Shown here one piece after another: positions 1 through 30,167 of a stretch of 30,167 bases of DNA (within the stretch, counting starts at the first letter, position 1; the number at the start of each line of letters is the position of its first letter). This DNA is from a virus: the IMG/VR virus record IMGVR_UViG_3300034107_000065, positions 1 to 30,167 of that record. One strand, written 5' to 3'. The notes beneath the pieces were generated by a model, which did no database searches, was not told where the DNA came from, and was given only the letters and a program-made list of their open reading frames with translations. The position numbers were made by a program, and so were the translations under genes.

Positions 1-1445
1 GTGACTGTAACTTTGTTTGTCTGTCCCGCTCGGTGTGCCCGTGAGTTAGCTTGCAAATAAATTTCTGTGGAGCTTACTGGACCCCACCACACAACTTGGT
101 CGGCACGAGTCAGCGTGATACCGTGTGCAGTAGCTTGTGGCACTAAGAGGAGTATGCGTGGGTCATCCTCTGTTTGGAATTGTTTGATGATGTCTGCTCG
201 TCGTGTTGACGGAACACCGCCATGAATTGTCTGCACTGTGTAGCCTTCTTTGAGCAGAGTATTCTCGACCATCTGAAGCGTATGTCGGTATGGGATAAAC
301 ACCAATATCTTATGGTCAGTTTGCTCGATCACGTTTAGCAACTCACTCATACGATTGGTTACGTCAAACTCAACAACGCCACCGTCATCGGTATATACCG
401 CACCTTGCGCAACTTGCAAAAGTTTGTTAAGCATTGCCGCCGCATTTACCGCTGTGATTTCTGAGCCTGCTGCGATGGTCATCATTTGTTTTTTAAGAGC
501 GTCATAGTACTTAGTCTGTTGCGCAGTCAGAGGAACTTCACGAGTCGAGTACAACAAGTCAGGTAAGTCCAAGCACTCTAGCTTTGTGTATCTAATGGCA
601 GGCTGCAACACTTGGTGAACTATCTGTTGTGCGTCTTGTCTCGGCACCCACTTGTACATCGTAAGCTTAAGCATCACCTTGTCTCGGAACGCACCAAAGA
701 ATCTAGGCACGGCTTCAGGTGCCACAAGCTTAGCCAGACCATAGGCATCTAGCGGTGACTGCGAGGCAGGCGTGCCTGTCATCATCCATAGGCGTGTGGT
801 AGGTTTAATCAACGTTGCAAGGCACTTCCATCTATCGGTAGTCACGCTCTTAACTGCGTTAGCCTCGTCCACAATAATGAGGTCAAACCCACCCTCAATT
901 AGTTCTTTGTTAACAACCTTAACACCATCGAAGTTGATGATTACAAATTCGTAATCTCCATTGACAACCTTCTGCCTTTGTGTTCGTGATCCTTGCGCAA
1001 TTGCAACGGTGCGGTGCATGACTGTCTTAAACAAATCAGAGCGCCATGCGGTATCCATAATGGACACTGGGCACACAACGAGTACACGTTTGACTTTGCC
1101 TTGTGTTATTAGGTAATCAGCAGCCCATGCTGCTGCACTGGTCTTGCCTGTGCCTGCTTCGTTAAACACAAAGCAACGTGGATGGAGTGTGAGGAATTCT
1201 GCAGTAGTGCGCTGATGGTCAAAGGGCGTAAACATCCCCGGCCATTGATAGCGTCCCAGTATGGGACTAGGCACATCTCGTATACCTAGATTGCGTAGTA
1301 ATTGCACCTCGTCAAAGCCCCAGTTAACAATGACTTGGTCAACGTCTCCGTTGTTCTCAAGCACTCTGCTCTTAGGAATGATTGAAGTGATTTGGTTTGC
1401 TTTGCGTGTATTAAACACCAATGCCTTGTTATCAATGATTTGCAT
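1..1445 (-). CDS. SNF2/DEAD-type superfamily 2 helicase, C-terminus cut by window edge
   Basis: About 481 residues are visible and the frame is still open at base 1. Helicase motifs in order: Q-like PFDHQ (~74-78), Walker A NEAGTGKTS (~95-103), Walker B IIVDEANAVKS (~190-200; DEAN in place of DEAH), motif III MTGTPASQSP (~222-231), then the second RecA lobe with KILVFIPYRHT, a HGITLTRADQVVWWGP motif V and RAHRAGQ motif VI near the cut. HRxGQ is characteristic of SNF2-like ATPases; phage members probably remodel or unwind DNA during replication or recombination, the exact substrate being unknown. It is the last gene of the leftward replication arm visible here and is separated from the HNH gene by a terminator. 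The ATG at 1445 has no clear Shine-Dalgarno. Family call is firm; role is inferred from family and neighbours. Confidence 0.9.
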   Translation of the reverse strand, partial: MQIIDNKALVFNTRKANQITSIIPKSRVLENNGDVDQVIVNWGFDEVQLLRNLGIRDVPSPILGRYQWPGMFTPFDHQRTTAEFLTLHPRCFVFNEAGTGKTSAAAWAADYLITQGKVKRVLVVCPVSIMDTAWRSDLFKTVMHRTVAIAQGSRTQRQKVVNGDYEFVIINFDGVKVVNKELIEGGFDLIIVDEANAVKSVTTDRWKCLATLIKPTTRLWMMTGTPASQSPLDAYGLAKLVAPEAVPRFFGAFRDKVMLKLTMYKWVPRQDAQQIVHQVLQPAIRYTKLECLDLPDLLYSTREVPLTAQQTKYYDALKKQMMTIAAGSEITAVNAAAMLNKLLQVAQGAVYTDDGGVVEFDVTNRMSELLNVIEQTDHKILVFIPYRHTLQMVENTLLKEGYTVQTIHGGVPSTRRADIIKQFQTEDDPRILLLVPQATAHGITLTRADQVVWWGPVSSTEIYLQANSRAHRAGQTNKVTV

Positions 1446-1466
1446 ATAAATTTGAATAGAGGTGAC

Positions 1467-1496
1467 AAAAATAGCCCCGTAGCACTGCTACGGGGC
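1467..1496 (-). terminator. Rho-independent terminator between HNH gene and helicase
   Basis: On the - strand a perfect 10-bp stem (GCCCCGTAGC / GCTACGGGGC, 1487-1496 and 1474-1483) with a 3-base loop is followed by TATTTTT. It lies 85-100 bases downstream of the HNH stop and just before the helicase start, so it probably attenuates transcription into the helicase gene unless antitermination is active. Confidence 0.8.
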
Positions 1497-1568
1497 AAAC
1501 CCATTACTGGGAGGAGACATCAAGGAAACAACTTAGAAGTGGCAACTGCTAAGTGTTTTTATCTTACA

Positions 1569-1853
1569 TTACTTTTTACGTTCTCGTTTAGAAATTTGTG
1601 ATTTCATCGTACCATTTTTAGTACGCGCAAAACTGCGGTTGGAGTTATCGGTAGATGCACGGAGGTTGCTTAGATTAGACGTACCGCCTTTGGACATAGC
1701 CTTTTTGTGGTCTACGTCTACATCGTCAGGCAGAGTGCCATTAGCTTTCTCGTATGCCCGTCTAGCTTTGTGCCTCTCGGACTGAGCAGCGAGTTGTTTT
1801 GGTGTGCCCTGATAGTTTTTATACTCAGCAGCATAATTGCGTTTAGTTGCCAT
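1569..1853 (-). CDS. Small HNH-endonuclease-like protein
   Basis: 94 residues from the ATG at 1853 (MATKRNYAAEYKNYQGTPKQ). A longer reading exists upstream but would overlap the preceding nuclease gene much more; this start leaves an 11-base overlap. The N-terminal half is basic and helical (QLAAQSERHKARRAYEK). The C-terminal half has VDVDHKKAMSKGG followed by NLSNLRASTDNSNRSF, the DH...N...N layout of a compact beta-beta-alpha metal (HNH) nuclease. Such proteins are common in phages as packaging-associated or homing-type nucleases; this one lies in the replication arm next to another nuclease. A complete set of catalytic residues cannot be confirmed by eye, so activity is inferred. Confidence 0.75.
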   Translation of the reverse strand: MATKRNYAAEYKNYQGTPKQLAAQSERHKARRAYEKANGTLPDDVDVDHKKAMSKGGTSNLSNLRASTDNSNRSFARTKNGTMKSQISKRERKK

Positions 1854-2508
1854 TGTGGTTCTCACATGTAGTAACTGGGCAGAACTTGCACAGCGCAGAG
1901 CTTTTGGGATTCCATACCCCATGCACCACGGCTGCTTCGATTGCACTAGCCCTGCCAGCCCATTTAGACAGGATTTCAGGCAATTGTTTACGAGTGTACT
2001 CAGACTTAATCACATCGCCAACTACAACAAACAGCAGTGCCCCCTTAACGGTATTTACGTCGGGATGGTGAATCATCACCATAGCTGCCATTAGTTCTAA
2101 TTGAGCGCTGTCTGCGTAGCGACTTGACTTACCAGTCTTATAGTCGGCTACCCTTGCAATTCCCTTGTCGTGGTTGATTGCAAGATAGTCTGGGATGCCT
2201 CGGAACCATACATCTTTGTCAAAGAACCCGCAGGGAGTAAAGTCTGCTCGGATACCAAGTTTTTCCTCGCAACGAACGTCGCCTTGGAAGTTGGCAAGGG
2301 GTTCCACGAATGGTTTGTAATGCGCATAACTCGCTGGAAGTGGTGTCTTATCACGGATGTATTCTTCAAATGCTTTGTGTACAGCAGTGCCGTACATGGT
2401 TGCTTCAGTGTCTTTAGATTTAAACTTTTTTAGTATTTTGACTTCGTGGTATCTGCGTGGACAGCCTTCAAAGTCTTTGATACCTGAGTAGGAATGAGAT
2501 AGCGTCAT
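1843..2508 (-). CDS. PD-(D/E)XK nuclease, Cas4/RecB-like, with cysteine cluster
   Basis: 221 residues from MTLSHSYSGIKDFEGCPRRY, the usual beginning of RecB/Cas4-type nucleases. A longer in-frame reading begins inside the polymerase gene and is rejected because its extra 42 residues do not fit the family. Motifs: GTAVHKAFEEYI (conserved His helix), RGIPDYLAINHD (catalytic Asp), ARVADYKTGK (D-x-K core), QLELMAAMV (QxxxY-like helix). One Cys near the N-terminus (CPRRY) and three near the C-terminus (CKFCPVTTC) resemble the four iron-sulfur ligands of Cas4 and AddB. Predicted function: DNA end resection or exonuclease during phage recombination-replication, beside the DNA polymerase. No strong Shine-Dalgarno is visible; the gap to the polymerase stop is 41 bases. 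Confidence 0.85.
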   Translation of the reverse strand: MTLSHSYSGIKDFEGCPRRYHEVKILKKFKSKDTEATMYGTAVHKAFEEYIRDKTPLPASYAHYKPFVEPLANFQGDVRCEEKLGIRADFTPCGFFDKDVWFRGIPDYLAINHDKGIARVADYKTGKSSRYADSAQLELMAAMVMIHHPDVNTVKGALLFVVVGDVIKSEYTRKQLPEILSKWAGRASAIEAAVVHGVWNPKSSALCKFCPVTTCENHNGN

Positions 2509-2549
2509 GGAAAGAACTGGGTTTGTTTTTGCAAGCCCTAGTGTACCAA

Positions 2550-4448
2550 TCAACAGTCCCCATAGGAAGCCCCTACGCCTGATTCGCAGGCTAGCGGTAA
2601 AGTTTGTGCCCACTTTGGTCTCCATGACATGCACTCCTCAACGTATCGTTGTGCTTCTTGTTGTTCCTCAATCGGTGCGATACATGCCACGGCATCGTGA
2701 ACTGTCAACACCACCTTATACTTCTTGCCGATTTTGAGCATCTGCTCTGCCACGACCTGCCTTGCTACGGCTTGGCACACGTTCTCCACTACTTTCCCGC
2801 CGTATATGTACACGGGTAATCCCTTAGAGAAGTATCTCCACTGATCTTTTTTAGTCTTCTCATCCACTACTTTGGCTAAGTCTGGATATTGAATATATAG
2901 ACCGCTAGGTAGGGATAACCCTTTCTTCGGATCAGCCGTAACTAGACCCTGCTCATCTAGCCGGTATCCGTTGCCAGTACGTAATGAGATTAGCGCCTCG
3001 TCTGCCCTACGCCACAACTCAGGTATCTTGTAGTAAGTGTTTCTGTATTTGTCGATGATGCGTTTTGATTCATCTTCTGTTACTTCAACACCGGCTTGTG
3101 TCTTTAGAAATATCTGTAGCTTCTTGTGACCAACGCCATAGCCTGCACCTAGCACCACAGTCTTGCCGACCTGACGCTGACTAGCGGGACCTGTTGTAAC
3201 GTCTTCCGGAGGGATGTTGTATATCTGACTAGCCATCAGGCGGTAAACGTCCTTCTTTGCCTCAAATGCCTGCACCAAGTCATGCTGGCCTGCCAACCAA
3301 GCCAAGGTGCGTGCCTCGATCTGCGATGAGTCGCAGTCAATCACAACGTACCCTGCCGGAGCCTTGATAGCCTTCTTGATTTTGCCTGCGTTATCACCGC
3401 GTGATGGTAGGTTCTGCAGGTTTACAGAGTCTTGACCAGACCAACGACCAGAGTGTGCCCCGTAGTAACGTAGAGGTACAGGAAACTTGCCTCTAGTAGA
3501 CATACCAATAAAGCGCTCAGTGCGAGTCTCTTCAATTGTCGTCTTGTTTCCAAGGCGGGCTGCGACAAGGATTTGTACTCGTTCATCAGGATGCTCCTCT
3601 AAAGATTTAAATTCTTCGTCTGTCTTTGCAAAAGCCAATGCAACCTTGCCGGTACGCAGGCTTACCTTTGTTGGCGGTACAACGCCGTAGTTCTCGAGTA
3701 CCTTGGAGAACTTGTCATTAGACATGAGTAGCTTCTTGATGCCTGCCATGCCTTCACTGAAGATTGCGTGTACGTATTCGGGATCAGCGTCTTTCAGCAT
3801 AAAGTCCCGCACCGATTCCATCAAGGCTTCCTTGGCGTCTCTCACGGCTTCCAAGTGGTCGACCAACATAGTCTTGTCTAACTCAAGCACAGGCTCAATG
3901 AACATGCGCAAAGTCATGTCAATCAGTTTCAATTCTTGCTTAGGGAAACCCATCGCCATGTACATGTTGAATAGCTTGTACGTTAACTCGGTGTCGTTGA
4001 TGCAATACTCAGCGTAGCGTGCCAACTCCTCGGCAGAGAAGTCAGCGTAGTGCTTGCCCTTGGCATGAAGCACCTCATCGCCCTTGGCTCCGATACCCAT
4101 GCGTTCAGCTTGCTTGGCTAAGCCATGCGCTCTCTCATGCGGATACAACGCCCGTGACATACCAAGCGTATCTAACCAAGCCAGTGGCTTTACACCATAC
4201 AGCCAGTCAAGTACCGCACCATCAAACGCAGTGTTCTGTGCAACGACCATCGCATTAGACCAGTCAAACTCTTTCAGTATCCGTTCCACTTGCGGTTTGG
4301 GATACCAAACGGTTTGCCCATCGTCCACCTTAATCGCAATGCCAATCATCTCAAACTGAGATGACCGCACATACTCCTCGGTAGGAATCTTGGTCAGGGA
4401 ATACTCAGTCGAGTAGAAGCACTCAAGGTCTAGGGTTACGATTTTCAT
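2550..4448 (-). CDS. Family A DNA polymerase with 3'-5' exonuclease domain
   Basis: 632 residues, complete. The N-terminal exonuclease domain keeps Exo I (D7-L-E9), Exo II (N72..F75 D76) and Exo III (Y148..D152). The polymerase domain keeps motif A DSSQIEAR (D373), motif B RQVGKTVVLGAGYG (R425, K429, Y437) and motif C VHDAV (H584 D585). The protein ends GASYGDC, which looks like a natural terminus. There is no 5'-3' exonuclease domain, as in T7-type replicative polymerases. The residue matching E. coli Pol I F762 is Leu433, a rarer state in viral PolA than Phe or Tyr. It starts at ATG 4448, overlapping the VRR-NUC stop by 4 bases, with AGGA upstream. It is the phage replicative polymerase; partners are probably the neighbouring helicase and nucleases. 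Confidence 0.97.
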   Translation of the reverse strand: MKIVTLDLECFYSTEYSLTKIPTEEYVRSSQFEMIGIAIKVDDGQTVWYPKPQVERILKEFDWSNAMVVAQNTAFDGAVLDWLYGVKPLAWLDTLGMSRALYPHERAHGLAKQAERMGIGAKGDEVLHAKGKHYADFSAEELARYAEYCINDTELTYKLFNMYMAMGFPKQELKLIDMTLRMFIEPVLELDKTMLVDHLEAVRDAKEALMESVRDFMLKDADPEYVHAIFSEGMAGIKKLLMSNDKFSKVLENYGVVPPTKVSLRTGKVALAFAKTDEEFKSLEEHPDERVQILVAARLGNKTTIEETRTERFIGMSTRGKFPVPLRYYGAHSGRWSGQDSVNLQNLPSRGDNAGKIKKAIKAPAGYVVIDCDSSQIEARTLAWLAGQHDLVQAFEAKKDVYRLMASQIYNIPPEDVTTGPASQRQVGKTVVLGAGYGVGHKKLQIFLKTQAGVEVTEDESKRIIDKYRNTYYKIPELWRRADEALISLRTGNGYRLDEQGLVTADPKKGLSLPSGLYIQYPDLAKVVDEKTKKDQWRYFSKGLPVYIYGGKVVENVCQAVARQVVAEQMLKIGKKYKVVLTVHDAVACIAPIEEQQEAQRYVEECMSWRPKWAQTLPLACESGVGASYGDC

Positions 4449-4744
4449 AACATCCTATCTAGTGTGGCTTCGAGGGTACCTCGTTTGAGTTCATCTTCGT
4501 TGATGACTAGCACCCTGCCCCCTGCGGTCAGGATGGCATCTAGGTTTTTGTATTGCAGTGCAGTAGGCACACCCTTTCCTGCCTTGGCTTCAATGGCAAG
4601 AAACTCACCACCGTGGCACACTAGGAAGTCAGGCACACCACTGTTGCCGTAGCCAGTGCCAATAGGCATGGCGTAGTAAGCCCCATGAGCTTTCAAGATC
4701 AGTTTGATCTTGGCTTTGACTTTACTTTCGGGTGTTGCTGCCAT
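4445..4744 (-). CDS. VRR-NUC domain nuclease
   Basis: 99 residues. The start is the ATG at 4744 (MAATPESKVK) because GGAGG at 4755-4751 sits 6 bases upstream; an in-frame TTG at 4750 touches the GGAGG directly and is unlikely. The sequence GTGYGNSGVPDFLVCHGGEFLAIEAKAGKG (described by its key parts: G-x-PD...E-x-K) is the core of the VRR-NUC branch of PD-(D/E)XK nucleases, with a following QYKNLDAILTAGG helix-strand. Stand-alone VRR-NUC proteins in phages are thought to cleave structured DNA such as junctions or flaps. It overlaps the polymerase start by 4 bases and the DUF3310 gene by 23, so it is probably translationally coupled to both. Confidence 0.93.
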   Translation of the reverse strand: MAATPESKVKAKIKLILKAHGAYYAMPIGTGYGNSGVPDFLVCHGGEFLAIEAKAGKGVPTALQYKNLDAILTAGGRVLVINEDELKRGTLEATLDRML

Positions 4745-4949
4745 TGGCAACCTCCAGTAGTTTGGCTAAGTAATGTTGGGCTTTCTTCAAGTCCTCAATA
4801 CCGTTTTTGTTTTTCCAACGTGACACATACTTCACCACGTTACCTTCGAGATACCCAAGGTCGTTGGCAATGATGTAGTCCCACGGTTGGATTGATTTGT
4901 CTTTGTAGTGATTGCCACCAACTTGCATGTCATCGGCTCGTTCAATCAT
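4722..4949 (-). CDS. DUF3310 family protein
   Basis: 75 residues. MQVGGNHYKDKSIQPWDYI, NDLGYLEGNVVKYVSRWKNKNG and DLKKAQHYLAKLLE give the full DUF3310 pattern (GGxHY, IQP-D/W, GN-KY-R). The family includes T7 gp1.7, reported to be a dTMP/dGMP nucleotide kinase; whether this short form is an active kinase is not shown by the sequence. GGAG lies 8 bases before the ATG. The start overlaps the previous small gene by 4 bases and its end overlaps the VRR-NUC start. Confidence 0.93.
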   Translation of the reverse strand: MIERADDMQVGGNHYKDKSIQPWDYIIANDLGYLEGNVVKYVSRWKNKNGIEDLKKAQHYLAKLLEVANGSNTRK

Positions 4950-5122
4950 TTAGTTTTCTCCTTTAGTAGTGCGTCGTAGTACTGTTTGGGCATCGGCGCT
5001 TTCTTCTCAAGAAACACACGCAACCAATCAGCACCGCCAAGTTGATTAAAAATTATCCACTGCCTGTCAGACATTCGTATGTTTCTGAAAGTTATAGGTT
5101 CAGGGGGTTTTGCTCTCGGCAT
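4946..5122 (-). CDS. 58-residue conserved-type small phage protein
   Basis: Read directly from the - strand: starts MPRAKPPEPITFRNIRMSDR and continues with QWIIFNQLGGADWLRVFLEK to a lysine-rich end (LLKEKTK). The middle segment (D-x-x-W-x-x-F-x-x-LGG-x-x-WLR) is a pattern I associate with short phage proteins that resemble the helical half of ribbon-helix-helix DNA binders; this is a resemblance only. AAGGA lies 11 bases upstream of the ATG. The TGA overlaps the DUF3310 ATG by 4 bases, and the start lies 23 bases inside the end of the 89-residue gene. Real gene very likely; function unknown. Confidence 0.75.
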   Translation of the reverse strand: MPRAKPPEPITFRNIRMSDRQWIIFNQLGGADWLRVFLEKKAPMPKQYYDALLKEKTK

Positions 5123-5369
5123 TTGTTGGTAATCCTTCGTGTTTGTTCGGTTGTCGTGCTTTTGAGTAAGTGCCGAATTGTTTGTAGCCTAAGCCGGTCT
5201 CACTTGCGATTGTTCCCGCACCTTTGGCACGGAAGTAAGTATCCTTCAGAAAGATACTAGGGCGTGGGTCTTCTCGCCAACGGAACGGGCTAAGTGGCGG
5301 GGGGCTATTGTCTCTCAAAACAAAACATTCTCTATCAGGGTCATACCTTACTAAGTCAGATACTTTCAT
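5100..5369 (-). CDS. Hypothetical protein, 89 aa
   Basis: MKVSDLVRYDPDRECFVLRD then a proline-rich stretch (NSPPPLSPFRWREDPRP) and a basic C-terminus (KQFGTYSKARQPNKHEG). The opening LxRYDPxRxCF resembles a short nucleic-acid-associated beta element (a DNA-binding AP2/HNH flanking type pattern), but I do not recognise a family. Start chosen at ATG 5369 with AGGA upstream and a 4-base overlap with the glutaredoxin stop's position. It is probably co-translated with its neighbours. Confidence 0.65.
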   Translation of the reverse strand: MKVSDLVRYDPDRECFVLRDNSPPPLSPFRWREDPRPSIFLKDTYFRAKGAGTIASETGLGYKQFGTYSKARQPNKHEGLPTNAESKTP

Positions 5370-5614
5370 TGCAGTATTCCTAACTTACGTAGCGCAACCT
5401 TCAAGCCTTCAACACCACCGACACGTTGGTCGTTGATAAATATCTGAGGCATCTGACGGGCATCGGGGTACTCCGCTAAAAAGTTTTGCAGTCGGTTGCC
5501 TAGCATGATGTCAACGTCTATGTATTCGATGTTCGCATGCGAAAGAATCCGTTTGGCTATCTCACAGTTCGGGCAGTTATCCCTTGTGTAAATTATGACG
5601 TGTGGGTTTTTCAT
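5366..5614 (-). CDS. Glutaredoxin / NrdH-like thiol oxidoreductase
   Basis: 82 residues, typical size for a phage glutaredoxin. VIIYTRDNCPNCEIAKRIL carries the redox motif C14-P-N-C17 after the first beta strand; RQMPQIFINDQRVGGVEGLK carries the cis-proline (MPQIF) and the GG loop that bind glutathione or a partner. The likely role is reduction of ribonucleotide reductase or other disulfides in the host cytoplasm during phage DNA synthesis; no reductase gene is visible in the window, so the host enzyme or a gene outside it would be the partner. AAGGA is 8 bases upstream of the ATG. It overlaps the previous gene by 38 bases. Confidence 0.95.
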   Translation of the reverse strand: MKNPHVIIYTRDNCPNCEIAKRILSHANIEYIDVDIMLGNRLQNFLAEYPDARQMPQIFINDQRVGGVEGLKVALRKLGILQ

Positions 5615-5768
5615 CTTTCTTTTCCTTTCGGTGTTTCAAAACTTCTTCCAGTAATTGTTCCATATCTTTAGCTGCTTGCAAATGAAATGGGCTGATCGGT
5701 ATTTTGCTTGCCATACTGCGCATCATGCCGATGGTTGTCCTCGCTGTGGTTTCACTTAGCTTAGCCAT
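5577..5768 (-). CDS. Hypothetical small protein, 63 aa
   Basis: Start set at ATG 5768 (MAKLSETTARTTIGMMRSMA) because AAGGAG lies just upstream; a longer reading would lie inside the preceding gene. The first half is Ser/Thr/Met-rich, then a predicted helix (FHLQAAKDMEQLLEEVLKHRKEKK) with a highly charged Lys/His tail. No family recognised. Overlaps the preceding gene by 8 bases and the glutaredoxin start by 38. Confidence 0.7.
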   Translation of the reverse strand: MAKLSETTARTTIGMMRSMASKIPISPFHLQAAKDMEQLLEEVLKHRKEKKDEKPTRHNLHKG

Positions 5769-5991
5769 TGTTCTTCTCCTTGAGTTTGGCTTCAATAGCA
5801 TCTGCAAACTTCACCCAAAATGGTTTGCCGCCCACAATCTGTTTTACTTGGTCGTACACAAAAGATTGATCCTCATCCGTCAGCCCTACCCACTCACGCT
5901 CAGGCAACGGATGCCCTGCTTGCTTGTAGGCTTCCTCACGCCAATTTTGTGCTCGTTGCCTGTGGTACTCACAGTTTGGGCAGTCGTTCAT
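5761..5991 (-). CDS. Hypothetical protein, 76 aa, CPNC near N-terminus
   Basis: Start at ATG 5991 (MNDCPNCEYHRQRAQNWREE), preceded by GGGGA 6 bases away and overlapping the previous stop by 4 bases. The N-terminus has CPNC followed by a charged helix; the C-terminal part (LTDEDQSFVYDQVKQIVGGK, then FADAIEAKLKEKN) resembles a widespread family of small phage proteins encoded in early operons. CPNC alone is half a zinc site, so metal binding would need a dimer. Function unknown. Confidence 0.75.
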   Translation of the reverse strand: MNDCPNCEYHRQRAQNWREEAYKQAGHPLPEREWVGLTDEDQSFVYDQVKQIVGGKPFWVKFADAIEAKLKEKNNG

Positions 5992-6014
5992 GCTTGTCCC
6001 CTTGCTCGAATTGC
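5988..6014. repeat. 27-base direct repeat, copy 1
   Basis: Identical to 6259-6285. It covers the last codons (IRARGQA), the stop codon, and on the - strand the GGGGA ribosome binding site and ATG of the next gene, so the duplicated unit includes a translation-coupling junction. Confidence 0.9.
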
Positions 6015-6170
6015 GGTAGCGCAATGGTCACAACCAAGCGCATCTAACTGCTTTGCACACGCCTCGCGCTCGGCAGAAGCGACAAGGGCGGCAAAGTTTA
6101 CAAGGTCACGCACGCGCTCCGCCGTAACGCCCGTCTCTTGCGCCATGCGAACAATGTCTTCTTTGTTCAT
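5988..6170 (-). CDS. Small phage protein, 60 aa, paralogue of 6259-6486
   Basis: MNKEDIVRMAQETGVTAERV, then FAALVASAEREACAKQLDAL and CATAIRARGQA. The helix-rich AxxExREACA...AIRARG form is a common uncharacterised phage family. The gene at 6259-6486 has the same architecture and the identical IRARGQA terminus, so the two are paralogues. GAGG lies 9 bases before the ATG; both ends overlap neighbours by 4 bases. Confidence 0.75.
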   Translation of the reverse strand: MNKEDIVRMAQETGVTAERVRDLVNFAALVASAEREACAKQLDALGCDHCATAIRARGQA

Positions 6171-6262
6171 CGTGGTGCATCCTCATGGTTATCAGGGTTG
6201 AACTTAGGGACTCGGTTACCCTTGTCCTTGGGGTTTGGGAATGGGGGGAAAGGCCACGTCAT
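6167..6262 (-). CDS. 31-residue mini-protein between paralogues
   Basis: Reads MTWPFPPFPNPKDKGNRVPK then FNPDNHEDAPR. AGGGGA lies 6 bases before the ATG. Its ATG overlaps the upstream stop by 4 bases and its TGA overlaps the next ATG by 4 bases, an arrangement hard to get by chance. The peptide is rich in Pro, Phe and Asn, has no hydrophobic helix and is probably unstructured. Function unknown; it could simply relay ribosomes between the two paralogues. Confidence 0.6.
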   Translation of the reverse strand: MTWPFPPFPNPKDKGNRVPKFNPDNHEDAPR

Positions 6263-6285
6263 GCTTGTCCCCTTGCTCGAATTGC
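6259..6285. repeat. 27-base direct repeat, copy 2
   Basis: Second copy of the repeat at 5988-6014, at the 3' end of the 75-residue paralogue and including the ribosome binding site and ATG of the 31-residue gene. Confidence 0.9.
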
Positions 6286-6486
6286 TAAAGCCGCTATCCG
6301 AGTCACGCCAGAAGCAAACTCAGGATGTACGGTTAGCGCGTCACATAAATTTGCACACGCCTCACGCTCATGCTCGGCTACTAGCTTGGCAAAGGCTTCA
6401 AACTTATCTCTCTCCCTAATACTGGCGTGTCTGATAAAGCCAAGCCCTACCTTCTCAGCGAGGTTGAATAGTTCTTCGTTAGTCAT
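6259..6486 (-). CDS. Small phage protein, 75 aa, paralogue of 5988-6170
   Basis: MTNEELFNLAEKVGLGFIRH, then FEAFAKLVAEHEREACANLC and IAALAIRARGQA. Same family and same C-terminal end as 5988-6170, with an extra 15 residues in the middle. Starts at ATG 6486 overlapping the previous stop by 4 bases; there is no strong Shine-Dalgarno, so translation probably depends on coupling. Confidence 0.8.
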   Translation of the reverse strand: MTNEELFNLAEKVGLGFIRHASIRERDKFEAFAKLVAEHEREACANLCDALTVHPEFASGVTRIAALAIRARGQA

Positions 6487-6827
6487 GGCTGCAAATTACT
6501 CACGCACACAGCAAGACCATCTACAGACCCCCCAACACTCTCCGCAATACCATCTAAACCGCACTCAATTCCAACTAGTGCCTCACTAATACCGTTTAGT
6601 CCTCCGCCAACACTAGTGATTGCTTCGCAAAGTTTTTGTGTAGCTACGCCCATACTCGCAGTATGAAAGTCCATTGCCATGACTTTGGTTAGTGCTACAA
6701 CATCGGCTGCGGTGTACTCCAAGCCTGACCCCTCCATCATCTTGTGCGCTGTAGCAAAGTAATCTTGGGCAGTGTCTTTTGATTGTCCCATCAGTGTGTT
6801 CCAACTGGCTGTAATTTCGTGTGTCAT
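6483..6827 (-). CDS. Hypothetical protein, 114 aa
   Basis: MTHEITASWNTLMGQSKDTA opens a helical N-terminal half (YFATAHKMMEGSGLEYTAAD, VVALTKVMAMDFHTASMGVA). The C-terminal third is a glycine/hydrophobic repeat: GGGLNGISEALVGIECGLDG then IAESVGGSVDGLAVCVSNLQ, with G-[LIV]-x-[GA]-[IL] units about every 7 residues, compatible with amphipathic helices or a small coiled assembly. Not strongly enough hydrophobic for a confident membrane call. GGAG is 9 bases upstream. Function unknown. Confidence 0.7.
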   Translation of the reverse strand: MTHEITASWNTLMGQSKDTAQDYFATAHKMMEGSGLEYTAADVVALTKVMAMDFHTASMGVATQKLCEAITSVGGGLNGISEALVGIECGLDGIAESVGGSVDGLAVCVSNLQP

Positions 6828-7052
6828 TTAAGTTTTCTCCGTTAAAAGTTTTTGTTTAGCGTCCATGCAATCTTTACAAATAAATTTGTGTAGCCCCGCC
6901 ATTATTCGGAGATACCCACCATGCGGGTTTTTGTCTTTCTGACACTTCCAACACATCTTCCATTTGCTGTGCATGGCTTGATCGTTCTGTCTTTTTGCGT
7001 ATGTAGCTGAAAGGTTCTCGGCCACAATACTTATACGTCCTTGTCCTCTCAT
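6828..7052 (-). CDS. Zinc-ribbon small protein, 74 aa
   Basis: Two CxxC pairs: CWKC (~34-37) and CKDC (~59-62), separated by a GGYLRIMAGLHKF spacer, form a classical zinc ribbon of the type common in small phage proteins and probably bind nucleic acid or protein. GGGGA lies upstream of the ATG at 7052, which overlaps the previous stop by 4 bases; the stop directly abuts the next gene. Confidence 0.75.
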   Translation of the reverse strand: MRGQGRISIVAENLSATYAKRQNDQAMHSKWKMCWKCQKDKNPHGGYLRIMAGLHKFICKDCMDAKQKLLTEKT

Positions 7053-7246
7053 GGCTTAGTCCCCATGAACTTAATGTTGGGTTGTTCTTTGCGTAACTCT
7101 GCATACTCCAACTGCACACGTTGGGCATTGATAATCTTACCCGCCGTGTTGTTCATTTCGGTAGCAACTTTTACGTCGACCGTACCGTTCTTGAGTCCCT
7201 CATACAAAGCGGACAGTTCTGTTGTTAGTTCACTGATATGTTTCAT
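7049..7246 (-). CDS. Conserved-type small phage protein, 65 aa
   Basis: MKHISELTTELSALYEGLKN, then VKVATEMNNTAGKIINAQRV and QLEYAELRKEQPNIKFM. The N(N/T)xAGKII-xxQxxxLEY pattern is one I know from many small uncharacterised phage proteins encoded near replication genes. Wholly helical apart from the end. GGGAG is upstream of the ATG; the start overlaps the preceding gene by 17 bases. Confidence 0.8.
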   Translation of the reverse strand: MKHISELTTELSALYEGLKNGTVDVKVATEMNNTAGKIINAQRVQLEYAELRKEQPNIKFMGTKP

Positions 7247-7868
7247 CTTTAAGCTCCCAAAGTTTGCGTTTAATAAAAAGTCTGATACGTGCCGCTTCGA
7301 TCAACTCGGGCGACATTGTGGATTTATACAACCCTCTGATATAAGCATCAGAAGCTTTGACGGCCTGTTTTTTAGCTTTTGCTCGGGCTATCTCAGGGTG
7401 AGCCTTGCGGTGCGCATCCTGACGTGCTTTGATTTTTTCTTTGTTGGCTTGTTCGTATTCTTTTCTCTGTGCCGCTATCCTTTCTTTGTTGGCTTCTCTG
7501 TATGCTTTCTCATGCGCTTTGTTGGCTTCATGCCAAGCTTTATGCCTTGCTTTCTCGCGTTCTAAGTTAGCTTCACGATTAGCTTTTCGTTTTGCGTTCC
7601 TTGCCTCCTTGTTAGCTTCATGGTATTTTTTGGCACGTTCAAGCACGTATTCTTTGTTGGCTTCTTCCCACTCCTTTCGTTTCGCATAGACGTGTTCTTT
7701 ATTATTTTCAAAATACGCTTTGGCCTTGGCAGCTATATGTTCCTTGCGAGTCGCACGATACGCCTTCCGTTTGGGCGCTTGTATTTCCTTGGTCGCTAAG
7801 TAATACGCTTTTCTGTACTCCTTGATAGCTTCAAGTTCGGCTTCGCTCTTAGCGGCTTTGAGTTTCAT
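7230..7868 (-). CDS. Lys/Glu/Ala-rich helical repeat protein, 212 aa
   Basis: Residues ~35-165 are a degenerate repeat of about 13 residues around the unit (K/R)-x-(Y/W/H)-x-E-A-N-K-E, for example EWEEANKEYVLERAKKYHEA, KAWHEANKAHEKAYREANKE and EYEQANKEKIKARQ. The very high charge suggests a long single helix or nucleic-acid-binding rod. The C-terminus (SDAYIRGLYKS, then LIEAARIRLFIKRKLWEL) is a separate helical unit seen at the end of several phage proteins. Such ANKE repeats usually accompany an HNH nuclease domain, but no HNH residues are visible here. GGAG upstream; 4-base overlap with the previous gene. Confidence 0.75.
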   Translation of the reverse strand: MKLKAAKSEAELEAIKEYRKAYYLATKEIQAPKRKAYRATRKEHIAAKAKAYFENNKEHVYAKRKEWEEANKEYVLERAKKYHEANKEARNAKRKANREANLEREKARHKAWHEANKAHEKAYREANKERIAAQRKEYEQANKEKIKARQDAHRKAHPEIARAKAKKQAVKASDAYIRGLYKSTMSPELIEAARIRLFIKRKLWELKDETYQ

Positions 7869-8059
7869 TCCCCCAACTCCTCAAAGATTTCGTTGAGTAC
7901 GGTTTTGATTTGGCTGACCATCTCAGCCTTTGTATAAGGTGCAGACATAACCATCTTGATACTTGCCAACGCCTTATACATAGCTTGACCCTTCAATGCG
8001 AACAGTAACGCATCCTCATCGTCAGGGTATTCAAACTCCAGTATGGCTTTTGATTTCAT
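7865..8059 (-). CDS. Small conserved-type phage protein, 64 aa
   Basis: MKSKAILEFEYPDDEDALLF, then ALKGQAMYKALASIKMVMSA and a C-terminal helix VSQIKTVLNEIFEELGE. The beginning KAxLEFxxPxDxxxxxxALxG followed by W/Y-xx-xL is shared by many small phage proteins of unknown function. AGGTAA precedes the ATG; both ends overlap neighbours by 4 bases. Confidence 0.8.
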   Translation of the reverse strand: MKSKAILEFEYPDDEDALLFALKGQAMYKALASIKMVMSAPYTKAEMVSQIKTVLNEIFEELGE

Positions 8060-8574
8060 TTACCTGAGCCACCGAAGTACGTAGCAAGGATGCTGTACAA
8101 CCGCTTGGCATCAAACAAGCTAATATTATTTACGATCTCTTGCACATGGTCAGGCGGGTTCTGTTCTTCCACCAGTGCTGTAATGCCTGCTGTAGAAGTT
8201 CTAAGCTTAGAAGTTTTTGGTTTATTTACCTTACCTTCCCGCTTGGCAGTAGCCTTAGCTGACTTGATAGGGGAGTACTCTTTCCCATTGGGGCGTAGCA
8301 ACCCGTCGCTATCTTTATAGATATGCCCTTGCCGTATCATCTGACCAAGCAGTGATGACACAGATGACTTCTTATGTCCTTGCTGCACAAGGACTCGGAT
8401 TGCGTCGTTCCGAGTACAGCCCGAGTTATCACGGACAAAGTTAAATGTCTTCTTTGATACGTTGTTTGTAGGTGCGAACAATTTAGGTCCTTTAGGTTGT
8501 TCAGTTGTTTCGATTGTTTTGGGTTCTTCCCAAGTTCGCAATATCTTTTGCATTTCTGTTTGAATATCAGGCAT
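8056..8574 (-). CDS. Winged-helix-like DNA-binding protein, 172 aa
   Basis: Start set at ATG 8574 (MPDIQTEMQKILRTWEE): GAGG lies 6 bases upstream and the overlap with the previous stop is 8 bases. Residues ~45-95 (NFVRDNSGCTRNDAIRVLVQ, KKSSVSSLLGQMIRQGHIYK) have the helix-turn-helix and wing spacing of MarR/winged-helix folds. A Lys/Arg-rich linker follows (SAKATAKREGKVNKPKTSKL), then a helical C-terminus. The linker codons overlap a copy of the dispersed 20-base palindrome (8199-8212). Probable transcription or replication regulator; target unknown. Confidence 0.7.
   Translation of the reverse strand: MPDIQTEMQKILRTWEEPKTIETTEQPKGPKLFAPTNNVSKKTFNFVRDNSGCTRNDAIRVLVQQGHKKSSVSSLLGQMIRQGHIYKDSDGLLRPNGKEYSPIKSAKATAKREGKVNKPKTSKLRTSTAGITALVEEQNPPDHVQEIVNNISLFDAKRLYSILATYFGGSGK
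8199..8212. repeat. Dispersed palindrome copy R1 (inside a CDS)
   Basis: Perfect TTCTAAGCTTAGAA, flanked by AG and GTTT as in the other copies. The only copy inside a confident coding sequence; in that frame it encodes part of KTSKLRTS. Confidence 0.9.
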
Positions 8575-8740
8575 CGTCATCCTCAAATAAGTTAAGTTGT
8601 TTAGGGTCAGGCATGGTGTGCGCTAAGTCTTGCACGTCACGCAGTCGCATTTCCAGTCTTTCGCTTAATACTTTTATTAAACCCGTATGCCCATCGGCGT
8701 ATCGGATTAGTTCTTCGTCGGTCAAGTTGTCATAGTTCAT
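8567..8740 (-). CDS. Hypothetical small protein, 57 aa
   Basis: Reads MNYDNLTDEELIRYADGHTG, then LIKVLSERLEMRLRDVQDLA and an acidic tail (LNLFEDDDA). The NLTDEEL start and the amphipathic helix with leucines at 3-4 residue spacing suggest a short helical dimer. GGAG lies 5 bases before the ATG; the start overlaps the previous stop by 4 bases and the end overlaps the next ATG by 8. No family recognised. Confidence 0.75.
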   Translation of the reverse strand: MNYDNLTDEELIRYADGHTGLIKVLSERLEMRLRDVQDLAHTMPDPKQLNLFEDDDA

Positions 8741-9099
8741 CTAAGCTCCATAAAGTTAATAAGATTGTTGTCGTCGTCGGTTGTGAACCATACGATGTTG
8801 TCAGGCGGGGGCACGTTCACTTTCTTGAGATGCCCACCTACCGTTGCGACTGCCCTGATTCTCTCTAGCCAATCAGGTAAGTCTGTCACTATCCCACGGG
8901 ATGCTTCCTCGTGTCCGTCACGCCATCGCTTAAGCGTGTAGTCACCATCACGTTCTTCGTATCTGCATTCATACATAGGATTGTCTTTGTGGTATCCAAG
9001 TTTATGTTCTAGCGTTCGAAGGGCGTCGGACTTTGCTCGCCCATGTCTGTCTGCTACTTCCATGATCTCAGTTACCATCGCCTTCACTTTCCCCATCAT
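8737..9099 (-). CDS. Hypothetical protein, 120 aa
   Basis: MMGKVKAMVTEIMEVADRHG then a charged, mixed alpha/beta region (YECRYEERDGDYTLKRWRDG) and an acidic end (WFTTDDDNNLINFMELR). A second ATG three bases on is better spaced from the GGGGG ribosome binding site, so the start could be 9096. It overlaps the DUF3150-like gene by 32 bases. Function unknown. Confidence 0.65.
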   Translation of the reverse strand: MMGKVKAMVTEIMEVADRHGRAKSDALRTLEHKLGYHKDNPMYECRYEERDGDYTLKRWRDGHEEASRGIVTDLPDWLERIRAVATVGGHLKKVNVPPPDNIVWFTTDDDNNLINFMELR

Positions 9100-9994
9100 C
9101 TATCCCCCAATCAAATGCACCAAGGATTTCGTCCACCTTGATTTTGGTTAAAGCACGAGTGCTATCTTCTTCTCTCAATTCTTTAGGTGTTACCCCAGAC
9201 AATACCTCCTCAAGCTTACGCGCAGCTTTCGTCAACGCAGAATCTCCAGTTATATTCATCACATGCAACAACTCGCACAACTCCACGGCATTGGTTACCG
9301 TTGTGTCGTGAAAGGTATTCTTCTTGCCATCCTCGCTGACAGTCAAGCGATCACTTAACTTACTGATAGCCTTGTACAACCGAGTCCATGAGTCTTGGTT
9401 AGCTGCCTTGATCTTGGCATCAAGCTTCTCCTCGTACTGCTCGATCAACTGGCGTTGTACCTCGCTCTCAATGTCTAACCTAAAGTCACCGCCAGTAGGC
9501 AAGGGAGTGAACGATGTCTCCATACGGAAACGCTGTGCTACCTTACCCCTGCTTGGGTACTCGCCACGATCAAACAATGTGCCAAGTTGGAACGCTGCCC
9601 CTGCTACGAGGGTCTCGTACTTGTCCAAGAACGCATCGACCAAACGATTGAACTCTGTGTTATACCTACCCATAACCTTTTGATAGTCAAGCAGTGCTGC
9701 AGTGGGCAACAGTCTTGCACCTTGGTCATTCCATGGGAGAGTCAAGCGATAGTGTTCGGCTCGGGCACGGGCTTGGAACTTGGTGATAGCTTCCAACTCT
9801 TTGCACTCAGCAAATAAGTTTTTGTATACCGATGCTGCTTTCTTGGAGCCTGACCCCTTGGCATTGGTGACCTCGGCTTGCGTACTCTTGTCTTGCTTAC
9901 GACCCGAGTAGACTGCGATGTTTAAGTCCACCATCATGGCGGAACGTGCGACGCCTGCAATAGGCTTTTCTGTTTCAATTGTGTAGTAGTTCAT
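9068..9994 (-). CDS. DUF3150-like protein
   Basis: 308 residues. VDLNIAVYSGRKQDKS near the N-terminus (~23-38), HYRLTLPWNDQGARLLPTAA (~81-100), the long helical middle with YPSRGKVAQRFRMETSFTPL, and a C-terminal helical region (LCELLHVMNITGDSALTKAA) match my memory of the DUF3150 family. In phages and proteobacteria this family is encoded with a MoxR/CobS-type AAA+ ATPase and a VWA protein, and both are present here (12751-13821 and 10678-11850). It may be a substrate adaptor or a component of the complex; its activity is unknown. There is no Shine-Dalgarno; palindrome copy R2 lies immediately upstream. Confidence 0.75.
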   Translation of the reverse strand: MNYYTIETEKPIAGVARSAMMVDLNIAVYSGRKQDKSTQAEVTNAKGSGSKKAASVYKNLFAECKELEAITKFQARARAEHYRLTLPWNDQGARLLPTAALLDYQKVMGRYNTEFNRLVDAFLDKYETLVAGAAFQLGTLFDRGEYPSRGKVAQRFRMETSFTPLPTGGDFRLDIESEVQRQLIEQYEEKLDAKIKAANQDSWTRLYKAISKLSDRLTVSEDGKKNTFHDTTVTNAVELCELLHVMNITGDSALTKAARKLEEVLSGVTPKELREEDSTRALTKIKVDEILGAFDWGIDDGESEGDGN

Positions 9995-9999
9995 GATAG

Positions 10000-10013
10000 T
10001 TCTAAGGTTAGAG
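10000..10013. repeat. Dispersed palindrome copy R2 (degenerate)
   Basis: TTCTAAGGTTAGAG, one mismatch in the last half-site. Lies 6 bases upstream of the DUF3150-like start codon. Confidence 0.8.
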
Positions 10014-10280
10014 GTTTTTAGAAAGGTTGTCGTTGATTTTCATCGTCAGCTTAACTGTGTCGATGTAGTCTTGGTTCACTGGTGCTACAGTGAATAGCTC
10101 GTGTGTTACGACCGGCTTGATAGTCGGTACGTATGCGTTGTTGTACCCTTGCGAGCCTAGGTTGTTGCCCACATGCGTTTCAGTTAGTTGTTCGGCAAAC
10201 GACAACGTGTCGGTAAGAATTTCAAGTTGCCTTGCATCTATCAAAACGCTGTGCCCGTTGATGGTCATCTTAAATTTCAA
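10008..10280 (-). CDS. Hypothetical protein, 90 aa, TTG start
   Basis: Reading begins at TTG 10280 (M)KFKMTINGHSVLIDARQ; GAGG lies 7 bases upstream and the TTG overlaps the previous TGA by 4 bases, while the first ATG (10268) is 19 bases from that site. The short N-terminal beta hairpin (INGHSVLIDARQLEIL) is followed by a helix and a C-terminal half with hydrophobic strands (TIKPVVTHELFTVAPV). Not recognised. Confidence 0.65.
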   Translation of the reverse strand: MKFKMTINGHSVLIDARQLEILTDTLSFAEQLTETHVGNNLGSQGYNNAYVPTIKPVVTHELFTVAPVNQDYIDTVKLTMKINDNLSKNL

Positions 10281-10645
10281 AATGCCACCTCTATTGATCG
10301 TGATACATACATGAAGCCATTGGCGTCGCCAGTGCTATCGTCCTCAATGTCGTCGTCCTCTTCACCAAGACGCAAGAATTCGTACTCGTAGCCAAGACCT
10401 TGCACATCCGCTAAGAACTGAACGAACTTCCCAACCTCGGGGTACGAGTCGTACCATTTGATAGAGTTGGCATCGAATATCAACACGCGATGATCGTCGT
10501 CCCATTCAAAATACTCCTTGCCCCACGCCTCGAATACATCCTTGAACGTGGTGTTAAACAATAGCTTGAGCTTGTTGTACTCCAACAAGTTGTGTTCACT
10601 GTTTGCAGGGTAAATAAGCGCCTTCACATCTGATCTGTATCCCAT
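10277..10645 (-). CDS. Hypothetical protein, 122 aa
   Basis: Start at ATG 10645 (MGYRSDVKALIYPANSEHNL) with GGAG upstream and palindrome R3 just before it; a longer upstream reading has no ribosome binding site. Sequence is mixed alpha/beta with an acidic, aromatic middle (EAWGKEYFEWDDDHRVLIFD, SIKWYDSYPEVGKFVQFL) and an acidic loop (GEEDDDIEDDSTGD). MGYRSDV-x-x-x-IY with WYDSYP is a pattern I have seen in phage proteins encoded beside MoxR/VWA genes; function unknown. Confidence 0.8.
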   Translation of the reverse strand: MGYRSDVKALIYPANSEHNLLEYNKLKLLFNTTFKDVFEAWGKEYFEWDDDHRVLIFDANSIKWYDSYPEVGKFVQFLADVQGLGYEYEFLRLGEEDDDIEDDSTGDANGFMYVSRSIEVAF

Positions 10646-10660
10646 GATTTTCTCCAATAG

Positions 10661-10674
10661 TTCTAAGCTTAGAA
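10661..10674. repeat. Dispersed palindrome copy R3
   Basis: Perfect TTCTAAGCTTAGAA, in the leader of the 122-residue gene. With the adjacent ribosome binding site it forms a 35-base block identical to the one at R4. Confidence 0.95.
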
Positions 10675-10677
10675 GTT

Positions 10678-11850
10678 TTAGACTTCGACACGGATAGTCG
10701 TGCCGAACGGTGCAACCATATCGGTTGTGATAGCCCACAAGGTAGGCACATTGGTGTTACCCCAGTCACCTACATAGCCATCGGTAAACTGCACAATAGC
10801 TTGTGGGTTGATGTGGTTCTCACGAAGGTAGTCAAACAACACAGAACCATCCGTACCACCACCGCCCTTGGGTTTCATGTCGGCTACTGCAAACTGACCA
10901 TCCTCGAATGTTTGATGCCCTGCTACCTTGGTGTCCCAATAGATAACGTGTGTCTTGGTTGGCTTGACTTCCTCGATGATGGTCTTGATGTTGGAAACAA
11001 ACGCAGTCATCTCGTCGCCACCGAAACACGAACCCGACGTGTCGAAGCCGATAACAAGCTCTGTCATAGTAGTCCCCACCATAGAAGGCATGTAAACGTC
11101 GTAGCTCAAGAATCTACGATTAGGCTTACGCCATGATGATTCGTCACGACCTGCGCATGTCTCGGTGATGAAGTCACGCAAGACTTTCTTCCAATCAATC
11201 TTGGGTTGCAACAAGTCACCGAACGCACCATCCGCATCGCCTGCACCCTTGCCCTGCATCTTGCGACGCACGATCTCACCCTGACGAATGGCTCGTTGTA
11301 TCTCATTGCCACGCTCGGCATCTTTAGCAGGGTCACCGCTTGTTGCGTTCTCCCAATCATGCTCGTCGAACCCTTCACCCTCATCACCACCGCCACCACC
11401 CCCGCCTTCCTCTTGCTCTTGCTTAAGGTCTTCGAAGATTTGTTTGACTGACCACCCACGATACTTAGCATCAGGTTGCACACCTAACTCGGGCATCTTG
11501 ATGAACCCCTCGCCGTCATCCATATCTACTAAGGATAAGTTAACGAAGTGATCTGCTGCGATGTTGGCAAGTTGTGCATCCTCGTCATGCAATGCTGACC
11601 ATACTTGCAAGTGACGATACGCCTTGTGCTGACCCTCATGCAAGATGAGGAAGCGCAACTCAGGGTCGGTCTTCATGTGTTCTTCAATGAAGGCAGGGTT
11701 GTAGATTACATCCCAACCGTTAGTAGCTGCGGTAGGTACGTCGTCGTTTACCTTGACCTTGCCACATGCGAGGATACCGCTATACACACAGAACTTTTTG
11801 TGTTGCATGATAGCGATGTGTGCTTTCTTGATTCGATCTTGTACGTTCAT
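10678..11850 (-). CDS. Metallopeptidase-like plus VWA-like domain protein
   Basis: 390 residues from ATG 11850 (MNVQDRIKKAHIAIMQHKKF); GGAG upstream. The N-terminal domain carries a zinc peptidase signature LHEGQHKAYRH (HExxH at 71-75) as in DUF2201 N-terminal domains. A glycine- and glutamate-rich linker (~146-160) leads to a C-terminal VWA-like domain with a MIDAS-type D270-x-S272-x-S274 and a GGGGTDG loop (T333 D334). This two-domain form usually works with a MoxR-type ATPase, here at 12751-13821, in complexes thought to load metal or remodel proteins. Whether the peptidase is active is not known. Palindromes R3 and R4 flank the gene. Confidence 0.9.
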   Translation of the reverse strand: MNVQDRIKKAHIAIMQHKKFCVYSGILACGKVKVNDDVPTAATNGWDVIYNPAFIEEHMKTDPELRFLILHEGQHKAYRHLQVWSALHDEDAQLANIAADHFVNLSLVDMDDGEGFIKMPELGVQPDAKYRGWSVKQIFEDLKQEQEEGGGGGGGDEGEGFDEHDWENATSGDPAKDAERGNEIQRAIRQGEIVRRKMQGKGAGDADGAFGDLLQPKIDWKKVLRDFITETCAGRDESSWRKPNRRFLSYDVYMPSMVGTTMTELVIGFDTSGSCFGGDEMTAFVSNIKTIIEEVKPTKTHVIYWDTKVAGHQTFEDGQFAVADMKPKGGGGTDGSVLFDYLRENHINPQAIVQFTDGYVGDWGNTNVPTLWAITTDMVAPFGTTIRVEV

Positions 11851-11865
11851 GATTTTCTCCAATAG

Positions 11866-11879
11866 TTCTAAGCTTAGAA
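11866..11879. repeat. Dispersed palindrome copy R4
   Basis: Perfect TTCTAAGCTTAGAA between the VWA gene start and the stop of the 197-residue gene; that stop codon (TAA, 11874-11876) lies inside the palindrome. Confidence 0.95.
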
Positions 11880-12467
11880 GTTATGTGTTGTTGGGATAGG
11901 GAACTCTTCATCTCTATCTAGTCGTGATGCAATCATCTCAGCAAGGGCGATCTCTTCAACAGTACGCTCTCGTAAGAACACCTCTGCAATTTGTTTGCGT
12001 ATGGTAGATTGCCGTACAACAAGGGTGTGTGAGTTGACATGGGCAGCCTTAACTTTCTCTATGTGTTCCGAATGCCTGCGATCAATGGTCTTGTAATACT
12101 CATCCCTCTTTGGTGTGTAGTCGTTCTTCTTTATATCGTCGTAGCCCATCTTCTGCAGGGTGCAATCTGCCTCAAGCATGCCGATGATCTCTGACAAATT
12201 ACCCTCAGTGATAGGGCGTGGTGTACGTAGCCCCATGTAGTCAGCATCCGTTACCACATAGATAGAAGGTTTTATGTCGCCCAAGTCAAACACAAGGTTA
12301 CGCACCTTCTTGGTTTTGCTATACCACCCACCGTTGTGGATGCCTGTTGCAATACTCTTGCGCACCATGTTGCGCATTGTTTTAGTCAAGCGCATTGGGT
12401 TAAAGGTAGCCACGGTGACTACACCGGGTGCTTGCAGTTGCCTTGCGATTTTGTACATTTCGCTCAT
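11874..12467 (-). CDS. Hypothetical protein, 197 aa
   Basis: MSEMYKIARQLQAPGVVTVA leads into a basic segment (FNPMRLTKTMRNMVRKSIAT) and a beta-rich middle (VRNLVFDLGDIKPSIYVVTD). The C-terminal half is helical and charged (IRKQIAEVFLRERTVEEIAL). Not recognised. AAGGA precedes the ATG at 12467, which overlaps the upstream stop by 4 bases. It ends THNF-stop with the stop codon inside palindrome R4. Confidence 0.75.
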   Translation of the reverse strand: MSEMYKIARQLQAPGVVTVATFNPMRLTKTMRNMVRKSIATGIHNGGWYSKTKKVRNLVFDLGDIKPSIYVVTDADYMGLRTPRPITEGNLSEIIGMLEADCTLQKMGYDDIKKNDYTPKRDEYYKTIDRRHSEHIEKVKAAHVNSHTLVVRQSTIRKQIAEVFLRERTVEEIALAEMIASRLDRDEEFPIPTTHNF

Positions 12468-12640
12468 GATTTTTTCCTTGGTTGGTTATTTAAAAGTCCT
12501 GTTTGTAAATTCCATGCGTCTTTAGACTGCACGTAGTTAGGTAGTGGGCGTTGATACGCCCTGCTGATGCGGTTAGGATGCCAGTCTTTGTGTAGTCGCA
12601 CGATGGTGCGACCGTCGCTTGTTCGTTCTGTTATTAACAT
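12464..12640 (-). CDS. Hypothetical small basic protein, 58 aa
   Basis: Start at ATG 12640 (MLITERTSDGRTIVRLHKDW) with GGAG 6 bases upstream. Basic and polar (HPNRISRAYQRPLPNYVQSK), ending QPRKKS. Possibly nucleic-acid binding; no family recognised. Overlaps the tiny membrane ORF stop by one base (TGATG) and the next start by 4. Confidence 0.65.
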   Translation of the reverse strand: MLITERTSDGRTIVRLHKDWHPNRISRAYQRPLPNYVQSKDAWNLQTGLLNNQPRKKS

Positions 12641-12729
12641 CACGGTCTCCAATAAAATAAGTCAATGACTAGCACAATGATGGCTAGGGCTAAGATCAAA
12701 CGCTCGAGGCGTTCCCATGGTGTAAACAT
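12640..12729 (-). CDS. Putative 29-residue membrane micropeptide
   Basis: Reads MFTPWERLERLILALAIIVL then VIDLFYWRP. A charged N-terminus is followed by about 16 consecutive mostly hydrophobic residues and an aromatic-basic end, the form of a single-pass micropeptide. Its TGA overlaps the next ATG by one base. There is no good Shine-Dalgarno; palindrome R5 is immediately upstream of the ATG. Real translation is uncertain. Confidence 0.45.
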   Translation of the reverse strand: MFTPWERLERLILALAIIVLVIDLFYWRP

Positions 12730-12733
12730 AATG

Positions 12734-12747
12734 TTCTAAGCTTAGAA
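12734..12747. repeat. Dispersed palindrome copy R5
   Basis: Perfect TTCTAAGCTTAGAA just downstream of the MoxR-like gene stop and just upstream of the 29-residue ORF. Confidence 0.95.
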
Positions 12748-12750
12748 GTA

Positions 12751-13821
12751 TTAGAAGAACTTACCAAGCTTCGCTGCTTGGGTCGTGAACTTACGGCTAC
12801 CACATGCCATGCCTACCTTGGACTTGTTGGATGCAAGAGATGTAATGAACAACGCATGTGCCTCGAACGATTCGTTAGCCATACGATCTGAGTAGTCCAT
12901 AACTGCGTCGATAGTCTTAGCATCGACACGACCCGCCAACATGAATGCGAGAATGAACAACGCACCCGCACTTGTTGGAACCTTAGCCTTGAACGGGTCT
13001 TTCACAATGGTCTCAAACAATGGCAGTTGATCTGCTAAGTTGATGAGCGCATCCATATCCCTAGCTGCTGCTTCACCCACCGTACCTGCTAGTGCAGGGA
13101 GAGTGGCATCACCAAGTACGGATCGGAGTTTAATGATGTTGGATGCTTTCTCGAGTGAACGAGGCGAGCAGTATGCTTTCACGTTGCCCGTCAATGGGTT
13201 GAAGATGTAGGGATTCTTAGCCTTGGCATCGAGGTCTACGTAGCAGTCGAATACCTGCGGATACTGCTTGGCAAATGCCATTACCTCGGGGGCTATGTTG
13301 TTGTCTGATGCCCACTCAATCCACTGGTCAGCAGTTGGATTACCTAACACGGCTACAGTCATGCGGTTATACGCATGGGCAGGGATGTTGTCACCCACAC
13401 CATCTGTATCTAGGTTAGTCGTTGCAAATACTATTGAGCCAGTCGGCAAGGGTACGTCACCCACACGATGCTCGAGGATAGTCGGCAACAACATGTTCAT
13501 CACAGGGCGTGATGCTTTACCCAACTCATCAAGCATAAGTATGACGGGTCGAGTCTGATTCTTACCTACACCGAAGCGCACATTGGGTGCATACGATGTG
13601 GTCATGTTCTCTCGGTCAATGACAGGCATAGCCAAGTCACCGAGGTCTAAGTTTGCGCAGTCGATGTAGCACACCTGATAGTCAGGCATCTCACGACCCA
13701 GTGTACCAAGCAAAGACGATTTGCCTACGCCGGGCTGACCTCGCAAGAGGATGGTGTTTGTTGTACCTACGTTACGGATGAGGGTGAATGCCTGAGACAG
13801 GCTGAGGTTTAACGTGTTCAT
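12751..13821 (-). CDS. MoxR/CobS-like AAA+ ATPase
   Basis: 356 residues. Walker A GQPGVGKSS (28-36), Walker B VILMLDE (93-99), sensor 1 FATTN (132-136) and AYNR with an arginine-finger candidate R153. The shape matches the MoxR/CobS branch of AAA+ proteins, which act as hexameric ATP-driven partners of VWA proteins, as in magnesium or cobalt chelatases and MoxR complexes. The likely partners are the VWA metallopeptidase and the DUF3150-like protein downstream in the same operon; substrate and biological role in the phage are unknown. GGAAA lies 8 bases before the ATG. Confidence 0.9.
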   Translation of the reverse strand: MNTLNLSLSQAFTLIRNVGTTNTILLRGQPGVGKSSLLGTLGREMPDYQVCYIDCANLDLGDLAMPVIDRENMTTSYAPNVRFGVGKNQTRPVILMLDELGKASRPVMNMLLPTILEHRVGDVPLPTGSIVFATTNLDTDGVGDNIPAHAYNRMTVAVLGNPTADQWIEWASDNNIAPEVMAFAKQYPQVFDCYVDLDAKAKNPYIFNPLTGNVKAYCSPRSLEKASNIIKLRSVLGDATLPALAGTVGEAAARDMDALINLADQLPLFETIVKDPFKAKVPTSAGALFILAFMLAGRVDAKTIDAVMDYSDRMANESFEAHALFITSLASNKSKVGMACGSRKFTTQAAKLGKFF

Positions 13822-13853
13822 TTTGATTTCCAGTTGAATAAAAGGTTTGAAAG

Positions 13854-13867
13854 TTCTAAGGTTAGAA
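13854..13867. repeat. Dispersed palindrome copy R6
   Basis: TTCTAAGGTTAGAA (GG centre) in the 73-base gap upstream of the MoxR-like gene. Confidence 0.9.
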
Positions 13868-13894
13868 GTTTATGAAAATAGGCTTTCGCCATGC

Positions 13895-14653
13895 TTACAA
13901 GACGTATGTCTCAGAACGAGACACAACATACATTGTCTTTTTACATTGAGCCATGATGCGTGCCCAACATGCTTTTGCATCTGCTCTTTCGGTGTACTCG
14001 TACCCACCATACGAATAAGTACGCTCGAATTTGTTGCGAGAGATATAGGTCTTCCACTGATCGGCTTGATTGTTATCTGTCAGTGTGTCGGGTAGGCATA
14101 TCCCAAACATGGGAACCCGTAGTTCAGCATCTTCTACTGTTGTTACGGCATACAGTAACTTGAACGCATCGGTAAACCCTGACTCTTGCAAGTCGTTGGC
14201 TAGTTCTTTGGTTGCGACTCGATCAACTTTCTTCTGCTCGAACGCTTGAAGTGGCGTGATGATGTCGCCTTGGGCATTGAGTGTGATGCCGTCATAGAAG
14301 TAGTAGAGCTTGTTGTGTACACGGAGAGTTGGTTGGCTGTAGCTGAAGATGCTACGCTTGTGCAAGTTTAAGTACACCATGTCAGTCATGAAACCAAACG
14401 CTTCGTTGAGGCGGATGATCGTGGTGTTATGTGTGTGGTATCCGTTGGTGTCGATCTTCACATCGCCATTCGGATAGGCAGTAATGATGTCGGTGCTATA
14501 CATGCGGATGCGCATGGTGTCGTCGTTACCCTTGACCACACGATAGTGGTCCATTGCACGTCGGTGCGCATTGGCAGGGGCGCTGCCCTTGTTCTTGCCA
14601 CGCTTATACATGTGGCGCTCAAGGTGCATTGAAAGTTTTGTGTACATGTTCAT
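13895..14653 (-). CDS. Hypothetical protein, 252 aa
   Basis: Begins MNMYTKLSMHLERHMYKRGK, basic and histidine-rich, then a beta-rich region (DDTMRIRMYSTDIITAYPNG, GYHTHNTTIIRLNEAFGFMT) and an aromatic middle (VHNKLYYFYDGITL). The C-terminal third is helical with KACWARIMAQCKKTMYVVSR. GGAG lies upstream of ATG 14653, with palindrome R7 just before it. Not recognised; an uncharacterised large phage protein of the early operon. Confidence 0.8.
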   Translation of the reverse strand: MNMYTKLSMHLERHMYKRGKNKGSAPANAHRRAMDHYRVVKGNDDTMRIRMYSTDIITAYPNGDVKIDTNGYHTHNTTIIRLNEAFGFMTDMVYLNLHKRSIFSYSQPTLRVHNKLYYFYDGITLNAQGDIITPLQAFEQKKVDRVATKELANDLQESGFTDAFKLLYAVTTVEDAELRVPMFGICLPDTLTDNNQADQWKTYISRNKFERTYSYGGYEYTERADAKACWARIMAQCKKTMYVVSRSETYVL

Positions 14654-14669
14654 TTGATTTCTCCAATAG

Positions 14670-14683
14670 TTCTAAGGTTAGAA
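14670..14683. repeat. Dispersed palindrome copy R7
   Basis: TTCTAAGGTTAGAA in the leader of the 252-residue gene; contains the stop codon (14678-14680) of the 73-residue gene. Confidence 0.95.
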
Positions 14684-14899
14684 GTTAGTTGTTTGCTTGG
14701 GGTTGAGTTGCATTAGTATTGTTCGGTCAGTCACTACAATACAGTTAGACTTATTCATCGGCACAATGGTGTGTTTAACCTTGCGCGATTCGCTTTCACC
14801 ACATGCCATGCAAGTGGGTCGTTTCATGTGTTTGCGCTGAGGTTCGACCCTCACGGCATAACAACAAGTGCAGATTGGTAGGTATAAGTTTTCGCTCAT
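14678..14899 (-). CDS. Zinc-finger-like small protein, 73 aa
   Basis: Cysteine pairs CTCC (~10-13) and CMAC (~30-33) with a basic spacer (VRVEPQRKHMKRP) resemble a zinc ribbon. It starts at ATG 14899 with AAGGGA upstream and ends TTNF-stop with the stop inside palindrome R7. Probably a nucleic-acid or protein-binding small factor; family not recognised. Confidence 0.7.
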   Translation of the reverse strand: MSENLYLPICTCCYAVRVEPQRKHMKRPTCMACGESESRKVKHTIVPMNKSNCIVVTDRTILMQLNPKQTTNF

Positions 14900-14943
14900 G
14901 GTGTTCCCTTACAGTTTGTCTAGCGTCTATACGGCTTGCGAAC

Positions 14944-14960
14944 CAACGGCTTAGCCGTTG
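14944..14960. repeat. Hairpin in gap before the zinc-finger gene
   Basis: Perfect 7-bp inverted repeat CAACGGC / GCCGTTG with a 3-base loop and no T-run, so not a terminator. Lies in the 99-base gap between 14899 and 14999. Confidence 0.7.
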
Positions 14961-14998
14961 ACATTCGTACCCTTCCATCTCATCTTGAAGCAGTCGGG

Positions 14999-15289
14999 TC
15001 ATGGTGTTTCCAACTGGTACAGCACTTGGTTGCGTCGATCTTCAAGTATCTTGCGGTCGTTCTCGTCGGGTACTGCTTGATTCAACTCGAACAGACGCCA
15101 CTCTTCGTATGAGTAGGGGAAGCGTTGCAACTGTTTGTAAAACAACCTTGCGTTGCAGTCAGGACACCACGGGCTATACGATTTGCATGGCGTTGTGCTA
15201 CGGATAAACCACATCTTGTTCAAGTCTTCTTTCCACGATGGGTTAGCCATGCGGTCGAGTATCTTGTGCTTGTTCTTACGTACTTTCAT
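14999..15289 (-). CDS. Hypothetical protein, 96 aa, cysteine motif
   Basis: Start at ATG 15289 (MKVRKNKHKILDRMANPSWK), GGAG upstream and 4-base overlap with the previous stop. Contains CKSYSPWCPDCNARLFYKQL (three cysteines, partial zinc site), then FPYSYEEWRLFELNQAVPDE and a C-terminal helix. Not recognised. Confidence 0.75.
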   Translation of the reverse strand: MKVRKNKHKILDRMANPSWKEDLNKMWFIRSTTPCKSYSPWCPDCNARLFYKQLQRFPYSYEEWRLFELNQAVPDENDRKILEDRRNQVLYQLETP

Positions 15290-15543
15290 TTGCGTAACTC
15301 CACGATGATTGTTAACTTGTCGTATGTGTCGGCATCTATCTCTTGCCAACGACCGACGCCTGCCATCTTGTCCCCGAAGTCGTAAAGGGTTGAGCCATCT
15401 TCATGCTCATGCACATCACCCCAAAACTCAGAGGCGATCTTGTCCAAACATTCGAGAGGGTGACCATCTGTTTTAAACTTGACCATCGTGCTTACCTCAC
15501 TCTCACCAAAGTAAGTCTCGATTTCTCCGATGTAACATTTCAT
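15286..15543 (-). CDS. Hypothetical protein, 85 aa; first robust gene of the main leftward operon
   Basis: Start at ATG 15543 (MKCYIGEIETYFGESEVSTM) with AGGAAA upstream; palindrome R8 lies 15 bases before it. Mixed alpha/beta, acidic, with CLDKIASEFWGDVHEHEDGS and WQEIDADTYDKLTIIVELRK. It resembles uncharacterised small phage proteins of early operons. It follows a roughly 610-base leader from the promoter at 16163-16191. Confidence 0.8.
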   Translation of the reverse strand: MKCYIGEIETYFGESEVSTMVKFKTDGHPLECLDKIASEFWGDVHEHEDGSTLYDFGDKMAGVGRWQEIDADTYDKLTIIVELRK

Positions 15544-15557
15544 ATAGTTTCCTAAAG

Positions 15558-15571
15558 TTCTAAGGTTAGAA
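15558..15571. repeat. Dispersed palindrome copy R8
   Basis: TTCTAAGGTTAGAA in the leader of the 85-residue gene, between it and the hairpin-dense stretch. Confidence 0.95.
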
Positions 15572-15575
15572 GTTT

Positions 15576-15802
15576 GGTGCGGTATGCACCCAAGAGGGGA
15601 CAGCATCCCCTCCCAGTTGAATACAACTTGTTAACACGGCTTGTGCCGTGAGTAGTCTTGTCTTTGCTTTGTTTACTACGATAGGGGTTGTCGTTCACGT
15701 ATAGCCTGACCCATGTCAGTCCGTGTTCCCGTGGTTGTCTTAGCGGTAGCATCCCGAGGTGCTACATAAACTCCACTTAGCAGGCTTGTGTGTTTCCACA
15801 CA
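15576..15802. other. Hairpin-dense leader segment
   Basis: Seven short inverted repeats in 227 bases: 15576-15590 (GGTGC/GCACC), 15594-15612 (GAGGGGA/TCCCCTC), 15635-15650 (CACGGC/GCCGTG, loop TTGT), 15652-15679 (GTAGT/ACTAC), 15706-15719 (CTGAC/GTCAG), 15746-15765 (GTAGCA/TGCTAC), 15787-15802 (TGTGTG/CACACA). None has a T-run. On the - strand this is transcribed as part of the operon leader. It may be a structured RNA; weak ORFs also cross it. Confidence 0.55.
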
Positions 15803-15912
15803 TAGACCCGCACCCATTTAGGTAGTGTGCGTATGCTTTGCATGTTGCTATCGTCTTGCTGACTCTTGCCTATAAGACATACACCACAACATACTGGGGC
15901 TGAACCCAACAT
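15676..15912 (-). CDS. Uncertain ORF, 78 aa
   Basis: AGGTGA lies 5 bases before the ATG at 15912, giving some support. Sequence opens MLGSAPVCCGVCLIGKSQQD and contains LPKWVRVYVWKHTSLLSGVY then APRDATAKTTTGTRTDMGQA. The WVRVYV motif recurs as WVRLYV in the overlapping frame of 15552-15752, so this could be one frameshifted gene, two small genes, or chance readings across a structured leader. No family recognised. Confidence 0.3.
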   Translation of the reverse strand: MLGSAPVCCGVCLIGKSQQDDSNMQSIRTLPKWVRVYVWKHTSLLSGVYVAPRDATAKTTTGTRTDMGQAIRERQPLS

Positions 15913-16042
15913 CTATTCACCTAGGGAGAATCCATGACCTGCACTCTTGGGAGTCTTAGTGCCTCTATTTTTGGCGGGTCTGCATCTATATGGCTTCTGC
16001 TATAAAAAGCAGCGATGGCTCGAAGGTCTCGGGTATCAAAAG

Positions 16043-16056
16043 TTCTAAGGTTAGAA
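16043..16056. repeat. Dispersed palindrome copy R9 (most symmetric)
   Basis: Core TTCTAAGGTTAGAA; here the flanks also match, giving a perfect inverted repeat with 10-base arms AAAGTTCTAA around GG (16039-16060). It lies about 100 bases downstream of the promoter at 16163-16191 and after the boxA. Confidence 0.95.
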
Positions 16057-16089
16057 CTTTATAAGATACACAAAAACCTAACTGATAAA

Positions 16090-16103
16090 TTGTTAAAGAA
16101 CAA
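16090..16103 (-). promoter_or_regulatory. boxA-like antitermination element
   Basis: On the - strand TTGTTCTTTAACAA, followed by TTTATCAG. This closely resembles the boxA region of enterobacterial rRNA leaders (CTCTTTAACAATTTATCAG), where NusB and S10 bind the RNA to allow processive antitermination. Its place about 55 bases after a consensus promoter, with a small GGCT/AGCC hairpin at 16121-16136 between, fits a nut-like leader for the 15-kb leftward operon. Function is inferred from similarity and location. Confidence 0.65.
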
Positions 16104-16162
16104 GGTCTGCACATAGGAAAGGCTAGACACCAAGCCGAGGCGTTACTCGACTTGATAAATCA

Positions 16163-16191
16163 ATTATAACAGAATATAGGTATCTTGTCAA
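16163..16191 (-). promoter_or_regulatory. Consensus sigma70 promoter for the main leftward operon
   Basis: On the - strand TTGACA (16191-16186), 17-base spacer, TATAAT (16168-16163): both hexamers are perfect. It begins only 6 bases beyond the stop of the 158-residue gene and points into the boxA leader. A TTGAT/ATCAA inverted repeat (16152-16163) overlaps the presumed start point and could be an operator. Confidence 0.9.
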
Positions 16192-16196
16192 GCGTT

Positions 16197-16673
16197 TTAT
16201 AGTCCGTCTACCTCATCCCAATCCTTCAGAATTTCGGGGTTCTTTGGCGCATTTTTGGGGTCATCCCGTTTTCCTTCTGCAACGATTTGGTGAATACGAA
16301 TCTCGGACAGTTGGTATTCCTTGGCGAGTATGTGGCGTTTCACACCGAGCATGGCTCTGCGGTATACATCTGCATCTCGTTCTGCTCGTAGTTGTTTTAG
16401 GGGCGTGGTGGTTGAACCCTTGGCGGTTCGTTCATCTAAGCATTTGGAGATTGCTTTCTTGATGGCAGCGTGTTGGCTCATGCCGTGGGTGACTGCATAG
16501 CCTTGGGCAATGCTGAGGTGTTTCTCGCCTAGCTTAAGCCACAGTTGCAATGCGGCAATCGCAGCGCCTTCTAAGCCGTCGTCGTGGGTCTTTGCCAATT
16601 CTTCTGCAACTGAGATGGGTAGTTCAATAGTGAGGGAGTGGGTCTCGAAGTTTGCCGTGGTGGATGTTGTCAT
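16197..16673 (-). CDS. Probable DNA-binding regulator, 158 aa
   Basis: An N-terminal segment (SLTIELPISVAEELAKTHDD, then GAAIAALQLWLKLGE) has the strand-helix-helix look of ribbon-helix-helix proteins. The C-terminal segment (MLGVKRHILAKEYQLSEIRI, then HQIVAEG) looks like a helix-turn-helix. The middle is basic (KQLRAERDADVYRRAMLG). It is flanked by palindrome R10 upstream and the main leftward promoter downstream, so it is a good candidate to bind the palindromes or the GTTAC repeats; that is inference from position. AAGG lies about 9 bases before the ATG, and -10-like TATACT is at 16710-16705. Confidence 0.7.
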   Translation of the reverse strand: MTTSTTANFETHSLTIELPISVAEELAKTHDDGLEGAAIAALQLWLKLGEKHLSIAQGYAVTHGMSQHAAIKKAISKCLDERTAKGSTTTPLKQLRAERDADVYRRAMLGVKRHILAKEYQLSEIRIHQIVAEGKRDDPKNAPKNPEILKDWDEVDGL

Positions 16674-16718
16674 AGTAAAGTGCCTTGGTGGTTGTGGGGA
16701 TTTGAGTATACTATAAAG

Positions 16719-16732
16719 TTCTAAGGTTAGAA
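16719..16732. repeat. Dispersed palindrome copy R10
   Basis: TTCTAAGGTTAGAA, next to -10-like TATAGT/TATACT (16705-16715) upstream of the regulator gene, so a bound protein would block that promoter. Confidence 0.95.
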
Positions 16733-16753
16733 GTTTTGCGAAGTATAGATGTT

Positions 16754-17175
16754 GTTACGTTGTAACAAAAGGGGGGTCGGGCGTTACAAAGAGGCGTAAC
16801 TATAGCGGGAAAATGGGGAAGTGAGCAACCATGCGGGTTGCGGGAATTGTATAGTTATAGTATAGCCGTGGAATGTGTTGTTTTTATGTTGAAGTTACAC
16901 TGTAACAGGGTTTTCGGGATTGAGCGAGTCAAAAACCACACTATAGAATTATAACGACCACGAACTCACAAAAACCAAGGGTATAGTATAGCCTGATTTT
17001 GACCGTCTGAATTCCTAAAAAGCTGTTACAATGTAACAATATAATATATTATATCTATATCTCTCTCTCTCTCAGAGTTTTTGAAACGCTTAGTATTACT
17101 TTTGCAGGGCTAGTAGCAAAAAAACAACGTTACGGAGTTTTGTAACAAACTGGGGGTGTTTTGTTACATTGTAAC
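16754..17175. repeat. GTTAC-N3-GTAAC palindrome array
   Basis: Four 13-base copies of GTTAC-NNN-GTAAC at 16754-16766, 16894-16906, 17025-17037 and 17163-17175, spaced 140, 131 and 138 bases apart. Two more pairs have the same arms with 8-base spacers (16783-16800 and 17129-17146). Such iterated dyads are typical of initiator or repressor binding sites. Confidence 0.85.
17038..17073. repeat. AT-rich tract followed by CT repeat
   Basis: About 20 bases of A/T directly abut the GTTAC palindrome at 17025-17037 and run into an alternating CT tract. It resembles the easily melted element next to iterons in replication origins. Confidence 0.6.
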
Positions 17176-17189
17176 GCGGATTGCAAAAG

Positions 17190-17203
17190 TTCTAAGCTTA
17201 GAA
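17190..17203. repeat. Dispersed palindrome copy R11
   Basis: Perfect TTCTAAGCTTAGAA in the gene-free region, 14 bases after the last GTTAC palindrome. Confidence 0.95.
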
Positions 17204-17239
17204 GTTTCCCGAGAAAGTCATAGTTGTGCCACCACAAAG

Positions 17240-17253
17240 TTCTAAGGTTAGAA
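17240..17253. repeat. Dispersed palindrome copy R12
   Basis: TTCTAAGGTTAGAA, 50 bases from R11, the closest pair in the family. Confidence 0.95.
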
Positions 17254-17294
17254 GTTTTGCCTGATTGCCGAAGGTCGCCCCGATGCCCTCACTC

Positions 17295-17314
17295 ACGCAC
17301 GCACGCACGCACGC
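17295..17314. repeat. ACGC microsatellite
   Basis: Five perfect tandem ACGC units followed by GCTCTC repeats, in the gene-free region. Confidence 0.9.
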
Positions 17315-17396
17315 GCTCTCGCTCTCCCGCACGGTCAGACTACTATGACGCTTTATAAGCGCATACTATAAGAACTCATACAGAAAAGTACAGGCG

Positions 17397-17419
17397 AAAA
17401 AAAGCCCGCCGAAGCGGGC
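17397..17419 (-). terminator. Rho-independent terminator of the short leftward operon
   Basis: On the - strand GCCCGC-TTCG-GCGGGC followed by seven T. It lies 17 bases after the stop of the 57-residue gene and closes the 17436-18381 operon, insulating it from the control region. Confidence 0.93.
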
Positions 17420-17435
17420 AATGGAGTCGATGGGT

Positions 17436-17609
17436 TTACAAAACTTCAAGTTGCCAAATCATATTGGTAAACCAGTCTAGAGAGTCGACAATTGCATAAT
17501 ACTCATGATCCGATAAATCTTTGGATTTGTACGCTACCAATGCCAACAAAAGGGCTTCATGATTGCATCGGGAATCGTTATATAAAAGTTGAATGTTTCG
17601 CATTTCCAT
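17436..17609 (-). CDS. Hypothetical small protein, 57 aa
   Basis: Start set at ATG 17609 (MEMRNIQLLYNDSRCNHEAL) with GGGTGA 5 bases upstream; an in-frame GTG at 17618 is possible. Helical, with ALVAYKSKDLSDHEYYAIVD and an aromatic end (SLDWFTNMIWQLEVL). Last gene before the operon terminator; separated by one base from the two-helix membrane gene. Not recognised. Confidence 0.65.
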   Translation of the reverse strand: MEMRNIQLLYNDSRCNHEALLLALVAYKSKDLSDHEYYAIVDSLDWFTNMIWQLEVL

Positions 17610-17610
17610 G

Positions 17611-17766
17611 TTATTCACCCATAAAGTAAAAAGCCAATGAAGCGCAAACCGATAGAATCGCTACCCAAAAAAGCATTGTCGATTGACTACCAAATGCGAG
17701 CACGTTAACGACAAAACCCGCAAAGCAAATCAGGGCTTTGAATATATAGAAGTTATAGAATTTCAT
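17611..17766 (-). CDS. Two-helix membrane protein, 51 aa
   Basis: Read directly: MKFYNFYIFKALICFAGFVV, then NVLAFGSQSTMLFWVAILSV and CASLAFYFMGE. Two hydrophobic segments (~8-24 and ~31-48) are joined by a short polar turn (GSQST), giving a small two-pass inner-membrane protein. AAGGGA is 5 bases before the ATG. Its stop codon ends one base before the next ATG. Candidates are a superinfection-exclusion protein or a holin-like factor; the location in a repressed-looking early operon, not a lysis cassette, favours the former, weakly. Confidence 0.7.
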   Translation of the reverse strand: MKFYNFYIFKALICFAGFVVNVLAFGSQSTMLFWVAILSVCASLAFYFMGE

Positions 17767-17768
17767 AT

Positions 17769-17819
17769 TGTCCCTTTGGTTTGGAACACTAGGGTTTCCC
17801 CTAGTGTCCCGTTTGGTTT
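17769..17819. repeat. GAAA-loop hairpin between direct repeats
   Basis: A 9-bp perfect stem (ACACTAGGG / CCCTAGTGT, 17786-17807) with loop GAAA when read on the - strand. It is flanked by near-identical direct repeats 17769-17782 and 17805-17819 (TGTCCC-(G)-TTTGGTTT). No T-run, so not a simple terminator. It lies between the 187- and 51-residue genes. Confidence 0.8.
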
Positions 17820-18381
17820 ACTTAGCTAAAACTGTCTCTTTGAAGTCAGGGTAAGTGGCGATAATGAAATCTACTAACTCACCCGCAAAGATCGTTTGAT
17901 TCAAAATGCGGGCTTGTGCAAGGGCTTTGCTAAGTGTTTTGTGCATTTCTGCAATGGTCGTCGTTTCCACTTTGCCCGCTTTTGTGGCGGATTCTGTTTT
18001 TGCGGTTTCCACTTTTTTAGCTTCGGTCTTTGCATTTGCAAGATTACGGGAAAACGGCACACCGGTTTCAAAGGCAATCCAAAAACAACCCTGATAGGTT
18101 TTAACTGTACCCTGTGAAATATATTTGTCGTTTGCCAACTTTTCGAATAACTCTTTTACCTCTTTGCGTGCGTCATTCTTTGCAGAATTGCCTCTCATGT
18201 AAAGCGCTTTTGTTGTTGTGCATGCGACAAGATGGGCATCAACAAGTTGTTGAATGAGTTTATCCTGCTCTTGGATACTCATCAGTTCTAAGTCATCATG
18301 CGCTTTTTTAGCGTTTGCGAATGATGCGACAATGCGGTTAATGATTGTCGTGCGGGTTGCGGGTTTTGTGGACTTAGCCAT
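17818..18381 (-). CDS. Hypothetical protein, 187 aa; first gene of a short leftward operon
   Basis: Start at ATG 18381 (MAKSTKPATRTTIINRIVAS) with AAGGA upstream. Residues ~1-110 are helical (DLELMSIQEQDKLIQQLVDA, KNDARKEVKELFEKLANDKY) and include a SQGTVKTYQGCFWIAFETGV stretch that could be a helix-turn-helix-like or recombinase-core-like element. A low-complexity Lys/Thr/Glu/Ala linker (~120-145) leads to a C-terminal helix (LSKALAQARILNQTIFAGEL). It is the first gene after a promoter containing a palindromic operator, a typical place for an early regulator; function not recognised. Confidence 0.7.
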   Translation of the reverse strand: MAKSTKPATRTTIINRIVASFANAKKAHDDLELMSIQEQDKLIQQLVDAHLVACTTTKALYMRGNSAKNDARKEVKELFEKLANDKYISQGTVKTYQGCFWIAFETGVPFSRNLANAKTEAKKVETAKTESATKAGKVETTTIAEMHKTLSKALAQARILNQTIFAGELVDFIIATYPDFKETVLAK

Positions 18382-18438
18382 CTTGATTCCTTTGAATAGC
18401 ATTGATTTAAATATCAGTCAAAATTAACTGACAACTTA

Positions 18439-18467
18439 AGTATCACCGATTCGACAATGATTGTCAA
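18439..18467 (-). promoter_or_regulatory. Leftward promoter with embedded palindromic operator
   Basis: On the - strand TTGACA (18467-18462), 17-base spacer, GATACT (18444-18439). A perfect 13-base palindrome GACAATGATTGTC (18453-18465) covers most of the -35 and the start of the spacer, so a dimeric protein bound there would compete with RNA polymerase. A second imperfect dyad (TCAGT/ACTGA) lies downstream near 18414-18431. Confidence 0.75.
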
Positions 18468-18480
18468 TAGTTACACTTAG

Positions 18481-18494
18481 ATCTAACCTTAGAA
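18481..18494. repeat. Dispersed palindrome copy R13 (inverted, one mismatch)
   Basis: ATCTAACCTTAGAA on the + strand, that is TTCTAAGGTTAGAT in the orientation of the other copies. The only copy with the asymmetric centre reversed, upstream of the promoter at 18439-18467. Confidence 0.75.
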
Positions 18495-18739
18495 CTAATT
18501 TGGGCATGGTTTGACCCCACCGCCCCCCGACCCCAAGCTGTGGGTAGCGGGACTCCGCGTCGGCTATACGCTGAGCGTAGCATCCGCGAAGACCACAAAA
18601 TCACCAAGCCTATACAAAAATATACCGCCCACACAGACCCACCCCCCTTCCACAGAAAAGGCCCCCCATGCAAAAATAAAACACACAATAAAAAAATTAC
18701 ATATATAATCCGCAAAAAACAACGGCTGCTATTCCGCCT
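18495..18739. other. C-rich intergenic region upstream of the terminase genes
   Basis: 245 bases between divergent arms. It contains several C-runs (near 18517-18534, 18648-18655, 18662-18667), an imperfect TACGC/GCGTA hairpin near 18567-18579, then an A-rich stretch with TATAAT (18704-18709) lacking a good -35. ORFs crossing it look like chance readings. The position directly before the small terminase gene is where pac or cos sites often lie. Confidence 0.5.
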
Positions 18740-19297
18740 ATGTACACACCAGTTATTGACTTTAATATTCCGCTTGCGGACTACTCCCCGACATTCGAGT
18801 CGCTGGAGACCCGCGTGGCCGCAGCCATGGCTGCGTTAGTAGACACTAACAATCTGCCACCTCCCAACGAAATTTCCGAAGAAGACAAGCACAAGGCCCG
18901 CGAGGTATTTATCGGGAACGACCTTGCATCGGATCAGGACTTGGCATCTCCGGGTATGGTTGTGTATCTGCAGTCTTTGCTATCTGAATACGATCAGGTG
19001 GTAATAAAGTCAGCCCAGCAACTCAGGACGTACGTAACTAATAAGCTCATCATCGACAGTGCCAATGCCGATCCACGGATCAGGTTGAAGTCTTTAGAGA
19101 TGCTTGGCAAAATTAGCGACGTTGGATTGTTTACGGACAAGACCGAAATCACGATGCGCCACCGACCTACGGAAGAGCTGGAACAGATGCTGCGTGAACG
19201 CCTGACCAAAGTGCTGGAAGCGGAAGTCGTGGATAACACTGCAAGACCTGCCATGTCCCAAGTAAAAATAGATGTGTCTGATATAGAAGCGCTTTAA
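18740..19297 (+). CDS. terS: Terminase small subunit
   Basis: 185 residues. The C-terminal half holds DPRIRLKSLEMLGKISDVGL, TDKTEITMRHRPTEELEQML and RERLTKVLEAE, the pattern of phage small terminases that I recognise (IRLKALEMLGKxxDVGLF). It sits directly before the large subunit with stop and start adjacent (TAAATG). It would recognise packaging-site DNA and regulate the large subunit. No Shine-Dalgarno precedes the ATG at 18740 and no other good start is in frame, so initiation is uncertain. Confidence 0.8.
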   Translation: MYTPVIDFNIPLADYSPTFESLETRVAAAMAALVDTNNLPPPNEISEEDKHKAREVFIGNDLASDQDLASPGMVVYLQSLLSEYDQVVIKSAQQLRTYVTNKLIIDSANADPRIRLKSLEMLGKISDVGLFTDKTEITMRHRPTEELEQMLRERLTKVLEAEVVDNTARPAMSQVKIDVSDIEAL

Positions 19298-20821
19298 ATG
19301 GAACAAACCCTAACTCCAGAGATCATTGACAGGATTTCTAAGAAGCTGCCACCAGACGAGGCGGTGGAGTTACTTGCCATGTTTGCCGAGTTGGACGGCA
19401 GAAAGCGCCAGCAGTTGGCCCAAAACGACTTTTTGTCGTTCATTGCTGCTATAGATGTTAACTATAAGTTTGGTGTTCACCTAAAACGATTGGGTGGCCT
19501 GCTGATGGAGGTCGAGCAGAACATCAAGAACCGGATTGCGGTGTCTATGGCACCTCGTATGGGTAAATCCCAGATGATTTCTATCTACTATCCGGCTTGG
19601 TATCTAGGCAAACACCCCGATCACAAGGTAATTGTGGCCTCACACACTGCAGATTTGGCGGTTGTAATGGCCCGAAAGGTGCGAAATCTTATTAATACGC
19701 CCGAATACAAGGCAATTTTCCCAAATACAAGCATCGCAAGCGATGCAAAAGCGGCTGCGCAGTGGAATACGACCAAAGGTGGCGAGTATTTTGCGATTGG
19801 TGTGGGTGGTGCGCTGGCTGGACGTGGTGCTCACTTGATTATTGCCGACGATCCGCTGTCTGAGCAGGATATTAAGGCTGGAAATACCACATCTTTGGAC
19901 TCGGCGTACGAGTGGTTCAGTGCTGGTCTGCGTACTCGACTCATGCCAGACGGGAAAATCTGTGTTTTACACACAAGGTGGCACCAGAGGGACCTGATTG
20001 GGCGGCTAATTAAGGATTCCGCCATGAATGAGGGCGGGGACAGCTACGAAACCTTTGAATTCCCTGCAATTCTTCATGAGGGCACGGATAACGAGAAGTC
20101 AATCTGGCCAGAGCAGTGGTCACTCGAAGCTTTGCAGCAAACACGGGCGTCAATGCACCACATCATGTGGCAGTGGTACGCTCAATACCAGCAAAACCCG
20201 ACGGCAGCCGAGGCTGCGATCATAAAACGGGACTGGATCAAGTGGTGGACTAAAGATGACCCGCCAAGAATTGACTTTATTGTGCAAGCGTTTGATACGG
20301 CGCTAACTACGAAAGAACGGTCGGACTTCTCTGTGTGCCATACGTGGGGTGTGTGGGAGAATGAGGAAGATGGCACTCAGAACGTCATACTGCTGAACAA
20401 AGTCAAGGGGAAATACGAGTTTCCGGAGCTAAAGCAGATGGCGCACGACCAGTATAAAGAATGGGAGCCCGACAGCGTAATTGTTGAGGCCAAGGCCAGC
20501 GGTCAGCCGCTGATTGACGAGATGCGCAGGTCAGGTATATTTGTGCAGGACTTCAGTCCCGGTAAGGGTCAGGATAAGATTGCCAGATTAAATGCCGTGG
20601 CAGATATGTTTGCGTCTGGACACGTTTGGTTCCCTGAGAATGCGTGGGCTGCGGCTACCGTTGAAGAGATACTGGCGTTTCCTGCGGGCGAGCATGACGA
20701 TGAGGTTGACACCATGACACTTGCCATGATGAGAATTCGCAAGGGTGGGCTATTGCGCTTGAGCAGTGACCACGAGGATAATGACCCCTATTACGCGGGC
20801 CGTCGCAACGCGTACTACTAA
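19298..20821 (+). CDS. terL: Terminase large subunit
   Basis: 507 residues. ATPase domain: Walker A APRMGKSQM (~85-93), Walker B LIIADDP (~180-186), coupling motif VLHTRWHQRDL (~223-233). The RNase H-like nuclease domain has AFDTALTTKERSDFS (D333), VIVEAKASGQPLIDEM and GEHDDEVDTM with acidic metal ligands. It powers DNA translocation into the prohead and cuts the concatemer, docking on the portal encoded next. Length is normal. It starts on the base after the terS stop. Confidence 0.97.
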   Translation: MEQTLTPEIIDRISKKLPPDEAVELLAMFAELDGRKRQQLAQNDFLSFIAAIDVNYKFGVHLKRLGGLLMEVEQNIKNRIAVSMAPRMGKSQMISIYYPAWYLGKHPDHKVIVASHTADLAVVMARKVRNLINTPEYKAIFPNTSIASDAKAAAQWNTTKGGEYFAIGVGGALAGRGAHLIIADDPLSEQDIKAGNTTSLDSAYEWFSAGLRTRLMPDGKICVLHTRWHQRDLIGRLIKDSAMNEGGDSYETFEFPAILHEGTDNEKSIWPEQWSLEALQQTRASMHHIMWQWYAQYQQNPTAAEAAIIKRDWIKWWTKDDPPRIDFIVQAFDTALTTKERSDFSVCHTWGVWENEEDGTQNVILLNKVKGKYEFPELKQMAHDQYKEWEPDSVIVEAKASGQPLIDEMRRSGIFVQDFSPGKGQDKIARLNAVADMFASGHVWFPENAWAAATVEEILAFPAGEHDDEVDTMTLAMMRIRKGGLLRLSSDHEDNDPYYAGRRNAYY

Positions 20822-20839
20822 GCACACAAGGACTAAATA

Positions 20840-23428
20840 ATGGCTACTAATATGTTCCCCTCACTGAACCCAGCTCCGCTTGGGTTAGATGCACTGGCTC
20901 CAGATATGGAGGAGGGTCCCGGGATTGAGATTCAGATTGAGAACCCCGATGGTGTGCTTGTTGGCATGGACGGCATTGAGATTGACTTGATGGGTATTAT
21001 TGCAGGCGATAAAAGCGACGACTTCGACGCTAACCTTGCTGAAGAGATGGACGAGGGCGAGTTGCAGAAACTTGCCAGTGATTTGGTTGAGATGGTTGAT
21101 TCAGACATTGGTGCCCGCAAAGAGTGGGTGGACATGTACGTCAAAGGTCTTGATGTTCTGGGGATGAAGTATGAAGAACGTACTGAACCGTGGCTCGGTG
21201 CTTGCGGTGTTTTCTCAACGGTACTCACAGAAGCTGCTGTACGGTTCCAAAGCGAGACTATCATTGAAACGTTCCCTGCTCAAGGCCCGGTCAAAACCGA
21301 GATCATCGGCGCAATTGATAAACTTAAAGAGGAAGCTGCGGAGCGCGTCCGGGAGGACATGAATTACCAGCTCACCGAGGTGATGTCTGAGTATCGCCCT
21401 GAGCACGAGCGCATGTTGTACTCCCTTGGATTAGCTGGCAGCGCGTTTAAGAAAGTTTACTTTGACCCCGGTCTGAATCGTCAGGTTGCCATATTTATTC
21501 CTGCGGAAGACATCATTATTCCGTACGGCGCGTCAAGCTTGAAGACCTCTGAGCGTGTTACGCACATCATGCGTAAGACCAAGAACGAGATGCGAAAGCT
21601 GCAGGTAGCTGGGTTCTACCGCGATGTTGAGCTGGGCGATCCACAAATTATCCACACAGACATCGAGAAAAAGAAAGCAGAAGACCAAGGCTTTACGCTG
21701 ACTGACGATGACCGCTATCAGATTTTGGAGATGCACGTCGACTACGACCTGCCCGGTTATGAAGACGAGGATGAGATTGCTCTGCCGTATATCGTGACAA
21801 TCGACCGTGGCACTAACAAAGTGTTGGCTGTTCGCAGGAACTGGAACCCAGAAGACAAGCGCCAGATAAAACGCGACCACTTCGTACAGTACACATATAT
21901 ACCCGGGTTTGGTGCTTATGGTCTTGGTTTGATCCACCTGATTGGTGGTTACGCCCGTGCGGGCACTTCCATCATTCGCCAACTTGTTGACGCAGGCACA
22001 CTCAGCAATTTGCCCGGTGGCTTAAAGACACGCGGCCTGCGTATCAAGGGAGACGACACTCCCATAAACCCCGGTGAGTTCCGTGATGTAGACGTGCCAA
22101 GTGGTTCAGTGCGCGATAACATCATGATGCTGCCATACAGCGAGCCATCACAGACACTACTTGCGCTGCTAAACCAGATCACTGACGAGGGCAAACGCCT
22201 TGGCTCTATTGCTGATATGAACATCAGCGACATGAGTGCGAATGCTCCGGTGGGTACCACGCTTGCTCTATTAGAGCGTCAGCTTAAGACAATGTCTGCT
22301 GTACAGGCCCGTGTCCACTACAGCATGAAGCAAGAGTTCCGGCTTCTGCGCGACATCATTCGTGACTACACGCCAGATCAGTATTCGTTCGACCCATCGA
22401 GTGGCGACCGGATGGCGAAGCAAGAAGACTACGACATGGTGGACGTAATTCCTGTGTCTGATCCCAATTCGGCAACAATGGCTCAACGCATCATGCAGTA
22501 CCAAGCGGTGATGCAGTTGGCGCAGCAAGCCCCGCAAATTTATGACTTGCCAATGTTGCACCGCCAGATGATTGAGGTGCTGGGCATTAAGAACGCAGAC
22601 AAACTTGTGCCTGTGGATGACGATATGACACCACGCGATCCGGTCAGCGAGAACATGGCGTTCCTGAATGGCAAGCCGACAAAAGCGTTTATCTATCAGG
22701 ACCACGACGCACACATTGCTGTACATACATCAATGATGCAAGACCCCCTGCTCATGGCGCAGATTGGTCAGAACCCACAAGCCCAGAAGATGATGGCCGA
22801 GATTCAGGCGCACCTCTCAGAACACTTGGCGTTTGCGTATCGCAAACAAGTCGAAGAACAGTTGGGCGTGCCGCTCCCACCACCAGACGAGCCACTGCCA
22901 GAAGCCGCCGAAGTCATGTTGTCTAAACTTGTGGCTAAAGGCGCACAGCAGGTGTTGGCTGCAAGTAAAGGTAAGGCCGCACAACAGCAAGCTCAGCAGC
23001 AGATGCAGGACCCCATCATGCAGATGCAGATGCAAGAGTTGCAGATCAGGAAACAGGAAGCTGATATTAAAGCGCTCAAGGTCAAGGGTGACTTGCAGCT
23101 CAAGGCCGAGGAGTTGTCGCTCAAGGCTCGTGAGAACGCAGCTAAAACTGGCGAAGACCCACAGATGGCTGCGATGCGTCTACAGCAAGAAATCATGCAG
23201 GCGCAGGAGTTACACGGTATGGAGATGGCTGCGAAACAGATGGAGTTGCAACAAGCTCAGGCTCAGCAACAACAAGCTCAAGCGCAGCAAACGCAAGCGA
23301 TGGCTCACGGCGGTCAGGTGCATAACCAGAGCCTACAGCACAGAGACCAAGCGCACATGATGAAGATGCGCCAAGCGGCGATGGCCGCTGAGAGCGCTAA
23401 CAACAACCCTATGCTAAAGGATGAATGA
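20840..23428 (+). CDS. Portal protein, P22-like, with Gln-rich C-terminal helix
   Basis: 862 residues; AAGGA upstream of ATG 20840. An acidic N-terminus (~1-75) is followed by the portal core: WLGACGVFSTVLTEAAVRFQ, ETFPAQGPVKTEIIG, LPGYEDEDEIALPYIVTID, FGAYGLGLIHLIGGYARAGT and APVGTTLALLERQLKTMSAV. This resembles the P22-type portal branch of short-tailed phages. Residues ~690-850 are Gln/Met/Ala-rich and helical (QMQMQELQIRKQEADIKALK, AKQMELQQAQAQQQQAQAQQ), comparable to the long barrel helix of P22 portals but possibly only disordered. It forms the dodecameric ring for DNA passage. Confidence 0.93.
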   Translation: MATNMFPSLNPAPLGLDALAPDMEEGPGIEIQIENPDGVLVGMDGIEIDLMGIIAGDKSDDFDANLAEEMDEGELQKLASDLVEMVDSDIGARKEWVDMYVKGLDVLGMKYEERTEPWLGACGVFSTVLTEAAVRFQSETIIETFPAQGPVKTEIIGAIDKLKEEAAERVREDMNYQLTEVMSEYRPEHERMLYSLGLAGSAFKKVYFDPGLNRQVAIFIPAEDIIIPYGASSLKTSERVTHIMRKTKNEMRKLQVAGFYRDVELGDPQIIHTDIEKKKAEDQGFTLTDDDRYQILEMHVDYDLPGYEDEDEIALPYIVTIDRGTNKVLAVRRNWNPEDKRQIKRDHFVQYTYIPGFGAYGLGLIHLIGGYARAGTSIIRQLVDAGTLSNLPGGLKTRGLRIKGDDTPINPGEFRDVDVPSGSVRDNIMMLPYSEPSQTLLALLNQITDEGKRLGSIADMNISDMSANAPVGTTLALLERQLKTMSAVQARVHYSMKQEFRLLRDIIRDYTPDQYSFDPSSGDRMAKQEDYDMVDVIPVSDPNSATMAQRIMQYQAVMQLAQQAPQIYDLPMLHRQMIEVLGIKNADKLVPVDDDMTPRDPVSENMAFLNGKPTKAFIYQDHDAHIAVHTSMMQDPLLMAQIGQNPQAQKMMAEIQAHLSEHLAFAYRKQVEEQLGVPLPPPDEPLPEAAEVMLSKLVAKGAQQVLAASKGKAAQQQAQQQMQDPIMQMQMQELQIRKQEADIKALKVKGDLQLKAEELSLKARENAAKTGEDPQMAAMRLQQEIMQAQELHGMEMAAKQMELQQAQAQQQQAQAQQTQAMAHGGQVHNQSLQHRDQAHMMKMRQAAMAAESANNNPMLKDE

Positions 23429-23622
23429 TGGCTAATTTGCTTGAAGTCTTAGATGGCAAGCTTAACGAACAAATCAAGCAGATTGTCGACGTGATTAGTG
23501 CTGGTGGAGCTAAATCCCACGAGCACTATAAGGAACTGTGCGGAACGATCCGGGGTCTGCAAACCGCGCAGTATGAACTTGCTGACCTCGTGCGAAAAAC
23601 TAAGGATTATGACGATGACTGA
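23428..23622 (+). CDS. Small helical protein, 64 aa
   Basis: Two ATGs are adjacent (23425 and 23428); AAAGGA is 6 bases from the second, which shares one base with the portal stop. MANLLEVLDGKLNEQIKQIV then YKELCGTIRGLQTAQYELAD and an acidic tail DYDDD. Short amphipathic helices; found in the same place in related phage head operons as far as I recall. Function unknown. Confidence 0.75.
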   Translation: MANLLEVLDGKLNEQIKQIVDVISAGGAKSHEHYKELCGTIRGLQTAQYELADLVRKTKDYDDD

Positions 23623-24019
23623 TTTCGACGTTAGTGCGGTTGATCTAAGTGGGGTGCTCAATACCTCCGCCGAAGAAAAAGCCAAACAAGTGCCGGACCC
23701 CGCGACGTACCATATTTTGTGTATGTTGCCCAAGGCAGAAGAAGAGTTTAGCGAGACTGGCATTTTGAAGTCCGCTACAGCTATGCACCACGAGGAACTC
23801 CTGTCCCCCGTACTATTTGTGGCCAAGATTGGCCCCGATGCGTTTAAAGACGCCACCAGATTCCCATCTGGCCCATCATGCAAAGTTGGTGACTTTATTT
23901 TGGTTCGCCCAAACACCGGCACGCGCATGAAAATCCACGGTACAGAGTGGAGGCTTATCAATGACGATTCCGTACAAGCCGTTGTGCAAGACCCTCGTGG
24001 TATCCAACGTCCAACTTAA
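23615..24019 (+). CDS. GroES-like co-chaperonin
   Basis: 134 residues from ATG 23615 (MTDFDVSAVDLSGVLNTSAE); AAGGA lies 8 bases upstream and the overlap with the previous gene is 8 bases. The GroES core follows: YHILCMLPKAEEEFSETGIL (mobile-loop region with G-I-L), VLFVAKIGPDAFKDATRFPS, CKVGDFILVRPNTGTRMKIH and EWRLINDDSVQAVVQDP. Phage GroES homologues such as T4 gp31 cap host GroEL to fold the major capsid protein; the position between portal and scaffold genes supports the same role. An N-terminal extension of ~30 residues precedes the domain. Confidence 0.88.
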   Translation: MTDFDVSAVDLSGVLNTSAEEKAKQVPDPATYHILCMLPKAEEEFSETGILKSATAMHHEELLSPVLFVAKIGPDAFKDATRFPSGPSCKVGDFILVRPNTGTRMKIHGTEWRLINDDSVQAVVQDPRGIQRPT

Positions 24020-24028
24020 GGAGTAATC

Positions 24029-24985
24029 ATGGCAGAAATTGAAAAAACAGAATTTGAGTTTCCGGACGAAGTTGAGGCAAACCCCCGCAAGGGTGGCCGG
24101 GTTGTAGAACCTGAAGCTGATGCCCCGGAGATTGAAGTCGTAGACGACACACCCCCAGAAGACCGTGGCCGAAAGCCCATGGCTGAACCTCCCAAAGAGG
24201 TGACGGACGATGAGTTGTCAAAATACGACGAAAGCGTACAAAAGCGCATCAAGCACTTTACAAAGGGCTATCACGACGAACGCCGTGCAAAAGAGACGGC
24301 TCAACGTGAAAAAGACGAAGCCATGCGCTTTGCCCAAGCTATGGCGGAAGAAAACAAACAGCTAAAGGGTTCTGTTAACCAAAATCAAGCGGCATTGTTA
24401 GAACAAGCCAAGAAAGTGGTGGCTAACGAGCTTGAAGCTGCTAAGCGGCAGTACAAAGAAGCCTATGAAGCGGGTGATTCTGATGCTCTGGTGAACGCGC
24501 AAGAAGCGTTGACTGGCGCAAAAATGAAGGCGGATAAAGTAAATAATTTTCGCCCAACCCCTTTACAGGTGGAAAAAACTGTTGTACAACCTGCATATCA
24601 GCCCCAACCGGCTGCACCCGTGGACGAAAAACTGCTTGCATGGCAAGACCAAAATCAGTGGTTTGGATCCAATAAACGGATGACAGCTTATGCCCTCGGC
24701 TTGCACGAGGACTTGGTAGGGGAAGGAATTCCGGCAGGCAGTGAGGAGTACTATAAACGTATCAACACTGACATGCGCGATAGATTTGCCGACCAATTTG
24801 GAGCCGACAAATCCGCTGATGCTAAACCTCAGCGCACAAAATCCAATGTTGTTGCACCTGCAACCCGTAGCACAGCTCCCCAAAAGGTCGTGCTTACGCA
24901 GACACAGGTGAATATCGCCAAGCGGTTGGGGGTTCCGTTGGAACTGTATGCCCGTAAGGTTGCTGAAGAAATGAGGAAAATATAA
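24029..24985 (+). CDS. Scaffolding protein
   Basis: 318 residues. A strongly acidic N-terminus (FEFPDEVEANPRKGG, DAPEIEVVDDTPPED), a long charged helical region (KETAQREKDEAMRFAQAMAE, ELEAAKRQYKEAYEAGDSDA) and a basic C-terminal helix (QVNIAKRLGVPLELYARKVA) are the usual form of scaffolds that guide capsid assembly and then leave. Gene position just before the capsid genes agrees. AAGGAG upstream; the stop overlaps the next ATG by one base. Confidence 0.85.
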   Translation: MAEIEKTEFEFPDEVEANPRKGGRVVEPEADAPEIEVVDDTPPEDRGRKPMAEPPKEVTDDELSKYDESVQKRIKHFTKGYHDERRAKETAQREKDEAMRFAQAMAEENKQLKGSVNQNQAALLEQAKKVVANELEAAKRQYKEAYEAGDSDALVNAQEALTGAKMKADKVNNFRPTPLQVEKTVVQPAYQPQPAAPVDEKLLAWQDQNQWFGSNKRMTAYALGLHEDLVGEGIPAGSEEYYKRINTDMRDRFADQFGADKSADAKPQRTKSNVVAPATRSTAPQKVVLTQTQVNIAKRLGVPLELYARKVAEEMRKI

Positions 24986-25437
24986 TGGAAAAAACTAACC
25001 GCGCACCACGCGAACTTGAAACCCGCGAAAAGGCGGAGCGTCCTAAACAATGGATGCCCCCCAAACTTCTACCCGATCCGAAGCCGGAAGAGGGTTATGC
25101 GTTTCGCTGGATCAGGATTGCCTCGCAAGGTAAAGATGACGCCACGAATTATTCCTCCAAGCTTGCTGAGGGTTGGGAACCCGTTAAAGCTTCAGATCAT
25201 CCCGAGATTCGTCTGTTTAACTCTGCTGCGGCTAAGTTTCCAGACAGTATCGAGGTAGGTGGCCTACTGCTTTGCAAAACACCTGTGGAGTTTACTGAAC
25301 AGCGTAATGCGTATTACCGCCAACAAGCGGATGCTCAGATGCAATCAGTTGACAACACATACATGCGCGAAAATGACCCACGGATGCCTTTGTTCAAAGA
25401 ACGTAGCTCCAAGGTAACTTTCGGAAAAGGTATTTAA
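24985..25437 (+). CDS. Hypothetical head-operon protein, 150 aa
   Basis: MEKTNRAPRELETREKAERP then KQWMPPKLLPDPKPEEGYAF, RWIRIASQGKDDATNYSSKL and GGLLLCKTPVEFTEQRNAYY. The N-terminus is charged and proline-rich and the C-terminus (RMPLFKERSSKVTFGKG) is basic. Similar proteins occur between scaffold and capsid genes in related phages; a structural role is plausible but unproved. Confidence 0.75.
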   Translation: MEKTNRAPRELETREKAERPKQWMPPKLLPDPKPEEGYAFRWIRIASQGKDDATNYSSKLAEGWEPVKASDHPEIRLFNSAAAKFPDSIEVGGLLLCKTPVEFTEQRNAYYRQQADAQMQSVDNTYMRENDPRMPLFKERSSKVTFGKGI

Positions 25438-25453
25438 TTTTTTGGAGGCTTAA

Positions 25454-26059
25454 ATGTCAACTACCAATTCTCCCTATGGGCTACGACCCATTAATCGTAA
25501 CGACGGTATGCCTTATGCCGGTGCTACGAGTCAGTTTTTGATTAACCCAACCAGTGGCGCTGGAACCAACTTGTTTTATGGTCAAGTAGTTCTTATCGAC
25601 GCAGACGGTTATATTGCTTTGTCTACCGCTACCGGCGCAGACTTGACTACCAATAACCTTGGTGGCTCTAGTATTGGTGCTTGGGGCGTGTTTGTTGGTG
25701 CATCTTACATCAACGCACAAGGTCAGCAGATTTACGGTCAGTACTACCCTTCCGGCACAACCGGCGTGGTAACTGCATACGTTATCACTGATCCTAACGT
25801 GACATTCCAAGCTCAATTGGATGGTCAAGTTACTCAAGCCGCTCTTGGCGCAAACACCTTCTTTGCTGCTGCACAGTCTACTTCTACAGGTTCTACCCGT
25901 ACAGGTAACTCTACCAGCGCCTTGGAAAGCACAGTTGTTACTACTGCCGCTGCGTTCAAGATTATCGGTTTCGCTTCTCCATTGACCGACACATACACAG
26001 AAGTGTTTGTTAAGTTCAATCCCGGCGCTTCCGCTTTCACTAACGCCGTTGGCATCTAA
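25454..26059 (+). CDS. Probable head decoration or structural protein, 201 aa
   Basis: MSTTNSPYGLRPINRNDGMP, then beta-strand-rich Gly/Thr/Ser/Ala sequence (VVLIDADGYIALSTATGADL, YGQYYPSGTTGVVTAYVITD) and ALESTVVTTAAAFKIIGFAS. The composition and the position directly before the major capsid gene are typical of capsid-decorating proteins. GGAGG is 5 bases before the ATG, suggesting high expression. Confidence 0.75.
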   Translation: MSTTNSPYGLRPINRNDGMPYAGATSQFLINPTSGAGTNLFYGQVVLIDADGYIALSTATGADLTTNNLGGSSIGAWGVFVGASYINAQGQQIYGQYYPSGTTGVVTAYVITDPNVTFQAQLDGQVTQAALGANTFFAAAQSTSTGSTRTGNSTSALESTVVTTAAAFKIIGFASPLTDTYTEVFVKFNPGASAFTNAVGI

Positions 26060-26070
26060 GGAGCTAAATC

Positions 26071-26985
26071 ATGGCTATTTCACGCGCACAACTGCTCAAA
26101 GAATTACTCCCCGGCTTGAACGCTTTGTTCGGTCTTGAGTATGCTAAATACGGCGAAGAGCACAAAGAAATCTACGAAACAGAGACATCTGAGCGTAGCT
26201 TTGAAGAAGAGACAAAGCTGTCTGGTTTTGCTGCTGCACCAGTCAAAAACGAGGGTTCTGCCATCGCTTATGACAATGCACAGGAAGCATGGACTGCACG
26301 TTACACCCACGAAACCATTGCGATGGGCTTCTCCATCACAGAGGAAGCTGTGGAAGATAACTTGTACGACAGCTTGTCTTCACGTTATACCAAGGCTCTG
26401 GCCCGTGGTATGGCTTACACCAAGCAAGTCAAGGCTGCGGCTATTCTGAACCAAGGCTTTACTGGTTCAGGCAACCCCACCTACGGCGACGGTCAAGTTC
26501 TGTTCTCGACATCACACCCCTTGGTTTCTGGTGGTGTTAACAGCAATACGCCTTCTACCGCTGCCGACTTGAATGAAACATCGTTGGAAAACGCTGTTAT
26601 TCAAATCGCTGCTTGGACAGACGAGCGTGGTTTGCTGATCGCCGCTAAGCCTAGGAAGTTGATTGTTCCTCCTTCTTTAATGTTCGTTGCCACACGTTTG
26701 CTTGAAACCGAACTCCGCGTTTCTACAGCTGACAATGACATCAACGCATTGAAGAACAATGGTTCGATCCCTGAAGGCTACACTGTTAACCACTATCTGA
26801 CCGACACCAATGCTTGGTTCTTGTGTACAGATGTGCCAAACGGTTTGAAGCACTTTGTTCGTACCCCCTTGTCTACCGGAATGGATGGAGATTTTGACAC
26901 TGGAAACGTTCGTTATAAGTCCCGCGAGCGTTATTCTTTCGGTGTATCCGATCCCCTCGGCATCTTCGGAAGCCCCGGCGCATAA
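26071..26985 (+). CDS. Major capsid protein, Mu gpT-like
   Basis: 304 residues. Recognised by MAISRAQLLKELLPGLNALF, EEETKLSGFAAAPVKNEGSA (E-loop region), YTKALARGMAYTKQVKAAAI, LFSTSHPLVSGGVNSN and KPRKLIVPPSLMFVATRLLE, which match the Mu-like gpT family of HK97-fold capsid proteins. Assembles the icosahedral shell, with folding probably helped by the GroES-like protein. AAGGAG upstream. Two hairpins follow the gene and end the transcript. Confidence 0.92.
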   Translation: MAISRAQLLKELLPGLNALFGLEYAKYGEEHKEIYETETSERSFEEETKLSGFAAAPVKNEGSAIAYDNAQEAWTARYTHETIAMGFSITEEAVEDNLYDSLSSRYTKALARGMAYTKQVKAAAILNQGFTGSGNPTYGDGQVLFSTSHPLVSGGVNSNTPSTAADLNETSLENAVIQIAAWTDERGLLIAAKPRKLIVPPSLMFVATRLLETELRVSTADNDINALKNNGSIPEGYTVNHYLTDTNAWFLCTDVPNGLKHFVRTPLSTGMDGDFDTGNVRYKSRERYSFGVSDPLGIFGSPGA

Positions 26986-27026
26986 GGCTTACGCCTTATC
27001 GGAAAGGCCCTTCGGGGCCTTTTTTG
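26982..27026 (+). terminator. Tandem hairpins; strong terminator after the capsid gene
   Basis: First a 7-bp stem ATAAGGC/GCCTTAT (26982-26999) that includes the capsid stop codon, then AAGGCCC-TTCG-GGGCCTT (27004-27021) followed by T-rich sequence. The second is a classic UUCG-loop terminator. Confidence 0.93.
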
Positions 27027-27041
27027 TTTTTTAAATATCTG

Positions 27042-27050
27042 TGGTATATT
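27042..27050 (+). promoter_or_regulatory. Extended -10 promoter before HNH gene
   Basis: TGGTATATT matches an extended -10 (TGn-TATAAT) with no clear -35. It follows the capsid terminator, so it could drive the HNH gene. The same GTGGTATA string recurs at 27677-27684. Confidence 0.45.
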
Positions 27051-27077
27051 ACCTGTAACTAAACGACTAGGGCTAAT

Positions 27078-27671
27078 ATGGATACCACAAACTTACCTGC
27101 AACCCGAGAAGAAGCTAAGAAAACCGGCAGTAAGTACTATTTCACTGGACAACCGTGCAAACACGGGCACGTAGCCCCACGCAAAACTAAAGGCGCGTGC
27201 GTAGAATGCCTAAAGGTTGAATGGGTCAAGAGCAACGAAACTCGTGCTGATTACTTCCGTGAGTACAACAAACGCGAAGCTGTTAAAGACCGTAAGAACG
27301 AGTGGTATCAAGAAAACCGTGAACAAGTTATTGCGGCTTCAAACACAATTCCACTACATAAGAAAGCGCAGTACAAGAGGGACTGGAAAGAACGAAACAC
27401 TGTTTGGACTCGCGCAGATACAAAAGCACGCCGCCGTAAACACCGAGATGCTACACCCCTGTGGTTGACACGCAAGCAAAAGTCGGAGATTCGCCAGCTT
27501 TACCAGATCGCCATCACCATGACGCAAACCACTGGGGAACAGTACGTGGTCGATCACATCGTGCCATTGCGCTCGCATGAGGCATGTGGCTTGCATGTGC
27601 CATGGAATCTGCGCGTAATCACCCAAGAAGAAAATTTAAAAAAGTCAAACAAACTTGTTGCACCTGAGTAA
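27078..27671 (+). CDS. HNH endonuclease, free-standing, homing-like
   Basis: 197 residues. An N-terminal zinc-ribbon-like part YFTGQPCKHGHVAPRKTKGA then CVEC (~22-43) is followed by a Lys/Arg/Glu-rich helical middle (DRKNEWYQENREQVIAASNT) and a C-terminal HNH core EQYVVDHIVPLRSHEACGLH then VPWNLRVITQEENLKKSNK (DH...H..N...N..K). This CxHGH...CxxC plus HNH form is common in free-standing phage endonucleases. It breaks the structural gene order, between a terminator and the next structural gene, as mobile homing genes do. TAGGG upstream of the ATG. Confidence 0.9.
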   Translation: MDTTNLPATREEAKKTGSKYYFTGQPCKHGHVAPRKTKGACVECLKVEWVKSNETRADYFREYNKREAVKDRKNEWYQENREQVIAASNTIPLHKKAQYKRDWKERNTVWTRADTKARRRKHRDATPLWLTRKQKSEIRQLYQIAITMTQTTGEQYVVDHIVPLRSHEACGLHVPWNLRVITQEENLKKSNKLVAPE

Positions 27672-27677
27672 ACACAG

Positions 27678-27686
27678 TGGTATAAA
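27678..27686 (+). promoter_or_regulatory. Extended -10 promoter after HNH gene
   Basis: TGGTATAAA, an extended -10 sharing GTGGTATA with the site before the HNH gene; it could restart transcription of the downstream structural genes. Confidence 0.4.
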
Positions 27687-27707
27687 CATATTAATCCGGG
27701 CTTATCC

Positions 27708-27750
27708 GGTGTTCTGACAGTCCCGGCTGACGACATGCAGACAGAACACC
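27708..27750 (+). repeat. Stem-loop in leader of the 180-residue gene
   Basis: 9-bp inverted repeat GGTGTTCTG / CAGAACACC with a 25-base loop, ending 24 bases before the start codon. No T-run. May control translation or stabilise the message. Confidence 0.6.
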
Positions 27751-27774
27751 CCAACTTGCATGTAAGGAATTATC

Positions 27775-28317
27775 ATGGCACGCACTACGTTTCAAGGCCC
27801 AGTTCGTTCATTGGGCGGCATTTATCAACAAGGCCCAGCGGCTGTTGTTAACATCACAACCAGCACCACATTAAGCCCCGAAGCTCATGGCGGTCGTATT
27901 GTCGCTGTTGGCGGTTCTTTGGCTGCTGCATTGACATTGACTTTGCCAGTCATCAACACCAGCGCCAATTCAATTACATCTGGCCCCGGCCAAGACCCAA
28001 GCACAGCTAACAACTTAGGCGTTGTGTACACAATTTGGGTTCCTACAACCATCTCTACAAGTGCTTTGAAGATTTTTTCTCCTAGCACAAACTTGTTCAT
28101 TGGTTCTTTAATTTCTGTTGATACCGATACAAGCGGCGCAGTTGTTGGCTTTACTGCTAACGGCACTTCTAACGACTTCATTAACTTGAACGGCACAACC
28201 ACTGGCGGCGTAGCTGGTACATGCATTAAGATTGTTGCAATCGCAGCTAACAAGTACATGGTTTCAGGCCAATTGCTTGGCTCCGGTATTGTTGCTACAC
28301 CATTTGCAGACGCTTAA
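27775..28317 (+). CDS. Probable structural protein, 180 aa
   Basis: MARTTFQGPVRSLGGIYQQG, then beta-rich Thr/Ser/Val sequence (VVNITTSTTLSPEAHGGRIV, AVGGSLAAALTLTLPVINTS) and KIVAIAANKYMVSGQLLGSG. The composition suggests a virion protein with beta-sandwich repeats, perhaps a decoration or head-associated protein. TAAGGA before the ATG; UUCG terminator after the stop. Family not recognised. Confidence 0.7.
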   Translation: MARTTFQGPVRSLGGIYQQGPAAVVNITTSTTLSPEAHGGRIVAVGGSLAAALTLTLPVINTSANSITSGPGQDPSTANNLGVVYTIWVPTTISTSALKIFSPSTNLFIGSLISVDTDTSGAVVGFTANGTSNDFINLNGTTTGGVAGTCIKIVAIAANKYMVSGQLLGSGIVATPFADA

Positions 28318-28324
28318 TCAACCC

Positions 28325-28346
28325 AAGGGGCTTCGGCCCCTTTTTT
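28325..28346 (+). terminator. Rho-independent terminator
   Basis: AAGGGGC-TTCG-GCCCCTT followed by a run of T, 8 bases after the 180-residue gene stop. The next gene follows without a visible promoter, so read-through is probably allowed. Confidence 0.93.
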
Positions 28347-28360
28347 AAAGGAGATTGATT

Positions 28361-28639
28361 ATGATGCAAACAGACGTAAAAGCGGCTCACAGAGAAACTA
28401 CAGGCACGGTAGTGTCGGGACGCAACAGACTTAAAGGTCTGATTGTTACGCCCGGCGGCACTGCGGGAGACATTATTTTTAGAGATGGTGGCGCTTCAGG
28501 CACGGTACGTGTTCAGTTTAATTTGTCTATCAACCAATCCGCGTTTTCTTTTACAGTGCCGGGTGAAGGTGTTTTGTATATTACCGATATACACGTAACC
28601 CTACCTACAGCTTCAAAGATCACGGTGTTTTATGGCTAA
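28361..28639 (+). CDS. Hypothetical structural-type protein, 92 aa
   Basis: Start set at ATG 28361 (MMQTDVKAAHRETTGTVVSG) because AAAGGAG lies 7 bases upstream. Beta-rich with RLKGLIVTPGGTAGDIIFRD, FNLSINQSAFSFTVPGEGVL and ITDIHVTLPTASKITVFYG; likely a small virion protein with a jelly-roll-like strand pattern. Overlaps the next gene by 8 bases. Confidence 0.7.
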   Translation: MMQTDVKAAHRETTGTVVSGRNRLKGLIVTPGGTAGDIIFRDGGASGTVRVQFNLSINQSAFSFTVPGEGVLYITDIHVTLPTASKITVFYG

Positions 28640-28886
28640 GTCACCAGCATGGCAACGCAAGGAAGGCAAATCGGACGCGGGCGGACTGAACGCCAAGGGC
28701 CGTGCTTCCTACAACAAAGCCAATCCGGGCAAGCCGGGATTGAAAGCGCCCCAACCAGAGGGCGGGTCCCGGCGCGACTCCTTCTGCGCTCGAATGAGTG
28801 GCATGAAGAAAAAACTAACAAGCGCGAAGACGGCGAACGATCCGAATTCACGTATCAACAAAAGCCTGCGGGCGTGGAACTGCTGA
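28632..28886 (+). CDS. DUF6321-like conserved phage protein, 84 aa
   Basis: SPAWQRKEGKSDAGGLNAKG, then RASYNKANPGKPGLKAPQ, GGSRRDSFCARMSGMKKKLT and PNSRINKSLRAWNC are the hallmark segments of a short basic protein family widespread in phages and recalled as DUF6321. Function unknown; it may bind nucleic acid because of its charge. Starts inside the end of the previous gene; no clear Shine-Dalgarno. Confidence 0.88.
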   Translation: MAKSPAWQRKEGKSDAGGLNAKGRASYNKANPGKPGLKAPQPEGGSRRDSFCARMSGMKKKLTSAKTANDPNSRINKSLRAWNC

Positions 28887-28887
28887 A

Positions 28888-29079
28888 ATGAGCGAGTCAC
28901 ACGAAACGGCAAAGCATGTTGTTGATGCGCTGTCGATAATGACTGTTGTAGGAACCCTAGTGGAAATGTTGCCGTCTGTTGCCGCAGTCTTCACAATTGT
29001 GTGGACAGCTATCCGCATCTGGGAAACCGAAACGGTTCAAAACCTGTTGGGGCGCAAGGTTGCGCCTAAGGGTGAGTAA
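28888..29079 (+). CDS. Holin-like membrane protein, 63 aa
   Basis: MSESHETAKHVVDALSIMTV, then VGTLVEMLPSVAAVFTIVWT and AIRIWETETVQNLLGRK. One or two hydrophobic segments (~13-27 and ~28-44) are followed by the IRIWET-x-x-VQ pattern seen in small phage holin-type proteins. It would sit in the inner membrane, and holin is the likely role, but no endolysin is visible in the window. Confidence 0.65.
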   Translation: MSESHETAKHVVDALSIMTVVGTLVEMLPSVAAVFTIVWTAIRIWETETVQNLLGRKVAPKGE

Positions 29080-29081
29080 CC

Positions 29082-29894
29082 ATGGCGGGCATTGATTCAT
29101 TAATTAGAGGCGCTGTTGGCAGTTTTGCTAAAGACAAAGCCGCTAGTTTCATGACCCCATCGCAGATGGAGTTGGCCCGCTTTGCACTCAGTCCCCAAGC
29201 ATATTTGGCAGATAAAGGTATTACTGCGGTTGCACAATTATTGGGATACGGCAATCAATACCAAGAATTAAAAGCTGGCGCTGAAGACCAGAAAGCTTAC
29301 GGCAAAGAAGTGGCTCGCAACGCTATTGGTGATATGTTGCCCACTGCTGTTGGCGATTTTGTACGCGCTACGCCTAGGATGAGTGATGCCGATTACGAGG
29401 CCAGCATGGAAGCATTACGCCAATCCGCTAATACACCGGAAGCAGCTAACCGCTATGAAAATAATGTTCGTGACATGAACTATGGTACGCAAATACCCGG
29501 TCAGGGAAAATATGTTGGACCGCTTCCAGAAGACAATCCAATATTTGACGCCCAAGTTAGTAATCTTCCATACGATTTGAAATCAACGCCAGTCAGCGGA
29601 ACGCCAGAAGGATTTGACCCTAATTTGTTAGCATCAATCATGCGTGGTGGTAGTGAAGAAGTTGGCCCGCAGGAAAACTACAGCCAACAACGTTTAGATG
29701 CTGAGTATGATTTTGGAAGTGATTTTAGCGACTACTTGGGTAAACCTAATGGCGATATTGCCCCAATAGATTTTGGCGGCACCATGGATTACGGTGATAT
29801 GTTTGGCGGTGGTGGCGGCGGGAAGTTAGAAGCAATGCTACAAGCGCAAGACGAGTACAAACGCGGTGGTCAAATTTGTGGATGTAAACACTAA
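29082..29894 (+). CDS. Hypothetical protein, 270 aa, possible virion component
   Basis: MAGIDSLIRGAVGSFAKDKA opens an Ala/Gly-rich helical N-terminus; the middle is polar (EASMEALRQSANTPEAANRY, NNVRDMNYGTQIPGQGKYVG), and the C-terminus has a glycine run (MFGGGGGG) and ends GGQICGCKH. The low complexity and glycine content suggest an internal virion or adaptor protein; family not recognised. GGGTGA precedes the ATG. Confidence 0.7.
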   Translation: MAGIDSLIRGAVGSFAKDKAASFMTPSQMELARFALSPQAYLADKGITAVAQLLGYGNQYQELKAGAEDQKAYGKEVARNAIGDMLPTAVGDFVRATPRMSDADYEASMEALRQSANTPEAANRYENNVRDMNYGTQIPGQGKYVGPLPEDNPIFDAQVSNLPYDLKSTPVSGTPEGFDPNLLASIMRGGSEEVGPQENYSQQRLDAEYDFGSDFSDYLGKPNGDIAPIDFGGTMDYGDMFGGGGGGKLEAMLQAQDEYKRGGQICGCKH

Positions 29895-30167
29895 TGCCAA
29901 GCACTAGTAAAAAACAACATAATTTCATGGCGGCGGTGGCTAACAACCCATCATTTGCTAAGAAAGCGGGAGTCCCACAGTCCGTGGGCAAGGACTTTAA
30001 TCAAGCGGACAAGGGCCGCAAATTTTCTGAAGGTGGCGATATGAAACATAAAGACGTAAAGATGGATAAGAAAGTAGTGCAGAAGGCCGTGAACAAACAC
30101 GAAGGCCGTTTGCACAAAGGTCAGCCAATGACTAAGTTGGCTAAGGGTGGTGGTATCGAGTCCAAGG
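29894..30167 (+). CDS. Conserved basic phage protein, 3' end cut by window
   Basis: 91 residues visible: MPSTSKKQHNFMAAVANNPS, FAKKAGVPQSVGKDFNQADK, GRKFSEGGDMKHKDVKMDKK, then KHEGRLHKGQPMTKLAKGGG. The opening is a widely shared phage pattern (STSKKQHNFMAAVANNP) of unknown function, recalled as a small basic virion-region protein. Start at ATG 29894 shares one base with the previous stop. The frame is open at the window end. Confidence 0.85.
   Translation, partial: MPSTSKKQHNFMAAVANNPSFAKKAGVPQSVGKDFNQADKGRKFSEGGDMKHKDVKMDKKVVQKAVNKHEGRLHKGQPMTKLAKGGGIESK

Follow-up and report, generated by a model that had tools for sequence, protein, structure and literature searches.

A linked MoxR-type ATPase, DUF2201 VWA protein and distant DUF3150 homologue in related phages and plasmids

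In cellular systems such as CbbQ/CbbO and RavA/ViaA, a MoxR AAA+ ring works with a VWA partner bearing a MIDAS metal site, and metal insertion or other enzymes are the targets. NorQ/NorD is also of this kind, and its structures led to the proposal that ATP drives rotation of the VWA domain (PMC13036017). In phages, the ATPase/VWA pair is known as gp24/gp25 of N4, core genes of 25 N4-like phages, which the published core list labels just 'Unknown' and 'vWFA domain' (PMC4193335); no published function for gp24/gp25 was found in the literature searched. Group 2.2 jumbo phages encode a MoxR AAA+ protein and a metallopeptidase-vWA protein, for which a role in virion assembly was proposed (PMC7824862). 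MoxR-vWA pairs also form the core of ternary conflict systems, which are marked by VMAP, iSTAND, FtsH or beta-propeller components (PMC7159879).

We analyzed a window of 30,167 nucleotides, the whole stretch of viral DNA studied here, in which an earlier note had described a set of three genes at 9068-13821. Three minus-strand ORFs were found at these positions (Table 1). The note's description of the set as one operon holds in part: all three genes point the same way, with two small genes in each of the gaps between them. The trio belongs to the leftward arm, on the strand opposite the terminase, portal and head genes. This is the replication-gene arm, which also encodes an exonuclease and a DNA polymerase; its 'early' timing is putative, as judged by the order of the genes. 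PHROG scans covered the exonuclease, polymerase, terminase and portal proteins. A helicase-like frame was seen at the left end of the window, and no near-identical DNA to the window was found among phage records.

The ORF list gives 10678-11862 for the VWA protein and 10277-10738 for g153. We took the ATG at 11850 as the start of the VWA protein (390 aa) because the TTG at 11862, which reads TTGGAGAAAATCATG, appears by eye to lie inside the ribosome-binding stretch, and an inner start (125 aa) was used for g153. The dispersed palindrome TTCTAAG[C/G]TTAGAA has 11 perfect copies in the window; with up to three mismatches there are 14, whereas 20 first-order Markov shuffles gave 2.4 on average and never more than 4. 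Each gene of the trio has a copy close by, as had been noticed earlier. Among the related loci, 14 of 46 were without any palindrome of at least four copies in a palindrome test that was partial.

Table 1. Genes and palindrome copies at the locus (nt positions in the window)
Feature	Position	Strand	Basis or remark
MoxR-type AAA+ ATPase, 356 aa	12751..13821	-	ORF list; PHROG 1297; invariant motifs
DUF2201_N metallopeptidase-like domain fused to DUF2201 VWA domain, 390 aa	10678..11850	-	Pfam PF13203, PF09967
Distant DUF3150 homologue, 308 aa, mostly helical	9068..9994	-	PF11348 below cut-off; profile links
g197, small, fast-diverging, between ATPase and VWA genes	11874..12467	-	match in 29/45 loci (some truncated at contig ends), median identity 62%
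g62, small, between ATPase and VWA genes	12464..12652	-	match in 40/45 loci, median identity 65%
g153, small, between VWA and DUF3150 genes, 125 aa from inner start	10277..10654	-	match in 35/45 loci, median identity 61%
g90, small, adjoins DUF3150 gene	10008..10280	-	match in 34/45 loci, median identity 58%
Palindrome, perfect copy	13854..13867		33 nt before ATPase start
Palindrome, perfect copy	11866..11879		16 nt before VWA start (ATG 11850)
Palindrome, one mismatch	10000..10013		6 nt before DUF3150 start
Palindrome, perfect copy	10661..10674		7 nt before chosen inner start of g153

The ATPase matched its PHROG family at 5.5e-51 and, in Pfam, generic AAA and P-loop families only (AAA_5, 21.3 bits with a cut-off of 22); its best PDB sequence match was midasin (1.5e-31). 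The MoxR-clade motif residues of Walker A, Walker B, sensor 1, arginine finger and sensor 2 are all present, and P30, G31, K34, D98, N136, R153 and R221 were invariant in 16 aligned phage and plasmid sequences. We take K34 to be the Walker A lysine, D98 Walker B, N136 sensor 1, R153 the arginine finger and R221 sensor 2. The earlier numbering was correct for D98 and off by one for the lysine, given as K35. Both Walker patterns were found in 69 of 70 ATPases, the exception (L103) missing the loose Walker B pattern.

The VWA protein matched DUF2201_N (3.1e-29, 102.9 bits, cut-off 23.2) and DUF2201 (5.6e-15, 56 bits, cut-off 26.4) in Pfam, and PHROG family 1314 (1.9e-85), which is labeled 'HNH endonuclease'. 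Many phage records give this protein the same label, which we set aside because the matched Pfam domains are metallopeptidase and VWA domains. H71, E72, H75, H80, N96, D100 and N104 were invariant in the 16 phage and plasmid sequences, as were D270, S272, S274, T333 and D357 of the MIDAS; H71 had been numbered correctly, given the ATG start. Over 44 aligned VWA sequences, H71, E72, H75, H80, D270, S272, S274 and D357 were again invariant, and position 333 was T in 42 and S in 2. All three loose motif patterns were recognized in 70 of 74 distinct proteins. L118 and L140 miss one pattern each and keep the aligned residues; L046 and L136 miss NxAxDxxxN, with one Ser each at columns 96 and 98 in the 44 rows. 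Since HExxH is invariant together with its Glu, the possible proteolysis raised by the earlier note is plausible for this protein and its HExxHxxxxH motif.

Structures were predicted as single chains for two proteins, the VWA protein and the DUF3150-like protein. The former was predicted to contain a VWA fold at residues ~260-390 (Z ~10-12), and structure searches with it returned mostly VWA domains among the matches; for its peptidase domain, profile matches to M48 and MJ1213 PDB chains were weak (0.007-0.1).

The 308-aa protein scored 0.0049 and 16.6 bits with PF11348 (DUF3150), under the gathering cut-off of 24.9, so by sequence we name it a distant DUF3150 homologue and not a member of the family. 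Its profile was linked to one phage and two plasmid homologues with probabilities of 99.3-99.9. A plasmid protein above the PF11348 cut-off (35.3 bits) matched a profile of the window clade and other relatives at 1.9e-35, and the DUF3150 protein of pGSUB1 (321.6 bits) matched a second profile of this kind at 3.5e-8; both matches support homology to DUF3150 through intermediates. The predicted model (mean pLDDT 81, pTM 0.48) gave no match to PDB structures at E <= 0.001. A second structure search found helical bundles with Z <=8.4, mostly over residues 180-299, which was uninformative. The viral structure library yielded eight matches at E <= 0.001, five of them named and all five from phages.

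We found 45 distinct related viral loci, so the association of the three genes is more than chance. Around DUF3150 genes (44 loci with distinct proteins and at least 7 kb upstream), the ATPase was present in 44/44 and the VWA gene in 43/44; the sole exception, L145, has 163 nt of downstream DNA available. When the ATPase served as anchor, all 23 loci with 9 kb or more of downstream sequence contained both other genes, and the trio is linked in two further gene orders elsewhere. Median identity was 88 for the ATPase (n=45; biased upward, since the loci were collected via the ATPase), 84 for the VWA protein (n=42), 90 for DUF3150 (n=37) and 89 for the DNA polymerase (n=13); the trio and the phage's DNA polymerase are thus conserved to a similar degree. 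The neighbors g252, g62, g197, g153 and g90 had medians of 57-65, and those of g64 (97) and the exonuclease (93) were also high. Comparing the window with six loci, amino-acid-changed codons made up 6-10% in DUF3150, 2-16% in the VWA gene and 4-12% in the ATPase; the ranges were 26-37% for g153, 17-53% for g197 and 3-33% for g120. Synonymous changes outnumbered the others in each trio gene in 6/6 comparisons. Eight DUF3150 relatives were also present in genome contigs: three (L056-L058) with the full trio, one (L055) with a VWA end at the contig edge, and four (L059-L062) with neither partner in the DNA examined. L056 is probably phage DNA because one of its ORFs looks, by eye, like the window terminase.

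The trio was also found on seven plasmids, in the order ATPase-DUF3150-VWA in 7/7 regions read with such a trio. All three genes were profile-confirmed in each, two of the seven (L051, L052) being included in the profiles used. The carbazole-degradation plasmid pCAR1 carries AAA, DUF3150 and VWA genes. The earlier note's reading of the set as a conserved chaperone/chelatase-like ATPase-VWA system with a third gene is supported. To control for hidden phages among the plasmids, two terminase profiles were used. PF03237 matched none of nine plasmid records searched; the single match of phrog_2, in a Rhodovastum plasmid, was weak and partial (7.6e-7). The latter profile is a poor control: on N4 it matched inside an annotated DNA helicase only and no terminase, and the Rhodovastum match is of the same partial kind.

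These plasmids bear directly on the proposal, made for jumbo phages, that the pair acts as a chaperone of virion assembly and processes structural proteins by proteolysis, for which an archaeal-virus (ATV) precedent is cited (PMC7824862). In favor of this role, roseophage RPP1 has genes for virion proteins close to its gp24/gp25 homologues (PMC4193335), and in cyanophage S-TIM66 a virion-protein gene follows the pair after one small gene. Seven plasmids with the trio and 0/9 plasmid records with a PF03237 terminase argue against this role, as does the position of the window trio among replication genes and on the strand opposite the terminase, portal and head genes; in N4, gp24/gp25 are described as middle transcripts (PMC4193335). 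We regard virion assembly as unlikely. The earlier note had argued that conservation implies a host target, which does not follow by itself because phage genes for virion assembly are conserved too. A better argument for a host target is that the trio recurs on plasmids in which no clear terminase was found.

Other plasmids carry DUF3150 in different company. In the IncC plasmid pAR060302, one stretch contains an AAA gene, ssb-bet-exo, DUF3150 and a VWA gene. An IncC DUF3150 matched 1,119 of 72,556 plasmid records; conjugative plasmids account for 974 of these, and in 715 the match was at least 99% identical. A Candidatus Manganitrophus plasmid encodes DUF3150 with a different AAA gene and, over 20.8 kb, gave no profile match to the window ATPase or VWA protein.

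Phages and conjugative plasmids both enter hostile cells, and a machine common to them could be a counter-defence or host-takeover protease that takes apart and cuts a defence protein or a DNA-binding protein of the host. The invariant HExxHxxxxH would suit this role, and recombination genes lie beside the IncC DUF3150 and ~10 kb downstream of the trio in phage Pag-Yong1. However, the strong conservation and mostly synonymous change are unlike the usual fast-evolving counter-defence genes, and PADLOC and NCBIfam searches gave weak, generic AAA matches only. We consider this role rather improbable.

The cofactor synthesis suggested earlier fared worst. Phage ATPase/VWA pairs have been read as a CobS/CobT-like cobaltochelatase that increases cobalamin with the help of CobN from the host, both in work on phage cobST pairs (PMC8651126) and in the CRP-810 paper (PMC11288001). 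The IncC VWA protein narrowly passes the Pfam CobT cut-off (26.6 vs 26.1 bits), but the window VWA protein matched DUF2201 models and no CobT model in Pfam, and neither CobN nor the ribonucleotide reductase large-chain family was found in any of 15 long records of related phages (59.8-68.5 kb, completeness not stated); CobN may still be supplied by a host. On these grounds we rejected B12 synthesis as the main reading and judge it very improbable.

The trio probably reshapes or cuts a protein in the infected cell and probably serves neither virion building nor B12 synthesis. Our best explanation, held tentatively and at somewhat less than even confidence, is an intracellular MoxR-VWA remodelling machine common to phages and plasmids, with a probable zinc peptidase and DUF3150 as accessory, that would serve the establishment of invading DNA. 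It is based on the domain make-up, the invariance of catalytic-type residues, linkage, mostly synonymous change and presence on plasmids. The AAA+ protein would form a ring on which the DUF2201 protein docks via its VWA domain, and the MIDAS metal site would grip the target. ATP-driven rotation of the VWA domain may then strain the bound target, as in the NorQ/NorD proposal, and the N-terminal zinc site would cut it or, failing that, act as a binding arm. DUF3150 may be a helical subunit that works as an adaptor or presents the substrate. The target would most likely be a protein met at the establishment, replication or recombination of foreign DNA in the cell, and most likely neither a virion part nor a corrinoid. 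A bolder version, which we think unlikely, is an ATP-driven split protease (AAA+ ring, VWA-zinc peptidase and DUF3150 adaptor) that would occur across mobile elements, having arisen at least twice when distinct ATPase/VWA branches joined one and the same third protein, and that would dismantle host proteins on or near invading DNA so that phages and conjugative plasmids become established.

Several known systems resemble the trio in part. NorQ/NorD shares the MoxR AAA+ ring and the MIDAS-bearing VWA partner, but its targets are metal insertion or other enzymes, and the accessible part of the source mentions neither a zinc-peptidase domain nor DUF3150 (PMC13036017). The ternary conflict systems resemble the window in having a MoxR-vWA core and a third conserved protein, which there is not DUF3150 in the part of the paper available (PMC7159879); VMAP, iSTAND, FtsH and beta-propeller were not found among 10 window genes (Pfam) and three window proteins (PADLOC) in libraries that may lack such models. 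The group 2.2 jumbo phages have the same domain pair, with the peptidase fused to vWA, but the accessible text describes no third gene, and the virion-assembly role proposed there contrasts with the wider role argued from the plasmid trio (PMC7824862).

DUF3150 is not obligatory for the pair because the pair also occurs in several phages and plasmids whose examined stretch gave no match to DUF3150 profiles: N4, CRP-7, a Rhizobium phage, S-TIM66 and phage Paride, and plasmids of Synechocystis and Rhodococcus. CRP-7 gp16 and the gene after the VWA gene of the Rhizobium phage gave no DUF3150 match above probability 20. The VWA protein of phage rV5 lacks HExxH and is encoded on the strand opposite its ATPase, so neither the peptidase chemistry nor the tight linkage holds everywhere. 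pAR060302 and pGSUB1 have the same three kinds of component, including a VWA protein with an N-terminal HExxH; unlike the window, their ATPase carries a CbbQ_C domain (CbbQ/NorQ-type) and their VWA protein is CobT-like and of another family, and pAR060302 has ssb-bet-exo inside the cluster.

The ATPase/VWA pair itself was already known from N4 gp24/gp25 and the jumbo phages. New here are the recurrence of DUF3150 as a third component, the occurrence of the trio on seven plasmids without a clear terminase match, and a second, CobT-like pair that accompanies DUF3150 on pAR060302 (IncC) and pGSUB1; despite the 1,119 plasmid records matched, no mention of the word DUF3150 was found in the literature searched. 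As in the window, N4 encodes an AAA+ ATPase followed by a DUF2201_N and DUF2201 protein (hhalign probabilities 97.2 and 99.8), gp25 having a DUF2201-type Pfam match; it differs in its 22-29% identity and in giving no DUF3150 profile match over a 25-kb stretch. For this N4-like core pair with its uninformative labels, the plasmid trio and the recurrent DUF3150 suggest a specific alternative, namely a shared machine for protein remodelling or proteolysis.

The trio of ATPase, VWA protein and DUF3150-like protein is encoded in the leftward arm of the 30,167-base viral record (table). To the left of the DUF3150-like gene lie small genes, a thioredoxin/glutaredoxin-like gene, DNA polymerase and an exonuclease, and the left end, translated and read by eye, may encode an SNF2-like helicase. 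The rightward arm carries the terminase, portal and major head genes.

Coordinates of the trio and of two further window genes
Feature	Position	Strand	Remarks
ATPase	12751-13821	-	leftward arm
VWA protein	10678-11850	-	leftward arm; two small genes separate it from the ATPase
DUF3150-like gene	9068-9994	-	leftward arm; two small genes separate it from the VWA gene
212-aa ORF	7230-7868		Lys/Glu/Ala-rich; internal 45-base repeats (family D4); weak HNH match
194-aa gene	17818-18402		divergent edge; no PHROG match

The VWA protein matched DUF2201_N (3.1e-29) and DUF2201 (5.6e-15), while the ATPase matched PHROG 1297 (5.5e-51) and its profile matched midasin in the PDB (1.5e-31). PHROG 1314 carries the label HNH endonuclease, as do many phage records, but its matches here have the DUF2201 metallopeptidase-VWA make-up. 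The third protein matched DUF3150 weakly (0.0049, under the cut-off) and was joined to this family because intermediates bridge both: a Candidatus Manganitrophus plasmid protein scored 35.3 bits against PF11348 (cut-off 24.9) and 1.9e-35 against a profile of the window clade and other relatives. On that plasmid, DUF3150 is present and this ATPase/VWA pair was not found.

The ATPase search yielded 45 distinct viral loci. VWA was matched in 42 of these and DUF3150 in 37, counts affected by a number of loci that are short or truncated by a contig end. Where the flank sufficed, the trio occurred together in 43 of 44 DUF3150-anchored and 23 of 23 ATPase-anchored loci, and in the single exception the available DNA stops 163 nt past DUF3150. 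The order ATPase-VWA-DUF3150 was found in all 81 viral loci with the three genes (not deduplicated). A wider DUF3150 scan gave at least 555 relatives from at least 599 pattern matches, and 79 distinct loci were retained. Conservation of the trio proteins is similar to that of DNA polymerase and lower in the intervening genes; g64 and the exonuclease are likewise highly conserved. Codon counts between the window and six loci showed mostly synonymous changes in the trio genes. These data bear out the earlier note, which had proposed a conserved three-protein set. The ATPase match in locus L123 and the DUF3150 match in L134 each fall on two ORFs, a gene split or assembly error.

Residues were compared in a 16-sequence alignment (the window, eight related contigs, N4, CRP-7, a Rhizobium phage, two cyanobacterial phages and two plasmids). 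All 16 kept HExxHxxxxH, N96, A98, D100, N104 and the MIDAS residues D270, S272, S274, T333 and D357 of the VWA protein, and K34, D98, N136, R153 and R221 of the ATPase. Across 44 related-contig sequences, the H/E positions of HExxHxxxxH, D100, N104, D270, S272, S274 and D357 were invariant. The intact HExxH glutamate argues for, and stops short of proving, a catalytic zinc site; the proteolysis suggested previously is plausible. The rV5 VWA protein lacks HExxH.

The earlier note placed palindrome copies close to the trio genes; each of the three has a copy (TTCTAAG[C/G]TTAGAA, with one mismatch before DUF3150) at most 46 nt upstream, as do g252 and g158 at their listed starts, and g153 and g106 if inner starts are taken. 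Dispersed palindromes lie directly ahead of several gene starts in 8199-17253 of the window and in loci L002-L046, and 32 of 46 loci hold a family with at least four copies. Half-sites differ between phages (TTATAA 9, TTTTAA 7, TCTTAA 6, TTCTAA 6, four others 1 each), and related phages have palindromes with other half-sites at some of the same starts. The palindromes thus resemble operator arrays with switching specificity, and their position before the trio genes, together with the half-site differences, suggests that a single phage regulator governs these genes jointly and changes DNA specificity between phages. Among five genes tested, the 194-aa gene gave the best separation: its identity had a median of 78% (minimum 40) between phages sharing a palindrome and of 45% (maximum 77) between phages whose palindromes differ. 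All five show the trend because same-palindrome phages are closer relatives.

Among annotated phage records, 450 of 50,697 matched the ATPase, 476 the VWA protein and just 3 DUF3150, the last apparently one genome thrice. OQ594354, OL906435 and PP438419 have different names and hosts, a shared length of 65,014 and identical match statistics, and may be one genome. The pair corresponds to gp24/gp25 of N4, which PMC4193335 places in the 14-gene core shared by 25 N4-like phages. In the stretches examined, N4, CRP-7, the Rhizobium phage, S-TIM66, Paride, pSYSA and a Rhodococcus plasmid had the pair with no DUF3150 match. Among the open-licence papers searched, none was found that uses the word DUF3150 or ties it to the pair.

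Virion assembly was proposed for the MoxR/metallopeptidase-vWA pair of jumbo phages (PMC7824862), and the gene contexts in S-TIM66 and, for gp24/gp25 homologues, in RPP1 (PMC4193335) fit this. However, the same trio is found on plasmids, so its role is probably not virion-related. Of 72,556 plasmid records, 75 matched the VWA protein and 44 matched a DUF3150 protein taken from a plasmid; among the matches listed, 17 of the best 30 VWA records were also in the best 40 DUF3150 records. In all seven plasmid regions read, each gene matched its own profile and the order was ATPase, DUF3150, VWA, with several genes separating the first two in the Simplicispira plasmid. The PF03237 terminase was absent from nine plasmid records (the seven, pAR060302 and pGSUB1). 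A phrog_2 search of the nine gave a single match, weak and partial, on the plasmid from Rhodovastum; it is a poor terminase control, since on N4 it matched solely inside the helicase gene. By PLSDB typing, four of the seven plasmids (Simplicispira, pBVIE02, C. taiwanensis, P. sprentiae) are conjugative and three (pBB2, Variovorax, Rhodovastum) non-mobilizable. In three regions (L148, L150, L151) the trio is preceded by genes annotated as PRTRC-system, ThiF-family members among them; the pBVIE02 region (L052) has a ThiF-type gene upstream.

Cofactor synthesis, raised in the earlier note, recalls the cobST reading given to other phage ATPase/VWA pairs (PMC8651126, PMC11288001 and PMC9503304). 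The window's VWA protein did not match any CobT model, and CobN and ribonucleotide reductase were absent from 15 long related records, so B12 synthesis is probably not the role. With both roles improbable, we infer that the target is tied to the establishment or processing of foreign DNA. Weighing against this overall reading are the pairs that lack a DUF3150 match, the Manganitrophus DUF3150 that lacks the pair, the rV5 protein and the S-TIM66 and RPP1 contexts.

On mobile DNA, DUF3150 occurs with ATPase/VWA pairs of two kinds, as IncC plasmid pAR060302 and Geoalkalibacter pGSUB1 indicate. The former has, in a row, an AAA gene (CbbQ/NorQ type), a 302-aa gene, ssb, bet, exo, a full DUF3150 gene and a CobT-like VWA gene; pGSUB1 has the same three gene kinds but no recombination genes between them. 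The paper on pCAR1 (PMC2642839) describes a gene group, conserved in R478, Rts1, SXT and R391, that includes a MoxR-like ATPase and a VWA gene. The CobT-like protein of pAR060302 (L149, 39877-41673) retains an N-terminal HExxH, as do CobT-annotated or -matched proteins of two phages (L157, 3693-5645; L158, 4863-7406). The peptidase annotation of cyanophage cobT, called mistaken in PMC8651126, may therefore deserve a second look, the CobT proteins examined here being from two phages of other kinds and the IncC plasmid.

In NorQ/NorD, cryo-EM placed a VWA finger in the MoxR-type ring, and twisting was proposed (PMC13036017). By analogy, the ATPase ring would rotate the trio's VWA domain while the MIDAS holds the target. 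What sets the trio apart is its fused peptidase-like domain, together with DUF3150.

Follow-up and report, generated by a model that had tools for sequence, protein, structure and literature searches.

The question raised by this locus is what a set of regularly spaced palindromes does in a gene-free part of a phage genome, here a stretch of 30,167 nucleotides from a virus (IMG/VR record IMGVR_UViG_3300034107_000065), hereafter called the window. An earlier note on this DNA had described four 13-base dyads 131-140 bases apart, two further pairs of the same arms with 8-base spacers, one dyad abutting a stretch of A/T and a CT tract, and the absence of any gene, and had suggested a replication origin with a phage-encoded initiator or else a repressor array. 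This description was confirmed, and the features are collected in Table 1. Exact GTTAC-N3-GTAAC dyads occur four times (D1 to D4), at spacings of 140 (D1-D2), 131 (D2-D3) and 138 bp (D3-D4), and no further one was found elsewhere in the window, even with one mismatch allowed. The gap of about 763 bp that holds them (16674-17435) is bounded by the gene 16197-16673 on one side and by a leftward terminator-like hairpin on the other, and no ORF of at least 60 aa lies within it on either strand; an Rfam search gave no match. The six GTTAC and six GTAAC words of the gap are all used by six dyads, D1-D4 and the pairs E1 and E2, which lie within 422 bp and are conserved in relatives. The array is mirror-symmetrical, with a common axis near 16965 for D1/D4, E1/E2 and D2/D3, and the centres of E2 and D4 are as far apart as those of D1 and E1.

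Table 1. Features in and around the dyad array (positions in the window)
Feature	Position	Strand	Remarks
Gene for 158-aa protein, RHH-like N-terminal half and Mor-like HTH; proposed array binder	16197..16673	-	
Presumed -10 (TATACT), promoter of gene 16197-16673	16705..16710	-	by inspection; TGnTATACT or near variants in relatives
Second-class dyad (TTCTAA..TTAGAA type), left of array	16717..16734		
D1, N3 dyad GTTACGTTGTAAC	16754..16766		exact match; kept in relatives
E1, GTTAC-N8-GTAAC pair	16783..16800		centre 31.5 bp from D1 centre
D2, N3 dyad GTTACACTGTAAC	16894..16906		exact match
Left arm of 41-nt imperfect inverted repeat (D2 + GTCAAAA)	16894..16934		arms 78% complementary
Right arm of 41-nt imperfect inverted repeat (TTTTGAC + D3)	16997..17037		78% complementary to left arm
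D3, N3 dyad GTTACAATGTAAC	17025..17037		exact match
AT-rich tract, candidate DNA-unwinding element	17038..17060		abuts D3; most easily melted 25- and 40-bp spot of window
CT tract after AT tract	17060..17073		found in nearly all relatives
Conserved box TTTTGAAACGCTTAGTATTAC	17079..17099		3' of D3
E2, GTTAC-N8-GTAAC pair	17129..17146		34 bp ahead of D4 in 25/25 aligned arrays
D4, N3 dyad GTTACATTGTAAC	17163..17175		exact match; kept in relatives
Second-class dyad, right of array	17188..17205		
Second-class dyad, right of array, second copy	17238..17255		
Terminator-like hairpin with T run	17404..17419	-	parts array from leftward genes at 17436-18402

IMG/VR was scanned for stretches with two GTTAC-N3-GTAAC dyads 118-148 bp apart, and 47 were obtained. 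Counted by spacing, about 28 of them hold a homologous array, and about nineteen (L014, L018, L026, L032 and L043, for example) look unrelated to it. A lack of conservation of the dyads would have contradicted the earlier note; their conservation in relatives speaks in its favour. A chance or functionless repeat can practically be dismissed: all that speaks for it is that short palindromes are common in general, while base composition predicts about 0.0008 exact dyads for the gap and 0.03 for the window against the four present, and 20 distinct arrays with diverged spacers refute it by their conservation. In the 20 non-redundant arrays the spacing is 128-140 (D1-D2), 130-132 (D2-D3) and 127-148 bp (D3-D4), the larger changes amounting to roughly one helical turn (about 10-11 bp). 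Phase coherence at 10.5 bp, given as the resultant over the 20 arrays, is 0.94, 0.92 and 0.98 for these three intervals and 0.40 for the distance from D1 to the start codon of the adjacent gene. Since the independent length-change events are probably few, about three by inspection of alignments, helical phasing between the dyads is suggestive and no formal proof. With a helical repeat of 10.5 bp, the intervals D1-D2 and D3-D4 measure about 12.2-13.3 turns in most arrays and D2-D3 about 12.5 turns in all 20; the sites therefore do not all lie on one face of the DNA, and the proposal that a spacing of about 13 turns would place them there was not upheld.

Across subfamilies the sequence of the D2-D3 spacer is hardly above random (identity 0.605 vs 0.516 shuffled), and still it keeps its length. 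For the D1-D2 and D2-D3 spacers, compared between the two main protein subfamilies, identity is 0.61 vs 0.51 shuffled, and it is the D3-D4 part, with the AT tract, the CT tract and the box, that is better preserved (0.79). The second half of E1 reads GTTAC in most relatives. A distant third subfamily (L137-L139), whose proteins share mainly the HTH with that of the window (43-48% identity), has twelve half-sites upstream of the protein gene, partly as direct repeats; D3' is followed there by a 27-nt AT tract and CTCTCTC, the distances D3'-E2' and E2'-D4' are 103 and 33 bp (104 and 34 bp in the window), and D1'-D2' is much shorter than D1-D2. No array was found in the stretches examined of phages related by terminase (DSL-LC04, HTVC023P and MinM2), a point against an origin, nor were near DNA matches found among annotated phages. 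The phages that carry the array are uncultured and largely freshwater.

Meltability was scored by nearest-neighbour energies in the window and in the relatives G001, G002 and G003 of 61-66 kb. In all four, no stretch of 25 or of 40 bp melts more easily than the AT tract, and at 60-100 bp it ranks first in three and second to third in G002, so that an easily unwound AT-rich element lies next to the sites, as in an origin of the iteron type. An AT tract with dyads is also the look of a strong promoter region, which counts against an origin. Beyond D3, GAAACG or a variant of it starts after 45-46 or 56 bp in all arrays except one, and the 22 viral contigs with the exact 21-mer box TTTTGAAACGCTTAGTATTAC all carry the array; AATGAAATCAAYRASTTAG was too unspecific as a query for a search of the collection. 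Neither TTATNCACA nor TTWTNCACA, the DnaA boxes of a DnaA-dependent origin, was found in the gap. Inside the conserved box occurs TAGTATTAC, which varies in L016, L017 and L035. A CRESS/HUH rolling-circle nick site, where an invariant nonanucleotide is expected, was rejected because the box varies between relatives.

The same protein family is encoded beside D1 in every relative with enough sequence, its gene starting 73-135 bp from D1. Both the HTH of the protein (SEIRVHQI) and the half-site GTTAC/GTAAC are near invariant, which fits, but does not prove, binding of the half-sites by this protein. Similarity to Mor/C is weak: PF08765 matches 17 of 18 family members with a best E of 5.7e-5, and the window protein scores 18.6 bits, in its HTH part only, below the curated cut-off of 24.9. 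The PHROG matches are late transcriptional activators, and the N-terminal half is RHH-like by sequence, through few and weak RHH_1 matches. The AlphaFold model, with a pLDDT of 67 overall and 80-88 in the HTH, is only fair, and outside the HTH it is too weak for the N-terminal fold to be named. It aligns with Mu C at Z 6.7 (rmsd 11.9 over 90 aligned residues) and with Mor at Z 6.0 (rmsd 9.1 over 88), scores that tie with those of other HTH proteins. No match of this DNA-binding-type protein was found to known initiators or to plasmid Rep initiator families. A search of it for ATPase and primase domains found neither, and it gave no near match among annotated phages and no relatives in bacterial genomes among the pattern matches. 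Its profile did not match DSL-LC04, HTVC023P or MinM2, a search that shows little, having had no positive control. Its nearest relatives are transcription activators (Mor, C) and no initiators, which, like the absence of ATPase and primase domains, argues against an origin.

For this reason, and because AT tracts also mark promoters, the chief rival of an origin is looped regulation of transcription, which we consider rather unlikely. The Mor-like protein, bound to the dyads, would regulate its own gene or act as an activator; it would repress or activate early or middle promoters within or close to the array, and the AT tract would be a promoter or UP element. Besides the matches to Mor/C and to late activators, it agrees with this that the Mor dimer of Mu recognises a pair of inverted 5-bp repeats within 16 bp (PMC4390567), and that the centre of D1 lies about 62 bp upstream of the presumed transcription start of the gene 16197-16673. 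The distance from D1 to that gene is however loose and shows little helical phase, while the D1-D4 spacing is fixed; the array is therefore taken as a unit separate from that promoter, and a self-contained unit is favoured. In addition, a consensus scan gave 3 sigma-70-like matches in the region vs 1.5 in shuffles and did not recover the presumed -10, and no -10/-35 pair was seen conserved across both subfamilies in the alignment.

Transcription control would also be suited by operator-like dyads of a second class on both flanks of the array. These 18-bp near-palindromes are dispersed over 13 sites in 8199-18496, many just upstream of early genes, and in the window TTCTAA-SS-TTAGAA dyads stand directly ahead of the ribosome-binding sites of several leftward genes. 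In relatives such as G001, G003, L024, L037, L050 and L053 the forms are TTATAA, CTTAAG or TTTTAA; each phage keeps mostly to a single type, G002 being mixed, and L137-L139 have a TTATAT-CG-ATATAA-like type; the types do not track the subfamilies of the adjacent protein. Judged by their distribution, the second-class dyads look as if they were interchangeable operator types of a putative repressor. The stoperators of Cluster A mycobacteriophages are many dispersed early-gene sites, one type per phage and differing between relatives (PMC6550527), and in dispersal, in type per phage and in variation of type the second-class dyads are like them; unlike stoperators they are nearly palindromic, lie just before ribosome-binding sites and belong to a phage not known as temperate. 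At the end of contig L091 stands a perfect palindrome of 50 bp with a second-class dyad at its centre, which probably arose as an artefact of fold-back.

A replication origin of the phage, organised by the RHH/Mor-like HTH protein, is given about an even chance. It is the most likely reading because conserved fixed spacings, the most meltable spot and the gene of a DNA-binding protein adjoin each other; these, with the divergence of early and late genes nearby, support the origin of the earlier note in part and indirectly, and the repressor array, its other suggestion, is still a candidate. The window is a phage fragment in which the early arm runs leftward and the late arm rightward (terminase 19298, portal 20840). 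Near-complete relatives (61-66 kb) are organised in the same way and contain the array once per genome, adjoining the divergence of the arms. TA skew has an extremum at this divergence, but GC/TA skew follows the transcription arms and is therefore uninformative, so that the skew analysis proposed earlier gave no decision either way.

As an initiator-type origin of a 60-66 kb tailed phage, the gap from about 16700 to 17260 would work as follows. Dimers of the adjacent protein would bind the 5-bp half-sites, and the bound dimers would pair over the 130-140 bp between them. About 420 bp would thereby be drawn together in a compact complex, whose strain would open the AT tract beside D3. The CT tract and the box may guide strand choice or helicase entry, and a phage PrimPol-DUF927 primase-helicase and family A polymerase would then be loaded. 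A PrimPol-DUF927 primase-helicase is encoded by G001, together with an SNF2 helicase and a PD-(D/E)XK exonuclease, and a family A polymerase gene was identified in the window; that the phage has replication enzymes of its own speaks for an origin. More tentatively, this could be an origin of a new type, its AT/CT tract being opened for a PrimPol-helicase by a small protein of the RHH/Mor-like HTH kind and by no ATPase initiator, with dyads 130-140 bp apart paired in fixed helical phase in a symmetrical fold of about 420 bp.

Iteron plasmid origins whose initiator gene is autoregulated likewise hold repeats, an AT tract and the gene of a DNA-binding protein in one small module, but the array differs in its long, phased spacing and in a protein that matched no plasmid Rep initiator family. 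The ori of phage lambda has four iterons (PMC7466680), and the array resembles it in having four initiator-type repeats by an AT-rich tract, with the gene of a presumed binding protein nearby. In lambda, however, the iterons form a cluster within O, a difference that counts against an origin here, whereas the dyads are 130-140 bp apart, intergenic and mirror-symmetrical, and their presumed binder is RHH/Mor-like. The Mor/C system of Mu shares the HTH similarity and the 5-bp inverted half-sites, but the spacer is 3 or 8 bp in the dyads vs 6 bp in the Mor site, and four to six sites and an RHH-like N-terminal half set the array system apart. No described origin was found for this phage group. 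If the origin reading is right, it would provide these phages with a defined origin, a probable binding protein and an exact site geometry; helical phasing would have been kept over long, diverged spacers, and a short piece of DNA together with a single small protein would be enough to test origin activity.

In relatives, contigs tend to end at the start codon of the gene next to D1 or no more than about 25 bp from it, on both sides in three metagenomes; the cause may be a DNA terminus, a break in assembly or the trimming of contigs to gene borders. It is improbable that the array serves DNA ends or segregation, be it as a pac/cos site of packaging initiation or as a partition site to which the array protein binds. 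Six contigs (L023, L042, L053, L044, L040 and L049) end about -6 to +25 bp from that start codon and five (L005, L115, L122, L130 and L133) exactly at it, which speaks for such a site; against this, many contigs, three of 61-66 kb among them, run through the site, the exact ends may be due to trimming at gene borders, and the presumed terminase small subunit gene (18740) is about 1.6 kb from the array.

Two further sequences were seen in and around the gap. ACGC repeats followed by CTCTCCCGCACGGTCAGACTACTATGACGC lie at 17270-17370 and are common to L007, L035, L044 and L058, with similar ones in L009 and L011. The box GTCATAGT flanks the array in two copies of like orientation, at 16669-16676, where it includes the start codon of the gene 16197-16673, and at 17217-17224, and is kept in most relatives.
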